Source: OCS155 cluster bacterium AG-349-E07
Lineage (GTDB): Bacteria > Actinomycetota > Acidimicrobiia > Actinomarinales > Actinomarinaceae
DNA length: 64,000 nt
Reading direction: 5' to 3'
Assembly (NCBI GenBank): GCA_003281085.1
Contig: QCCZ01000001.1
Coordinates: 163,452-227,451, forward strand
In this document: positions 1 through 64,000 of the stretch, one piece after another
How the letters are laid out: each line of letters starts with the position of its first letter
How positions within the stretch are numbered: position 1 is the stretch's first letter
Program-made: the position numbers and the translations under genes
Notes under the pieces: generated by a model
What the model saw: the letters and a program-made list of their open reading frames with translations, nothing else
Database searches by the model: none
Told to the model about the DNA's origin: nothing

Positions 1-266
1 ATAAACTTATATCTCCGACAGGCTGAACATCATGGTGAGCATATAAAAGGACAGTCTTTTTATCCGGATCAATCTCAGTGTGAGCGACTACAGCAGGCAT
101 TCCTCCTGGTACTTTTATAACTTGCGTATTGAGACCAATGTCTGCAAATAAGTTTTCTACGAATTGGGCCGAAGCATCCACATCATCTCTATGATCTTTA
201 TCAGAACTTATGGATGGAATTTTTACCATTTCAGATAGTAAATTGATTATTTCTTGTTGAGCCATA
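1..266 (-). CDS. M20-family metallopeptidase/dipeptidase, N-terminal part (truncated by window start)
   Basis: Reverse-strand reading gives MAQQEIINLLSEMVKIPSISSDKDHRDDVDAS...KKTVLLYAHHDVQPVGD; the YAHHDVQP motif is typical of M20 peptidases. Confidence 0.8.
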
Positions 267-290
267 TTATAATTTTAAGTCCTGTATGTT

Positions 291-2906
291 TTACTCATAA
301 GAGATGGCTTCAAGAATATTTTGTCTGGATGCTCGAATTGCAGGAAGTATTGCAGCGATTACTCCTGCAATAATCGAAATTCCAATCCATAATGCTGTCT
401 GAGGGATAGACACTGCGAACACAGTGAACCCTTCGTCAGCAAGGGTTTGTATGAGGCTCCAAGCAAAAAATATACCTAGACTTGTTCCTAAAGCTGCTCC
501 GAATATCGAAATTATCGATGATTCAATAAATATCATTCTTCTAATTTGTTTTCTGTAAGTACCTATAGCTCTCATAAGACCTATTTCTCTTGTTCTTTCA
601 AAAACAGAAAGTGATAATGTGTTGGTTATTCCAAAAAGTGCTACAAAAATAGATATCGACAGGAACCCGTATATTACATTTAAAAGTAACTGAATTTGGT
701 TGTTTGCCTCTTCAACCAGACCATCTTCATCTCTTACTTCTACTCCTGGATATTCATCAACAATTGCATTAATTTTCTCTTCTAACTCTGGGGTTTTTTT
801 ATCAACATTGAAATATAGTTCTGTGTCTAAAGACTCATCCGCAAAAAAAGAATTATTTTCAAGTAAGACAAAAAATTCTGCTGGAGGTTGTGTAGTCCAG
901 TCAAATATGTAAGACACTGTAAATGTTCTTTCCCCTTCTTCAGGAATTGTTAAAACAACTTCGTCTCCAACAAAAAGCTCTTCTCTTTCCGCAGTTTGTT
1001 TTAATATTCCGATAGCGTTCTCATTAAGAAAGTCTTTTCTATCTCCTGATACATCATCAGTTTTTACGAGATCAAAAACAGTCTCGTCAACAGCACCCAA
1101 TATCAAAGGCCTATCGTTAAATCCAACAACTGTTGCTCTTGTTCTTGAGAGCTTGGTTACTTCATCGAGCTGTAAAAGTTCCTCTGACAAACCTGTTGGA
1201 ATACCTGGAGAAGCAAAAACATTTGCTGCACTCACCTGATAGTCTGCAAGAATAACTTCGCTAATTAGAGACTCTGCCTGTGCCTTAAACGAAGTTGTAA
1301 TAACATTTGCTAAAGAAATCAATGTAAGGCCAATCATCAAAGCAGAAGCTGTAGATGCAGTTCTTCTTGGAGTTCTTTTAGAGTTTTCAGTTGCTAATTT
1401 GCCTAAAATTCCAAATAATAAGTTGTAAATTTTATCAAATATAAAAACAAAAGGCTTCGTAATAGACGGGGTTACAACTGAGATTCCAATAAATATAACA
1501 CCTGCACCAAATCCAACTTGTTGCAAGGATGATAAGGTTGGGAGATCTAAGAAGTCATACAAAACTCCAAACAGTACTCCAAATCCAACAATAGAAATTA
1601 TCGAGCCAAACAAAAGTCTTGTAAGTAAAGATTTTCTTTGTGGGGTTGAAACACTATCTCTAATTGCTTCCATTGGACTTACTTGTGAAGCTTTTCTAGC
1701 AGGAAGCAGAGAAGAAAAGATCGTAACTGTAATACCAATAATTAATCCTGTGATTGCAGCTTCTGTAGTTAGAACCAAAGGGCCGTCAGGAAGACCAAAT
1801 TCAAAATACTGTAACCCCTCTTTGACTGCTACTGCTAGTCCAATACCTAGAGCTATACCGAGCCCTGATCCTATTATTGACATGAACAAAGACTCGGATA
1901 TGACCAACCTGTAGATCTGTCTTTTAGATGTGCCTAGTGCTCTAAGCAAAGATAGTTCTTTTGTTCTTTGGAGTAAAAGTATTCTGAAGGTATTTTGAAT
2001 AATAAAAGCACCAACAAAAATTGCAATCCCTGCAAAAACATTGAGTATTGTATTAAAAAAATCTAGACCCTGTTTAATTGAATCAGCTTGTTCGGCTGCA
2101 GCTTCTTGAGCGTTAATTACATTTAAATTTTCTGAATCTAGGTTTGTTATATCATTTTTTACATCGTTGATATCAAAATTGTTTTCTATAACTACATTGA
2201 TAAGGTCTACTTCTCCTTTTGAATCAAGAAGGGCTTGGGCAGTTCTAAATTCAAATAAAGCAAAAGTTGCACCACCTGGTGCACCAACATTAGCAAACTC
2301 TGCGATTCCAACAATTGTAAATGATGCAGGTGTCGCACCAGCAAGAACTGTCACCCTATCTCCGACTGAAAAATTATGATTTTCAGCAGTTACGACGTCC
2401 ATGACAACTTCTTTTTTGTTTGTTGGGGGTTCTCCCTCTACAAGTGACCACTGCTGTGCATATGGATTACTGTCCCATGCTGCACCAAATGTAGGAGCAA
2501 ATCCATTTGAAATTAATACTGTTTCGCCATCTACAATTTTTATGAATTGTGCAAAACCTAAAACTTCACCCCATGCAGCTTTTACACTAGGCAAGTTTGT
2601 AATCTCCTGAATTCTATTATCGGGTATTTTTTTTACCTCGAAAGAAATGGGACCCTGTCCTCCATCTCCACTAAAGCCCTGTGCAAAATCTTCCTGAATC
2701 GGCTGTACAACTAAGTCAACTCCTTCATAAATTCCTGAAAATAAGTTATCGAACGCAGATTTATTACTTTCTGAAAATATGTTTGAAGCAATTATTACTG
2801 CGACACCAAGAATAATGGAAGACGTGGTGAGAAAAATTCTAACGGGATAGGTTTTTAAGTTTTTCCATGCAATCAAAAAAAGAGGGCGTTTTGTAAAACC
2901 AAACAT
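291..2906 (-). CDS. ABC transporter permease with two FtsX/MacB-type domains
   Basis: 871 aa; FtsX-like segments such as RTKELSLLRALGTSKRQI and RTREIGLMRAIGTYRKQI; overlaps the next ATPase gene. Confidence 0.9.
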   Translation of the reverse strand: MFGFTKRPLFLIAWKNLKTYPVRIFLTTSSIILGVAVIIASNIFSESNKSAFDNLFSGIYEGVDLVVQPIQEDFAQGFSGDGGQGPISFEVKKIPDNRIQEITNLPSVKAAWGEVLGFAQFIKIVDGETVLISNGFAPTFGAAWDSNPYAQQWSLVEGEPPTNKKEVVMDVVTAENHNFSVGDRVTVLAGATPASFTIVGIAEFANVGAPGGATFALFEFRTAQALLDSKGEVDLINVVIENNFDINDVKNDITNLDSENLNVINAQEAAAEQADSIKQGLDFFNTILNVFAGIAIFVGAFIIQNTFRILLLQRTKELSLLRALGTSKRQIYRLVISESLFMSIIGSGLGIALGIGLAVAVKEGLQYFEFGLPDGPLVLTTEAAITGLIIGITVTIFSSLLPARKASQVSPMEAIRDSVSTPQRKSLLTRLLFGSIISIVGFGVLFGVLYDFLDLPTLSSLQQVGFGAGVIFIGISVVTPSITKPFVFIFDKIYNLLFGILGKLATENSKRTPRRTASTASALMIGLTLISLANVITTSFKAQAESLISEVILADYQVSAANVFASPGIPTGLSEELLQLDEVTKLSRTRATVVGFNDRPLILGAVDETVFDLVKTDDVSGDRKDFLNENAIGILKQTAEREELFVGDEVVLTIPEEGERTFTVSYIFDWTTQPPAEFFVLLENNSFFADESLDTELYFNVDKKTPELEEKINAIVDEYPGVEVRDEDGLVEEANNQIQLLLNVIYGFLSISIFVALFGITNTLSLSVFERTREIGLMRAIGTYRKQIRRMIFIESSIISIFGAALGTSLGIFFAWSLIQTLADEGFTVFAVSIPQTALWIGISIIAGVIAAILPAIRASRQNILEAISYE

Positions 2907-3634
2907 CAGATATTAGTGAGTGCTGTAACCTCTGCAACAATTTCTTCTTGAGTTGGTTCGTTTAAATCGCTTGCAATACTTCCATCTTTAAGCATAATTA
3001 CTCTGCTTGCATAAGAAGCAGCATATGGATCGTGTGTCACCATTATTATTGTTTGGTTTAATTTCTCCACAACAGACTTCATGAAAGTTAAGAGCTCTTT
3101 GCTTGATTTGGAGTCTAAGTTTCCTGAAGGCTCATCAGCAAAAATAACCTCTGGTTTTGTTGCCATTGCTCTGGCAGCAGCAACCCTCTGCTGTTGACCA
3201 CCAGATAACTCATTGGGCCTATGGGTTAATCTGTCACCGATATCAACTGTTTCTACAACTTGTTTAATCCAGTCCATATCTGGTTTTTTACCTGAAATAG
3301 ATGCTGGCAAGGTTATATTCTCTTCGGCAGTTAGGGTTGGTATTAAATTAAAAGCTTGAAAAACAAATCCAAAACTATCTCTCCTGATTTTTGTTAATTG
3401 TTTGTCATTTAAAGTTGATATATCTTGATCTTTCAGGAATATTTGTCCTGATGTTGGTCTATCTAAACCTGCTAAACAATGAAGCAATGTTGACTTACCA
3501 GAACCAGAAGGTCCCATTATTGCTGTAAATTCATTTTCATTAAATTGGACATCTACATTATCGAGTGCTGTAACGCTGGTTTCTTTTTCTCCATAAATTT
3601 TGGTCAGCTTTGTAGCTTGTATTATGTTTTCCAT
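2906..3634 (-). CDS. ABC transporter ATP-binding protein (LolD/MacB type)
   Basis: Walker A GPSGSGKST, signature LSGGQQQR, Walker B VIFADEPSGNLD. Confidence 0.95.
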   Translation of the reverse strand: MENIIQATKLTKIYGEKETSVTALDNVDVQFNENEFTAIMGPSGSGKSTLLHCLAGLDRPTSGQIFLKDQDISTLNDKQLTKIRRDSFGFVFQAFNLIPTLTAEENITLPASISGKKPDMDWIKQVVETVDIGDRLTHRPNELSGGQQQRVAAARAMATKPEVIFADEPSGNLDSKSSKELLTFMKSVVEKLNQTIIMVTHDPYAASYASRVIMLKDGSIASDLNEPTQEEIVAEVTALTNI

Positions 3635-3712
3635 TTAATAAAGAATAGGAGAATTAAAAATTTTACTTAAATAAATTTTGCATCTTAAGTATTATTTGGT
3701 ACCTTATAGGTA

Positions 3713-3754
3713 ATGAAAAATGTAACTAGCTGGAATTGGTGGTCAACTACATAG
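3713..3754 (+). CDS. trp leader peptide MKNVTSWNWWSTT
   Basis: 13-codon ORF with three Trp codons (two tandem), directly upstream of an attenuator hairpin and a TrpB gene. Confidence 0.85.
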   Translation: MKNVTSWNWWSTT

Positions 3755-3779
3755 GTAGGTGCCCCACTAGTTAGTTCTT

Positions 3780-3804
3780 AAACCGGGCACAGCCCGGTTT
3801 TTTT
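3780..3804 (+). terminator. Trp attenuator terminator hairpin
   Basis: AAACCGGGC-ACA-GCCCGGTTT followed by a T-run; GTGCCC at 3759-3764 can pair with GGGCAC at 3785-3790 as an antiterminator. Confidence 0.85.
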
Positions 3805-3857
3805 GTTACTGTCACTGAAATTAAAACTCCGGGCTCAACCCAAACAAAGGAGTAAAA

Positions 3858-5213
3858 ATGAAAGAACAGTACAAATTTTTATTAGATGAAAATGATATTC
3901 CAAAACAGTGGTACAACATTGTGCCTGATTTACCGAATCCTTTACCTCCGCAGTTGAATCCACAGACTATGGATCCAATCGGTCCAGAGGATTTAGCACC
4001 GTTATTCCCAATGGGGTTGATTCTGCAGGAAGTGTCTGACCAAAGCTATATAGATATTCCTGAACCTGTTTTAGATTTGTATAAGCTATATAGGCCTTCA
4101 CCGATGTATAGGGCTTTAAGGCTTGAAAAGGCTTTGGGAACAGAGTCAAGAATATATTATAAATACGAAGGTGGGTCACCATCAGGTTCTCACAAACCAA
4201 ATACAGCAATTCCTCAAGCATATTACAACGCAGAAGAAGGAATAAAAAAAATGGTTACAGAAACGGGTGCTGGTCAGTGGGGTTCAGCTTTGTCATTTGC
4301 ATGTCAAGCCTTTGGAATTGAGCTTGAAGTTTTTCAAGTAGCTGCGTCTTTTGAGTCAAAGCCTTACAGAAAAACAATGATGGAGATATATGGTGCTACT
4401 GTCCATCCAAGCCCGTCTGGGAGAACTGATATCGGTAAACAATTTTTGTCAGAAGATCCAAATACTCCAGGAAGCCTTGGAATAGCAATCTCTGAAGCAA
4501 TTGAGGTTGCAAGGAAGGAAGAAGGAACAAGATACGCATTAGGAAGCGTCCTAAATCATGTTCTCATGCACCAATCAATAATTGGTCTTGAAGCACTGAA
4601 ACAAATGGAGATGGCTGATGACTACCCAGATATAATTGTTGGTTGTACTGGTGGTGGTTCAAACTTTACTGGGCTATTTTCACCGTTTGCTAGAAACAAT
4701 ATGAAAACAGAGCAAAAAACTATTATTCGTGCGGTTGAACCAGAGGCATGCCCCTCATTAACTAAAGGTGTTTACACATATGACTTTGGGGATTCAGTAG
4801 GAATGGCACCTGTTGTCAAAATGCACACTCTTGGTTCAAGTTTTGTCCCAGATCCGATTCATGCCGGTGGGTTGAGATACCATGGAATGGCTCCTCTTGT
4901 GAGTGCACTTTATGAAGACAAAGCAATAGAAGCAGAAGCGATTGGTCAAAAAGAATGCTTTGAAGCTGGTCAACTATTTGCTAAAACAGAGGGCATAGTA
5001 CCTGCTCCAGAAGCAACTCATGCAATTGCATCAGCAATTAGAGCAGTGAAAGATGCTGACCAAAATTCTGAAAGTATTGCCGTTTTGACAGCAATGTGTG
5101 GACATGGTCACTTTGATATGAAAGCTTATGAAAACTTTTTGAGTGGGGAGATGGTTGATTACGAATTTCCATCTGAAAAAGTTCAAGTAGCTTTGGAGTC
5201 AGTCAAAAAATAG
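3858..5213 (+). CDS. trpB2: Tryptophan synthase beta chain, TrpB2 type
   Basis: PLP-enzyme motifs EGGSPSGSHKPNTA and CTGGGSNF; long N-terminal extension typical of TrpB2; preceded by a Trp leader. Confidence 0.92.
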   Translation: MKEQYKFLLDENDIPKQWYNIVPDLPNPLPPQLNPQTMDPIGPEDLAPLFPMGLILQEVSDQSYIDIPEPVLDLYKLYRPSPMYRALRLEKALGTESRIYYKYEGGSPSGSHKPNTAIPQAYYNAEEGIKKMVTETGAGQWGSALSFACQAFGIELEVFQVAASFESKPYRKTMMEIYGATVHPSPSGRTDIGKQFLSEDPNTPGSLGIAISEAIEVARKEEGTRYALGSVLNHVLMHQSIIGLEALKQMEMADDYPDIIVGCTGGGSNFTGLFSPFARNNMKTEQKTIIRAVEPEACPSLTKGVYTYDFGDSVGMAPVVKMHTLGSSFVPDPIHAGGLRYHGMAPLVSALYEDKAIEAEAIGQKECFEAGQLFAKTEGIVPAPEATHAIASAIRAVKDADQNSESIAVLTAMCGHGHFDMKAYENFLSGEMVDYEFPSEKVQVALESVKK

Positions 5214-5220
5214 GTAAAAA

Positions 5221-7455
5221 ATGGATGATCGAATAAATTATGGTAACAAAGCTAAAAACCTAGAGTTCGTAGCAAACCATACGGATATAAAAATTCCATA
5301 CTTTAGAGAGCTTTCTTTGAAAGATTTAGGAAATATTAACGAGATTCTTAATAATTTTTCAGAAGAAATAATGATAAGAAGCAATAGTTCTAATGAAGAC
5401 TTGGAGAGCTCCTCTAATGCAGGTAAATATCTTTCCATCGGACCAATTAAAAAGGAAAAAATAGAAGATATAAAAGAATCATGGAATCAGGTCTTGAGTA
5501 GCTATGAAAAAGATGCCAATCAAACCGTAATTTTGCAAGATTATGTAAAAAACGCAAAGAGCGTATCTGTGCTTACATCTTTTAAGGTTGGGACAGACTC
5601 TCTTTATCGTTCATTTTCAATTTATAATGGGCCAGAAACTGATGCAGTTACATCTGGAAAGTACAATCAGATTAAAAATTTCTATGTTCATAGATCAATA
5701 AACAAGTTGCCAAATAAATATAAGGAATATTCCGTTTATCTAAAAATTCTGACAAAACTAGAAGATTTATTTGGGAACAAACATTTAGACATTGAAATGG
5801 TTCTGGATAATAATTCTTCACCTCTACTTTTACAAGTTCGGCCTCTGATGGAGAAAAAAGTTAATAAGGATTTGATATTTACAGAGAAAAAAATAATTGA
5901 GCAGAATGTCAAAAAGTATGACTCTTCAAAAGAAACTACAAACGATCGTTTTGGTATCAATCAGCTTTTTAGCAATATGTCAGACATGAATCCAGCCGAA
6001 ATGATTGGAAAAAAACCCGACAATGTTGCATTTGGTTTATACAAATTTATGTTTACAGACTCAACATGGAATATACAGCGTGGTGAATTTGGTTATAGAA
6101 AATATAAACCGGCTAAATTAATGGAACTTTTCAATAATGTAGCCTATATAAATGTAAACCATAGTTTAAATAGTTTTTTAACTCGAAGCTTGCAAGCCGA
6201 TAGTTGTGAAAAAATAATACAGCATCAATTAGAAAAATTAAAAGAGAACCCACAATTACATGATTCAATTGAATTTAATATCTCTCGATCCTCATATGTG
6301 TTTGATACTGAAGATGAATTTGCTGTTGAATATAAAAACATTATTAGCCCAGAAGAGATTCAGAAATGGCATCAGGATTTAATTGAAATTGATAGCTTAA
6401 ACAAATCAACCCTAGAAAAAAATAATGAAACTATGTTAAGGGCATTCTCTTTGCTTGATGGGAATTTTAAATACTCTAAAAAAGAAAATATAGAATTTAT
6501 TAGAGACAATATGGCGTTGCCGTTTACTCATCATTCAAGGCTGGGATTTGTGTATTTTGCTCAATTAAACAATCTTTTGAGAAAAGATGTAATTACCGAA
6601 GCACAAAAGAACTCATTACTGTTGTCAGTAAAGTCGATAAGTACGAAAATGAAGTCGGATGCCTATCAGGTCAAACTTGGAAATAAAAGTCTCAGCAGCT
6701 TTTTAGACATTTATGGACACATAAGGGCTGGTAACTATAATCTATCTTCATCTAATCTAAAAAACAATTTAGAGTTTACAGAGATGTTGGTTCATAATAG
6801 TGAACCCCAAGATGAAAATATTTCATTGCAAAAAGTTATATTTCAAAATATTGATAAATATTTTGAATTAAACAATATTCCATACACGGCATCAGCTTGG
6901 GTTGAAATGTTTCAGACCGCTATTGCAACAAGAGAGAATTCAAAATTTTACTACACAAAAGGAATTGACGGTATTTTAAATGAAATAGAGGAGCAAAACA
7001 TAAGCGACGAAGAACTTTTTCAAAGACTAAATATTAAATTTAGCCAAGAAAATAAAATTAATTTAGATCTTAAAAACACATTAATGCCTGACTTAATCTC
7101 GTCATCCGATGATTTTTATTTATATGAGGAAATGAGCAAAGACGGAAATTACATCGGACAAGGAACAGTTTCTGGGAAAGTTTTACTTCTAGATAATTAT
7201 TCAAATCAGCCTTATGACCTCGATAATAAAATTGTAGTTATTCCAGCAGCAGACCCCGGATGGGATTGGATTTTTAATTATAAAATCAAATCCTTGATTA
7301 CCCAATATGGGGGACCAAACTCTCACATGGCGATAAGGTGTGCTGAGCACAATATTCCAGCAATTCTTGGTGTTGGTGAAAATAATTTTTCAATGATATC
7401 TACATCGCAAAGCCTATCAATAGATTTTTCAAATGAAAGTTTTGCAATTGTTTAG
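5221..7455 (+). CDS. PEP-synthase/rifampin-phosphotransferase-like enzyme: ATP-grasp N-terminus, middle domain, phosphohistidine swivel C-terminus
   Basis: IRSNSSNEDLESSSNAGKY and LLQVRPL (ATP-grasp); VIPAADPGWDWIF...YGGPNSHMAIRCAEHNIPAILGVG (phosphohistidine domain) at the C-terminus. Confidence 0.8.
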   Translation: MDDRINYGNKAKNLEFVANHTDIKIPYFRELSLKDLGNINEILNNFSEEIMIRSNSSNEDLESSSNAGKYLSIGPIKKEKIEDIKESWNQVLSSYEKDANQTVILQDYVKNAKSVSVLTSFKVGTDSLYRSFSIYNGPETDAVTSGKYNQIKNFYVHRSINKLPNKYKEYSVYLKILTKLEDLFGNKHLDIEMVLDNNSSPLLLQVRPLMEKKVNKDLIFTEKKIIEQNVKKYDSSKETTNDRFGINQLFSNMSDMNPAEMIGKKPDNVAFGLYKFMFTDSTWNIQRGEFGYRKYKPAKLMELFNNVAYINVNHSLNSFLTRSLQADSCEKIIQHQLEKLKENPQLHDSIEFNISRSSYVFDTEDEFAVEYKNIISPEEIQKWHQDLIEIDSLNKSTLEKNNETMLRAFSLLDGNFKYSKKENIEFIRDNMALPFTHHSRLGFVYFAQLNNLLRKDVITEAQKNSLLLSVKSISTKMKSDAYQVKLGNKSLSSFLDIYGHIRAGNYNLSSSNLKNNLEFTEMLVHNSEPQDENISLQKVIFQNIDKYFELNNIPYTASAWVEMFQTAIATRENSKFYYTKGIDGILNEIEEQNISDEELFQRLNIKFSQENKINLDLKNTLMPDLISSSDDFYLYEEMSKDGNYIGQGTVSGKVLLLDNYSNQPYDLDNKIVVIPAADPGWDWIFNYKIKSLITQYGGPNSHMAIRCAEHNIPAILGVGENNFSMISTSQSLSIDFSNESFAIV

Positions 7456-7484
7456 GCGTCACAGATATATTTGTTGTTTTGGAA

Positions 7485-7964
7485 TCAATCCAAATAAAGA
7501 GTGGTTATCTCCTTCCACTCTGACACTTGAGGGCCTGTTTTGTAAACAGCAATAGTGTCAAAAGTGAGTGCTACAGGGATGAGTTTATTGAGCTCCCCCA
7601 GATCAAAAGATTTGGGTAACTCATCCCCGTAGTACAACGATAAATGAGGAACCCATAAACTAGGCCAGCCTTCTATTTTTGAAACAGAGTGAAAAAAATA
7701 AGTATTATCTGATGATTCGAGATACAGCTTTTGAAAGTATGCATCTCCTGTAGAAATTTTATCAAAAATAACTGAAGACTTGTTGTCTGATAGTTTTTGC
7801 AAAATATTCAGTGCTTTTTCTTCTGAATTTATATTGGAAACAAGTGTTACGTGGGGAGAGAAAGAGTCTTTGTTTTCTTCACTTGCATATCTTTTGATAA
7901 GATCAAAAATCTTTTTATTGTGTACTGAATTTTGAAGCCAAATAGAGTAAGTTTCTTTAGTCAT
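7485..7964 (-). CDS. 2H phosphoesterase / cyclic phosphodiesterase-like protein
   Basis: Two HxS/T-type motifs: SPHVTLVS and VPHLSLYYG. Confidence 0.75.
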   Translation of the reverse strand: MTKETYSIWLQNSVHNKKIFDLIKRYASEENKDSFSPHVTLVSNINSEEKALNILQKLSDNKSSVIFDKISTGDAYFQKLYLESSDNTYFFHSVSKIEGWPSLWVPHLSLYYGDELPKSFDLGELNKLIPVALTFDTIAVYKTGPQVSEWKEITTLYLD

Positions 7965-7976
7965 TCCTTTATGTTA

Positions 7977-8819
7977 TTAAGAAATAGTTACTGTTGCCAG
8001 AGATCCTTTTTTTCTAATTTTATTTGATAAAAAAGCTAGAACAAATATTGTTGCTGCAACTAATGACATTGAAGGACCTGAAGGAAGATTCAGAAAATAG
8101 GAAAGGTAAAGTCCTGTAATAGAAGAAACGACACCAAAAAGTACGCTTACCTTTATAGAGGTAACAAACGTATCAGTTACAAGCTTTGCAGCAGCTGCAG
8201 GAATAATAAGCATGCTAAGTACCAAAATAATTCCAACTGTCTGCAGCGAACCAACGATAGCTATTGATAAAAGAATTAAAAACAAATAGTTTAAAAATGT
8301 TGTGTTAAGTCCTTTTACTTCAGCACCAATTGGATCAAAAGAGTAAAACAACAGTTGTTTGAAATAAACAATTACTATTAAAAACACTAGTGTTAGCAAG
8401 CTAATAACAATGTATACATCAGATGTGCTTACAGCAAGTATTTGGCCAAACAACAAGTCCTCTAAGTTTATTGTTACATTTAATAATGAAATCAAAACAA
8501 AGCCTAATGCAAAAAAAGAGGAGAAAATTATTCCAATCGCTGTATCTTCTCCAACATTTGTATTTTTAATAATAACGCCAAGAAAGATTGCAATTAAGAT
8601 TGCTGCTGGTACTCCTAACTCAGATATACTAAATCCTAAAAATACTCCAACAGCAATTATTGGTAGCGTAGCGTGCGCCATAGCATCAGCCATAAAACCC
8701 ATATTTCTATTGATTGCAAAGGGTCCTAGAAGCGAAAGCATAGCTCCTGAAGCAAATGCAGTAATCAATGATCTAATCATAAAATCATATTTGAAAGGAT
8801 CTAGAATCAGTTCAATCAT
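7977..8819 (-). CDS. znuB: Zinc/manganese ABC transporter permease
   Basis: ABC-3 family permease sequence; operon with ATPase and His-rich binding protein. Confidence 0.9.
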   Translation of the reverse strand: MIELILDPFKYDFMIRSLITAFASGAMLSLLGPFAINRNMGFMADAMAHATLPIIAVGVFLGFSISELGVPAAILIAIFLGVIIKNTNVGEDTAIGIIFSSFFALGFVLISLLNVTINLEDLLFGQILAVSTSDVYIVISLLTLVFLIVIVYFKQLLFYSFDPIGAEVKGLNTTFLNYLFLILLSIAIVGSLQTVGIILVLSMLIIPAAAAKLVTDTFVTSIKVSVLFGVVSSITGLYLSYFLNLPSGPSMSLVAATIFVLAFLSNKIRKKGSLATVTIS

Positions 8820-9606
8820 TACTGTTGTTTTCTTCTGTTCTAAAATGAGATTTATTCATAAATTGTTCGGTATGCGAACCATACATCTCTTCAATAACTT
8901 CAGGGGTCAATACTTCTGATGGATCTCCATAAGCACAACAGTGCTTATTCAAACATAGGACCTCATCAAATTTTTCTTCAAGATTGTTTACATCATGAGT
9001 TGCAATCAAAATAGTTTTACCGTCTAAATTAATGCTGTTTATTAATTGCATTATGTCTTCTTGAGCGCCTATATCAACAGCACTAAAAGCTTCGTCCAGT
9101 AATAAAATTTCCGAATCCTGCGCTAATGCTCTAGCTATTAAAACTCTCTGAAGCTGTCCTCCAGATAAGCTTTTAATATTGTCGTTAATTTTTTCCTCTA
9201 GTCCAACATCTTGTAATGCTTTTTTGATTTTGTCGTTAGTTTTCTTACTGTTAAATAAACTAGAAACTTTTCTAGTAGTTATCCCCATTTCAACAACCTG
9301 TTTTACTGAGAGTGGAAAGTTCCAATTAATTAAATCTTTTTGTGGAACATAACTAACTTTACCTTTTACTTCATTGGGACTCTTTCCGTCTATTTTTAGA
9401 GAGCCTTCAGTGAGAGGAACTAGTCCAACAAGTGCATTGAATAATGTGGATTTACCACCACCATTTGGTCCTACAACTGCTACTTTCTTACCTCTACTTA
9501 TAGAAAAATTAACACCTTCTAGAGCTGGGATGTTTCCAAAATGCACGCAACACCCATCTGATACAATCAGAGGGGTGTTTACGCTATTTACTTCTTTAGT
9601 ATCCAT
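8812..9606 (-). CDS. znuC: Zinc/manganese ABC transporter ATP-binding protein
   Basis: GPNGGGKST, LSGGQLQRVLIARAL, ILLLDEAFSAVD. Confidence 0.93.
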   Translation of the reverse strand: MDTKEVNSVNTPLIVSDGCCVHFGNIPALEGVNFSISRGKKVAVVGPNGGGKSTLFNALVGLVPLTEGSLKIDGKSPNEVKGKVSYVPQKDLINWNFPLSVKQVVEMGITTRKVSSLFNSKKTNDKIKKALQDVGLEEKINDNIKSLSGGQLQRVLIARALAQDSEILLLDEAFSAVDIGAQEDIMQLINSINLDGKTILIATHDVNNLEEKFDEVLCLNKHCCAYGDPSEVLTPEVIEEMYGSHTEQFMNKSHFRTEENNSND

Positions 9607-9650
9607 ATAGATACCTCTCTTAAAGCCATCGAAAGTTACCTACAATCAAC

Positions 9651-10670
9651 CTAGTCAGTATTTCTTAGGTTCTCCACAATTAATTCAACAGCATCTATTA
9701 AAAACTCAGGGTAGGATTGACCTTCTTTTAAGGTTTCAACCCACAATCCTTCTACTGCTTTAATTCCAGTTTCTGCAACAATTGTTTCCGCATACACAGA
9801 AGGTGCCTCTGCTTCAATAAAGATAACTTTTACACTGTTGTCTTCAATTACATCAATGACACCAACAAGTTGTGAGGGTGATATTTCATTACTTGAATCA
9901 AGATTTGGAATTATTGTTGACAACACTTCAAGTCCAAATTTAGCTTCTAAATATCCTAACGATTCATGAGTTGTTATAAGCTTCCTGTTTTGAGACGGAA
10001 CTGTAGATATTAAGTCAGATACCTGACCTACTAGACCTTTTAACTCATCTGTATAAGCACTTCCAGCTGATTGATAGCTTGCAGCATTACTTGGATCAAG
10101 TTCTACTAATTTACCCTCAATATATTCAGCTGCATATATAACTCTATTTGGGTCAAACCAAAAGTGTGGATCATAAGCTCCGTGGCCATGGCCTTCATGG
10201 CCTTCTTCGTCATCATGGCCTTCTTCGTCATCATGGTCATCGTGACCTTCTTCACCGTGAGCATCATGTCCGCCTTCTTCTTTGAATTCAATAGGAAATA
10301 CATTTTCACCAACTTCAGCTAAAATATTTCTGCTACATGCTGAACTTTCGAGCAATTTAACAACTGCTGCCGGTTCATATTTCAACCCTGTGTAAAAAAC
10401 TAAATCTGCATCCGCAACAGTGCCAGCATCTTGAGGTGCTGGTTCGTATGAATGTGGATCTGCCTCAGATGGCATAATGACAGTAAGGCTTATATTGTCA
10501 CCACCTACTTGACTAACAAATTCACCAATCATGGGGGTCGTTGCTACAACATTAATTTTTCTATCTTCTATTACCGGACAGCCAGATTCATCTGAACTAC
10601 CTCCGGCACAAGCAATAAGCACTATTGAAAGTGCAATCACCCCAAATTTAAATAACTTATTGTTTTTCAA
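9651..10670 (-). CDS. znuA: Zinc ABC transporter substrate-binding lipoprotein with His/Asp-rich loop
   Basis: Lipobox LIACAGG; GHDAHGEEGHDDHDDEEGHDDEEGHEGHGHG loop; DPHFWFDP motif. Confidence 0.93.
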   Translation of the reverse strand: MKNNKLFKFGVIALSIVLIACAGGSSDESGCPVIEDRKINVVATTPMIGEFVSQVGGDNISLTVIMPSEADPHSYEPAPQDAGTVADADLVFYTGLKYEPAAVVKLLESSACSRNILAEVGENVFPIEFKEEGGHDAHGEEGHDDHDDEEGHDDEEGHEGHGHGAYDPHFWFDPNRVIYAAEYIEGKLVELDPSNAASYQSAGSAYTDELKGLVGQVSDLISTVPSQNRKLITTHESLGYLEAKFGLEVLSTIIPNLDSSNEISPSQLVGVIDVIEDNSVKVIFIEAEAPSVYAETIVAETGIKAVEGLWVETLKEGQSYPEFLIDAVELIVENLRNTD

Positions 10671-10693
10671 TTAAGTCTCCTTCTAATTACAAT

Positions 10694-10714
10694 AAATGAG
10701 AATAAGTCTCATTT
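10694..10714. promoter_or_regulatory. Zur/Fur-type operator 1
   Basis: AAATGAG-AATAAGT-CTCATTT, perfect 7-7-7 inverted repeat. Confidence 0.8.
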
Positions 10715-10731
10715 ATTAGATTGTCAAGTAT

Positions 10732-10752
10732 AAATGAGAATTTATCTCATTT
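10732..10752. promoter_or_regulatory. Zur/Fur-type operator 2
   Basis: AAATGAG-AATTTAT-CTCATTT, same arms as operator 1, centre 38 bp away. Confidence 0.8.
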
Positions 10753-10781
10753 TTTTTGATACGGTAATCTATAATTAAAAC

Positions 10782-11219
10782 ATGTCAGAAAGCTCAAGAA
10801 AAATTTTATCAGATAATAATGTATCAATCACAAATCCGAGAATTCTTGTTCTAGAAGCACTTATGGAGAGTCGAAATCCGCAAACGATTGACGACCTTCA
10901 AAAAAAGTTAGAAAATAAAGTAGCGAAGTCAACTCTATATCGAGTCTTGGGAGACCTTAAAAAAATAAATGTTTTACACGAATTTACCTCTCCAGACAAT
11001 ACAACAGTTGTTGAACTACTGCTGCATGATGACGAACATCATCATCACTTGTTTTGTGGTGACTGCGGTGAGATTATTGATGTTGGTTTAAGTAATGAAT
11101 TTGAAAAGCTTTTATCAGAAGAAATCAAAAAAATTGAAAGAAAGTTTAATTTTCAGATAAATGACCATAGGGTCGAAATGTTTGGTACATGTACCGATCA
11201 GTGTTCTAACTGCAAATAA
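10782..11219 (+). CDS. zur: Fur-family metalloregulator (probable Zur)
   Basis: HHHHLFCGDCGEIIDV plus C-terminal CTDQCSNC; divergent from znuABC. Confidence 0.85.
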   Translation: MSESSRKILSDNNVSITNPRILVLEALMESRNPQTIDDLQKKLENKVAKSTLYRVLGDLKKINVLHEFTSPDNTTVVELLLHDDEHHHHLFCGDCGEIIDVGLSNEFEKLLSEEIKKIERKFNFQINDHRVEMFGTCTDQCSNCK

Positions 11220-11221
11220 GT

Positions 11222-11401
11222 TTAAAAGATTAAAGCTATCAAATTTGCGTTCAACAGCATAGATTGAATAACCTCAAATGAATGAATTTGCTCAGGTGTG
11301 GTAGTGATTGGTATTGTCATATATTCACCATCGAAAACATTTTCTACAGCTAAAGCTGTTTCAATAAATTCGTTCTGAGTAATGTTGCAAACTATACACA
11401 T
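11222..11401 (-). CDS. Small hypothetical protein with N-terminal CxxC (59 aa)
   Basis: MCIVCNITQNEFIETALAVENVFDGEYMTIPITTTPEQIHSFEVIQSMLLNANLIALIF; fills the gap; shorter than the ORF-track cutoff. Confidence 0.45.
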   Translation of the reverse strand: MCIVCNITQNEFIETALAVENVFDGEYMTIPITTTPEQIHSFEVIQSMLLNANLIALIF

Positions 11402-11476
11402 AATGATTTCCCTGTTTAATCAGTTTTAATTCTAGTGGAGATTTTGTAATTGGAAAACATATAATGAGGTTACCAT

Positions 11477-12712
11477 ATGTTAATTGAACAAAACTTAAAT
11501 CACGGAATCATAAATGTAGGTGACTTGCCCATTCCTTTTAATATGGTTTTAAATGCTGCTGTTTTGACTGTAGTTGTTACTTTTGTATTTTTGAAGGTTT
11601 CCTGGAAGGAATCAATCTTAACCTCTGAAGAGAGACTTTTTTCAACAAAGCAATCCCCAAGTGGGAAGCTTCTAGGTCTCTTGGTATTAGTTTTATTAAC
11701 TGTACCTGGTTTAGTAAACAATGAAGCAGCTAAGGTTTCAGTAACTCCCTTAGTTTTGTGGGTTTTCTTGTGGATTGGAGTTCCAGTTCTTGGACTTCTT
11801 TTTGGTGATTTGTATGCAAAGTTCAATCCTTTGTCAATAATTGTGAATCAAGAAGGAGATTCTAAAAATGTATATGTTGCGTCGTTCCTATTTATTTGTT
11901 TAACTTGGTTTGAACTAGTTTGGACTAAGCCTGGCAATCCAAGACATATCGGTATCGTGTTTTTAATGTTGATTGTTGTTGTGTCGCTTGTACAAAAGTT
12001 TTACAAAAAAACTATTATCGAAGTTGATCCTTTGCTTGTCCTACATCATCTTTATAGCAAGATGAGGATTACCAATAAAGCTCCTGTTTTCAGAGGTCTT
12101 TTAAACAACCTTTCCAATCTGGCTCAGCTAAAAGGAATGGAATACTTTATTCTTCTGATGATTGGAACAGTTACTTATGACGGACTGAGAGAGACAACAT
12201 TTTGGTTCAACCTATTTGGAACTAGAAGCTATGAAACATCTTTTTCAACAATTGCTTTTCTCTTAATGAATTTGATTGTCATAATTTTTTATAGGTTTGC
12301 TTGCTATTTTGCGATACGTGTAAGTGGAGAAAATTATGATCTTAATGAAATCTCGCTTAAATTTGGCCACACTATGCTTCCAATTGCTTTTGCATATCAT
12401 GTAACACATTACCTAGGGCTACTCTTGTTTGAGTCTCAAACATTGTTATATAGACTTAACGATCCTCTAGGTTTTGGGTGGAACCTATTTAACGCACAAG
12501 AAACTACTATTGATTATTTTTTGGAGCCAATTGTTTTATGGACAGTTATGGTCATCGTTACTCTTGCAGGACATATGCTAAGTGTGGTTTTAGCTCATGA
12601 TTTGTCGGTTAAAATATTTGGGCATCAAAAAAGTGATAAAACACAATATATTTTCTTATTTATAACAGTGGCATTAACATTGCAAGCTTTATTTGTACTG
12701 AGTGTTCCATAA
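11477..12712 (+). CDS. Polytopic membrane protein of the actinobacterial family often annotated 'fenitrothion hydrolase'
   Basis: N-terminal HGIINVGDLPIPFNM and many TM segments resemble that family from memory. Confidence 0.55.
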   Translation: MLIEQNLNHGIINVGDLPIPFNMVLNAAVLTVVVTFVFLKVSWKESILTSEERLFSTKQSPSGKLLGLLVLVLLTVPGLVNNEAAKVSVTPLVLWVFLWIGVPVLGLLFGDLYAKFNPLSIIVNQEGDSKNVYVASFLFICLTWFELVWTKPGNPRHIGIVFLMLIVVVSLVQKFYKKTIIEVDPLLVLHHLYSKMRITNKAPVFRGLLNNLSNLAQLKGMEYFILLMIGTVTYDGLRETTFWFNLFGTRSYETSFSTIAFLLMNLIVIIFYRFACYFAIRVSGENYDLNEISLKFGHTMLPIAFAYHVTHYLGLLLFESQTLLYRLNDPLGFGWNLFNAQETTIDYFLEPIVLWTVMVIVTLAGHMLSVVLAHDLSVKIFGHQKSDKTQYIFLFITVALTLQALFVLSVP

Positions 12713-12756
12713 AATATTCAAGCGACGTATAGTTTTTACTACTAATATTTCGGTAA

Positions 12757-15180
12757 ATGTTAAAAATAAGTAATAAATTAATCGTCTTATTCTTGTTTTT
12801 TTTAGTTGTTTCTGCCTGTTCAAGCAGTGATTCCTCTGGTCCTACATTGGTTGAGATATCTTCTGATGAAGAAAGTCAAGATTTTGAAGAAGAAAATGAT
12901 GATGATGAAGAAGATAGCGATGAAGAAGAAACAGATAATGAAGTTGAAGAATTTATACCTCCTGAATTACCAGATTTACCAGATCCAGCACTAAGTTCTT
13001 CTCAATGGAATCAAGTAAATGGACCATTTGGTGGAACCGTAACAAGCTTATTTAAAACTGTAGATGGATACTGGGCAACTACAACAGATAACTCTGGGTT
13101 TGCCGATAGTAACTTATATTTTATTGACAAAGAAACTTTTACTTGGGAATTGAAAAAAACTATAGGCGGAAATATGGCTGGAGTTGTTGTTGGTAAACAT
13201 AATCCAGATGGAGTCGCTTTCATTACAGAAGCATCAAACACATCAGACTCAAAATTATTTATATCACTCGACAAAGGCCTCACATGGACAGAAACAAATC
13301 CCGCAGGAAATTTTGAGTCTCGTGTGGTTGAATATACAGGAATTGCTATTGACAAAACTATGGATTTTTTATATGTAGCAGGTAGATATTTACCATTTGG
13401 AGAAGACTGTGAAGATGATGAAAATGGAGATTGTTCTCCAATAGAAAACTCGGCTGTTTATATTTCTCCTGATTGGGGAGAACAGTGGACAAGAACTAAT
13501 CCCGTGCCAAAAGGGGTGTTTGAAGAAATTGAGCTAGAAGAAGGTCAAGAGCTTGATGAAGAAGAAATTGATAGAATCGAAACCGTATATGTCGATCCAC
13601 AAAATCCAAGCATTATTTTTGTTGGAACTGACAACCTAGTAGCAAAAACCGAGGACTCGGGAGAAACTTGGAAAATAGTAAGTGAATCTTTTCATAGGTC
13701 CGATGTAAATGGTATTGCTATTCATCCAGAGAACTCAGACGTAGTTTATGTAAGAGTCGGGAAATATACTTTTGCCGATTGTTTTAATTTAGAAGATGAA
13801 GACCCAGATTATGAAGAAGATGTTGCTAGGTATTGTGCTGGAATTTACAGAAGTGTTGATGGAGGTAGTAGTTGGGTTTTACTAGATGGTGTAAGTGGAG
13901 ACCCTTCTGAAGGTGGTGTTTATGTAGATGATTTCAATGAGAATGTAGTTTATTCTGTGTTTTCAAGAGTTACGTTTATTAGCAAAGATGGGGGTAGTTC
14001 TTCTGAAGAATTTCTAAGCACTAGCGAACACCCAATAATTCCTGATGTGGGTGTTGAAATAATAATGACAGGTGAGAATAGTACAGAAGTAATTATGGCT
14101 GGACTTCAAGGAGTGTACAGAACATACGACGAAGGAAGTAGTTGGATTGAGACAAATACTGGATTTGTTGGTTCTGAGGTTGTTGATATAGCAACTGCTA
14201 CTGATGGAACAATGTATGCAACAACTTACAATATTGGAATATTTAAAAGCATTGATAATGGTAAAAATTGGGGTTTTGCCTCTTTTGGAATTAAAAATTG
14301 GTACGGAATGCAACTAGCTCCTCACCCCATTGATCCAGATATTGTATTTGCGACATTTGGTGGTGGTGTCTACAAGTCCGAAAATGCTGGGGGGTCCTGG
14401 GAAATTATTGGTGGTGCGGATCTCTGTGACGATCCAGAACCAGGAGGTGGAAACTGTCATTATCACGGGATAATAGTTGAGACAGAAAGCCCCTATAAAG
14501 TATTAGTAGGTAGTGGAGGTGATCAATCAGCTAAAAGAGGAGTGGGTATCACAGGTTCTGAAAACTTAGGTGAATCTTGGAGAAACTCAGACGATGGTTT
14601 TACTCGAGATGTTCACGTAAGCAAATTAGTTATAGATCCAAATAATAGTGATGTGTTCTATGCCACTACTCAGGGTCAAACAGACTACACGGATAAAATA
14701 GGTGATGGTGCAGGTGTTTTCAAAAGTGAAGACAGAGGTTCAAGCTGGGAACAAATAAATACTGGTTTGAACACTTTAGAGACAAATGTTTTAGTTGTTG
14801 ATCCAAATGATTCAAATACTCTTTACCTAGGTACTGACGATGACGGACTTTATAAAAGCACTAATGGAGGAGCAAACTGGACACAGCTTAATGTACCACA
14901 AATATCTGAACCATTTGGTGTGGGTGATATTGCAGTTGATCCAAAAGATAGCAATATGCTTTATTTAGCAACAGTCGATTACTTTAGGCTTGCAGGAGAA
15001 AGGGGTGCATTAGGAGATTTTGGAATCTATAAAAGCACTGATGGTGGAACAACGTGGGAAGATTTTAATAAAGGATTACTACATCCTGGAGTGTTTTCTT
15101 TAGAGCTGAATCCTGAAACAAGAATTTTATATGCTGGTACAAGAGCTGGTGGGGTTTACTGGATAAGCCTAGATGGCTAA
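12757..15180 (+). CDS. Secreted lipoprotein with acidic linker and BNR/Asp-box beta-propeller repeats
   Basis: Lipobox LVVSACSSS; poly-Glu/Asp stretch; repeated SxDxGxxW-type boxes (SLDKGLTW, SVDGGSSW, SIDNGKNW, STNGGANW, STDGGTTW). Confidence 0.8.
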   Translation: MLKISNKLIVLFLFFLVVSACSSSDSSGPTLVEISSDEESQDFEEENDDDEEDSDEEETDNEVEEFIPPELPDLPDPALSSSQWNQVNGPFGGTVTSLFKTVDGYWATTTDNSGFADSNLYFIDKETFTWELKKTIGGNMAGVVVGKHNPDGVAFITEASNTSDSKLFISLDKGLTWTETNPAGNFESRVVEYTGIAIDKTMDFLYVAGRYLPFGEDCEDDENGDCSPIENSAVYISPDWGEQWTRTNPVPKGVFEEIELEEGQELDEEEIDRIETVYVDPQNPSIIFVGTDNLVAKTEDSGETWKIVSESFHRSDVNGIAIHPENSDVVYVRVGKYTFADCFNLEDEDPDYEEDVARYCAGIYRSVDGGSSWVLLDGVSGDPSEGGVYVDDFNENVVYSVFSRVTFISKDGGSSSEEFLSTSEHPIIPDVGVEIIMTGENSTEVIMAGLQGVYRTYDEGSSWIETNTGFVGSEVVDIATATDGTMYATTYNIGIFKSIDNGKNWGFASFGIKNWYGMQLAPHPIDPDIVFATFGGGVYKSENAGGSWEIIGGADLCDDPEPGGGNCHYHGIIVETESPYKVLVGSGGDQSAKRGVGITGSENLGESWRNSDDGFTRDVHVSKLVIDPNNSDVFYATTQGQTDYTDKIGDGAGVFKSEDRGSSWEQINTGLNTLETNVLVVDPNDSNTLYLGTDDDGLYKSTNGGANWTQLNVPQISEPFGVGDIAVDPKDSNMLYLATVDYFRLAGERGALGDFGIYKSTDGGTTWEDFNKGLLHPGVFSLELNPETRILYAGTRAGGVYWISLDG

Positions 15181-15500
15181 ATTCTAGCTATCTTTTCACC
15201 ATCTTTGTTAGTAAATTGTCCTGTAATAATAAGGATCAAATCTATTAATAGCCATATTCCCAGGCCTCCAAAGGTGAAAAGCATTAATATTCCAGTCCCT
15301 GTTTTTCCGACATAGAATCTGTGCGCTCCTATAACTCCTAGGAGAAATGCTAAAAGCAAAGTTACAACCCACTGAGAATCGCTTTCTGATGGGCTACTTT
15401 GTTTAAGAAGTTTTTCTTTTTGTACGTCAAACTCTTCTTGAGATATAACCCTATCTCTGAGTAGTTCATTTAGCTTTTTAATTTCGTCTGCAGTGCTCAT
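15177..15500 (-). CDS. SHOCT + TM2 domain protein
   Basis: IKKLNELLRDRVISQEEFDVQKEKLL (SHOCT) and GVIGAHRFYVGKTGTGILMLFTFGGLGIWLLID (TM2). Confidence 0.85.
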   Translation of the reverse strand: MSTADEIKKLNELLRDRVISQEEFDVQKEKLLKQSSPSESDSQWVVTLLLAFLLGVIGAHRFYVGKTGTGILMLFTFGGLGIWLLIDLILIITGQFTNKDGEKIARI

Positions 15501-15510
15501 GTTTCTAATG

Positions 15511-16773
15511 CTATTTTAGCTTATTTTCTATACTTGCGACCCTTTCAGCAATTGGAGGGTGTGAATAATAGTAAGAACTGTAAAACGGATCGGGAGTTAA
15601 ATTAGATGCATTATCTTTAGTGAGTTTTAATAAACCAGATATCATGTGTTCTCCGTCAGTAAATTGAAAGGAAAAATCGTCTGCCTCAAATTCTCTCTTC
15701 CTAGATAAAGCTGATGTTATAGGTTTAGTAAAAAATGTATAGGAACCAATAACTAAATAGAACATTAAAAACTTTGAATACACTGTTAAATTATCTAATC
15801 CATGGGCTATAAAAAAATTATCGCTCTTAAATATTTCATTTAAAATATAAAACCCTATGAAACCAAAAACTAAAGAGCTAATTAATGTTTTACGAATATG
15901 TCCTAGTTTATAGTGACCCAGTTCGTGCCCAAGTATTGCTTCCATTTCGTCAGGGTTAATTGTTTTTAGAAGTGTATCAAAAAATACAATTCTCTTATTT
16001 TTTCCAAAGCCTGTGAAGAATGCATTACCGTGTGTGCTACGCAAGCTTGCATTCATCACAAATAAACCTTTCGATTTAAAATCGACTTTTTCTAATAATT
16101 TTTCAATTGGTTTTTTAAACTGTTCGTCATCTAATGGTTCAAATTTGTTGAATAAAGGCATAATTAATACTGGGTATAAAAAGAAAATTATGGCCTGTAA
16201 GGTAAAGACTGCAGCAAATGCATAAATCCACCATAGATCACCCGCGCTAATAATAATAAAAATTACAGTTGCATAAAGAATAGAAGATATTGCGCCAGAA
16301 ATAAGGAGTCCTTTAAATATGTCAGTAATAAATGTTTTTCTGGTTGTTTTGTTAAAACCATGTCTTTCTTCAATCACAAAAGTTGAATATATTGATATCG
16401 GAATTGAAATTATCTCTTCAACAATTATTAAAAGCAATCCAAGAAGTACTGCTCCCAAGACATTTGATGAGGTCATGTCCATAACAACTTGAGTTAAATA
16501 ATTAAGTAGGCCTCCGATTGTAAAAATGATAAGAACAACTGAGCCAAATAAAGCAGTAAATATCTGAAATTTAATTCGATCAGTATTGTAGAGGATTGAT
16601 TTTTTGTACTCTTCTTCTGTTACAACATTCTTAAATCTAGGCGGTACAGAGTCTTTGTTATTGTCAATAGATTTAAGGTTCCTTATTTTTAAATAAGTTT
16701 CTAATAAAAACTTGATCAATATGAGAGTAATAAAAATTTGGGTAAAATTTGTGGAATTTAGAAAATCTTGCAT
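15511..16773 (-). CDS. M48-family Ste24-like membrane metalloprotease
   Basis: HELGHYKLGH zinc motif; EFEADDFS; FVIEERHGFNKTT. Confidence 0.92.
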   Translation of the reverse strand: MQDFLNSTNFTQIFITLILIKFLLETYLKIRNLKSIDNNKDSVPPRFKNVVTEEEYKKSILYNTDRIKFQIFTALFGSVVLIIFTIGGLLNYLTQVVMDMTSSNVLGAVLLGLLLIIVEEIISIPISIYSTFVIEERHGFNKTTRKTFITDIFKGLLISGAISSILYATVIFIIISAGDLWWIYAFAAVFTLQAIIFFLYPVLIMPLFNKFEPLDDEQFKKPIEKLLEKVDFKSKGLFVMNASLRSTHGNAFFTGFGKNKRIVFFDTLLKTINPDEMEAILGHELGHYKLGHIRKTLISSLVFGFIGFYILNEIFKSDNFFIAHGLDNLTVYSKFLMFYLVIGSYTFFTKPITSALSRKREFEADDFSFQFTDGEHMISGLLKLTKDNASNLTPDPFYSSYYYSHPPIAERVASIENKLK

Positions 16774-16796
16774 GTATCGATTTTAGACTAAGTGTT

Positions 16797-17360
16797 TTAT
16801 AACCTTAAAGTTTTTTCAATTGTTTCGTAAACTTTATCTTCAGTTTTTTCCAAATAGGATATTAATTTTGACTCCTTCTTTTCCTTTTCTTTCCAAAATG
16901 GGGTCATAGCATTCCATATCCCTTCCCCTTTTAATTTCGAATAAAAAGAAGCACCGACATGTACAGCAATAAGGACGTAACTTAAAAAGGCAGAAAATTC
17001 ATGTAAACCTATTGCTAGTTCAATCCCTCCAGCGCCTATAGAAAAGAGCCCTGCAATCAAAAGTCCAGTCAGTGGAAGCATTACAAGAGTAAAATATACA
17101 AGCTTATGTACAGATTTTGCGATGAACAAATGGCCTTTACGAATTTCAATATTTGCACCCAGCAAGGTTTCAGTGTCTTTCATGTAAAAATACCTGATGA
17201 AAACAATAACTAAAAACGCAACCGCAAATAAGATTTCGAAATTTAACAAAGCTGGATCTTCAAGTTCTGACAAATCTCCTACTTGTTTGAATATTCCATA
17301 TGCATAGAGAATTGAAAAACTCCAGTGAATAAATTTAGCTAAAGGTGTGTGCGATTTCAT
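16797..17360 (-). CDS. Cytochrome b561-like membrane protein
   Basis: FIHWSFSILYAYG, KSVHKLVYFTLVMLPLTGLLIA, LHEFSAFLSYVLIAVHVGASFY. Confidence 0.75.
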   Translation of the reverse strand: MKSHTPLAKFIHWSFSILYAYGIFKQVGDLSELEDPALLNFEILFAVAFLVIVFIRYFYMKDTETLLGANIEIRKGHLFIAKSVHKLVYFTLVMLPLTGLLIAGLFSIGAGGIELAIGLHEFSAFLSYVLIAVHVGASFYSKLKGEGIWNAMTPFWKEKEKKESKLISYLEKTEDKVYETIEKTLRL

Positions 17361-17369
17361 ACCAATATT

Positions 17370-18140
17370 TTACTGTCCAAATCTTCTTTCTCTTTGTGCG
17401 TACTCTCTTAAGCACCTCAAAAAATCAATCTTTCTAAATTCTGGCCAATATACGTCTTGAAAAATAACTTCTGAATAAGCGCTTTGCCAAAGCAAGAAGC
17501 CAGAAAGTCTAGATTCTCCACTAGTTCTTATTATCAAATCTATATCAGGGGCTTCAGGAGAATAAAGGTGTTGTCTTAACTGTTCATCAGTAACGTTTTC
17601 GATCAATCTGTCAAAATCGTTTTCTTGATTCCTGTTTTCGTCGATTAGTCCTTTAATAGCATCTAAAATTTCTTGTCTACCCCCGTATCCAAGTGCAATT
17701 GTTAAAGTCTTCTGGCCACCTCCTCTGACTTCCTCAAGTTGTTCAATGGTTGTCTGTAAGAATTCTGGAAGAAGATCTGTGCTTCCAATAAATTCAATTT
17801 TAAAATTATCAACAACGTCATCAATTAATAAATCTTCAAATAGCTCATTTAGTATCTCAAAATATGGTTCTAGTTCTTCTTTAGGCCTTGCTAAATTTTC
17901 TCTAGATAACAGCCAGCTGGTTATGTAGTCAATCCCTACATCATCACACCACGCTAAACACTCTTTAAGTCTGGTCATTCCAATTTTATAAGATACTTCG
18001 AAACTTAAGAGACCTTCTTTCCTTGCGTATCTTCTGTGACCATCATGAATTAGTCCTATATGTTTGGGAAGGTTTTCTTTTTTGAGTCTATTTTGTAGAC
18101 GATTTTCATAGATTGAATAAATTAATTTTGGTGATGACAT
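17370..18140 (-). CDS. uppS: cis-Prenyltransferase (undecaprenyl diphosphate synthase family)
   Basis: HIGLIHDGHRRYARKEG; RTSGESRLSGFLLWQSAYSEVIF. Confidence 0.88.
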   Translation of the reverse strand: MSSPKLIYSIYENRLQNRLKKENLPKHIGLIHDGHRRYARKEGLLSFEVSYKIGMTRLKECLAWCDDVGIDYITSWLLSRENLARPKEELEPYFEILNELFEDLLIDDVVDNFKIEFIGSTDLLPEFLQTTIEQLEEVRGGGQKTLTIALGYGGRQEILDAIKGLIDENRNQENDFDRLIENVTDEQLRQHLYSPEAPDIDLIIRTSGESRLSGFLLWQSAYSEVIFQDVYWPEFRKIDFLRCLREYAQRERRFGQ

Positions 18141-18144
18141 TTGC

Positions 18145-19566
18145 TTATGAAGTAATAGCTTCTATTTCCTCAATAGTTTTTGGAGCTTTTTCGGTCATGT
18201 TTACTGGTCCGTCATTAGTGCAGATAATATCGTCTTCTATCCTAACTCCTATACCCAGAAGTTCTTTCGGAATTTCATGCTTAATAGTTTTTGCATTGCT
18301 AATTTCCTCTTTTTCCAGAATTGTTGCTTTTTCCATACCGAGCAGTTTTCTTCTTTCTCTAATTTTTTTTGGATCTCGTTCAATTAGTGGAAATTCAATT
18401 ACAGGTTTTGTTGGACGAACATAAATTCCCGGTTCAACTGTAGTCACCATTCCATCTTTGAATTGTCTAGGTTGACCGTCAACCTCTGTACTTCCAGCAT
18501 CATGTACATCAAGTCCAAGCCAGTGGCCTGTGCCGTGCATAAAAAATTCAAAAAAGTGCATCATTGAAATTGTTTCATCTAACCTTAGAGGGACTAGACC
18601 TAAATTCACCATTGATTCGGATAAGGATTTTATAGTATCTTCGTGTAAATTTTTCATAGAGTTGCCGACAACAACTCCCTCTATTCCTAGATTCTGAGCT
18701 TTTAATACTTCGTTATATATATCTTTTTGTGGTGAAGAGAATTTCTTGTGTATTGGAAATGTCCTAGTTACATCTGAGGAGTACATTCCGTACTCTGCTG
18801 CTGCATCAATTAAAAGGAGTTCTCCTTCATTAAGAATTTCTCTATTTGTTGAATAATGAAGAATACAAGAGTTATCACCGCCTGCAACAATTGATGGGTA
18901 TCCCAATCTTTCTGCTCCATTGTCATAAAATACTTTTTCCATTTCGGCGGCAATCTGATATTCATATTTTCCTGGCTCAGTGTGTTTCATAGCTTCAATA
19001 TGACCTAATACTGTTATGTCACAGGCTGTTTTTAATAGCTCCAATTCGCCATTATTTTTAATTAATCGTAATTCTGAAATCAAAGGAGACAATGAATGTA
19101 GAGTTGCTTTACTAAACTCAGATCCTCTCTGATCATAAGGAATAGCGTGGGCTAAGCCGTCTCTGTCATATTTTTCAAAAAATGGAGAAGAATAATCGCA
19201 ATATACATCTGTTACACCCTCAAGGAGGTTTCCAAGTTCTTTTTGGTAATCATTAAATGAATAAGCTTTTGTTGCATTATATTTTTCTAATGCACCCTCC
19301 TGCCCAATTCTTTTTCCATCCCATGTTTCCATTTCTTCATTGCGATCCTGAACAAATAGATGCAGTTCGGGCGTTGAGTCTTTAATTACAATAACAGCGT
19401 GAGCTTCAGGCTCAGGCCATTCAGTTAAGTAGTAGAAATTTGAATCTTGTCTGAACGGATACCAAGTGTCGTTATTTCTGTATGTAATTTTTCCACTATG
19501 TATTAGGACTGCGCCATTTCCAATTTGTTGTGCTAAATGTCTTCTTGCGTTGGTAGAATTATTCAT
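18145..19566 (-). CDS. pepP: Xaa-Pro aminopeptidase
   Basis: M24 fold motifs: LLIDAAAEYGMYSSDVTRTFP, HGTGHWLGLDVHD, VTTVEPGIYV. Confidence 0.93.
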   Translation of the reverse strand: MNNSTNARRHLAQQIGNGAVLIHSGKITYRNNDTWYPFRQDSNFYYLTEWPEPEAHAVIVIKDSTPELHLFVQDRNEEMETWDGKRIGQEGALEKYNATKAYSFNDYQKELGNLLEGVTDVYCDYSSPFFEKYDRDGLAHAIPYDQRGSEFSKATLHSLSPLISELRLIKNNGELELLKTACDITVLGHIEAMKHTEPGKYEYQIAAEMEKVFYDNGAERLGYPSIVAGGDNSCILHYSTNREILNEGELLLIDAAAEYGMYSSDVTRTFPIHKKFSSPQKDIYNEVLKAQNLGIEGVVVGNSMKNLHEDTIKSLSESMVNLGLVPLRLDETISMMHFFEFFMHGTGHWLGLDVHDAGSTEVDGQPRQFKDGMVTTVEPGIYVRPTKPVIEFPLIERDPKKIRERRKLLGMEKATILEKEEISNAKTIKHEIPKELLGIGVRIEDDIICTNDGPVNMTEKAPKTIEEIEAITS

Positions 19567-19611
19567 CTATTGAATAAGAATAATGTACAACAGTCCCAAA
19601 TTGCTAGTGTT

Positions 19612-20418
19612 TTATGTAGAAATCAAGAATTTATCTAATACTTGGTTCCATGAATTTTCATTATGCTTCCCGTTTGGTAGCTGAATAAAGTTTGTCTTAA
19701 TATTATTTTCTTTGATAGTTTCATTAATTTTTTTTACACCAGAAACGTAGAAGTCATTGTTGTTTTTGTAATCTAAACCCCATTCAGCAGGTTTGATACT
19801 GTTTGCTTTATCTTCAAAAATTTCACCTTCTTTAGAACCAACTGAGATGTTACATATAACTTTTTTATTGAGGTTCTTTAGGTCATTTATAAAATTTGTA
19901 TATCCATACCAAAATGCAGGAGAAAATGAAATAACATTATCAAAGGTGGGGTATAAAATTGATGTTTTTATTGACATTAGACCTCCCATTGATGATCCCA
20001 TAACAATCCTTTTAGTCGAGCTAAATTCAACATCATAATCAGCTAAGACTATAGGTAAGTACTGTTCAACAATTGATTGTATATGACTGATTGCATGGTT
20101 GTTATTTCTATTTGGTTGATAAGGATTGTATTGTTTTTTTCTGTTTTTATTTGATGTAACACCCATGACGAAGTATCCATTTTCGCTATTGTTTTCATGC
20201 TTTAAAAGCAATTCCTCAAGGTTGAACGAGTAACCAAATGCACTTTCTGAGTCTAAAAAAAGATTCTCTGCATCAAAAGAAAGAATAAAATGCGTTATTC
20301 TTCTAAATTTTGGAAATCTTACAATAAAACAATTGGAGTCTTCTATGTCAATATCAACAACAGGTTGGCTTATAAAAATATTATCAAAAGTATTCTTATA
20401 TTTTGAAAATAAGAGCAT
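19612..20418 (-). CDS. Esterase-like alpha/beta hydrolase
   Basis: GSSMGGLMS nucleophile elbow; FSPAFWYG; NGKHNENSW. Confidence 0.75.
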   Translation of the reverse strand: MLLFSKYKNTFDNIFISQPVVDIDIEDSNCFIVRFPKFRRITHFILSFDAENLFLDSESAFGYSFNLEELLLKHENNSENGYFVMGVTSNKNRKKQYNPYQPNRNNNHAISHIQSIVEQYLPIVLADYDVEFSSTKRIVMGSSMGGLMSIKTSILYPTFDNVISFSPAFWYGYTNFINDLKNLNKKVICNISVGSKEGEIFEDKANSIKPAEWGLDYKNNNDFYVSGVKKINETIKENNIKTNFIQLPNGKHNENSWNQVLDKFLIST

Positions 20419-20422
20419 TCAG

Positions 20423-20884
20423 TTAGTTTATATTGTTCTCAATAGTGTTTGCTACGTCTTTAGCTATCTTTTCATTTGGAGTGATTATTAAAACTACATT
20501 GTCTCCAGCAATTGATGCAACTATACCTTCAATATGCAAGTTATCAATTGACTCAGCGATTACTTGGGCAGCAGCAGTAGTTGTCTTAACAACAACTTGG
20601 TTAGAAACTGGCTCTATTTCTAAAACAAAGTCTTGAAGTGCTCTTTTGGCTATTTTGTATTGAGCGTTATTATCTTGATTTTTTGGTAACAAGTAAACCA
20701 ACCTACCATTTTTTAATCTTTTCTTTATAGCTCCAAGCTCATTTAAGTCTCTTGACAGAGTGGCTTGCGTAATAACTGTCCCATTCTTTTTAAGCATGCC
20801 TTTAAGTTGATTCTGTGATGAAACATTTCCAGAATCAATAAAGTCAGCAATCAGCTTTTGTCTTTGAATAGTTGCTTTTGTCAT
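20423..20884 (-). CDS. argR: Arginine repressor
   Basis: MTKATIQRQKLIADFI...ATLSRDLNELGAIK; C-terminal GTIAGDD-like region (VASIAGDNVVLIIT); start set at MTKAT rather than the track start at 20920. Confidence 0.85.
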   Translation of the reverse strand: MTKATIQRQKLIADFIDSGNVSSQNQLKGMLKKNGTVITQATLSRDLNELGAIKKRLKNGRLVYLLPKNQDNNAQYKIAKRALQDFVLEIEPVSNQVVVKTTTAAAQVIAESIDNLHIEGIVASIAGDNVVLIITPNEKIAKDVANTIENNIN

Positions 20885-20887
20885 ATT

Positions 20888-20917
20888 TATAAATATACAT
20901 TTGTTTGTATATTTATA
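20888..20917. promoter_or_regulatory. Palindrome immediately upstream of argR (candidate ARG operator)
   Basis: TATAAATATAC-ATTTGTTT-GTATATTTATA, 11-bp perfect inverted repeat. Confidence 0.6.
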
Positions 20918-20920
20918 CAA

Positions 20921-22294
20921 TTATAAATTTTTATATGTTTCCTCAGCAAGTTTTAAAGCATCTTCTTTGGATACCTCACCGTCGTTGATCCTTTGTTCAT
21001 ATAGGGCTTTCATAATAACTCCAACTTTAGGTCCAGGTTGAATGTTGAAATGTTCCATAATCTCATCTCCTGATAAGGCTGGTCTAATTTTGGATAGCTC
21101 TTCTTTAGCTTTAACTTCTTCTATCCTTTTTTCCATTTCATCAAGGTTTTCGTATATCTCTTTTGCTTTTATTTTGTTTTTTGTAGTTACATCCGCTCTT
21201 ACTAGTTCATTTAAATCCTCAAGCATATGTCCAGCATCAACAATGTATCTTCTCACTGCTGAATCTGTCCATCCCATCTTGAAAGTGTGGGGGCGTAAGT
21301 GCTGTTCAACAAGTAGCGCTATATCTTCAATTGTTTTGTTATCATACTTCAATCCCTTTAATATTTTTTTTGTCATCCTTGCGCCCACTACTTCGTGGTG
21401 CCTAAAGTGTACTTTTCCATTTTCTATTCCTTTAGTGTTTGGTTTAGCAATATCATGTAAAAGAGCTCCCATTCTAAGTGTGAGTTTTGGTGGTACCCCA
21501 TCTAAAACTGCTAGTGTATGTTCATAAACATCTTTGTGGTGGTGTTTTGGATCCACTTCTATTTTAAGTTCATTTATTTCTGGAATAATATATAAACTCA
21601 GACCGCTCTCAACTAAAGTTCGAATGCCCATTGATGGGCTTTTGCCAACTAAAAGTTTATTTATCTCATCTCTGATTCTCTCTTTTGTTATTATTTTTAT
21701 TCGTTCTATATTTTCTTTCATTGCTATATAGGTTTCATTGTCTGGTGAAAATCCGTGTGTGCTTGCAAATCTGCATACTCTTAACATTCTTAAAGGATCA
21801 TCAGAAAAGGAGATGATTGGATCATCTGGTGTTGATATAGTTCCAGATGCAAGGTCTTTTAAACCTGAAAATGGGTCTATTAATTCATTAGTTTCTAATG
21901 AATAGGCAATGGAATTTATTGTAAAGTCTCTTCTCGATAAATCTGTAACAAGATCAGAAGCTTTTTCTATTTCAGGGTTTCTTGAATCTGTTTCATAAGT
22001 GTCTTTCCTAAAAGTAGTTATATGCACTTCCCTTTCTTGGTCATAAAGTTCAATTGTCCCAAAAGCTTTACCTACCTCAGTTGTTTTGTAATTATTTTTT
22101 TTAAGCAATTCGATTGACTCTTCTGGGGTGGCGTTAGTTGTAAAGTCGAAATCGTTTGTCGGGATGTCTAGTATTCCATCCCTTACTGCACCTCCAACAA
22201 GATATAACTCAAAACCATTACCGTGATACAAGGAAGAAAGAGTGCTTAAAAAGCTATTATTCTCAACTAATTTTAATAGTGTAATTGGTACCAT
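20921..22294 (-). CDS. cca: CCA tRNA nucleotidyltransferase / poly(A) polymerase family with HD domain
   Basis: LVGGAVRDGILDIPTNDFDFTT; RRDFTINSIAY; HDIAKP. Confidence 0.92.
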   Translation of the reverse strand: MVPITLLKLVENNSFLSTLSSLYHGNGFELYLVGGAVRDGILDIPTNDFDFTTNATPEESIELLKKNNYKTTEVGKAFGTIELYDQEREVHITTFRKDTYETDSRNPEIEKASDLVTDLSRRDFTINSIAYSLETNELIDPFSGLKDLASGTISTPDDPIISFSDDPLRMLRVCRFASTHGFSPDNETYIAMKENIERIKIITKERIRDEINKLLVGKSPSMGIRTLVESGLSLYIIPEINELKIEVDPKHHHKDVYEHTLAVLDGVPPKLTLRMGALLHDIAKPNTKGIENGKVHFRHHEVVGARMTKKILKGLKYDNKTIEDIALLVEQHLRPHTFKMGWTDSAVRRYIVDAGHMLEDLNELVRADVTTKNKIKAKEIYENLDEMEKRIEEVKAKEELSKIRPALSGDEIMEHFNIQPGPKVGVIMKALYEQRINDGEVSKEDALKLAEETYKNL

Positions 22295-22331
22295 ATTGAT
22301 AGCTTAGAAGAACTGTGGATACAATAGAAGA

Positions 22332-22757
22332 ATGAATTCAAAAGTAGATTTTGCAGCTGGAGGAATTGTTGTAGATAACAACAAGGTACTACTGGTTAAA
22401 AACAAAAAAAGTGATTATGTAGACGATCCAAAGTCGTTTTGGGGTTTTCCAAAAGGGCACATGAAAGAAGGTGAAACACCAAAAGATGCTGCAAAAAGAG
22501 AAGTGTCTGAGGAAACCGGTTTTATCGTGGAACTGTCTGATGAAAAGCCCTTGGCTGAATCACGATATGAAATATCGATTAATAATGAAAAAGTTAAGAA
22601 AACGGTTTGGTTTTTCAAAATGCATGTTGTGAAGGCGTTTGATAGCGAGCCTGATGATGAAATTGAGGAAGTGGCTTTAGTTGATTATGAAACAGCTGTA
22701 AATCTCGTAACACACGATGAAGATAAGAAAATACTTAAGTATGTATTTAACAGATGA
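22332..22757 (+). CDS. NUDIX hydrolase
   Basis: Nudix box GHMKEGETPKDAAKREVSEETGF. Confidence 0.93.
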   Translation: MNSKVDFAAGGIVVDNNKVLLVKNKKSDYVDDPKSFWGFPKGHMKEGETPKDAAKREVSEETGFIVELSDEKPLAESRYEISINNEKVKKTVWFFKMHVVKAFDSEPDDEIEEVALVDYETAVNLVTHDEDKKILKYVFNR

Positions 22758-23439
22758 GAAAACCAAGCACAGTTCTTGGGTTGGGAGTTACCAAACAAGA
22801 AAATGGAACGATGTTACTTCAATAATTTATTTTGAAAAAGTATATGGTGGGAGGAGTCTTCTAAAAAGAATAAAACTAGAAGCTGAAAATACAGGGCTTA
22901 AATTTAATTCATCAATGGTTCAAGAAAATGAAACCCACAGTTGGTTGTCATCTGGATGGAATGCTGCCGAAAAATTAAATGTTCTGTCAATAAACTTAAG
23001 AAGTTTAGAACTAAAAAATATTGAGCCTTCGCATTGTGAAAATTTTACAAAAAACAATATCGATGAATTAATTGATCTTGATAGATCTATATTTAGCCCT
23101 TATTGGCAAAATTCAAGGGCGGCATTTGTAGAAACTCTTGATAGCTGTAATCAAAACTATTTGTTCAAAGAATATAGCGGAGATAGTCTTATTGGGTATG
23201 CGATTTTGGGAGCAACTAGAAACTTTTCATTCTTACAAAGATTTGGAATTAGTACAGAATATCAACACAATGGTCATGGTTCCAAATTGCTTAATAGTGT
23301 TCTTAACTTTGCCAAAGAAAAAAAATACATAAATATACGTTTAAATACTCAAGAGAATAACGAGGCTGCTAAAGGCCTCTATACAAAACATGGTTTTGAA
23401 TTTACAAAAACTAATTTCATAATCTTAAGTACTAGTTAG
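22717..23439 (+). CDS. GNAT-family N-acetyltransferase (start possibly 22741)
   Basis: GISTEYQHNGHGSKLLNSVL...LNTQENNEAAKGLYTKHGFEF. Confidence 0.85.
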   Translation: MKIRKYLSMYLTDEKTKHSSWVGSYQTRKWNDVTSIIYFEKVYGGRSLLKRIKLEAENTGLKFNSSMVQENETHSWLSSGWNAAEKLNVLSINLRSLELKNIEPSHCENFTKNNIDELIDLDRSIFSPYWQNSRAAFVETLDSCNQNYLFKEYSGDSLIGYAILGATRNFSFLQRFGISTEYQHNGHGSKLLNSVLNFAKEKKYINIRLNTQENNEAAKGLYTKHGFEFTKTNFIILSTS

Positions 23440-23486
23440 ATTTTTAGAACTACATTAATAATTTTTGAACGCTTAATATTAGATAT

Positions 23487-23768
23487 ATGGAACAAGAAGA
23501 TAGTTTTGTAGAATCCGTAGAAAGCTTAATTGAAACTATTAAAAGATTAGTTGTTAAACCTGTAAAAAGAATTGCAGGGTTTGCGTCAATGGGATTTCTG
23601 TTGGTTGTTTTGCTTTTAATGGCTTTGGGATTTCTTATTATTGGAATAATAAAAATTATGCAGGGGCTTGGGTTACTTCTTGGAATTAATCCAACAGGCT
23701 TTGCTTTTGCCTCAATAGGACTACTCTTCTTAATTATGTCTTTAAGAAATTATTGGAGAAAAAAGTAA
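23487..23768 (+). CDS. Small two-TM membrane protein
   Basis: 93 aa with two hydrophobic helices, between the GNAT gene and trxB. Confidence 0.7.
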   Translation: MEQEDSFVESVESLIETIKRLVVKPVKRIAGFASMGFLLVVLLLMALGFLIIGIIKIMQGLGLLLGINPTGFAFASIGLLFLIMSLRNYWRKK

Positions 23769-24682
23769 TGGAAAGTGTAGCAATTATTGGTTCTGGTCCG
23801 GCAGGGTATACTGCAGGAATTTATGCTGGAAGAGCAAGTCTCTCTCCAGTACTTTTTGAAGGTTTAGAATCTGGGGGTCAGTTGATGTTAACCACAGATG
23901 TTGAAAATTATCCAGGTTTTGTCGATGGCATTATGGGTCCTGAATTAATGCAAGTTTTTAAAGGACAAGCTGAAAGGTTTGGAACAGAAATTAAAACAGA
24001 AACAATAGATTCAATAGAAAAACTTGATAATGGTTTTAAACTAACAAGTTCTAAGGGAGAATACCTGTTTAAATCAGTAATAATTGCATCTGGGGCATCA
24101 GCGAGATGGCTTGGAGTAGAAGGTGAAAAAGAATTACAGGGATATGGTGTTTCAGCATGTGCTACTTGTGATGGTTTTTTCTTTAAAGAGAAGATTGTTG
24201 CAGTTGTGGGTGGCGGTGATTCTGCAATGGAAGAGGCACTGTTTTTAACAAAGTTTGCGTCAAAAGTCTATGTAATACACAGAAGAGACCAGTTTAGAGC
24301 AAGCCAAATAATGCAAGACAGGGTACTAAATCATGAACAAATAGAAGTTGTTTGGAACAAAACTGTTGAAAAAATTAATGGTGATGGGAGCGTTTCATCA
24401 ATTGAGTTGAAAGATGTGGAAAACGAAACAACGAGTGAATTAGAGCTTGATGGAGTGTTTATTGCCATAGGTCATGATCCAAATGTAAAATTTTTAGACG
24501 AGCTTGTAGAACTTGATGAAAAAGGATACATAAAAACTGGGTTCACAACGGAGACAAGCACTTCAGTACCTGGTGTGTTTGCAGCTGGCGATGTAGCGGA
24601 TTCTTTATACAGACAAGCAATTACTGCTGCTGGTACCGGGTGTCAAGCAGCAATGGATGTTGAGAGATGGCTTGACCACTAA
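23768..24682 (+). CDS. trxB: Thioredoxin reductase
   Basis: IIGSGPAGYTAGIYAGRA; CATCDGFFF; GVFAAGDVAD. Confidence 0.95.
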   Translation: MESVAIIGSGPAGYTAGIYAGRASLSPVLFEGLESGGQLMLTTDVENYPGFVDGIMGPELMQVFKGQAERFGTEIKTETIDSIEKLDNGFKLTSSKGEYLFKSVIIASGASARWLGVEGEKELQGYGVSACATCDGFFFKEKIVAVVGGGDSAMEEALFLTKFASKVYVIHRRDQFRASQIMQDRVLNHEQIEVVWNKTVEKINGDGSVSSIELKDVENETTSELELDGVFIAIGHDPNVKFLDELVELDEKGYIKTGFTTETSTSVPGVFAAGDVADSLYRQAITAAGTGCQAAMDVERWLDH

Positions 24683-25607
24683 TTTAAACTTTTCAAAATA
24701 CTTACAAGAACTTTCAAACGAAGAGTTAGATGATATAAATATAAAACTCAATTCATGTGGTTATCCTGGTTCTAAAAACGTTGAAGAGTTAATCAATCTT
24801 GTAGAGTTGTTTATAGAAGATCACAACCTTTCAAAAACTATTACGAAAGAGCATTTATGGCTTGAACTCTTAAACAATGGTTATGTTTTGGGTGATAGGA
24901 TTCTTTTATTATCAAAACCAGTTTTATATGGTTCTGATGTAGAAGAGCTTCAAGAATATCTTTCTAGGTTGGGTTTTTACTCTGAACCGATAAATTCTAC
25001 TTTTGATAATAATGTAAGTAGATCTGTTAAGTTGTTTCAGGAAAATAGAGGATTGTCGGTTGATGGTACGGTAGGCCTAGAAACTGCAACTGAAATTAAA
25101 AAATTACTAAGGCCAACAATGAATACTTCTTTGAATGAGGCTGTAAAAACCTTTAAGGGGAGTTCTAGCAATCTTTCAATCTGTTTCGACATAGAAAACC
25201 GTGGAGATTATAAAGAACAGATAGGTTTATATCAAAAAATAAAAGACTTCTGTAATGAAAACAACTTAAATATTTCTTTTTCTTCAGAAATCACACAAGA
25301 CAATGATGAAGAAAACAGCATCGAGTACGTAAACAAAGTTAATCCCACTTTGTTTTTGAGTTTAAGAAACTCTGTAGATTTAAAAGTAAATTTTTTCCAA
25401 GGTAAACATTCATCAAGTTCAATTGGTGAAAGAATCTCAAGAAAGATTGAATCCTCAATGGGGTTTGTTGCAGAGGGCAGGTCTTTGTCTGTTTTAAAAA
25501 ATACTAAATCTGCCACTTTAGTAATAAATGGTAATTTTTACCAATATGCAATAATCGATTTACTTTCTTGCATTCTTGAGGAATTAAAAGAAATTTATAA
25601 AGATTAA
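24657..25607 (+). CDS. Peptidoglycan-binding domain protein with degenerate amidase-3 domain (CwlM-like)
   Basis: LYGSDVEELQEYLSRLGFY...FQENRGLSVDGTVG peptidoglycan-binding repeat; position between trxB and parB. Confidence 0.75.
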   Translation: MLRDGLTTNLNFSKYLQELSNEELDDINIKLNSCGYPGSKNVEELINLVELFIEDHNLSKTITKEHLWLELLNNGYVLGDRILLLSKPVLYGSDVEELQEYLSRLGFYSEPINSTFDNNVSRSVKLFQENRGLSVDGTVGLETATEIKKLLRPTMNTSLNEAVKTFKGSSSNLSICFDIENRGDYKEQIGLYQKIKDFCNENNLNISFSSEITQDNDEENSIEYVNKVNPTLFLSLRNSVDLKVNFFQGKHSSSSIGERISRKIESSMGFVAEGRSLSVLKNTKSATLVINGNFYQYAIIDLLSCILEELKEIYKD

Positions 25608-26398
25608 GAGATTTTTTTTATAAACGAATCAAGGTCTTCTTTTGAATTTAATGTAAAACTTATTTTTGTTTTATTTTTGCTTTTTTTAAATGTGACCTTT
25701 GTTCCAAGTAGGTTTTCCAACATATTTTTATAATGAAAAGACTCTTCATCTGCGTTAGTACTGTGGAGTTGACGAACTTTTTCTTCCACATCTCTACTAG
25801 AAAGATTTAATGCAATTATATCTTTCAGCATCTTATCTTGAACGCTGTGCTCTAATACTATAATTGGTTTGATCTGGCCAAACGAGACCTCTTCATTGCT
25901 TAGAGCGTTTTGAGCATTTGGGCTTAGGTTAGAAATTCTAAGCATGTTAGAAATATGAGGTCTACTTTTACCAACTAAAAAGCCTATTTCATCGTTAGAA
26001 AGTTCATAGTTTTCTTTTAGATTTTTATAAGCCAAAGCCTCTTCAATTGAATTTAACTGGCTTCTTTGAATATTTTCAACTATTCCGAGAACTGCTGCAT
26101 CTCTTTGACTTACGTCCTTTATAAGACAGGGAACAGATTCTAATTTAAGCATTTTAGATGCTCTCAGTCTTCTCTCGCCGGCAATCAGTTCATATTGATT
26201 GTTTTCAAGCTTCTGAACAATAAGTGGTTGAAGTATTCCGTTTTTAGATATCGAATCTCTTAATTCCTCTAATTTTTTTTGGTCAAACTTTTTACGGGCT
26301 TGGGTTGGGCTCTCCTTAATAGAGTCAATATTCACATTTTTTATCACAAGATCTTTAGTATCGCTATTGGTTATTAGGTCACTTAAGGTACGTTTCAT
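25604..26398 (-). CDS. parB: Chromosome partitioning protein ParB
   Basis: IQPLIVQKLENNQYELIAGERRLRASKM; HTH DEIGFLVGKSRPHISNMLRI. Confidence 0.95.
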   Translation of the reverse strand: MKRTLSDLITNSDTKDLVIKNVNIDSIKESPTQARKKFDQKKLEELRDSISKNGILQPLIVQKLENNQYELIAGERRLRASKMLKLESVPCLIKDVSQRDAAVLGIVENIQRSQLNSIEEALAYKNLKENYELSNDEIGFLVGKSRPHISNMLRISNLSPNAQNALSNEEVSFGQIKPIIVLEHSVQDKMLKDIIALNLSSRDVEEKVRQLHSTNADEESFHYKNMLENLLGTKVTFKKSKNKTKISFTLNSKEDLDSFIKKIS

Positions 26399-27150
26399 AA
26401 TCCCACTTTTTCAAAAATTTCTTCGGAAAGCTCAATAAATTCAAGCTTTGCTTTGCTGTTTTCATTGAAATCAAGCACGGTCTTAGCATAGAATGGGCTG
26501 TCAGCTATTTCAGTTAATTGGGAAATTTTTGAATTAAAAAGTTTATCAGCCAATAAAAACCTGAGTTCGTTTTCAAAGGACTGAAAGCTTGATCTTCTAG
26601 TGTCAACTTGGTTTAAAACAACACCTAAAAATATAGGGTCCGCTTTGATAACGTTTTTTATTGTTTCTTTTGCAAAATCCATTGCTTGAGAAACTCCTTC
26701 TACAGCTAAAAATTCAGGCTTTGATGGTATCAAGTAATAATCACTTATTGTTAAAGACTCTTGTGTTAAAGAACTTATTGTTGGTGGGGTATCAATCAAA
26801 ATTAAGTCAAAGCCCTTTTCCCTAAAAAAGTTTTTATGTTTCATGAGTTTTGATCCACCTATAATTTTTTCATTACTGTGCTTAGTTATTGATTTATTTG
26901 AAGGAATCAAGTAAAGACTTTCAGAAACTTTCATAATTTCTTTATCTAGCCTGTTTTCAAATAAATCCGTTGTGTTTAGCGCTTCTTTAGAGTTTTTATC
27001 AAAATTTAGGTATGTTGATACATTTCCTTGAGGGTCGGTATCTATCAATAGAGTTTTGTGGCCTTTGTGTGAAAGTAGTTTTCCTAAATTTACAACAAAA
27101 GTTGTTTTACCAACCCCACCTTTTTGGCACAATATTGTAAGAACCTTCAC
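26395..27150 (-). CDS. parA: Chromosome partitioning ATPase ParA
   Basis: CQKGGVGKTTFVVNLG; LLIDTDPQGN. Confidence 0.95.
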   Translation of the reverse strand: MKVLTILCQKGGVGKTTFVVNLGKLLSHKGHKTLLIDTDPQGNVSTYLNFDKNSKEALNTTDLFENRLDKEIMKVSESLYLIPSNKSITKHSNEKIIGGSKLMKHKNFFREKGFDLILIDTPPTISSLTQESLTISDYYLIPSKPEFLAVEGVSQAMDFAKETIKNVIKADPIFLGVVLNQVDTRRSSFQSFENELRFLLADKLFNSKISQLTEIADSPFYAKTVLDFNENSKAKLEFIELSEEIFEKVGL

Positions 27151-27743
27151 TTAACATTTATAACATCAATGTGTCTTATATTTGTTGAATTAATGGTGAA
27201 TTTTTCTTGTTTCACGTGAAACTTTTCTTTATTTTCGTTTAAATTTTCTCCGTTTGAAGAAACTATGTATGTTACGTTTTTTAATTGTTTTATGTTTTTC
27301 AAAACATCTTTTGATGAGATAAAGCAACGAGAAATGTACGTGTTGTTATCTGTTAAAACTGCATCGGCACTCTCATTAAGTACTTCAATATTTTCTAAAT
27401 TTAATATATTTTTTAGCCTTTGAAGTTCAAAAGCTCTACTTTCGCTTATGTCGACAAGTGTGAATAGTTTGTTTGGGTTGGTTAAAGCAATAGGAATTCC
27501 AGGAATTCCGCCACCTGTGCCTAGGTCATATATGTTTTTATCATTATTGTTAATATTGTGCAGTATTTTTCCAAAATACAACGAGTGAACTATAAATTCA
27601 TCCCATATGTATTGCAAAGGCTTTTCACTTATTAATCCATTGTTTATGCCTGTTTTGCACAACCAATCATGATAACTTTTGAGCCTTTCAAGATAGTTTT
27701 TGTACTCATTACCCCAAGATGGAATTTGGGGCTCGAAGGTCAT
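27147..27743 (-). CDS. rsmG: 16S rRNA (guanine-N7) methyltransferase RsmG
   Basis: IYDLGTGGGIPGIPIA; LVDISESRAFELQRL; syntenic position. Confidence 0.93.
   Translation of the reverse strand: MTFEPQIPSWGNEYKNYLERLKSYHDWLCKTGINNGLISEKPLQYIWDEFIVHSLYFGKILHNINNNDKNIYDLGTGGGIPGIPIALTNPNKLFTLVDISESRAFELQRLKNILNLENIEVLNESADAVLTDNNTYISRCFISSKDVLKNIKQLKNVTYIVSSNGENLNENKEKFHVKQEKFTINSTNIRHIDVINVK
27208..27223. promoter_or_regulatory. parS: parS site
   Basis: TGTTTCACGTGAAACT containing the canonical 14-bp palindrome GTTTCACGTGAAAC, inside rsmG next to parA/parB. Confidence 0.93.
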
Positions 27744-28483
27744 TCTTCTTCTTCGGGAGCAAAAACAACTGACCTATACGGTTCTCTACCTTCAGAATAA
27801 GACCTAATTCCGTCAAAAGTTGCCGCGGCATCGTGGAGTGTTTTTCTGTCAACAGAGTTCATTGGTTCTAACATAACTTCTTGTTTGTCTTCAAGAATTT
27901 GTTTACTCAATCTTTCCGCATATATTGTTAACGCTTCTTTGCGTTTTGTTGCATAATCAGCGACATCAAGCCTAAGTCTTGTTCCGGCCCCTGTTTTTCT
28001 TTGTACTACAGTTCTTGTGAGCTCATGTATAGATCTTATAATAAAACCTTTTTCTCCAACTAATGCCTCTGTTTGTTCTCCTGTTACATTCACAATTAGG
28101 TTTTCGTCTTCTAGTGTGCCTTCAACTTTACCGTCAAGTCCAAAAGACTTTATTAAACCTTCTAAGAAGTTAATAGAAACCTTCAGCTGTTCATCTTTAT
28201 CGGCCTCTATACGTGGCTTTTTGGGAGAATATTGTTTTTTGTACCCGTTTTTATTTCCACTATTTCTTTTATTTTTGTTGTTATAGTTTCTAGAACCACC
28301 GTTTCTTACAGAAATTCGCACAAGTGCTTTAGTTCCGCCCACACCAAAGACACCACCTTCTGGTTCTCTTAAAATATTTATATTTGCTTGCGTTGCATCT
28401 TCAAGGTTTAGTTCGTTTAATCCTGCTTTAATTGCGTCATCTATAGATTTTGCTTCAACCTCTACCCATTTGTTGTTAGCCAT
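27740..28483 (-). CDS. jag: Jag/KhpB RNA-binding protein (Jag_N, KH, R3H)
   Basis: WVEVEAKSIDDAIKAGLNEL; LVGEKGFIIRSIHELTRTVVQRKTG; R3H region. Confidence 0.93.
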   Translation of the reverse strand: MANNKWVEVEAKSIDDAIKAGLNELNLEDATQANINILREPEGGVFGVGGTKALVRISVRNGGSRNYNNKNKRNSGNKNGYKKQYSPKKPRIEADKDEQLKVSINFLEGLIKSFGLDGKVEGTLEDENLIVNVTGEQTEALVGEKGFIIRSIHELTRTVVQRKTGAGTRLRLDVADYATKRKEALTIYAERLSKQILEDKQEVMLEPMNSVDRKTLHDAAATFDGIRSYSEGREPYRSVVFAPEEEE

Positions 28484-29295
28484 TATTTTCTCCTTCTTTT
28501 TTTGCGGTTTTTACGAGAATCTTCTTGTACAGGGTTTTGCTTTTGTTCCTCGTTTTCTTTTTTGGTTTCTTCTTTTTTATTAGTTTCTTTATCATCAAGC
28601 TTTACAATCAATGCTTGTTGCCCAATACGAAATATATTTCCTGTTAGAAAGTAGACAACTAAACCTGTCGGTAAAGTCCAAGAAATAAATCCGAAAAATA
28701 TAGGCATAACTTTTCCGACCATTTGCATTTGTTGTGCTTGAGGATTGTCGCTTTTTCCAGTCTTCTTAGTTATCTGATTCTGCTGATATAAAGCAGTAAG
28801 AATAACCAATAAAATCAGCACTAAATAAGGAACTCTTTCAATCCACTCAGCAACTTCTGAGGGTGGAATTTGGAGATCCATATTGAAAAATTTAAGGCTC
28901 GTACTAACAGCTAGGCTGTTTGAGAGATTAGATGAGCTTGGTATAAAAGCCAAAGGCTCTCTTAGAACTCTAAAAAGAGCAAACCATATAGGCATTTGAA
29001 CTAAAAGTGGAAGTATGCAGCCAAGAGGGTTGATGCCTTTTTCTTTATACATCGCAGCCATTGCTTTGTTGAGTTCTTCTTTGTTGTCTTTGTGTTGTTT
29101 TTGAAGTCGTTTTATGTCAGACTGAGCATCTTGCATTCTCTTTGTTGATCTAGTTTGTCTTAGTGTAAGTGGGAAAATTATTACGTTGATTATTATTGTC
29201 AAAATTACAATTGAATATCCATATGATGCTGTGTAGTCATAAACATAAGAGAGTAAAAACCCTATAGCAAGCGCAAATGGTTCTAATATTGCCAA
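28483..29295 (-). CDS. yidC: Membrane protein insertase YidC
   Basis: 60KD_IMP family; INPLGCILPLLVQMPIWFALFRVL. Confidence 0.94.
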   Translation of the reverse strand: MAILEPFALAIGFLLSYVYDYTASYGYSIVILTIIINVIIFPLTLRQTRSTKRMQDAQSDIKRLQKQHKDNKEELNKAMAAMYKEKGINPLGCILPLLVQMPIWFALFRVLREPLAFIPSSSNLSNSLAVSTSLKFFNMDLQIPPSEVAEWIERVPYLVLILLVILTALYQQNQITKKTGKSDNPQAQQMQMVGKVMPIFFGFISWTLPTGLVVYFLTGNIFRIGQQALIVKLDDKETNKKEETKKENEEQKQNPVQEDSRKNRKKRRRK

Positions 29296-29498
29296 TTTTT
29301 ACCAATTTTCTTATATAATGGGTTGCAAATGAATATTCTTCTAAAAATAACTGAAACAGTCCTTATCAAACCATTTTTTTCAAAACTATCAACGATAACA
29401 TTTGTACATGATGGGTAGTACATGCAGTTGCCCCCACCTAAACCAAATAATGCAAGTAGAGACCTTGATCCTTGAAGAAAAAACCCTAATATTTTCAT
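29283..29498 (-). CDS. yidD: Membrane protein insertion efficiency factor YidD
   Basis: CMYYPSCTNVIVDSFEKNGL; syntenic position. Confidence 0.85.
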   Translation of the reverse strand: MKILGFFLQGSRSLLALFGLGGGNCMYYPSCTNVIVDSFEKNGLIRTVSVIFRRIFICNPLYKKIGKNWQY

Positions 29499-29504
29499 TC
29501 TTTT

Positions 29505-29822
29505 TTAGAGTAAGGGGTGAGACTTAAAAATCTTCAAAATTTCAGATGATGTTAGGTTTGACGAATCTTTATTTCCAACAACTAAAATGTCCAGATTTTT
29601 ATTGTCTGATAGGCTCCTTACTGCTTCCCTTGTCCTTCTTTTAAACTTATTTCTATTAACTGCATTTGCATGCTTGCTTGAAATACTTATTCCAAGTCTT
29701 GAAGAGGTTGTACCGTTTTCTTTAACAAAAACTTTTAGGCCTTTCGAGGCTATACAAAATTCTTCTTTTTTCAGGTTATCAAAATGATTTTTTTTATTCA
29801 GCGAAGTAAACTTCACACTCAC
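29505..29822 (-). CDS. rnpA: Ribonuclease P protein component
   Basis: RLGISISSKHANAVNRNKFKRRTREAVRS. Confidence 0.93.
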   Translation of the reverse strand: MSVKFTSLNKKNHFDNLKKEEFCIASKGLKVFVKENGTTSSRLGISISSKHANAVNRNKFKRRTREAVRSLSDNKNLDILVVGNKDSSNLTSSEILKIFKSHPLL

Positions 29823-29825
29823 TAC

Positions 29826-29960
29826 CTAGGCAGACAGAATTTTACGACCCTTTTTTCTTCTTCTTTTAAGAATTTCGCGTCCTGCTCTTGTACGCATTCT
29901 TGATCTAAAACCGTGTTTTCTGCTTCTTTTTCTATTACTAGGTTGATATGTTCTTTTCAT
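29826..29960 (-). CDS. rpmH: 50S ribosomal protein L34
   Basis: [44 protein letters not shown], read by hand; below the ORF-track cutoff. Confidence 0.97.
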
Positions 29961-30260
29961 TTAATACCTGTTTGTAAGAATAAATGAAGAAATTAATTAA
30001 ACAAAACAAAATAAATTTTATTTTTGACTAGTTCGCGAAAAGGATTTTTAGCTCGCGAAAAACAAATTAACTAGCTTTAACAAACAACTTTATTAATAAT
30101 TAATGTGTATTATTTTTTTAGGGTTTTACTCAACGTTTATTGAGGTTTTTCAAAGTTTTAAACACTTTGTGAAATTTTAATCTGTTTTTCACACTCTATG
30201 AAAATCTTGTTTTGGTAGTTAAGTTTATATCTGGTTATGGGGAGTAGGGGAAATACTGTA
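29961..30260. other. oriC: Probable replication origin region (rpmH-dnaA intergenic)
   Basis: AT-rich interval with repeats and divergent gene orientation at the dnaA locus. Confidence 0.5.
30033..30061. repeat. Two TCGCGAAAA direct repeats 20 bp apart in the rpmH-dnaA interval
   Basis: TCGCGAAAA at 30033-30041 and 30053-30061. Confidence 0.7.
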
Positions 30261-31577
30261 ATGCTTGAAGAGTTTAAAGCTTTATTAGAAAAGTCTTTGA
30301 CCAACAAGACAGATAGATATTGGTTAGATCAGGTTGGCCTTGAAATAAATGATGAGAACGATCTTTGTATTGTTGTTTCATCTGATTTTATAAAATCAGC
30401 TATTGAAAAAAAGGTCTATTCAAAAATTAAGTCAGTATATCAACTTAAATATAACAACAAGGCTGATTGTGTTTTTGTTGTTGATAAAAACTTTCAAAAA
30501 ACAAGTGTATATGAAAGGTCAAGTGTTGAAACAACCATAGTTGAGAAAAAACAAGATGATATTGTTGCTGAGACTCGTTATGATTTGTCCTTTTTTGATG
30601 AGCTTTTTGTTGGTGGTTGTAATAATCTGGCAATAACAGCAGCTAAAAACGTTGTTATATCACCCGGTAAACGGTTTAATCCACTTTTTGTTTACGGTAA
30701 ACCAGGTGTTGGAAAAACCCATCTTTTGAAAACTATTGAGGCGTCAAGTAATTCCTCTTTCTATATTGACTCGGAATCTTTTCTTGAGTCATATATTTCC
30801 GGTATAAAAAATAATGATATTGACAACTTTAAAAAGAGAATTAGGTCTGTAGACATTTTATTAGTAGATGATATTCAGTTTTTTGTTGGCAAAAAAGGTG
30901 TTTCTGAAGAGCTTTTTCATACAATTAACTATTTTTTAAACAATTCAAAGTCTGTGGTTTTAGCATCCGATCAGAAACCCCAAGAACTTAATGGTTTTCC
31001 GGATCGTTTGGTTTCTAGAATTTTAAACGGACTAGTAACAGACATAGAAAAGCCTGATAGGGAAATTTTTTCTAAAGTCTTAAAAAAGAACAATGTTGAA
31101 TTTGAAGGTTTGTTGTTTTCTAAAAATGATTTAGAAACGTTGCTTTCGTTGGACTTTCAAAGCTTTAGAGAAATAAATGGTGTTGTTAACAATCTAATTA
31201 TTAACAAACAAACTGGTGTAAGTAACAACAAATACATATCTGAGCTCGTTTCAATGTATAGTAACAACAAGATAATGGAGTTAACTCCGGAGTTTATTCT
31301 AAAGTACTGTTCGGAGGTTTACCAGGTTGACGAAAGGCTTGTTCTTTCAAAAAACAGAAGTGAACCTGTAAGCAACGCTAGACACCTGTTTATTTATTTG
31401 ATGAGGAAACACACTGAGTATTCCTTAAACCAAATTGGTTTATATGTGGGGAACAGATCTCACTCAACGGTTCTCTCTTCCATAAAGAAGGTCGAAGGTT
31501 CAAGTTTATTTAAAAAAGAAGTTAACATTTTCAACAACAAAATAGATAATAGCTCAACAAAGTTTGTTGGTGTTTAG
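30261..31577 (+). CDS. dnaA: Chromosomal replication initiator DnaA (track start 30237)
   Basis: GKPGVGKTHLLKTIE; LLVDDIQFF; YSLNQIGLYVGNRSHSTVLSSIKKVE; GTAGGGG-like RBS before ATG 30261. Confidence 0.95.
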   Translation: MLEEFKALLEKSLTNKTDRYWLDQVGLEINDENDLCIVVSSDFIKSAIEKKVYSKIKSVYQLKYNNKADCVFVVDKNFQKTSVYERSSVETTIVEKKQDDIVAETRYDLSFFDELFVGGCNNLAITAAKNVVISPGKRFNPLFVYGKPGVGKTHLLKTIEASSNSSFYIDSESFLESYISGIKNNDIDNFKKRIRSVDILLVDDIQFFVGKKGVSEELFHTINYFLNNSKSVVLASDQKPQELNGFPDRLVSRILNGLVTDIEKPDREIFSKVLKKNNVEFEGLLFSKNDLETLLSLDFQSFREINGVVNNLIINKQTGVSNNKYISELVSMYSNNKIMELTPEFILKYCSEVYQVDERLVLSKNRSEPVSNARHLFIYLMRKHTEYSLNQIGLYVGNRSHSTVLSSIKKVEGSSLFKKEVNIFNNKIDNSSTKFVGV

Positions 31578-31687
31578 AATGTTGAAAACTACTAATGTGT
31601 TTTTAAAGCCTTTTAAGGTGTTTTCTGTTTTTTTAAACACTTTAAACAGCTTTATTATTGTTATATATATAAAAGAATAAGAGGTAT

Positions 31688-32809
31688 TTGTTGAAATTTA
31701 AAACAACAGCCAAGAGTATAAAGGAGTATGTTTTAACGGTGTCGAAAGCTGTTGATGTTAAACCCTCCACCCCAGCACTCCAGGGTCTTTATATAAGAAT
31801 TAAAGAAAACCTTTGTGAGTTAACAGGGTCCGATCTGGACCTGGTTATAAAAGCCAGTTTTGAAGTAGAGTCTATTGTCGACGGAGAATGTCTCGTTAAT
31901 GCAAGAATTTTTTCAGAAGTGGTAAGGAAACTACCTTCAGGAGAAGTTGTCTTTTCAGACATAGGGAACGAGATCAAAGTAGAAACAAAAAAAACAGAAT
32001 ATAGGCTTAGAAAACTAGATCACTTAACTTATCCCAGAACACTACTAGAAGAACAACACAACACCTCTGAAAGTAAACAACTTAAAACAACAAACCTTTT
32101 TGATGCACTAAAAAAAGTAGGCGTAGCAGCCTCTCCAGAGGGAGGAAAACCAATACTCACAGGAGTTTTCTTTGATAACGAAAACAACGAAACAAACCTC
32201 GTTTCAACCGACAGCTACAGGCTTGCAACCAACACCGTTTTTGACCTTCCCATTTCCGACGCAGGAATTGTTTCATTTAGGTCTTTAAACGAAACAATAA
32301 AAATATTTGAAGACAGCGAAGAAGAAATAAACATAAACTCAACAGAAAGAGAACTACACTTTTACAACAAAAGATATTACACATCAGTAAGAAAACTAGA
32401 AGGAACGTTTCCAGAGTATAAAATGTTGTTTCCTAAAGAAAATCTTTTTTCAATAGAAGTTGATAAAAAATCTATATTGGAATCACTAGACAGATCAACT
32501 GTTGTTGCAGAGGGTTTTATACCTGTAACCCTTAAGGTGGTGGATGACAAAACTCTTAACATCTCGTCTACTAATAAAGACATTGGTGGAGGCAACGAAG
32601 TGGTAGACATAAAAATATTAGGACTTGAAGTAGGAGACATTTCTGGTTTTGAAATATCGTTTAACCCAAACTATCTAATTCAAGGCATTGAAGTTTTGGA
32701 AGGAAACAAAGCTTATCTAAGGTTTTCTGGAAACGACAAACCAGCTGTCATTCAAGGAGAAGAAGAACACTACAAGTATTTATTAATGCCTGTTAGAACG
32801 AACCAATAA
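31688..32809 (+). CDS. dnaN: DNA polymerase III beta sliding clamp
   Basis: TTSKA-like N-terminus, EGTFPEYKMLFP, C-terminal LLMPVRTNQ. Confidence 0.95.
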   Translation: MLKFKTTAKSIKEYVLTVSKAVDVKPSTPALQGLYIRIKENLCELTGSDLDLVIKASFEVESIVDGECLVNARIFSEVVRKLPSGEVVFSDIGNEIKVETKKTEYRLRKLDHLTYPRTLLEEQHNTSESKQLKTTNLFDALKKVGVAASPEGGKPILTGVFFDNENNETNLVSTDSYRLATNTVFDLPISDAGIVSFRSLNETIKIFEDSEEEININSTERELHFYNKRYYTSVRKLEGTFPEYKMLFPKENLFSIEVDKKSILESLDRSTVVAEGFIPVTLKVVDDKTLNISSTNKDIGGGNEVVDIKILGLEVGDISGFEISFNPNYLIQGIEVLEGNKAYLRFSGNDKPAVIQGEEEHYKYLLMPVRTNQ

Positions 32810-33091
32810 ATGTTCAACAAAGAACCCCAAAAAATTAATCCAAACGACTCAGGTATTGATTTTTCAAAATCCGAAAAGATTAGAAAACACTTTAAAAACG
32901 AGAAAACCAACCTTTACAGCGAAATAATACCGGGACCAGTTGTTGGGGATGAGTTAATCCTCTATGTTGACTCAAAAAGATTGAAAAATCTAATCGAACT
33001 ACAACAAGAAAAGTTATTAATCGATATAGAAAAAAACACAAAAATAAAGTTAAAAAAACTGAATATTCAAGTAGATAATAACCAGCAATAA
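32810..33091 (+). CDS. DUF721/DciA-like protein
   Basis: GPVVGDELILYVDSKRLKNLIELQQEKLLIDI resembles the DciA core; sits between dnaN and gyrB. Confidence 0.6.
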   Translation: MFNKEPQKINPNDSGIDFSKSEKIRKHFKNEKTNLYSEIIPGPVVGDELILYVDSKRLKNLIELQQEKLLIDIEKNTKIKLKKLNIQVDNNQQ

Positions 33092-33168
33092 TCAGCAAAT
33101 CTAGTAAAATAAGAGTTCAGCAAGGGGCTGTAATATAAGCAAAAAGAAGCGTATCTTGGAGATAGTTC

Positions 33169-35094
33169 GTGTCTAAAAAAGATTCAAATAATAGTTATGA
33201 TTCAAAAGATATAAAAATTCTTGAGGGTCTAGAAGCAGTTAGAAAACGCCCTGCAATGTATATTGGATCTACAGGTCCAAATGGATTACACCACCTAATT
33301 TGGGAAGTTTTAGACAACTCTGTTGATGAAGCTATGGCTGGGAGATGTTCTAAGATAAAAGTTAGTCTAGAAAAAAACGGTTCAGTTACTGTTGAAGATG
33401 ACGGAAGCGGAATACCAGTAAAACCGCACCCCAAGACAAAAATATCTGCACTCACAACAGTACTAACAACACTTCATGCTGGTGGAAAGTTTGAATCAGG
33501 AGCCTATACCGTTAGTGGTGGTTTGCATGGAGTTGGAATATCTGTTGTTAACGCTTTATCAAAATACGTTAAAGTAGAGGTTCAAAGAGACGGTCACTTT
33601 TGGAATCAAGACTTTGACTTGGGAAAACCAAAATCCAAAATCAAAAAAGGAAAAGTTTCAAAAAAAACAGGTACAAAAGTTAACTTTTTAGCAGATCCAG
33701 AAATATTTGATGAGACTCAAACATACGATTACAACATAGTTGATGAAAGACTTAGACAAACTGCGTTTCTTAATAAAGGTTTGAAAATAACACTTGTTGA
33801 TAACAGGGTTAAGCCACCTACAAAAGAAGAGTATCACTATAAAGGCGGCCTCACAGATTTTGTTGAGTATTTAAATGACGGTTTTGATCCACTGCATCAA
33901 AAAATAATTTCTTTTTCAGACCAAACAAAAGATTCAGAAATTGAGGTTGCACTCCAGTGGAAAAACGAAGACGACGTAACAATAAAAAGCTTTGCTAACA
34001 ACATACACACCCTAGAAGGTGGCACTCATGAAGAAGGGCTAAGAACAGCTGTTACCAAAGCAATTAATGACTTTGCAAAAAAAAGAAATCTTCATTCGGA
34101 CATATCTTTAACGGGAGACGATATAAGAGAAGGGCTTACAGGCGTGGTATCTGTAAGAGTAAAAGAACCACAATTTGAGGGACAGACAAAAACAAAATTA
34201 GGAAATACTGAAATGAAATCAAGGGTTCAAGTCCTAATTAATGAAGAATTTCCAAAATGGTTAACCAAAAACACCAAAGAAGGTAGAGCAATAGTAGAAA
34301 GATGCGCAGTTGCTGCAAAAGCAAGAATGAGTGCAAAAAAAGCTAGAGAGCTCACCAAGCGTAAAAGCATTTTAGAGACCTCAGGTCTTCCAGGAAAACT
34401 TGCAGACTGTTCTTCAACAGACCCAACAGAAAGTGAGTTGTTCATTGTAGAAGGAGACTCAGCAGCTGGTCCTGCTAAACAAGCACGAGACTCAAGAGTT
34501 CAAGCAATTCTGCCAATCAGGGGAAAGATTATAAACGTTCAAAAAGTTACAGAAAACAGAGCCCTTCAAAATGAAGAGATAAGTGCACTTATTAAAGCTA
34601 TCGGTACCGGTATAAAGCTTCAGTTCAACGAAGAAGAGTCAAGATATGACAAAATAATATTTTTAACAGATGCTGATGTTGACGGTGCACATATTAGAAC
34701 ACTGCTTCTTACGTTCTTTTTTAAATTTATGCCTGGTTTGATAACAAGTGGAAAAGTCTGGATATCAGAACCACCGCTATATCGAGTAAAAGCATCATCA
34801 GGAATAACATACCTAAAAGACGACGAAGCACTCAATAAATTTAAAAAAGAAAACAAAAACAGAAAGTTTGATATAAGCAGATTCAAAGGGTTGGGAGAAA
34901 TGAACGCTGGGGAGCTGTGGGACACCGCAATGAATCCTGATACCAGAACCCTAATTAAAGTTACGCTTGCAGACGCTAAAGGTGCGATGGCAAAAGCTTC
35001 TGACATGTTTGAAATCTTAATGGGAAATGATGTTTCAAAAAGAAAACTTTTTATTGAAAAGAACGCCAAAGACGTGAGGTTTCTTGACGTATAA
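33169..35094 (+). CDS. gyrB: DNA gyrase subunit B
   Basis: KRPAMYIGSTGPNGLHHLIWEVLDNSVDEAMAG; FIVEGDSAAGPAKQARD. Confidence 0.97.
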   Translation: MSKKDSNNSYDSKDIKILEGLEAVRKRPAMYIGSTGPNGLHHLIWEVLDNSVDEAMAGRCSKIKVSLEKNGSVTVEDDGSGIPVKPHPKTKISALTTVLTTLHAGGKFESGAYTVSGGLHGVGISVVNALSKYVKVEVQRDGHFWNQDFDLGKPKSKIKKGKVSKKTGTKVNFLADPEIFDETQTYDYNIVDERLRQTAFLNKGLKITLVDNRVKPPTKEEYHYKGGLTDFVEYLNDGFDPLHQKIISFSDQTKDSEIEVALQWKNEDDVTIKSFANNIHTLEGGTHEEGLRTAVTKAINDFAKKRNLHSDISLTGDDIREGLTGVVSVRVKEPQFEGQTKTKLGNTEMKSRVQVLINEEFPKWLTKNTKEGRAIVERCAVAAKARMSAKKARELTKRKSILETSGLPGKLADCSSTDPTESELFIVEGDSAAGPAKQARDSRVQAILPIRGKIINVQKVTENRALQNEEISALIKAIGTGIKLQFNEEESRYDKIIFLTDADVDGAHIRTLLLTFFFKFMPGLITSGKVWISEPPLYRVKASSGITYLKDDEALNKFKKENKNRKFDISRFKGLGEMNAGELWDTAMNPDTRTLIKVTLADAKGAMAKASDMFEILMGNDVSKRKLFIEKNAKDVRFLDV

Positions 35095-37610
35095 TGCCAG
35101 CTAAAAAACCACCATCAAAAAAACCAGCAGCTAAAAAACCAGCAGCTAAAAAACCAGCAGCTAAAAAACCAGCAGCTAAGCAATCTGTAAAAGAAGAAAA
35201 AAATACCGACAACACACTAAACGGAACTATTGCTGTAGAGGACGAAATATCTAAGTCTTTTTTAGATTATGCAATGTCTGTAATCGTCTCAAGAGCCCTG
35301 CCCGATGTTAAGGACGGTTTAAAGCCAGTTCAGAGAAGAATTTTGTATTCTATGTATGAAACAGGTATAAGACCAACAGGTCCTTTTAGAAAATGTTCAA
35401 AAGTCGTTGGTGATGTAATGGGTAATTATCACCCTCATGGCAACGATGCAATTTATGGAACACTAGTAAGGCTTGGACAAAACTTTAGTACGAGATACCC
35501 ACTTATCGAGCCCCAGGGTAACTTTGGAACACCCGACGATCCACCTGCAGCTATGAGATACACAGAGTCACGAATGTCATCTCTCTCATCACAATTGTTG
35601 GATGGAATTGATGAAGATACTGTAAACTTTGAACCAAACTATTCAGGCGAAACATCAGAGCCTAAAGTTTTACCTGCAAGATTTCCAAACCTCCTTGTTA
35701 ACGGCGCAGAAGGAATTGCTGTAGCAATGGCAACAAATATGCCGCCATACAACCTTAGAGAGATAACAGAAGCTGTTAAATACACTGTTGAAAACAAGGA
35801 TGTAAAACCAAAAGACTATCTAAAAATAATTAAAGGACCAGATTTCCCAACAGGTGGTCTTGTTGTTGATACACCAACAATTAAAGAAGCAATATTAAAA
35901 GGAAGAGGATCAATCAAAATAAGAGCTGTTGCCGACGTAGAAGAACTAGGCAGAGGCAGGTCTGCAATAGTTGTTAAAGAATTACCCTACCAAGCATCTA
36001 CAGACCGAATTATGGAAAAAATTGCAACACTTGTTCAAGACAAGAAACTCCTAGGAATTTCTGATCTTAGGAACGAAAGCAGTGACAGGAACGGAACTAG
36101 GTTAGTTGTCGAGCTAAAAAGAGATGCAGTTCCACAAGTTGTACTTAATCAACTTTTTAAACAAACTCAACTACAAGACACTTTTTCCGTAAACTCAGTA
36201 GCCCTTGTTGAAGGAGTTCCAAAAGTACTTTCAGTTCCTGAGTTAATTAAATATTACATTGATCATCAAATTGATGTAATACAAAGAAGAACAAAATACA
36301 GACTTCAAAAAGCCGAAAATAGACTCCATATAGTAGAAGGCTTGCTTCTGGCTTTAAAAAAGATTGACCAAATTATTAAAGTCATAAAAGCTTCAAAAGA
36401 TGTAGACACAGCAAGAAAATCTTTAATGACAAAATTTAAACTTAGTGAGATACAGGCTTCTCACATACTGGATATGCCGCTTAGAAGACTAACCGCGCTT
36501 GAAATGGAAAAACTAGAAGAAGAAAAAAAAGACCTAAAAGAAACAATAAAAGAACTAACTTCAATTTTAAAAAGTAGAGCAAAACAAGATAAGATTTTAA
36601 TTGAAGAATTAGAAGCAATTACCGACAAGTTTGGCGATGAAAGAAGATCAAGAATTGTTCCAGACGTTGGCGAGGTATCAATAGAAGACCTTATTGAAGA
36701 TGAAGAAATCATTGTATCTGTATCGGCAAATGGATATGTAAAATCTGTACCATCAACTTCATACAAAAAACAAGGCAGAGGCGGCAAAGGAGTTAAAGCC
36801 GCTTCATCAAATGAAGATGTCATAGAGCATCTTCTTTCTACTTCTGTACACTCATATCTTTTATTTTTTACAGACCGCGGAAAAGTATATCGGGCCAAAG
36901 CACATGAAATTCCAAAAACCAACAGAACAGCAAAGGGCTCTTTAATTCAAAACGTTCTTTCGATGGGACAAGACGAAAAGGTACAAGCAATTATTGACAC
37001 AAGAGACTATGAAACTGAGAAGTTTTTACTAATAATGACAGAAAAAGGAACAGTTAAAAAATCTAGTTTTAAAGATTTTGATTCGAACTACAAATCCCTA
37101 CAAGCAATAAAACTAAAAGACGAAGATAGGGTTGTTTCTGTAAAGACGACCTCTGGCAAAGAAGATGTCATACTTGTTTCTCAAAACGGGCAAGCAATTA
37201 GATTTGATGAGACAAATCTTAAGCCCCAAGGAAGAACAGCAATGGGTGTGAGAGGAATAAAACTTAGAGAGGGAGACAAGGTTGTTGGTGCAGCTACCTC
37301 TAGAGATGAAACTCTTCTATTTATTACAGCCAAGGGATATGGGAAACGTACGAAACTTGATGAATTTAGAAGAGCAGGAAGAGGCGGCATGGGAGTAAAA
37401 GCTCTTAAAATTACGGAAAGTAAAGGAAATTTAGTTGGAGCAAGATCTGTAGATGAAGATACTGAGGTTATGCTTATGAGTACAGGCGGTACTGCAATAA
37501 GATGTGCAGTAAAGCAAATAAAACAAATGAGTAGATCAGCACAAGGAGTAAGGGTCATGAAGCTATCTTCTGAAGAAGAAGTTTCAGCTTTCATACCTAT
37601 AAAGAGTTAA
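35094..37610 (+). CDS. gyrA: DNA gyrase subunit A with N-terminal KPAAK-repeat extension
   Basis: SVIVSRALPDVKDGLKPVQRRILYSMYE; QGNFGTPDDPPAAMRYTESR; QGRGGKGV gyrase box. Confidence 0.97.
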   Translation: MPAKKPPSKKPAAKKPAAKKPAAKKPAAKQSVKEEKNTDNTLNGTIAVEDEISKSFLDYAMSVIVSRALPDVKDGLKPVQRRILYSMYETGIRPTGPFRKCSKVVGDVMGNYHPHGNDAIYGTLVRLGQNFSTRYPLIEPQGNFGTPDDPPAAMRYTESRMSSLSSQLLDGIDEDTVNFEPNYSGETSEPKVLPARFPNLLVNGAEGIAVAMATNMPPYNLREITEAVKYTVENKDVKPKDYLKIIKGPDFPTGGLVVDTPTIKEAILKGRGSIKIRAVADVEELGRGRSAIVVKELPYQASTDRIMEKIATLVQDKKLLGISDLRNESSDRNGTRLVVELKRDAVPQVVLNQLFKQTQLQDTFSVNSVALVEGVPKVLSVPELIKYYIDHQIDVIQRRTKYRLQKAENRLHIVEGLLLALKKIDQIIKVIKASKDVDTARKSLMTKFKLSEIQASHILDMPLRRLTALEMEKLEEEKKDLKETIKELTSILKSRAKQDKILIEELEAITDKFGDERRSRIVPDVGEVSIEDLIEDEEIIVSVSANGYVKSVPSTSYKKQGRGGKGVKAASSNEDVIEHLLSTSVHSYLLFFTDRGKVYRAKAHEIPKTNRTAKGSLIQNVLSMGQDEKVQAIIDTRDYETEKFLLIMTEKGTVKKSSFKDFDSNYKSLQAIKLKDEDRVVSVKTTSGKEDVILVSQNGQAIRFDETNLKPQGRTAMGVRGIKLREGDKVVGAATSRDETLLFITAKGYGKRTKLDEFRRAGRGGMGVKALKITESKGNLVGARSVDEDTEVMLMSTGGTAIRCAVKQIKQMSRSAQGVRVMKLSSEEEVSAFIPIKS
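35124..35183 (+). repeat. Four tandem 15-bp units (CCAGCAGCTAAAAAA) at the 5' end of gyrA
   Basis: Units begin at 35124, 35139, 35154, 35169. Confidence 0.9.
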
Positions 37611-37612
37611 AA

Positions 37613-38218
37613 ATGGTCAGAGTAAACAGAGTAAGAAGAATAATTAGAAAAATAGACCCCTGGACCGTATTAAAAGTCACATTAGTACTTAATTTTGTTG
37701 TTGCATTAACCGTAGTGCTTGGATTATCAATAATGTGGGTTTTATTGGTTAATGCAGGAGTTCCTCAAGGCCTTGAAGATATTGCAAGAAGATTGGCACT
37801 TCTTGATCAAGATGCCTCGCTTGTAGGAAATATTGAAACACTCTTTACAAGTGTAGTTTCTCTAGCAGCGGTTTATATGCTGACCCAAACAGCTCTAGCT
37901 ACTATTGGCGCCTTTTTCTACAACCTAGTTTCAGATCTTGTTGGGGGTATTGAGGTGGTTGTGTTAGAGGAGTCTCATTTAGAAACACCTCAGAAGACAA
38001 CATCAGAGGAAGTTAAAACTCAGAAAAAAAACGAACAAAAAGAAACAGTTCTGATGTCGATCGTAAATTCAATTAAAAAAGTGAGACAAGAATCCTCAGA
38101 AGAAGCAAGTTTGCCTAATGAAGATTTACCAAGACCAGACGTCCCAAGAGATATTGAAGAACCTACTCTTATGGACGCATTAAAAAACACAGAAAACGAA
38201 GAAGACGAAGAAAACTAA
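37613..38218 (+). CDS. DUF3566 transmembrane protein
   Basis: IDPWTVLKVTLVLNFVVALTVVLGLSIMWVLLVNAGV; directly after gyrA as in other Actinobacteria. Confidence 0.85.
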   Translation: MVRVNRVRRIIRKIDPWTVLKVTLVLNFVVALTVVLGLSIMWVLLVNAGVPQGLEDIARRLALLDQDASLVGNIETLFTSVVSLAAVYMLTQTALATIGAFFYNLVSDLVGGIEVVVLEESHLETPQKTTSEEVKTQKKNEQKETVLMSIVNSIKKVRQESSEEASLPNEDLPRPDVPRDIEEPTLMDALKNTENEEDEEN

Positions 38219-38235
38219 TCTGCTACTATTCATCA

Positions 38236-38320
38236 AGAATAATGGAGCGAAGTTAGTGAAAATCTAACACTGTCCCGCAACTGTAATTCGAAAGATAAGT
38301 CAGGTCGCCTTCATTATTGT
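38236..38320 (+). promoter_or_regulatory. Cobalamin riboswitch
   Basis: GCGAAGTTAGTGAAAATCTAACACTGTCCCGCAACTGTAA...AAGTCAGGTCGCC; outer stem AATAATG/CATTATT. Confidence 0.92.
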
Positions 38321-38404
38321 TAAGACAACAGTCCTCGAGAGAAGGAATGAAGTTTCTAGAAATTCTTGAAGTTTCTTTATTTTCTCAAGGTAAGAAAGGA
38401 AAAT

Positions 38405-39325
38405 ATGAAAACGAAACTTATTATTCTTGCCTTGTTTGTATCAATGTGTTCAAATCAAGCGCAAGAAAAGAATCAAGTAAAAATTATTTCATTGTCTACA
38501 ACTCACACTGAAATTATTCAATCATTAGGTGCAGAAAATACATTAATTGCTGTTGATGCTTTTTCTGAAGTTGACTTCCCAGTCCAAAGAATTGACGCAT
38601 ACACAGTCACAGCTGAAGAACTCGCACCCCTTGATGCAGATATGGTAATAGTTGCTTTTGATTTCAATGGCATTATTGAAGGATTGGAAGCACAAGAGAT
38701 TAACCATATCCTTTTACCTCCTGCTAGAAATCTTGAAGATGTTTATTCTCAGATTCAAACTATTGGAGAATTAGTAGATAAAAAAACTGTTGCAGAAACA
38801 CAAATAAGAGATATGAAGCTTGCAATTAATAGAATCATAAGCAATTCAAATTATGAAAACATTACCGTTTATCACGAAATTGGTTATTCCTATGGAATTT
38901 ATAGTGTAAATGCAAACTCATTAATTGGAGAAATTTACAACTTACTTGGAATTATAAATATTGCTAACTCCGAGGAAGATCCCTTCGGAAGTGGATACCC
39001 TGCATTAACTGAAGAAATGGTAATAGAGTCAAACCCCGACTTTATTGTTGTAGGACACTCTGACTATTTAAATAAAGACCTTTCAATTAGAGATGGTTGG
39101 GAAAACATAAATGCAGTTCAGAGTTCCAATGTATATTTTTTGGATGATACATTAGCCAGCAACTGGGGAACAACAACACTAGAGCTTGTCGAAACTTTAT
39201 CAGCTACTTTTGAAGAAAGTGCTGAAACCAACCCATATTCAGACTATTTACTATTAGTATCATTATTGTTTTTAGTAATTATGCTATTTGTACTCACACG
39301 AGACAGTACAAGGGTAAAAGTATAA
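38405..39325 (+). CDS. BtuF-like substrate-binding lipoprotein with C-terminal TM helix (track start 38366)
   Basis: KIISLSTTHTEIIQSLGAENTLIAVDAFSEVDFP; FIVVGHSDYL; C-terminal YLLLVSLLFLVIMLFVLTRDSTRVKV; downstream of cobalamin riboswitch. Confidence 0.85.
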   Translation: MKTKLIILALFVSMCSNQAQEKNQVKIISLSTTHTEIIQSLGAENTLIAVDAFSEVDFPVQRIDAYTVTAEELAPLDADMVIVAFDFNGIIEGLEAQEINHILLPPARNLEDVYSQIQTIGELVDKKTVAETQIRDMKLAINRIISNSNYENITVYHEIGYSYGIYSVNANSLIGEIYNLLGIINIANSEEDPFGSGYPALTEEMVIESNPDFIVVGHSDYLNKDLSIRDGWENINAVQSSNVYFLDDTLASNWGTTTLELVETLSATFEESAETNPYSDYLLLVSLLFLVIMLFVLTRDSTRVKV

Positions 39326-39335
39326 AGGAGAGTTC

Positions 39336-40244
39336 ATGAAAGGGTATCCAAACGACCTATATATTCTTGCATTTGATCATAGAGGCACACTAACAAAAGG
39401 CCTCCTTGGTGTTGAAGGCAGAGCTCCAACCGAGGATGAAGTTTCTCGTGTGTCTTCCATGAAAGACATTATTTTTGATGGTTTTCTTGAAGCACAAAGC
39501 AAGGGTATAAACGGCGGAGACCCAGCGATCCTTGTTGATGAGACTTTTGGTCTTCAAGTTCAAGAAAAAGCAAAAGAAATGGGAATAAAGTTTGCAGCCC
39601 CCGTTGAAAAGTCAGGACAAAAGATTTTTGACTTTGAATACGGTAGTGATTTCGGTGAAAAAATAAAAGAAGTGAACGCAGATTTTGTAAAGATACTTGT
39701 ACGTTGGAATCCTAGTGATGATTCTGATACTAGACAGGTTCAAGGTGAAAGAATAAAAACTCTTTCAGATTGGTTAGATGAAAACGAAAGAAAGTTCCTA
39801 TTAGAGTTTTTAGTACCTGCAACTGAAGAACAGCTAGCAAGTGTTGATGGAGACCAGGCTAAATATGACTCTGAGATAAGACCTAAGCTTGCAGTCCAAG
39901 TTGTTGAGGAAATGAGAGAAAAAGGTGCTGATCCAGATATATGGAAAATTGAAGGCTTAGACACTATTGAAGATAATGAAAATGTTTCAAAAGTTATTAA
40001 AGATGGTGGAAGAGAAGAAGTAATTGCTGTTGTTCTGGGAAGAGGAGCGAATGATGAAAAGGTTAATGAATGGCTCAGAGCAGGCTCATCTGTAGATGGC
40101 TACAAAGGATTTGCAATTGGAAGATCAATATTTTGGAACTCACTTAAAGGGTGGCACAGTGGTGATAAATCCAGAGAAGAAGCAGTTTCAGAAATTGCTG
40201 ATTCTTATTTAAGTTTTATTTCGGTATATCAAAACGGGAGTTAG
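39336..40244 (+). CDS. DUF2090 (IolC C-terminal-like) aldolase-family protein
   Basis: LYILAFDHRGTLTKGLLG; EVIAVVLGRGANDEKV; GFAIGRSIFW. Confidence 0.8.
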   Translation: MKGYPNDLYILAFDHRGTLTKGLLGVEGRAPTEDEVSRVSSMKDIIFDGFLEAQSKGINGGDPAILVDETFGLQVQEKAKEMGIKFAAPVEKSGQKIFDFEYGSDFGEKIKEVNADFVKILVRWNPSDDSDTRQVQGERIKTLSDWLDENERKFLLEFLVPATEEQLASVDGDQAKYDSEIRPKLAVQVVEEMREKGADPDIWKIEGLDTIEDNENVSKVIKDGGREEVIAVVLGRGANDEKVNEWLRAGSSVDGYKGFAIGRSIFWNSLKGWHSGDKSREEAVSEIADSYLSFISVYQNGS

Positions 40245-40247
40245 AAA

Positions 40248-41450
40248 ATGCCACTAGGCAAAGCAGTTATTGGACAATCAGGTGGTCCAACAGCTGTCAT
40301 AAACAGATCACTAGTGGGCTTTATTAAAGAAGCAATTAAATCAGATTTTGATGAAATCCTAGGAGCAAAGCACGGATTAGAAGGAATGCTCAATGAAGAT
40401 TTTGCAGATCTTTCAAATCTGTCTGAAGCACAACTTTATGGCATTGGAAAAACACCTGCCGCAGCTTTAGGTTCAGTAAGAAAAAAGCCTACTGACTCAG
40501 ATATAGAAAAACTTGTTTCAATATTTGAACAACAGAATATCAGAAACTTTTTCTACATAGGAGGCAATGATTCGGCTGAAACAGCTAATTTAGTTTCTGA
40601 AGGGGCAAAATCTATAGGATATGAAATGAAAGCATTTCATATTCCTAAAACAATCGACAATGACTTACGCGAAACAGACCATTGTCCCGGATACGGTTCA
40701 GCAGCTCGATTTGTAGCTCATGCTTTTCAGGGTGATGATGCAGACAACAGGAGTCTTAGAGGTATTAAAATAAACGTTTTAATGGGCCGACATGCAGGGT
40801 GGCTTACTGCTGCAAGTACCTTGGGGAAATCTACCGAAGAAGATGGTCCACATTTAGTATATGTCCCTGAAAAAGTATTCAACATTGAAACCTTTTTGAA
40901 AGAAGTTAAAGAAGTATATGATTCGCTTGGAAGGTGTGTAGTTGCTGTTTCTGAAGGAATTCACAACGAAGATGGTGAATATTTTCTTCAAACATATGCT
41001 AGCGAAACAGGCTCTGGACTGGCAGGAAAAAAAGATAGCCATGGTAACATCCAACTTTCAGGCTCAGGTGCACTAGGTGATACATTAACAAATATAGTTT
41101 CACAACATATTGATGGTGCAAGAGTTAGGGCGGACACCTTTGGTTATTTGCAGAGATCATTTTTAGCGGATGTATCCGATATAGATGCTGAAGAAGCCGA
41201 GAGAGTAGGACATCATGCTGTGGTTTTTTCAAAAGAATTACAGAGTGGATCAGTAATTCTTAAAAGACAACTGTCAGAAACATACCACTGCGATGTTGAT
41301 GTTGTAGATTTGAGCAAAGTCGCTAAACACACAAAAGACATGCCTAAGGAATTTTTAGATGAATCCAAACCATATGTTACAAATGACTTTTTTGAATATG
41401 CCATGCCGCTTACCGGTGGAATAGAACCAAAAACCCAAATATTTGTATAA
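40248..41450 (+). CDS. 6-Phosphofructokinase, probably PPi-dependent
   Basis: GKAVIGQSGGPTAVINRSL; IPKTIDNDL (Lys as in PPi-type); YIGGNDSAETA. Confidence 0.85.
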   Translation: MPLGKAVIGQSGGPTAVINRSLVGFIKEAIKSDFDEILGAKHGLEGMLNEDFADLSNLSEAQLYGIGKTPAAALGSVRKKPTDSDIEKLVSIFEQQNIRNFFYIGGNDSAETANLVSEGAKSIGYEMKAFHIPKTIDNDLRETDHCPGYGSAARFVAHAFQGDDADNRSLRGIKINVLMGRHAGWLTAASTLGKSTEEDGPHLVYVPEKVFNIETFLKEVKEVYDSLGRCVVAVSEGIHNEDGEYFLQTYASETGSGLAGKKDSHGNIQLSGSGALGDTLTNIVSQHIDGARVRADTFGYLQRSFLADVSDIDAEEAERVGHHAVVFSKELQSGSVILKRQLSETYHCDVDVVDLSKVAKHTKDMPKEFLDESKPYVTNDFFEYAMPLTGGIEPKTQIFV

Positions 41451-41885
41451 ATGTCAAAAATAAAACTATCAAAAGACCAATTCGAAGTTTTTTGGGAGGC
41501 AACAGTTCGATACTACGAACTAGATCCTCAGGGAGTAATGCACAATGCTAATCACGTCGCATTTTTTGATCAAGCAATTACTGCCTATTTTAAGCATGTT
41601 AATTACGACTACTTGAGCGATATCGAAGAGACAAAAAAAGATTTTCACACCGTACAGGTGTTAGTTCAGTACAACAAACCTCTTTACTTTGATCAAGATA
41701 TAGAAATTGGCGTCAAAGTAAAAGAAATAGGGAATTCGAGCATGACTTGGATTATGGGAATGTTTCTAAAAGAAGCAGGGGATTTAGTTAGCTCTTGCGA
41801 GGCTGTTCATGTCTATACTGATCAAACAACAATGAAGCCAACACCCATTACTGAAGAACTTAAAGCAAAACTGAAGTTTAATTAA
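41451..41885 (+). CDS. Acyl-CoA thioesterase (4HBT hotdog)
   Basis: VRYYELDPQGVMHNANHVAFFDQAITAYF. Confidence 0.85.
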   Translation: MSKIKLSKDQFEVFWEATVRYYELDPQGVMHNANHVAFFDQAITAYFKHVNYDYLSDIEETKKDFHTVQVLVQYNKPLYFDQDIEIGVKVKEIGNSSMTWIMGMFLKEAGDLVSSCEAVHVYTDQTTMKPTPITEELKAKLKFN

Positions 41886-41913
41886 TCACCTCTTAAGCTG
41901 TAATATTGTTCAT

Positions 41914-43005
41914 ATGAATCAAAGAAGATATGATATTGATGCATTGCGATCCATAGCAATGTTTCTTCTTATTTTTTATCATCTCGGAATTTCATTCACT
42001 TTGATTGCCCCACAAATACTCTTTGTTCAGAACAAAAGAATGTCAGGGGGTATATGGCCGTTATTAAACATCATGAACAACTGGAGAATACCCCTTGTTT
42101 TCTTAATTGCAGGAGTCGCTCTAAGGCTTTCATTTAGCAAAAGAACTAAGATGCAGATATTCAAAGAGAGAGCAAAAATCCTTATCTTACCCTGGTTATT
42201 TGGAACTCTTGTATTTTCAACCTCTTCTGCTTTGATTGTCGGAAGATATTATAACTATTGGTGGCTAGACGAAATTAGCGAAGCTGTTTTCTTTGTTTTA
42301 GAGTATGACGGGCTACATCTATGGTTTTTGACTAATATTTTTGTTTACTGCATAGTTCTTATTCCGATTTTGAATTTTATCTCAAAAGAAAACTTTATTG
42401 CTTCATTACTCAACAAACCTGGAGGCATATTTTTATTCGCAATTCCCATAATAGCTGAGGGGCACCTATTGAATCTATCAAGGTTTAAAACTGAAACATA
42501 TGGAGATTATTACAACTCATATGCGCTTACAGACCATGGTTTTCTACTTGGCTTTCTATGGTTTTTTATAGGAATAATTCTCACTTCTCAGGGGGATGCA
42601 TTTTGGGAATCGAATAAAAAAAATTGGCGGTTACATCTAGGATTAGGTGCAACATCATATTTTTATAGATTTTTTAACAATTTCCTTGAAGATTACGCCT
42701 TAGACAACAGGCTGATAGCTTTTGAGTCTTTTAATTTTATTTTTGCACTTCTCGGCATTGCTGCAGTTTACCTAAACAAAGATTCACCACAATTAACATA
42801 TTACAAAACAGCTGTTTTTCCTGTATATATTGTTCACCTGCCGGTACAAATGGCAGTCATGTATTTTTTTGCTGGATCAAACATTCATCCAATAATAAAA
42901 TTTCCAATTGCTTTATTTTTAATTTGTTTCTTATCTCTTACTATTTACCATGCTGTAAAAAATATCAAACTATTAAGACCCTTGTTTGGTTTAAGGAATA
43001 AATAA
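41914..43005 (+). CDS. Acyltransferase-3 family membrane protein (OpgC-like)
   Basis: RRYDIDALRSIAMFLLIFYHLGISF; multiple TM segments. Confidence 0.85.
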   Translation: MNQRRYDIDALRSIAMFLLIFYHLGISFTLIAPQILFVQNKRMSGGIWPLLNIMNNWRIPLVFLIAGVALRLSFSKRTKMQIFKERAKILILPWLFGTLVFSTSSALIVGRYYNYWWLDEISEAVFFVLEYDGLHLWFLTNIFVYCIVLIPILNFISKENFIASLLNKPGGIFLFAIPIIAEGHLLNLSRFKTETYGDYYNSYALTDHGFLLGFLWFFIGIILTSQGDAFWESNKKNWRLHLGLGATSYFYRFFNNFLEDYALDNRLIAFESFNFIFALLGIAAVYLNKDSPQLTYYKTAVFPVYIVHLPVQMAVMYFFAGSNIHPIIKFPIALFLICFLSLTIYHAVKNIKLLRPLFGLRNK

Positions 43006-43007
43006 AT

Positions 43008-43514
43008 TTGAAAAAAGTAAATCTTTTAATTTTTATTCTTTTTATAAACTTATGCTCAACAACCAGTAATGAAGGAGTAGCTTCTCTAACAGATATCACG
43101 ACCACTTCTTTAGTAATTGCAGAAGAAGACTATCCGATCGTTTTAACTCAATGTTTAAACGAAGAAAAGGGTTACAACATTGCAACCCCCTTTGATATAC
43201 AAGACTTGAAAACAACTATTAGTCAATTAAGTAATACTAAAGATGAGGAGTCACAGTTAGGAGAAGACATTAATTATTGTATAAATAAATATAATCTGTG
43301 GTCAGATTCATCTTCATCAAACCCAGATGATCTTGCAAAACTATATGATGAAAACCTTCAAATAGCGAAATGTTTAAGAGAAAAAGGCATCAACGTCTCA
43401 GACCCAACTCAACAAGAACCTAAAATAGATTTAAGTGAATTAGATAAATCAAAAGAGGAAATTTCTCCATTATTAAAAGAGTGTGGATATGGTGAATTAG
43501 GATATGAAAAATAA
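43008..43514 (+). CDS. Lipoprotein A of the QCxRxxG...DP family (two repeats)
   Basis: Signal FINLCSTT; LTQCLNEEKGYN...CINKYNLW; IAKCLREKGINVSDP...LLKEC. Confidence 0.7.
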   Translation: MKKVNLLIFILFINLCSTTSNEGVASLTDITTTSLVIAEEDYPIVLTQCLNEEKGYNIATPFDIQDLKTTISQLSNTKDEESQLGEDINYCINKYNLWSDSSSSNPDDLAKLYDENLQIAKCLREKGINVSDPTQQEPKIDLSELDKSKEEISPLLKECGYGELGYEK

Positions 43515-44088
43515 TTGCTTAATAATCTTTATGTCTATTTTGATTGCTGCGTGTTCAGCTCCAGATAGTTCACAAGGTGTAGTTTCCACAGAAGATCTAT
43601 CTACAGTCACTACAGTTACATCAATTGTAGAAAATATTATTGAAGACAATTTATCACCTGAAGATGCCCAGCTTTTAATGACAAAATGCTTAAGGGACAA
43701 TGGCTATGACGTCAAAGATCCAAAAAACGATGAAGGTCTTAGAAGTGTTTTAACGTCAATTTTTCTTGCAGCTAATGAAAAAGGAAGAACACAACTTTTT
43801 GAGACTATTCAAGCATGTGCAGAAGAAAACAATATACCATTAGGAGATAACGCAGATTTTGAAAATCCAGAAGATGTTGCAGATAGGCTCGATACAGAAC
43901 TTGAGTTTGCTCAATGTTTGAGGGAAAAAGGTATAGAGGTTGAAGACCCAAGTGCAGACAGACCCCTAAGGCCAATTCTTGTTGGATTAGTACAGTCTGG
44001 ACAATATCTTGAAGATCAAATTAGAGAAGCTGCTGCAGAGTGCTTTGATGACCTCGGACTTGAACCGCCAGAACAAGGTGGAGGATAA
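43504..44088 (+). CDS. Lipoprotein B of the QCxRxxG...DP family (two repeats)
   Basis: Lipobox LIAACSAP; MTKCLRDNGYDVKDP...IQAC; FAQCLREKGIEVEDP...AAEC. Confidence 0.8.
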   Translation: MKNNCLIIFMSILIAACSAPDSSQGVVSTEDLSTVTTVTSIVENIIEDNLSPEDAQLLMTKCLRDNGYDVKDPKNDEGLRSVLTSIFLAANEKGRTQLFETIQACAEENNIPLGDNADFENPEDVADRLDTELEFAQCLREKGIEVEDPSADRPLRPILVGLVQSGQYLEDQIREAAAECFDDLGLEPPEQGGG

Positions 44089-44113
44089 GACTAGTTTTCT
44101 TTATAATTTTCCT

Positions 44114-44713
44114 ATGTATAAAAAAGCATCAGTTGTACTAATCTTTTTAACAGCATGCTCTTTTTTTCAACAAGACGAGCAAGCTGTTGTCTCTGTTGCA
44201 GATACCGACAAAGGTAAAGAGGCAATTGCTTTGGGTGTTGACTTAGCAGACGAACGAGAAGAAATTTCAGATGAAGATGCTCCTTTAGTTCTTGTCCAAT
44301 GTGTAAATGAGTCTGGTTATAAATTTAAAGAGCCAAAAAACTTTCTGGACCTATATACGACTATAGCTTCATATTTTGAAACAATAACTGAACAAGAGGC
44401 ACAAGAACTTTGGAGTATTATTGAGGAATGTGCTTTGAAGTATAACTTGTGGGGTGTGGCTGACGAAAATCAGTTTGAAGATCCTGTCCGGGTTTCAAAA
44501 GAGATTGATAGATCTCTATTCATGGCAAAATGTTTTCGAGAAAATGGCTATCCAAAAGTACCTGATCCAAACTATTTCAACAGAGAAGTTAGGTTAGATG
44601 CTTATATTGATGACGATTGGGAACTTAGAGAAGACGACCCAATTGTACAAACATGGCAAGCATGCGAAGAAAATCTTCCAGATGAATTAAAGGATGATGA
44701 ATGGGATGAATAA
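44114..44713 (+). CDS. Lipoprotein C of the QCxRxxG...DP family (track start 44009)
   Basis: MYKKASVVLIFLTACSFF; LVQCVNESGYKFKEP...IEECALKYNLW; MAKCFRENGYPKVPDP...WQAC. Confidence 0.8.
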   Translation: MYKKASVVLIFLTACSFFQQDEQAVVSVADTDKGKEAIALGVDLADEREEISDEDAPLVLVQCVNESGYKFKEPKNFLDLYTTIASYFETITEQEAQELWSIIEECALKYNLWGVADENQFEDPVRVSKEIDRSLFMAKCFRENGYPKVPDPNYFNREVRLDAYIDDDWELREDDPIVQTWQACEENLPDELKDDEWDE

Positions 44714-44776
44714 AAAACTTAATAAAATAATTTCACAGAAAGCGTGTAGATTCAATAAACTAATTGAATTAGAACA

Positions 44777-46342
44777 ATGATAAAAAATATATTTAAACTA
44801 AAAAACCTCTCCATACTAATTGCATTAGCTGGTTTGGCTTATGGCGGATACTATTTTGGCACACAAAATACCGACACATCTTCTAATAATAAAACTTTAG
44901 AACTAACTACAGTTGCCATACAAAAAGGTGACTTAGCAAAAAAAGAAGAGTACAACGGAACATTAAGGCAGACAGAAAAAAAAGTTCTTAACTCACCAAC
45001 CAATGGAGTTGTTACCTTTCTACCTAAAGAAGGGACAATAATTAACTTCGGAGAGGTACTTTTCATTATTGACAATAAACCAGTAATACTGCTTGAAGGA
45101 AGTACTCCCTTTTATAGAACTCTTGATTTAAATTCGGATCCTGGTGTTGACGTTAAACAAGTTGAAGAAGCTTTAGTTTATTTAGGCTACGCAGAAAGCT
45201 CTTTTGTACCAGATAATATTTTTGACGCTGAAACATCACAAATGTTGAATAAATTATATATTGATTACGGAATTGAAACCAAATCAGAGATTACTCCAAG
45301 CGAACAAGTTTTAATAAACCAAAAAGAAAATGAAATCGAAAACCTTGAAGAAATTGTTGCTGAAGGAGGAACAACTCTCAAAGAAGTTGATAATAAGAAA
45401 AAACTATTAGATGACGCAATAGAAAATGCAACAAAAGAAAATGCTGCTTGGCAGGCTGCAGATGCAGAGATTGAAAGAATTCGTAATTTAATAGATGAGC
45501 TCAAGTATGAATCCATGTCTGAAGAAACCCGAGCTGGGAAGAAGGCAGATTATGAAGAAGACATTAAAGCACAAGAACGTATACAAAGCAGGGAAGCAGG
45601 AAAAGAATCTGGAATTGATGCTACAGAAGCCCTAGCTATTGAAAATGCACAGAAAGCTTATGACGAAGCTCTTGAGTCTTACAATGAAGGTGTTAATAGA
45701 GAGGCTGAATTAGAAAAAGCAAGAGACGAATTAGTTGAATTAAAATTAAGTGCTGTATCAGAAACATTTAGCCCTACTAATGCTTTTGCTTCAAAAACTT
45801 CAGTTATTGTTGGATCATACATTAATGACGTAGGGTCTGCTGTAGCTTTAAATTCACCTTTATATAATATTTCTTCAATAGGAATTGAAGTAGTTTTTCA
45901 GGTAGATGCCTCAGACCAAGAAACAGTATCTCTTGGAGATAGTGTTCAGATAGAACTTCCAACAGACGAAAGAGTCCCAACAGTAATTACATTCATTGAT
46001 CAAGTTGTGACACAAACTCAAGCAGGAGAATTTATAGAAGTAACGTTAGAAGTTCTTAACCCCGAAGAAATTGAAGCTTACGATCAAGCACCTGTAAAAG
46101 TATTTGTAACAACTGAAGTATCTCAAAATGTCTTGTATGTTCCTGTAAATGCACTACTTGCATTGGCAGAAGGTGGTTATGCCCTAGAAGTTTATGATGG
46201 AGAAGTCGAGGGAGGTACCTTCGAGGGAGAGTCTGGAGTTGACACCAGCTACGTTGCTGTAGAAATAGGAGTTTTTACAGACGGTTTTGTTGAAGTAAAA
46301 GGTAACATCTCAGAAGGTCAAATCGTAGTCGTTCCAAGATGA
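44777..46342 (+). CDS. MacA/HlyD-like membrane-fusion protein with peptidoglycan-binding-type insert
   Basis: N-terminal TM; LNSPTNGVVTFLPKEGTIINFGEVLFIID lipoyl-like; DVKQVEEALVYLGYAESSFVPDNIFD; long coiled coil. Confidence 0.85.
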   Translation: MIKNIFKLKNLSILIALAGLAYGGYYFGTQNTDTSSNNKTLELTTVAIQKGDLAKKEEYNGTLRQTEKKVLNSPTNGVVTFLPKEGTIINFGEVLFIIDNKPVILLEGSTPFYRTLDLNSDPGVDVKQVEEALVYLGYAESSFVPDNIFDAETSQMLNKLYIDYGIETKSEITPSEQVLINQKENEIENLEEIVAEGGTTLKEVDNKKKLLDDAIENATKENAAWQAADAEIERIRNLIDELKYESMSEETRAGKKADYEEDIKAQERIQSREAGKESGIDATEALAIENAQKAYDEALESYNEGVNREAELEKARDELVELKLSAVSETFSPTNAFASKTSVIVGSYINDVGSAVALNSPLYNISSIGIEVVFQVDASDQETVSLGDSVQIELPTDERVPTVITFIDQVVTQTQAGEFIEVTLEVLNPEEIEAYDQAPVKVFVTTEVSQNVLYVPVNALLALAEGGYALEVYDGEVEGGTFEGESGVDTSYVAVEIGVFTDGFVEVKGNISEGQIVVVPR

Positions 46343-47022
46343 AAACCAGTACTAAAACTGTAATATCTATAAACAATATTTCCAAAGTTTACGAAGGCCC
46401 ACCCCCCGTAAGAGCTTTAGATGGAGTATCTATTGAGGTAAAGGAAGGTGACTTTGTAGCGATAGTGGGTCAATCTGGAAGTGGAAAATCAACCTTACTT
46501 AACATGATTGGGTTACTCGATAGCATAACAGAAGGGTCAATTGAGATTGAAGAAAGCGATGTTTCAAAACTTTCTGATAATGAACTTTCTAAATTTAGGG
46601 GAGAAAAAATAGGATTTATTTTTCAAAGCTTCTTTCTTTTACCTGGACTGACTGCACAAGAAAATGTAGCTGAAGGCCTCCTTTATCAAGGTATTTCTAG
46701 AACTGAAAGACTAGAAAAAGCAAAAGAAGTTTTAGATCAAGTAGGTTTAGCTGACAGATTAACTCACCTTCCAAAAGAATTATCTGGTGGACAGCAGCAA
46801 AGAGTCGCAATAGCAAGAGCACTTGTTCAAGATCCAGCATTTGTGTTAGCAGACGAACCAACTGGAAATCTTGATAAAGAATCTGGTATAAATATTTTAA
46901 ATATTTTAAAAGACCTTAATAATCAAGGAAAAACGGTCATAATGATTACCCACAACCAGGAACATGCAAATATGTTTAAAAAAGTTATTGAATTAGTTGA
47001 TGGAAAAATCGTAAGTAAATGA
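46339..47022 (+). CDS. MacB-type ABC transporter ATPase
   Basis: GQSGSGKSTLLNMIG; LSGGQQQRVAIARAL; ADEPTGNLD. Confidence 0.95.
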   Translation: MKTSTKTVISINNISKVYEGPPPVRALDGVSIEVKEGDFVAIVGQSGSGKSTLLNMIGLLDSITEGSIEIEESDVSKLSDNELSKFRGEKIGFIFQSFFLLPGLTAQENVAEGLLYQGISRTERLEKAKEVLDQVGLADRLTHLPKELSGGQQQRVAIARALVQDPAFVLADEPTGNLDKESGINILNILKDLNNQGKTVIMITHNQEHANMFKKVIELVDGKIVSK

Positions 47023-48203
47023 AAAGAAAAAGATTAAAAACTAAAGATTTGTTCTTTGTAGCTCTGTATGGCGTTCGTGCAAGAAAAGGAAGAGCAACAC
47101 TCACCTCTATAGGAATAGGTATCGGTATTGCAGCAATAGTTGCCGTGTCTGGAATTTCAGCATCTGGAAGAGCAGATCTTCTTTCAACTTTAGAATCTCT
47201 AGGTACAAATCTAGTCAAAGCATCACCACAAGCTGGATTTTTTGGGACCCAAGAAGAACTTCCTAAAGGTGTTTTAGGAATGGTTGAAAGAATCGGCCCC
47301 GTTCAAGAAGTTACTTCAACTACACAGACAGACCTATTAGTCAGGAGAAGCAATTTTATTTCTGAATTTGAAGGTGGCGGCATCTCTACAATAATTACTA
47401 GTGCCGAACTTCTAGATGTTATTGGTGGAGATTTAGCCGATGGAAGATTTATACAAGATGGATTATCTGATATCCCAGTAACAGTTTTAGGAAGTGTAAC
47501 AGCTCAAAGATTAGGAATTAATAACTTAACTAAGCCAACAAAAATACTAATTGAAAACGAGTGGTTTGGTGTAGTTGGTATATTAGAAGAGTTAAAAATT
47601 CATCCTGACCTAGACAGGTCTGTGTTTATTGGATATGGTGTCGCAAAAACCCTTTTCGACATTAACGAAGAACCTACAACTATATACCTTAGAGCTAACC
47701 CAACTTTCATTGAGGATGTGGTTGAAGTACTTGCTCCATCGATGAACCCTGAAAACCCTGACCAAGTTGAAGTTACGCGTCCGTCAGATGCACTAGAAGC
47801 ACAACAAGCAGCTGAAGAAGCGTTTACTAATTTATTGTTAGGATTAGGGTCTGTAGCTTTACTTGTTGGAGGGGTTGCCATAGCCAATGTTATGGTCATG
47901 TCTGTTCTAGAAAGAAGAATGGAAATTGGAGTAAGACGTTCAATTGGTGCAACAAGAAGAGAGATTAGATATCAATTTTTATTAGAGAGCATAGTCTTGT
48001 CTGGTATTGGAGGTCTTGTAGGGGTTCTTTTGGGAACAGGCATTACTCTGGGTTACACTAATTACACAAATATTGTATTCTCAATACCAGTATGGCAAAT
48101 ATTCGGCGCAGTGCTTCTAGCATTATTAATTGGAGCAATATCTGGGGTGTATCCAGCAATAAAAGCTTCCAAAATTCAACCAGCAGAGGCAGTGAGAAAG
48201 TAA
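47019..48203 (+). CDS. MacB-type ABC transporter permease (FtsX)
   Basis: RRMEIGVRRSIGATRREIRYQFLLESIVLSGIGG. Confidence 0.93.
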   Translation: MKRKRLKTKDLFFVALYGVRARKGRATLTSIGIGIGIAAIVAVSGISASGRADLLSTLESLGTNLVKASPQAGFFGTQEELPKGVLGMVERIGPVQEVTSTTQTDLLVRRSNFISEFEGGGISTIITSAELLDVIGGDLADGRFIQDGLSDIPVTVLGSVTAQRLGINNLTKPTKILIENEWFGVVGILEELKIHPDLDRSVFIGYGVAKTLFDINEEPTTIYLRANPTFIEDVVEVLAPSMNPENPDQVEVTRPSDALEAQQAAEEAFTNLLLGLGSVALLVGGVAIANVMVMSVLERRMEIGVRRSIGATRREIRYQFLLESIVLSGIGGLVGVLLGTGITLGYTNYTNIVFSIPVWQIFGAVLLALLIGAISGVYPAIKASKIQPAEAVRK

Positions 48204-48721
48204 GAATACTCCTTTTGTTATCAATTTTTTCTGCATGCACCATTGGTGGTGAAGAGTCACAAGGTGTTGTAACTATAGAATCTACAACAGAAACAACAAC
48301 TGTAGATGAAGAAATAACTTTTGAGGAAGGTTTATTAGATTTTGCGCAATGTATGAGAGAGGAGGGTGTTAATTTTCCAGATCCAACATTTGATATTGAT
48401 GGGAACCCTCAGTTTGATAATTTAGAAATTGAAAATGAAGAAGAGTTTGAGAACGCATTTGAAAATTGTGAAGATATATTAAGAAATGCACTTCCAGAAC
48501 AATTTGACTTAGACCCAGAGGTTGAAGCCGCTTTGGTTGATGCATCTTTAGAATTTTCTCAATGTATGAGGGAGCAAGGTATTGACTTTCCTGATCCAAA
48601 ACCTGGAGAGTTTGGTTTCTTTGCCTTTAGAGATGCAGATATTGATTTTACTTCTGAAGCTGTGCAAAATGCTTTTGAAATTTGCCAACCTGAAAATCCA
48701 CTAGAAGATTTAGACGACTAA
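48198..48721 (+). CDS. Lipoprotein D of the QCxRxxG...DP family (start uncertain)
   Basis: VRILLLLSIFSACTIGG; FAQCMREEGVNFPDP...FENC; FSQCMREQGIDFPDP...FEIC; track ORF starts at 48092 but overlaps the permease. Confidence 0.75.
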
Positions 48722-49212
48722 ATACCAGAATCAAAAAATCTTGGTTGGCTAACTCCAATAGTTCTCCAACATGGCTTTTCTTCACATAAAGTTTTTTCAA
48801 ACACCCATGTAATCACAAAATAATTATTGTTTTTAGCCAATACTTTTACTTCGTAATGAATATTTTCATCACTCTCAAAAATCACATCGTAAGAGTAATC
48901 TTTTAAATCAACAATCGAATCGTACGGTTCAGAAGTCAACATCATTGAAAACCTTTCTTTGGGACCGGTTGCTTCACGGTTGTCTTCATGTGCATAATTC
49001 CATATAGTATCAATTGTTAAAGCTGGATTTTCTGAAAAATTTTTATACGCATTAAATATTTCAATTAATATTTCTTCAGACGTTAGAGATTTTGTCTCTG
49101 AGACTTCATTTACAACAACAGTATCTTTAGAGGAATCTTCTGAAATCACACCATCTGTTGGTCCACATGAAATTACTAAAAGAAAAAAGAGAAGTTTTTT
49201 AGCCACCGACAA
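48718..49212 (-). CDS. Lipoprotein, DUF4864-like
   Basis: Signal LFFLLVISCGPT; IWNYAHEDNREATGPKERFSMML...SYDVIF. Confidence 0.6.
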   Translation of the reverse strand: MSVAKKLLFFLLVISCGPTDGVISEDSSKDTVVVNEVSETKSLTSEEILIEIFNAYKNFSENPALTIDTIWNYAHEDNREATGPKERFSMMLTSEPYDSIVDLKDYSYDVIFESDENIHYEVKVLAKNNNYFVITWVFEKTLCEEKPCWRTIGVSQPRFFDSGI

Positions 49213-49337
49213 AAGTAGTTATTACAAGGTACACGTGTAAAACAAACGCAACGAGTAAGAATCCAAAGAATGATTTCTTTTCTACTTTATTCACAGTTAA
49301 ATACTAGCAACCAAGTGTTTTTTAGATAAATTAAAGC

Positions 49338-49493
49338 TTACTTGTTTGCTTGTTCGTAAGCTTGGCTATATAAAATTAAAGTTGGAGCCCATAGACCTAC
49401 ATATATTGCTAATTGTGAGTCATCTAAAACAATATAAATAAGTACAGAAGCTATAACCGATACCATACTTGCGTACAATCCTAATTTTGTCAC
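49338..49493 (-). CDS. Small membrane protein (51 aa, GTG start)
   Basis: MTKLGLYASMVSVIASVLIYIVLDDSQLAIYVGLWAPTLILYSQAYEQANK, read by hand. Confidence 0.5.
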   Translation of the reverse strand: MTKLGLYASMVSVIASVLIYIVLDDSQLAIYVGLWAPTLILYSQAYEQANK

Positions 49494-49546
49494 ACTATCC
49501 CTTTCACAAGATTTAATTATACTACCAATATTTGTTATGATTAATT

Positions 49547-49702
49547 ATGCTAGAAACTCTAACGTCGAGCCCTTTCACTGTCATATTGTTATTTCCTGTT
49601 GTAACACTAACGATATTTGTAGTTGGACTTATCCGAATAGATATAAGAGATTTAAGAGGGCAAGAAACGGCTGGTCAAAAACTAGCGATAGAAGAAGAGT
49701 AA
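49547..49702 (+). CDS. Small membrane protein (51 aa)
   Basis: MLETLTSSPFTVILLFPVVTLTIFVVGLIRIDIRDLRGQETAGQKLAIEEE, read by hand. Confidence 0.5.
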   Translation: MLETLTSSPFTVILLFPVVTLTIFVVGLIRIDIRDLRGQETAGQKLAIEEE

Positions 49703-49733
49703 TTTGTCTTATTTAATTGTTTAGATAAATATT

Positions 49734-50234
49734 GTGGATCGAGAAAATCTAGAAAACTTAGATGAAGAGTCCTTGTTCAGGATTCAAAATACTATTTCAG
49801 AAATCATAAAAGAAAGAAATTTTAAAAAAGGTGACATAGAAGCAATTGTCGATAGCTCTTTTGACATAGCTTTTCCAAAAAATGATAGTTTAGGACTAAA
49901 TCCATGGGTTGAGGGATCGATGCTTATCTGCCCTGGAGCAAGGATTGACAAAACTCAAACTAAGCATGTGTGTAAATTTGTAGTTGTTGAGGAAGATTGG
50001 TCTTGGGAGTCAGGCCACATGGTAAATGATGTTATAAGAAGAGATCAATCTTCTAAGCGTTTTAAACAGCATTCAATAACTTTAATATCTCCATTCGAAG
50101 GTATGTCTGTGCAGGTAATTTCACAAAAATCGCAAAACGGTAAACATTTAGTTGACAATGTAGAGTCTTTTATTTTTACAAATGGTGGCTTAGATAAAGT
50201 TATGACTAAATCTAGTAGATCTAGAGAACACTAG
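49734..50234 (+). CDS. Hypothetical protein
   Basis: 166 aa, GTG start; VCKFVVVEEDWSWESGHMVNDVIRRD; no family recognised. Confidence 0.7.
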   Translation: MDRENLENLDEESLFRIQNTISEIIKERNFKKGDIEAIVDSSFDIAFPKNDSLGLNPWVEGSMLICPGARIDKTQTKHVCKFVVVEEDWSWESGHMVNDVIRRDQSSKRFKQHSITLISPFEGMSVQVISQKSQNGKHLVDNVESFIFTNGGLDKVMTKSSRSREH

Positions 50235-51808
50235 ACGAACAAAGATAAAGCTCTCCAGCCAAATAAATAAATTAAAATTACAAAAACTAAAAATAGTAGT
50301 ATTACAGCAATTCTTTTAAATAATGAATTCTCTATTATCAGACCCGCATCATCTGACTTAACTCTGGCTCTTAATAAAGTAACAAATCTCGCAAAAGGAA
50401 AATATTCGTCGGTTTTAAGATCAACAATAAGAGACTCTTTATTTTTAGAAAATGTATGGATTCCCTTGAACATCGAATTCTTAGATGGCTTTAATTCGCC
50501 AACTAAAGATTCTTTAAATTCATCAGGACTAAGCACCTCTATTTTGTTAAACACTAATGAGGTTCCGTAATCAGGGAAACAGTTTTGAGCAGGCCTAATT
50601 AGAGAATCTCCTTCTCTAAATATTGACCCACCACCACGGGAGTTACTTAAGTTAATTTTTACAGGATTTAGATTGTGCGGAGTCCATTTATCAAGTGGAT
50701 TTTTAGCATAAAATATATTTAGGTAAGAATGTCCTCCCATTCGCCCATCAGTTGCAAAAACGTACCAAGCATTATTATGCTCTACAATAGTTGGATCAAC
50801 ACCAGCAAAATCATTTACTACAGTGTTTGCTATCACAAGAGAACCTTTATGAATTTTATAAATTTCAATTTTATTACTTTGCGCACCCTCTGGTATTAAA
50901 TATGTTTCTCCTTCATATTCAAACATACAGGGATAAGAGTAATGAATATTATTTGAAGTTTTTACATCCTTTATACTTTTATCTTCAAAGCTATATTTTG
51001 CTAATTTTCCAGTCCCCAGAAAATAGTTAAATTTTTCAAAATATAATGAGTTTTCATTCTCAGAATAAAAAGGATCTGCTTTGAAGCTCCATGTACGATC
51101 ATTGAAAACCTTTTTCACCATAGATTCATCTATATAGTTCTCTCCAAAAATATCTAAAATTTTTGGATATGTGTAGATACTCCAAGAAGGGTAATTGAAA
51201 ATTAAAGAATAAAGTTTTTTAATTAAAGAAGATAGCCTAGAGCTTGAAACTGAAAGTGAGCTATCCATCAATTTTTTATAATTGGTACTCGTTGGAGTAT
51301 TTCTATTTGTAATTAAAAACTTTAAAGACTCTAGGTGTTTTGAAATAGATTTACTTTCATTAAACTTTGCCTCTTCAGTCCACGAAACATTAATGATTTT
51401 GTTTATACTCTTATTTCTCTGAGTTAAGTATGTAATAAATTTAAACTTATCGAAATCTCTTTCATAATACGATTTTTCAAACCTCTGATCACTATTTTCA
51501 TTACTAAAGTAAAAAATATTATCGCTGTATGTAAAACCTATGGGTGTTTCAGACAACCAAATCAAACTACCCGAGTATTGAGAATTTTCTATTATTGAAA
51601 CTCTATCAATCTCTTCAAACATTTCAGAAATATTTATTTTGAATAAGTTTTTACATAAAAACCGGACAAATGTAAAAGTAGGATAGAAATTTTTATGATT
51701 TGTTAAATATATTTTGTTTAGATTATTTTCTTTATACAGTTTGTCTATTAATTGATACTTCCAGTAACTGACTGTGTGTCTATCTATAACTACTGATGTT
51801 TTACTCAT
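50231..51808 (-). CDS. Protein with GINT1_N-like beta-propeller domain; C-terminal TM
   Basis: FKADPFYSENENSLYFEKF; HYSYPCMFEYEGETYLIPEGAQSNKIEIYK; GGGSIFREGDSLIRPAQNC. Confidence 0.7.
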   Translation of the reverse strand: MSKTSVVIDRHTVSYWKYQLIDKLYKENNLNKIYLTNHKNFYPTFTFVRFLCKNLFKINISEMFEEIDRVSIIENSQYSGSLIWLSETPIGFTYSDNIFYFSNENSDQRFEKSYYERDFDKFKFITYLTQRNKSINKIINVSWTEEAKFNESKSISKHLESLKFLITNRNTPTSTNYKKLMDSSLSVSSSRLSSLIKKLYSLIFNYPSWSIYTYPKILDIFGENYIDESMVKKVFNDRTWSFKADPFYSENENSLYFEKFNYFLGTGKLAKYSFEDKSIKDVKTSNNIHYSYPCMFEYEGETYLIPEGAQSNKIEIYKIHKGSLVIANTVVNDFAGVDPTIVEHNNAWYVFATDGRMGGHSYLNIFYAKNPLDKWTPHNLNPVKINLSNSRGGGSIFREGDSLIRPAQNCFPDYGTSLVFNKIEVLSPDEFKESLVGELKPSKNSMFKGIHTFSKNKESLIVDLKTDEYFPFARFVTLLRARVKSDDAGLIIENSLFKRIAVILLFLVFVILIYLFGWRALSLFV

Positions 51809-51840
51809 TATGAACTAGTTTATTTAATTAAATGAACTAT

Positions 51841-53709
51841 TTAAACTAAATGTTTTTTATGCCAACTTATTACGTGGTCGAACCTTTGTTTTCTATGAAC
51901 AGGCGTTCCAGACCTAGATAGCTCATGGCTTTCACCAGGAAACCTTAACATAGCTGTTTTTACACCTCTTTTTTTCAAGTTTGAAAACAGTTGCTCTGCT
52001 TGCTCTATTGGACATCTGTAGTCTTCTTGAGAGTGAATTATTAAAGTTGGTGTTTTTATATTTGATGCATATGTCATAGGACTCTTTTTTCTATATAGAT
52101 TTATATTTTTTGACATGTCATCGAGCAAATACATTTCTGGGAAACCTATTCCAATGTCAGATGTTCCAACCATAGTTTCCCAATTAAGTAAAGCCCGTTC
52201 AACAATTGCAGATTTAAAAGTATTTGGATTATGACTAATTATCCAAGATGTCATAAATCCACCATACGATCCGCCCATTATGCCATCTTTTTTATTGATT
52301 ATTCCCATCACTTTTTTCATTTTTTTAAACGAAGTAAGAACATCATGCATATCATTTACACCCCACTTGTTACCACAAACATCTCTTAAGAATTCATGGC
52401 CTCTTCCTGTAGAACCTCTAGGATTACAAGCAATTACATTGAAGCCCGCAGAGGCATAAGTTTGAAACTCATCAAAAAACGTAAATCCATATTGACTTGC
52501 AGGCCCACCATGAATGTTTAAGATTGTTGGTTTATCTTTTCCGACGAATATTCCCCAAGTATCAATTTTTGATTTACCTGTATCAATTCTTTCATATACG
52601 CAATCTCTTGTTTTAATGTTTTTAACAAAAAAATTATTGGCTTTTGATATTTTATTTAGCTCACCATCTTTTAGTTCATACACCTCGTCGGGACTTGAGA
52701 ATGAATTTGCTATTACATATGTGTTTCCATCGCTAAACGCAAAGTCTTTGATAGTGATGTTCTCATCAATTAAGTCAATTTTTTCAGTACCATTCCGAAG
52801 AAGTGTTTTTCCAGAGTCTTCATATAGAAAATAAAGAATAGATTCGTACACTTTCGCTTTAACTATATTTCTGTCAAACAATCTATATTTAAAGGAAACT
52901 TTGCCTGATTGAGAGAATTTTAAAATTGTAGTATTGGTAGGCCATTCAAATCTATTCCTTAAGCCAACAGCATGAAGTTCGTCTCCATAGTAAAACAAAT
53001 TTCCCATCATGCCTTTTGTAAATATATCTACAATTTTTTTATTTTTTAAAGTTCCAATTCTCTCCTCAAGCATTGTTCCTTTTGAATTATGCTTGTCATA
53101 AGAGAAAGTAAGAACACCATTATTTTCCACTAAAGAATCGATTGAAATAATATTATGTTTATCACCGTCTACAACCTTCTCAGATTTACCAGTTTCAAGG
53201 CTAACTTTGTAGACATTACCTCTTTTGTTATATATGATTCCTCTTGTATCAAATCTAAAAGGTAGATTCTCGTAGTACATAGGCTCTGAATCTTTTGATT
53301 CAATATTCTTAAATTCTTCATTCCACTCACTAGTAATCACATACAAAAACTTTCCATTATTACTCAGTAGATAGTTGTTGATACTTCCTTCAATTTCAAA
53401 AACTGAGCTTACAGATCTTCCTGACTGCATTTCAATCGTTGAAGATGCTTTTTTAGACTTACTCTTATCCTCAACAGACCTATTTGTTTTTACATAAAAA
53501 ATGTCATTGCTTCTCTTTGCGAATTTTGGATTACTAAAGTTATTATTGCCTGACTTAAATTTTCTCCAGTTTCCTTTGCTCATTCTCCAAAGTTCACTTA
53601 CATATGTATTAGATTCAAATTCCATACGAGTACTTTGCACGATTAAGTTTGAATCTTTAGCTACAAGATTTGATAAAGTGTTGAACAAATTTAAATTTTC
53701 TGATTTCAT
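51841..53709 (-). CDS. S9-family prolyl oligopeptidase-like peptidase
   Basis: GIMGGSYGGFMTSWIISHN; HGGPASQYG; HSQEDYRCPIEQAEQLF. Confidence 0.92.
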   Translation of the reverse strand: MKSENLNLFNTLSNLVAKDSNLIVQSTRMEFESNTYVSELWRMSKGNWRKFKSGNNNFSNPKFAKRSNDIFYVKTNRSVEDKSKSKKASSTIEMQSGRSVSSVFEIEGSINNYLLSNNGKFLYVITSEWNEEFKNIESKDSEPMYYENLPFRFDTRGIIYNKRGNVYKVSLETGKSEKVVDGDKHNIISIDSLVENNGVLTFSYDKHNSKGTMLEERIGTLKNKKIVDIFTKGMMGNLFYYGDELHAVGLRNRFEWPTNTTILKFSQSGKVSFKYRLFDRNIVKAKVYESILYFLYEDSGKTLLRNGTEKIDLIDENITIKDFAFSDGNTYVIANSFSSPDEVYELKDGELNKISKANNFFVKNIKTRDCVYERIDTGKSKIDTWGIFVGKDKPTILNIHGGPASQYGFTFFDEFQTYASAGFNVIACNPRGSTGRGHEFLRDVCGNKWGVNDMHDVLTSFKKMKKVMGIINKKDGIMGGSYGGFMTSWIISHNPNTFKSAIVERALLNWETMVGTSDIGIGFPEMYLLDDMSKNINLYRKKSPMTYASNIKTPTLIIHSQEDYRCPIEQAEQLFSNLKKRGVKTAMLRFPGESHELSRSGTPVHRKQRFDHVISWHKKHLV

Positions 53710-53718
53710 CTATTAATT

Positions 53719-55083
53719 CTATTTGGTAAATTTGTCTGCAACAAATGTAATTATGACTGATGATACTAAAGCAATAGCAAAAGTATTAAGATCAGCTAAT
53801 CCGTAAAGATCTGTTGGAACAAATAAACCACCAGGATTTTCTTCTAAATTAATAAACAAATATCTATACACAAACACTGAAATAAGAGAACCAACAAAAG
53901 GCAGAACAAGCAGAATATCTTTACTCGTTTTTTTAATTCTGTAAAAAGCAGGAAAAACAAGACTTGTTGCAAGAAGATCAGCAACTAAAAATACAGTAAA
54001 AATATTAGTTACTCTTGTTGAAGCAAAAAGAGCCAAGATAATAACTAATAAAGTTATATTATTAGCTTCTCTACTTCCTTTTTTAATTAAGTCTATAGAT
54101 ATAGTAGATGAGATGGCATTTTCCAGTGTATCAACGCTCGATGTTACCAAGAGAGTTGCTAAGGAGATTAAAACAAAGACAGTCATAGAATTTAAACTCA
54201 ATTGATTTATAAAGCTTAAAGTGGGAATCTCCAAACCTTTCCCAGCACCAACGGCACCCGCAATGCCTAATAGAAGAATTGTTATAAAAACCCCAAATCC
54301 TGAGTAGATACTAGCTTTTTTGATTGTCGTTTCATTCATAGCTGAGAAGGTTCTTTGCCAATAGCCAGTAGAAAATATTTCAGCTGCTGTAACTGCAATT
54401 ATTACTGCAAGTGCTGATTTCAAGCTGTATGTTTCAAAAGTATTTAATCCACCAAGTATTGCAAAATCTGCAATTTCGCTGATGTTATTTTGACTAAACC
54501 AAATACCAAATAAAAAGGTTAAAAGAAGTATTATTCCAATTCCTTGAATTTTATCTGTTAGATAAGAAGCTTTAAATCCTGACTTATTGAGATACAAAAA
54601 AGTAGTAGCTGCAACTAACGCTGCAATAACAATACCTGAAACATCTGAGATTGCCTCAAATAAATAACTTATTGATGCGAACTCTGCTATCAAGAATGCA
54701 CTCATGTAAATAACAGCTACTAAAGAAACAATTTTTTGTGCTACAGATCCGTATTTTTTTTCAACAAACTGAGCCAAAGTAACACCATTAGGAAGTAGTT
54801 TAGAAATTTTTGGGCCAAATATGTATATCAAAATAAAAGGAGTTGCAGCTGAGATTGCGTACCCATAAATATCATATCCAAGTCCATACCATGCAACTTC
54901 AGCTGGTGAAGTCAATATCCATAAACCCATGCCACTTGCGTAGAAACTCAAAGTCAACCCAAAAGTTTTTTCTGTCTTATCAAGTACAAAGTATTCGCTA
55001 TCAACTGTCTTAATATTTCTAGTAATAAGAAATACCATTACAAGCAATGTTGCAATTACAACATAAGCTATATTTGTATTCAT
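53719..55083 (-). CDS. Sodium:solute symporter family transporter, predicted thiamine/HMP transporter (ThiV-like)
   Basis: SSS-family TM pattern; TPP riboswitch immediately upstream. Confidence 0.8.
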   Translation of the reverse strand: MNTNIAYVVIATLLVMVFLITRNIKTVDSEYFVLDKTEKTFGLTLSFYASGMGLWILTSPAEVAWYGLGYDIYGYAISAATPFILIYIFGPKISKLLPNGVTLAQFVEKKYGSVAQKIVSLVAVIYMSAFLIAEFASISYLFEAISDVSGIVIAALVAATTFLYLNKSGFKASYLTDKIQGIGIILLLTFLFGIWFSQNNISEIADFAILGGLNTFETYSLKSALAVIIAVTAAEIFSTGYWQRTFSAMNETTIKKASIYSGFGVFITILLLGIAGAVGAGKGLEIPTLSFINQLSLNSMTVFVLISLATLLVTSSVDTLENAISSTISIDLIKKGSREANNITLLVIILALFASTRVTNIFTVFLVADLLATSLVFPAFYRIKKTSKDILLVLPFVGSLISVFVYRYLFINLEENPGGLFVPTDLYGLADLNTFAIALVSSVIITFVADKFTK

Positions 55084-55121
55084 AAATAACCACCTTCAAT
55101 AGTTTGTAATGGGGATAAAAG

Positions 55122-55203
55122 TTATGATTTCCCTTCGCTGGAATTACCCAACAGGTTCATACGGTCGGTTTTTACAACCCTCTCAGCTTTTGCTCCCGCT
55201 AAT
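55122..55203 (-). promoter_or_regulatory. TPP riboswitch (THI element)
   Basis: Minus strand: AGCGGGAGCAAAAGCTGAGAGGGTTGTAAAAACCGACCGTATGAACCTGTTGGGTAATTCCAGCGAAGGGAAATCATA. Confidence 0.95.
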
Positions 55204-55263
55204 TTAATAATAGCGAAAATTGTCAACAAGAGTTATCTTTTTGAGAGCATTAGTATTTCAAGA

Positions 55264-56178
55264 GTGAAATCATCTACGAACACACCATTACAGCAGCCAA
55301 CATTACTCCAAACCATTGTTGCTATTTTTATTGCTGCATTTATGTGGGGAATGGGCAATGTGTTATCTAGAAGTCTTCTCATAGAAGGTATTAACGAAAT
55401 TTATCTTGTTACGGTAAGAGTTTGTTTGATTGGGTCTTTGTTATTTTTATACTATGCCATTTTTATTAGAGAACGATTTCAATCAACAATTTTTAAAGAA
55501 GCAACCATAACGGGGTTCTTTTCTGTGTTTTCAATTAGTTGGTTTTTTATATTTGCACTTCAATATATTTCTTCGGGTCTTGTGACCCTTCTCATAAGTT
55601 CCGCACCAGTATTTACTGTAATTTGGATAAAGCTGCTTTTAAAGGATGAAGAGATTTCAAAAACTAGATACTTAGCAATACTTGTAGGTTTTGCAGGTAT
55701 TGCATATTTATTTTTAAGACAGGAAACTGGGCTTTTAGATGAAGGAAGCATACTCCTTGGAGGAACGTTGGCGTTTTTTGGAGTTCAGTGTATTTCATTG
55801 GCAACAGTGTTAAATAGAAAGTACGCACCCAAATACAAGGTTGCTACCTGGTTGAGCTACCAATATCCATTGATGATTGTTGCATCATTAATTGCATATA
55901 TATTCTTTGATATTGAGGCGGAAACATTAAACCTATCTCAAGCTTTGAGGATAGCCGCTTTAGTTATTGCAAACTTAAGTGCATTTACAGCTTTTACCTG
56001 GTTAATAAGGAGAGTTAGTGCACTGCAAGTTGCTTCTGTTGACTATCTAGTACCTATTGTTGGAGTGACTGCAGGTGTAGTATTTTTAGGAGAATCTTTT
56101 AATACAAATATTTTTATTTCGGGAGTTTTTATTTTTATTTCACTGCTGCTTAATACTAAGGAAGAATTTTCAAGTTAA
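55264..56178 (+). CDS. EamA/DMT-family transporter
   Basis: 10-TM pattern with two EamA halves; GTG start. Confidence 0.88.
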   Translation: MKSSTNTPLQQPTLLQTIVAIFIAAFMWGMGNVLSRSLLIEGINEIYLVTVRVCLIGSLLFLYYAIFIRERFQSTIFKEATITGFFSVFSISWFFIFALQYISSGLVTLLISSAPVFTVIWIKLLLKDEEISKTRYLAILVGFAGIAYLFLRQETGLLDEGSILLGGTLAFFGVQCISLATVLNRKYAPKYKVATWLSYQYPLMIVASLIAYIFFDIEAETLNLSQALRIAALVIANLSAFTAFTWLIRRVSALQVASVDYLVPIVGVTAGVVFLGESFNTNIFISGVFIFISLLLNTKEEFSS

Positions 56179-56748
56179 ATTAAGTTCTTCCTTTACTTTT
56201 TTTAGATCTTGCCATGTTAGCCATTTAGGTTTACCTTTTTCTTTTGACGGATTTCGAAGTAAGTAAGATGGATGAAAAATAGGCATGTATTTAATATCAT
56301 CTTTTATTATCCATTTCCCTCTAATTTTTGATATTGGTTCAGCCACTTGAAGATAAGATTCTACAGCAGTTGAACCTGCCAGTACGATAACTTTTGGTTT
56401 AATAAGTCCAATTTGTTTTTCTAACCAAGGAATACACTCGGATACTTCATTTTTGTGTGGCTTTCTATTTCCTGGAGGCCTGCATTTAACAATATTTGAA
56501 ATGTAACAATCTTTATTTGTATCAATGCCAACCGATAAAAATGCTGAGTCCAACATTTTCCCAGCCCTTCCAACAAAAGCAACGCCTTGCTCATCTTCTT
56601 GTTGACCAGGTCCTTCACCTACTACAAACAGCTTAGAGTTTGGGTTTCCTCGACCAAATACTACATTTTTTCGTGTTGAAGAGAGAGAACATTTCATGCA
56701 TTTAATGCATTTGTTGTTTAAAGTTTGAAATTTTATTTGGTTAACCAT
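56170..56748 (-). CDS. Uracil-DNA glycosylase, family 4 type (Fe-S)
   Basis: CIKCMKCSL; GEGPGQQEDEQGVAFVGRAGKMLD; FHPSYLLRNP. Confidence 0.9.
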   Translation of the reverse strand: MVNQIKFQTLNNKCIKCMKCSLSSTRKNVVFGRGNPNSKLFVVGEGPGQQEDEQGVAFVGRAGKMLDSAFLSVGIDTNKDCYISNIVKCRPPGNRKPHKNEVSECIPWLEKQIGLIKPKVIVLAGSTAVESYLQVAEPISKIRGKWIIKDDIKYMPIFHPSYLLRNPSKEKGKPKWLTWQDLKKVKEELNLT

Positions 56749-57081
56749 TGTATAAAAATACTAGCCATTTTTCATCAATTGAACACCCTAGGATATTAGG
56801 TTCCTGGGGATTTTTGTATACCAACAAATCAGGGAGCGTTTGTTTTAATTACTAATTTTATTATCTACTAGAGTGTTAAATTTTTAGTAAATGAATTTTA
56901 AACAATAGGAAACTCAAGAAAAGACATAAAACGAGAAAACCCTTGAAAACTCCGCAATCTGTTTCCAGATTTCCTGCCTCAAGGGTTATCTCTTATTACT
57001 TCTTGTAATGATTATCTATAAAGATTTTCTTCACAAAAAGTACTTTCAATATATACCTCTAAATAATAGAAATCAAAAAAA

Positions 57082-58020
57082 TTATGTGGAATTTTTCCCA
57101 CTCTCACGTCTCTTCATAAACATAGCTGTAATAATTGCTATCGATGCAATCCCAAGCAAAGCACTCAGAAATGTCGATACAAAATTATTATTGATAGTGC
57201 TTATTCCGTAATCTTCAAGTAAAAGCACTATGCCATCTGTTTCCTGAAAACCAAATTCTTCAGCAACAGATTCTAGGCCATCTGGGGAAGAGGAGGCAAA
57301 TGGTGTAATTAGACTCAGTAGTAAAATTAACATGATGAACAATCCATAAAAAGAAACAGCTCTCGTATTTTTATCTTCTCTATCGTAAGCGTATATAAGA
57401 TCTGGTCGAACCCTTATTAGCAATCCAACAATTAGAGCTGTGATTACTCCCTCTCCAAGTCCAATTAAAAAGTGAACCGATATCATTGCTATTAAAACTG
57501 TCCCAACCGGTATAGATATAGTTCCACCTAATATGTACTGAACCATAAACGCAATTGATGAAAAAACAACACTAACAATTCCAGACAAAACGCTGACAAT
57601 TATTAATGATGAAGAGGTTTTGCCAATAAACTTTATCCAATACTTCACGACGACCCAGGCGGTAACAGAGGTTACAATTGCCATATTCATCACATTTATT
57701 CCCAACGCACTTAGTCCACCATCTGCGAATAGAAGAGACTGAATTATTACAACCACTGAAAGACAGATTAAACCAAGCCTAGGCCCAAGAACTATGACAG
57801 CTAAAGCTCCTCCTAACAGATGGCCACTAGTTCCTGCGGCAACAGGAAAATTTATCATTTGTAAAACAAAAATTAAAGCAGTCATCATCCCAGTTAGAGC
57901 AATAAACTTATCAGCTATCAAGGAACTTGCAGATCTTATGTATGCCCACAAAGTTCCAAAGCTAATAACTCCCGTTGCTGCTGACACAGAAGCATTAATG
58001 AATCCGTCAGGTACATGCAT
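57082..58020 (-). CDS. CbiM/NikM ECF S-component fused to PDGLE (CbiN/NikN-like) domain
   Basis: MHVPDGFINASVSAATG; SGHLLGGALAVIVLGPRLG; SSPDGLESVAEEFGF. Confidence 0.92.
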   Translation of the reverse strand: MHVPDGFINASVSAATGVISFGTLWAYIRSASSLIADKFIALTGMMTALIFVLQMINFPVAAGTSGHLLGGALAVIVLGPRLGLICLSVVVIIQSLLFADGGLSALGINVMNMAIVTSVTAWVVVKYWIKFIGKTSSSLIIVSVLSGIVSVVFSSIAFMVQYILGGTISIPVGTVLIAMISVHFLIGLGEGVITALIVGLLIRVRPDLIYAYDREDKNTRAVSFYGLFIMLILLLSLITPFASSSPDGLESVAEEFGFQETDGIVLLLEDYGISTINNNFVSTFLSALLGIASIAIITAMFMKRRESGKNST

Positions 58021-58045
58021 AAGGTAAGTTTAGAAAAGGAATAAA

Positions 58046-58068
58046 TTATTGCAAATTATTTGCAATAA
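58046..58068. promoter_or_regulatory. Nur-type box upstream of cbiM/nikM
   Basis: TTATTGCAAA-TTA-TTTGCAATAA; contains TTGCAA-N5-TTGCAA. Confidence 0.75.
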
Positions 58069-58070
58069 GA

Positions 58071-58811
58071 TTAAATTATCTGTTTTTCCCTCAACCATCT
58101 GTGTAGTTCACTCAACACAAATGGCCTAGTATCCTGATTTAGAATCTCATGCTTTGAATTTTCTACAGTTATAAACTCCACATTCTCCAATTGTTTAATA
58201 CCATTCGACGCCTTAATTGGAACGATAGTGTCATTTTCTCCGTGAAATAAAATTGTCGGTGTACTCAAGTTTTCAATATTATTATTTACAAATGTCTGGT
58301 TATCAATCAATTCTTTACCATATCTTGCAGTAACTGAGCGAAAAACAAGAGGATCCTGAAAATAATCTTCAACAACTTCTTTATCTGTTGAGAGATTTTT
58401 TTTACTGACAGATGATGGAAACCTAAATTTTGGAGCTATTTTGGAAATTATGATTGATAGTTTTTTTACTATGTTTGGATAATTGTCATCTAATGTAGGT
58501 GCTGAAAGAATTAAGTAGTCGGGGTCAAGTAGCCCACTCAGTATGGAATATAATGCAACTTGCCCACCAAAAGAGTGACCAAACAAAATTTTTGTTTCAC
58601 AATGCTCAATTTTCTTAAAAGAGGTTTGTAATACACTATCAACCTCTTCCCAAGAACTAATGTCTCCTTTGATTAAAGCATTTTCTCCATGACCTGGTAA
58701 ATCAATAAGGTGTGACTCGATACCAAGTTTTTCGAACCATTCTTTGTTGAGTCTATGTCTTTCTTTGTGTTCAAAAAAACCGTGAAATAATATCAGTCCA
58801 GTTTTACTCAT
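58071..58811 (-). CDS. Alpha/beta hydrolase (monoacylglycerol-lipase-like)
   Basis: GLILFHGFFEHKERHR; LFGHSFGGQVALY; SKHEILN. Confidence 0.88.
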   Translation of the reverse strand: MSKTGLILFHGFFEHKERHRLNKEWFEKLGIESHLIDLPGHGENALIKGDISSWEEVDSVLQTSFKKIEHCETKILFGHSFGGQVALYSILSGLLDPDYLILSAPTLDDNYPNIVKKLSIIISKIAPKFRFPSSVSKKNLSTDKEVVEDYFQDPLVFRSVTARYGKELIDNQTFVNNNIENLSTPTILFHGENDTIVPIKASNGIKQLENVEFITVENSKHEILNQDTRPFVLSELHRWLREKQII

Positions 58812-58836
58812 TCTAATTATTAATTATATAGAATAA

Positions 58837-59562
58837 TTGATAATGCATTTGGACTTCATCAAAACACCATTTAACAACAATCCTTCAATGCAAAAATACT
58901 CAGGAAGTCTGATTAGTGAAACACCAAGGAGTAGCTATCTTGAACAAAAAATAAACCAAGTTGATTTACACGGAAGCGATCTATATGGTGAGACAGAATT
59001 ATTTCAACGATTAAACCTACTAGAAAAAGTTGAAGAAAAACTAAAAATTAATAAAAACAACTCTTTAAAAGATCTGTCTTTTCAGATAGAAGAAGATATT
59101 GCCGTAATGCATAAAGGGAAGCTAGAAGGAATAAGTTTTGTATTTCCAAGCGGCTGGATACCTTCGAAAGCCTTAGGGAGAGATTTTTCGTTTTTACATA
59201 AGCCTGTTGCGGACAATGAGCTACTTATGAAATCAAGTGATAAATTAACGAAATATATGTGCAAAAATACAATCCAAAGGTGGGTATGGAATGTAACGAC
59301 AATTAAAGAATTGAGTAATCATCCAGAAGTAGCGAGACCTGAAGTTGTAAGTTTTGAAAATTTATTCTTTCGACTTGAAACACAAATATCTACACCACTA
59401 GACACCAACACAAGCTTGTTCCTTGTTTTGGTTGAAGTATATCCATTGAGTGAAGTTTGGGAATCTACTATTTTAGATAGCATTAACTCTATGAGTGAAA
59501 GTATTCTGAGTTATAAAAAACTAACAGATATAAAAAAGTATTTAAATAGTTTAAAATTCTAA
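58837..59562 (+). CDS. DUF3445 (heme-dependent oxidative N-demethylase-like) protein
   Basis: QIEEDIAVMHKGKLEGISFVFPSGWIPSKALGRDFSFLHKPV; FFRLETQ. Confidence 0.75.
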   Translation: MIMHLDFIKTPFNNNPSMQKYSGSLISETPRSSYLEQKINQVDLHGSDLYGETELFQRLNLLEKVEEKLKINKNNSLKDLSFQIEEDIAVMHKGKLEGISFVFPSGWIPSKALGRDFSFLHKPVADNELLMKSSDKLTKYMCKNTIQRWVWNVTTIKELSNHPEVARPEVVSFENLFFRLETQISTPLDTNTSLFLVLVEVYPLSEVWESTILDSINSMSESILSYKKLTDIKKYLNSLKF

Positions 59563-59567
59563 TACAG

Positions 59568-59975
59568 ATGAATTATGTATATATTGCAGGACCATTATTT
59601 GATGATCATGAGAGAAATTATCTAGAAAGTATCGCGGAAATATTTGAAACTAGGGGCTACAAAACTTTTTTGCCTCATCGAGATGCAGGTGTTGTTTCAG
59701 ATCAATATACGGAAGATGAAAAGAAAAAAATTTTTACAACAGATATTAATGCGTTAAAGCAAGCAGACATAATAGTCGCATTATTAACAGGAAGAGATGT
59801 AGACTCTGGCACTGCAGCTGAAATTGGTTACGCATTTGCGAACAACAAAAGATTAATTGGTATTGATGCAAATAATGTAAAATTTTTGAATATTTTCATC
59901 TGGGGACTAATGGATAATGGTAACAATATAGTAAACAACCTAAGTGATCTGGAGAAACATTTAGATGAAAAATAG
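59568..59975 (+). CDS. Nucleoside 2-deoxyribosyltransferase-like protein
   Basis: YIAGPLFDDHERNYL; DIIVALLTGRDVDSGTAAEIGYAFANNKRLIG. Confidence 0.85.
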   Translation: MNYVYIAGPLFDDHERNYLESIAEIFETRGYKTFLPHRDAGVVSDQYTEDEKKKIFTTDINALKQADIIVALLTGRDVDSGTAAEIGYAFANNKRLIGIDANNVKFLNIFIWGLMDNGNNIVNNLSDLEKHLDEK

Positions 59976-60162
59976 GTATATAAATATTTTTATAGTTTTC
60001 TTTTTCTCAGGAACAATTGTCAGTTTAATTTTCAGATTGATTGACTATGTTTTGTTAAGAAACTCTGAATTCAATTTGTCTAATTGGTCTTATTCAAATT
60101 CAATACTTTTTATATTGGCACTATTTATAACTTATTCATGGATAAGAAAGAATAAAACTTAA
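59965..60162 (+). CDS. Small two-TM membrane protein
   Basis: 65 aa, two hydrophobic segments, overlaps previous stop. Confidence 0.5.
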   Translation: MKNRYINIFIVFFFSGTIVSLIFRLIDYVLLRNSEFNLSNWSYSNSILFILALFITYSWIRKNKT

Positions 60163-60226
60163 TATTTAAATTCTGTTTTTAAATCTGATAAATCTTTTTC
60201 TGTCTTCAAGATATAATTTTATTACT

Positions 60227-61471
60227 ATGAAAAAAGTTATAGTTGTTGGAGCGGGATTTGGTGGTTTAAATTTCATTAGAAATGCAAGTTCAAATAAAGA
60301 GATTGAATTTACTTTAATAGATAAGCAAAATCATCATCTATTTCAACCTCTTTTATACCAAGTTGCAACAGCTGTTTTATCACCTGCAAATATTGCTTTT
60401 CCAATTAGAAGAATGTTTAAAAAATCCAAAAATGTAAAAGTAGTCTTAGGTGAGGTTACCTCTGTTGATAGAGATAAGAAGAATTTGGAATTAGATTCAG
60501 GTATTAATTTAAGTTATGATCAGTTGGTCATAGCAACCGGCTCACTTCATTCATACTTTGGGAATGATAGTTGGTCTAATTATTCTCAAGGGCTCAAAGG
60601 CATAAATGACGCGCTAGTAATTAGAGAAAATCTTTTAAAGGCTTTCGAAAAAGCTGAAAATGAATTAGATAATGAAATCAAACAAGAGTATTTAAATTTT
60701 GTTGTTATTGGAGGTGGTCCAACAGGAGTTGAGATGGCTGGGTCTATTGCTGAAATAGCATATAAAAATTTAAATAAAGAATTCGAAAATTTTAATTCTG
60801 ATGATCCTAATGTTTATTTAATTGAAGCAAACAGTAAGTTACTTCCAATGTTCAGCAATAAATTATCAGATAAAACAGAAAAATATTTATCCGACTTCGG
60901 TGTCCAAGTACTTAAAGACGAGAAAGTAGAAAATGTCAATAATCATATCGTTCAAACTAATAAACAAGTTATAAAATCTAGAAATATTATATGGGCTGCA
61001 GGAAATGAAGCCTCTCCACTGATTAGTAAGTTAAACACAATTACCGACAATTATGGAAGAGCAATTGTTGATCCAGATTGTTCATTAAAAGAAGACCCTG
61101 ATGTTTTTGTATTAGGTGATGCAGCAAATTATAAAGATTTAAAAAATAATTCTTTGCCAGGCATTGCGCCCGTAGCTATTCAGCAGGGAAAGTATGTCGC
61201 TAAAATTGTAAAAAACAAAATTTTAAAAATTGATAGAAAGCCATTTAAATTCTCTGACAAAGGCATGATGGCAACTGTTGGCAAATATAAAGCTGTTGGA
61301 AAGATTGGAAACATTGAAGTATCAGGCTTTATAGCCTGGATTGTTTGGAGTGTAATTCATATCGTCTATTTAATTGGCTATCGATCTAAATTACTAGTAG
61401 TTATTGAATGGATATTTTCCTACTTGTTTAACAAAAAGGGAACAAGATTAATTTACAGAGAAGAAGTGTAA
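60227..61471 (+). CDS. ndh: Type II NADH dehydrogenase
   Basis: VIVVGAGFGGLNFI; LIDKQNHHLFQPLLYQVAT; FVVIGGGPTGVEMAG. Confidence 0.92.
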   Translation: MKKVIVVGAGFGGLNFIRNASSNKEIEFTLIDKQNHHLFQPLLYQVATAVLSPANIAFPIRRMFKKSKNVKVVLGEVTSVDRDKKNLELDSGINLSYDQLVIATGSLHSYFGNDSWSNYSQGLKGINDALVIRENLLKAFEKAENELDNEIKQEYLNFVVIGGGPTGVEMAGSIAEIAYKNLNKEFENFNSDDPNVYLIEANSKLLPMFSNKLSDKTEKYLSDFGVQVLKDEKVENVNNHIVQTNKQVIKSRNIIWAAGNEASPLISKLNTITDNYGRAIVDPDCSLKEDPDVFVLGDAANYKDLKNNSLPGIAPVAIQQGKYVAKIVKNKILKIDRKPFKFSDKGMMATVGKYKAVGKIGNIEVSGFIAWIVWSVIHIVYLIGYRSKLLVVIEWIFSYLFNKKGTRLIYREEV

Positions 61472-61474
61472 ATT

Positions 61475-62305
61475 CTATTTTTTTGGAGTTGTTTCTCCGT
61501 TACTTTCAATAATTTGACTATATACACATCCGGGAGCAACCATATTTGATTCATCATAAAAATTAGAATCTCCAAGCCATGCTTCGTAAGAAGCCATTAT
61601 GTTATTAATTGATGATTCTAGGTTTTGCTTTACTGATGGATCTAAATAGCTCATAGGACAATAGCTAATCGTACCTACTACTTGATTTCTATCTTTGATA
61701 TATTTACCAATAGTTATTTCTGTTCTTCCAAATACATTTCCACCTGAGTTATCTTCGCTATTACCGACATAACCAAAGAGATCTCCTGCTTTAACTTCCA
61801 TACCAGTTGTTACCTCCACCCCATTAATTGTTAAAGGTAGGTCGCAAATTTTGGTACTAGATCTATCACAATTGATACTTACAACATGGTCAATTATGAT
61901 CATCCAATCACTTTGCATAGATGGTTTTATAAAAATTTCCCAATCATCCTGTTTGTATCCTGATGTGGGTTGCCAATTTATGCGACTAACAACACCATCA
62001 ATTGGGATATAAACAAAGGTATCCCTAGGTACTTTATATTCAAATGTTGGATTTGCAGACTCATCAGGTGTACCTACTGCATATAGTCTCCCATATTCGT
62101 TAAAAAATATTGCTTCTATATCAGATCTAAATTCAAAATCACCAGACACTCCTGTAGATGAATCATAAGGCCCCCAGTTTTCGATTAGAAGATTCATTAA
62201 AAGTGGAGGTTCATTATTTTCACCTCCTGCTTCAGTTAATTGTGAGCCATAATTGCAAGAAGTAAAAAGTAGGATTAAAACAAAAAATAAAGATATTTTT
62301 TTCAT
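61475..62305 (-). CDS. Lipoprotein with M23/LytM-like biotinyl-lipoyl-type fold
   Basis: Lipobox LLFTSCNYG; FVYIPIDGVVSRINW...VKAGDLFGYVGNSED. Confidence 0.55.
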   Translation of the reverse strand: MKKISLFFVLILLFTSCNYGSQLTEAGGENNEPPLLMNLLIENWGPYDSSTGVSGDFEFRSDIEAIFFNEYGRLYAVGTPDESANPTFEYKVPRDTFVYIPIDGVVSRINWQPTSGYKQDDWEIFIKPSMQSDWMIIIDHVVSINCDRSSTKICDLPLTINGVEVTTGMEVKAGDLFGYVGNSEDNSGGNVFGRTEITIGKYIKDRNQVVGTISYCPMSYLDPSVKQNLESSINNIMASYEAWLGDSNFYDESNMVAPGCVYSQIIESNGETTPKK

Positions 62306-62392
62306 ATTTATATTTTATTTAAAAAGGAAGGGGTTTTCACTTTTTCGTTGATGAAGTAAAAGGCAATCATTGAAAAAGTAAATAGTTACTTG

Positions 62393-62466
62393 TGGGCCTA
62401 GTTAGATTTGAACTAACGACCTCATCCTTATCAGGGATGCGCTCTAACCAGGCTGAGCTATAGGCC
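62393..62466 (-). tRNA. tRNA-Ile(GAT)
   Basis: Minus strand GGGCCTATAGCTCAGCCTGGTTAGAGCGCATCCCTGATAAGGATGAGGTCGTTAGTTCAAATCTAACTAGGCCC; cloverleaf with GAT anticodon. Confidence 0.96.
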
Positions 62467-62608
62467 CTATAAAATTAGGCTAGTAAAAGAAGTTTTATAG
62501 CGAAAATTTGCTTCTCTGGTGACTTTTTGGTGACTATTTTAACCACTTATCAAGAGTGTCAAGAAAACAACTAAAAACTTATAAACGAAGCATATTTATA
62601 ATTGATTT

Positions 62609-62730
62609 TACATCAGGAGTGAATAAGAAATTATTCCGCCAACCTGCTTGAGGAAGTAAGGTGGCAGAGAATGTGGTCTTAATTGACAATTAGGTTCCTC
62701 GTTGAAACGAACTGATACAGTTCGTTTTTT
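62609..62730 (+). ncRNA. Putative structured leader RNA or sRNA
   Basis: TATAAT at 62597-62602, three hairpins, GAGGAA/TTCCTC long-range pairing, terminal rho-independent hairpin. Confidence 0.45.
62705..62730 (+). terminator. Rho-independent terminator
   Basis: AAACGAACTG-ATA-CAGTTCGTTT + TTT, perfect 10-bp stem. Confidence 0.9.
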
Positions 62731-62763
62731 ATTTGCTCTTGGGTTAGTGAAAGGAGTAAATAT

Positions 62764-63525
62764 ATGTCAGTACATGCACAAGGATTAGCTATAAAGGCCG
62801 ATCGACAGATGATAAAAAACTTCGAGGAAACTGGCTTATATGAGTCAAATATAGAAAGAAAAAAAAGAGAGGAAAAACAGTTGAAAAGAACTAAGAGACT
62901 GGGGTCTATCAAAAAACACTATGTTTCATTACTAGGAGATAGCATCATAGATAATAAAGTCTATGTAGGCGAAGGTGAGCTATCAGTAACAGAACACTTA
63001 CAATATAACTCTTCATCGAATTTCACTATGATTGCAGTTGATGGAGACACAACAGAAGATGCGTTGGAGAACCAACTAGACAACTTAAAAGAACCTGTAT
63101 CACATATCGTTCTCTCTATTGGTGGAAATGATTTGCTACAAAATTTACATTTACTTCAGGATGAGACAAGCGGTATGAAGTTTGCCCTAGAGAAGTCATC
63201 TGAGCTTATTGGTGAAATTCAAGAGAACTATACAAAAATACTTGAACACCTTTCACAATATGATGCAAAAGTATTGCTATGTACAGTGTATGAAGGCGAT
63301 TTAGAGTCAGATGTCTTGTTAGCTGAATATGATAAAGCTGGCCAGGCAATGTTAAAAATGCACAACGATACTGTATATTACCTAGCAAGTAAATTTGAAG
63401 TCGATGTTCTAGAACTCAGAAATATATTTACGAACAAAGAAGATTACGCAAATCCAATTGAGCCATCACACATTGGTGGCGAGAAGTTGGCAAAAGCTAT
63501 CATTCAATGGATGAAAAATAGTTGA
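62764..63525 (+). CDS. SGNH/GDSL-type hydrolase, no obvious signal peptide
   Basis: YVSLLGDSIIDN; VLSIGGNDLL; EPSHIGGEKLA. Confidence 0.8.
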   Translation: MSVHAQGLAIKADRQMIKNFEETGLYESNIERKKREEKQLKRTKRLGSIKKHYVSLLGDSIIDNKVYVGEGELSVTEHLQYNSSSNFTMIAVDGDTTEDALENQLDNLKEPVSHIVLSIGGNDLLQNLHLLQDETSGMKFALEKSSELIGEIQENYTKILEHLSQYDAKVLLCTVYEGDLESDVLLAEYDKAGQAMLKMHNDTVYYLASKFEVDVLELRNIFTNKEDYANPIEPSHIGGEKLAKAIIQWMKNS

Positions 63526-63622
63526 AAAAGCCTGTAAACATTGGTTTTTACAATTTTTGTAACCTTTTCTGTCACAGTAAAGGTCTAAGGTAGCCCTGCA
63601 AGGGAAAATAAAAAGGAGATAA

Positions 63623-64000
63623 ATGACTGAAAGTAACGATATCCAAGTAAAAGAACAGCTAAATATTCGATTAGTGCTTGATCGATCTGGCTCTATGAGC
63701 TCATGCAAAGAAGAGACTGTTGTCTCAATCAATGAGTACATCAATGAAATTCAAAAAGAAGCTGTAGAAGGGATATTTACACTAAGTACATTTGATAATA
63801 GATCATTCGATATTCCTATTTCTCGAATTCCTATTAGAGAATTAACAACATTAGAAGAAGACATTCTTATGCCAAGAGGTGGAACTCCTCTCTATGATGC
63901 AATTGGTACAGCAGTACATGACTTGAGTACATTCACTCACAAAGAGAACGAGAAGAAAGTGCTTGTAATTGTCACTGATGGGTATGAGAACGCTTCAAGA
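63623..64000 (+). CDS. VWA-domain protein (truncated by window end)
   Basis: RLVLDRSGSMSSCKEETVVSINEYI; MPRGGTPLYDAIG; VIVTDGYENAS; MIDAS motif DxSxS. Confidence 0.9.
   Translation, partial: MTESNDIQVKEQLNIRLVLDRSGSMSSCKEETVVSINEYINEIQKEAVEGIFTLSTFDNRSFDIPISRIPIRELTTLEEDILMPRGGTPLYDAIGTAVHDLSTFTHKENEKKVLVIVTDGYENASR

Follow-up and report, generated by a model that had tools for sequence, protein, structure and literature searches.

Which molecule is phosphorylated by a dikinase-like enzyme whose gene follows trpB2 behind a tryptophan-sensing leader? The question is raised by a locus of Candidatus Actinomarina (loci L001–L011 and the window's own genome, G000), the window being the whole stretch of 64,000 nucleotides that we analyzed. 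It contains the following features:

3713–3754, + strand: trp leader peptide MKNVTSWNWWSTT with three Trp codons (from the sequence)
3759–3790, + strand: candidate antiterminator GUGCCC (3759–3764) / GGGCAC (3785–3790), mutually exclusive with the terminator
3780–3804, + strand: intrinsic terminator hairpin AACCGGGC-ACA-GCCCGGTT followed by a U run (from folding)
3858–5213, + strand: trpB2, a TrpB-like PLP enzyme (PRK12391/TIGR01415; NCBIfam 699 bits against a cut-off of 366)
5221–7455, + strand: kinase ORF, an orphan PRK05849-type (glutamine-kinase-like) dikinase of 744 aa (NCBIfam NF004508, 498.7 bits, and profile match)
5221–5856, + strand: ATP-grasp domain, aa 1–212 (alignment, conservation count and a weak PPDK_N match)
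5857–7140, + strand: acceptor domain, aa 213–640 (NPAE motif with M256 in place of Trp, HDS-EF, GHIRAGNYN and R571-E572-K575)
7141–7452, + strand: phospho-histidine swivel domain, aa 641–744 (Pfam PEP-utilizers, PF00391, the mobile His domain, at aa 669–736, E 2.5e-13)
7324–7326, + strand: catalytic His702 in TQYGGPNSH (T/S-x-x-GG-x-x-x-H motif)

The trpB2 stop codon and the ATG of the kinase ORF are separated by 7 nt, as the initial annotation had stated, and the ATP-grasp and His-domain motifs quoted there, IRSNSSNEDLESSSNAGKY, LLQVRPL and YGGPNSHMAIRCAE, were all found in the translation. We regard the ORF as a real gene because 12 Actinomarina species genomes carry it undisrupted and it evolves with a dN/dS of ~0.1–0.2 in unsaturated comparisons. 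Alignment placed the conserved ATP-grasp residues at K10, R53, E59/D60, Q106, D190/E192 and Q205/R207/P208, with the weak Pfam PPDK_N (ATP-grasp) match at aa 47–94, and the acceptor domain of ~430 aa is positioned between this domain and the His domain, which bears the motif described for RPH/HpeH (PMC12167813). The claim that the protein has no PEP/pyruvate barrel was borne out, as Pfam returned no PEP-utilizers_C match in the kinase even at E ≤ 1; the protein ends 42 residues past His702 and, therefore, a barrel behind the His domain has no room. PEP synthase and PPDK share the ATP-grasp and His domains with the kinase but differ in possessing the TIM barrel, whereas the His domain of the kinase is C-terminal, and PpsA identity was rejected on these grounds. 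An AlphaFold2 model built from 12 Actinomarina sequences was poor (pLDDT 44, pTM 0.36).

The middle region of ~400 aa, first described as unrecognized, turned out to be recognizable as part of an NCBIfam family. The search returned a single clear family, NF004508/PRK05849, whose database label is 'hypothetical protein', with the next family at 35 bits. The curated cut-off of NF004508 is 501 bits, so that the kinase falls 2.3 bits short, and relatives scored 482.8 and 489.2 bits; missing the cut-off by 2 to 18 bits implies a divergent relative and not a clean assignment. A tblastn search in plasmids recovered 13 near-full-length homologues with 24–29% identity, mostly from Proteobacteria, and the seven plasmid-borne homologues tested scored 761–942 bits against PRK05849. 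By hhalign, the Actinomarina proteins and the cassette kinases (PRK05849 members outside Actinomarina) are collinear over their full length (724 columns, E 2.1e-90), at an identity of only 22–28%. On these alignments the kinase is a divergent PRK05849 member throughout its length, an assignment that would correct a generic 'PEP synthase / RPH-like' label. All Actinomarina kinases share one very long branch in the tree (4.1 changes per column). No PHROGs family matched the kinase, and a scan of viral contigs with the family alignment gave no match.

We then consider how the kinase is controlled. Wherever a trpB2 locus was examined whose upstream sequence is complete, a Trp-rich leader precedes trpB2. 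The leader peptides have two or three Trp codons, and the terminator hairpin is paired in 14 of 14 distinct leader sequences. The candidate antiterminator was paired in 97.6% of cells across 14 leaders and contains one G-C/C-G double change, although 34 of 500 shuffles reached as high a value; Rfam models searched over the leader produced chance-level matches only. Judged by this conservation, the leader and terminator are real and constitute a trp attenuator-controlled unit, as had been proposed for trpB2 and the kinase, and they add such a unit in a genus that lost tryptophan biosynthesis.

Among 42 Ca. Actinomarina genomes the kinase occurs in 12 and trpB2 in 15 (both in 10, kinase only in 2, trpB2 only in 5, neither in 25), a co-occurrence with a Fisher p of 1e-4, uncorrected for phylogeny or incomplete genomes. 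The kinase was found only in genomes that have trpB2 or the scar of its deletion. It is rare elsewhere in the phylum, and a phylum-wide search (397 genomes, E ≤ 1e-60) returned no further member besides the window's own genome. The leader–trpB2–kinase order is present in six of the 12 kinase genomes (the window, L001, L002, L003, L005 and L010). In L004 and L006 trpB2 has been deleted and the kinase directly follows the leader, with the same junction in both; trpB2 was not found elsewhere in these two genomes. In lineage B (L007, L008, L009 and L011) the kinase is located right behind a DoxX-like gene with no leader, and trpB2 has stayed at the original site together with its leader, ~54 kb from the kinase in G006, the one genome measured with both on one contig. 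Thus, the conserved adjacency to trpB2 that had been anticipated holds in six kinase genomes and is not universal, given four kinases located elsewhere and two with trpB2 deleted, and the lineage B kinase without a trp leader implies that Trp control is not essential to kinase function.

Three further features of these loci were observed. The DoxX-like membrane protein of lineage B (145 aa), encoded 2 nt before the kinase (region L007:7516-10229) and without a match in the window, is a possible partner of the lineage B kinase. At almost every locus of the trpB2 site, a convergent cyclic-phosphodiesterase / 2'-5' RNA ligase-like gene (PF07823; window 7485–7964, − strand) neighbours the kinase or trpB2. 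The leader–trpB2 blocks (window 3713–5213; L001, L002, L003) come in two types, SWNWW and MYKVTNWNWW, and the window and L003 kinases are 90% identical yet have blocks of different types; the lineages have apparently swapped these blocks, the kinase staying linked.

The existence of two kinase loci in the genus, one beside the DoxX-like gene and free of trp control, together with the five genomes that keep trpB2 without the kinase (leader–trpB2 in the four examined), is what would be seen if the kinase had merely been inserted behind trpB2 and co-transcribed, its function unrelated to tryptophan. We consider this unlikely, in view of the confinement of the kinase to genomes with trpB2 or its deletion scar and of the comparison between the two loci that lost trpB2. 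The 219-nt interval separating the ABC gene and the kinase, which takes in the leader, the terminator and the RBS region before the kinase, differs by 2 substitutions between L004 and L006, compared with 52 of 540 positions in other intergenic DNA (Fisher p 2.7e-6) and a divergence of ~16% at the kinase's four-fold sites. This contrast suggests that Trp control of the kinase alone has been under selection after the loss of trpB2, with the limit that the promoter from which the divergent ABC gene is transcribed may also lie in the 219-nt stretch.

The gene context of the family outside Actinomarina, where most members lie in phosphoramidate cassettes of the Cj1418 (L-glutamine kinase) type, bears on the acceptor. 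Five plasmid kinases directly precede a Peptidase_C26-type GATase gene and a nucleotidyltransferase (NTase) gene, one further plasmid kinase has both nearby, and an APS-kinase-like gene is part of several kinase cassettes. When the whole class was searched, three more kinases were recovered from other Acidimicrobiia, each with a GATase homologue beside it; genome G086 (L084) has a kinase-GATase-NTase row, G083 has both genes beside the kinase, and the G199 contig has a GATase fragment. In the phage-collection contig MT837632 (L038:652-3687) a PRK05849 kinase and a GATase form one ORF, supporting a functional link between the two. Because this cassette context matches Campylobacter Cj1415–Cj1418, which convert glutamine, ATP and CTP to CDP-phosphoramidate 3'-phosphate (PMC11800397), we infer that PRK05849 is the family of Cj1418, an L-glutamine kinase. 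The Actinomarina kinase shares with the Cj1418 type its full-length homology to the cassette kinases, the domain order, the catalytic His and the ATP-grasp and R-E-K motifs. The only function known to us for PRK05849 / Cj1418-type kinases is phosphorylation of the glutamine amide (L-glutamine kinase, EC 2.7.3.13).

The Actinomarina kinase departs from the Cj1418 type in its trp-attenuated locus and in its lack of GATase, nucleotidyltransferase and APS-kinase partners. The GATase and NTase partners are absent at every Actinomarina kinase locus examined and had no match in G000 (85% complete), and in the kinase-bearing relatives searched the matches were limited to weak and short ones to the NTase, in G006, G010 and G017. 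The acceptor domain differs as well. Relative to columns at least 90% conserved in ten GATase-linked kinases, the Actinomarina proteins retain 26 of 39 in the ATP-grasp domain, 46 of 74 in the acceptor domain, charged motifs included, and 24 of 31 in the His domain. The changed acceptor positions include W256→M, K349→S, P503→A, T505→N, D507→N and Y513→L; HDK-EF has lost its Lys, and the RPGTYD motif has changed. The Trp of PDWNPAE, present in all ten GATase-linked kinases, is Met in Actinomarina and Val or Leu in the other partnerless PRK05849 lineage seen, that of Cupriavidus and Microvirga. That this Trp tracks glutamine specificity is a lead, not a proof, because it is drawn from only two partnerless lineages. 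With the Trp replaced and other acceptor-domain residues different, the acceptor of the Actinomarina kinase may be other than glutamine.

We therefore weighed whether the protein could be an ordinary L-glutamine kinase that makes N-phospho-glutamine, the later steps falling to unrelated, unrecognized enzymes. The full-length homology and the 46 retained acceptor columns are what such an enzyme would display, but the partner genes missing from the loci and from G000, the changes in PDWNPAE, HDK-EF and RPGTYD and the long branch render it unlikely. The altered acceptor residues and the missing CDP-phosphoramidate partners indicate that the kinase has probably ceased to serve phosphoramidate synthesis as a glutamine kinase, or does not do so exclusively, and the retained acceptor-domain scaffolding suggests an acceptor that is amino-acid- or amide-like. 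The initial annotation's claim of a small-molecule acceptor of a still-unnamed kind stands. We note that the partnerless kinases of Cupriavidus and Microvirga (nodule bacteria) are on plasmids (L037:7812-13379; L040:4259-10172), with genes for a TPP enzyme resembling acetolactate synthase and for a HisC-like aminotransferase nearby, and probably mark another, uncharacterized pathway.

Our preferred reading, to which we assign a probability of about 0.5, is that of a three-domain PRK05849 dikinase, switched by Trp starvation, that is probably not (or not only) a glutamine kinase and catalyzes a scavenging step or a step in nitrogen or aromatic metabolism. In the putative mechanism, ATP bound in the ATP-grasp domain would pyrophosphorylate His702, the gamma-phosphate would leave His702 as Pi, and the swivel domain would bring the other phosphate to the acceptor domain, and R571-E572-K575 would help there to hand it to the acceptor, giving the net reaction acceptor + ATP + H2O → phospho-acceptor + AMP + Pi. 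The conserved motifs make the ATP → AMP + Pi chemistry via phospho-His702 well supported; the kinase reaction, the acceptor class and the physiological role we infer. In the window's lineage the leader and attenuator common to TrpB2 and the kinase would turn both on under tryptophan starvation, and the kinase would most likely act in scavenging, or in a step of nitrogen or aromatic-metabolite metabolism, that is linked to a lack of Trp in this auxotrophic genus. For HpeHI, a related two-component dikinase, scavenging of diffusible aromatics via phosphorylation has been proposed (PMC12167813); for the present kinase, a scavenging role under Trp shortage is the preferred reading, if an unproven one. 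The partnerless, Trp-controlled lineage belongs to a marine actinobacterium that is abundant and streamlined. It may be the point at which the glutamine-kinase family gained another role, and it offers M256, S349, residues 503–508 and L513 as candidate specificity residues along with a short list of acceptors.

A narrower proposal is a tryptophan-salvage kinase, a converted relative of glutamine kinase whose acceptor would be indole, a derivative of indole or Trp, or a Trp-linked amide. Phosphorylation, perhaps at a nitrogen atom, would trap the compound inside the cell and keep it available during Trp starvation. We regard this as very unlikely, and we know of no small-molecule kinase of this type. 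As to the physiology of the host, trpB2 encodes the only TrpB found in the genome, with no second TrpB seen in the genus. Neither trpA nor trpC was found in the 42 Ca. Actinomarina genomes (controls 14/14 found), and published work calls the order that includes Actinomarina Trp-auxotrophic (PMC7771536); for these reasons TrpB2 is presumably an indole-salvage enzyme.

The operon position and co-occurrence with trpB2 could also be explained if the kinase were a serine dikinase supplying O-phosphoserine to TrpB2, and Busch et al. 2014 reportedly found TrpB2 enzymes to be O-phosphoserine-dependent. The normal source of O-phosphoserine is SerC, however, which is present in G000 and was matched in 33 of the 42 genomes, so that TrpB2 would need no kinase for its supply; we rank the serine dikinase low for this reason. 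With TrpB2 present and the kinase absent in five genomes, the kinase present and TrpB2 absent in two, and no serine kinase of this family known to us, we judge it highly unlikely.

An antibiotic kinase of the rifampin phosphotransferase (RPH) type is extremely improbable, since the shared domain order and catalytic R-E-K triad are offset by a RIF_Ptrans_rph score of 20.9 bits, in the His domain only, against a cut-off of 999, by an Actinomarina-only profile that meets RPH in the His domain alone, and by the lack of the NPAE and HDK-EF blocks in RPH. The RPH-like rather than PpsA-like character assigned at the outset was thus correct for domain order and triad, but the closest family is PRK05849 and not RPH. 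Actinobacterial RPH aligned over 644 columns (E 4e-32) with a profile built from the non-Actinomarina members of PRK05849, and among solved structures the family profile matched Listeria RPH (5fbs, 5hv1-3) in the ATP-grasp domain, the C-terminal acceptor part and the His domain. RPH (5FBS/5HV1) and the kinase both have the ATP-grasp / acceptor / C-terminal swivel His order, the ATP-grasp domain of the kinase being the shorter. Arg666-Glu667-Lys670 of the Listeria enzyme correspond in the alignment to R571-E572-K575, and mutagenesis has shown that rifampin phosphorylation cannot do without Arg666 and Glu667, which are essential for the transfer step (PMC4844700). Given the His-domain-only match of the Actinomarina profile and the 724 versus 644 aligned columns, RPH has, on these profiles, the same architecture and is less closely related to the kinase than the cassette family of glutamine kinases is. 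The two-component aromatic dikinases (HpeHI, CreHI and PpsAB), which we compare with the kinase by description, share the swivel chemistry, and low-Km scavenging of small molecules has been proposed for them (PMC12167813), but they consist of two separate polypeptides and use phenolic acceptors. At the N-terminus, several of the cassette kinases are extended by ~200–240 aa that are absent from Actinomarina (L032:7146-7860; L035:7050-7700; L084:4857-5600), and the extra N-terminal region in L085 matches a nucleotidyltransferase.
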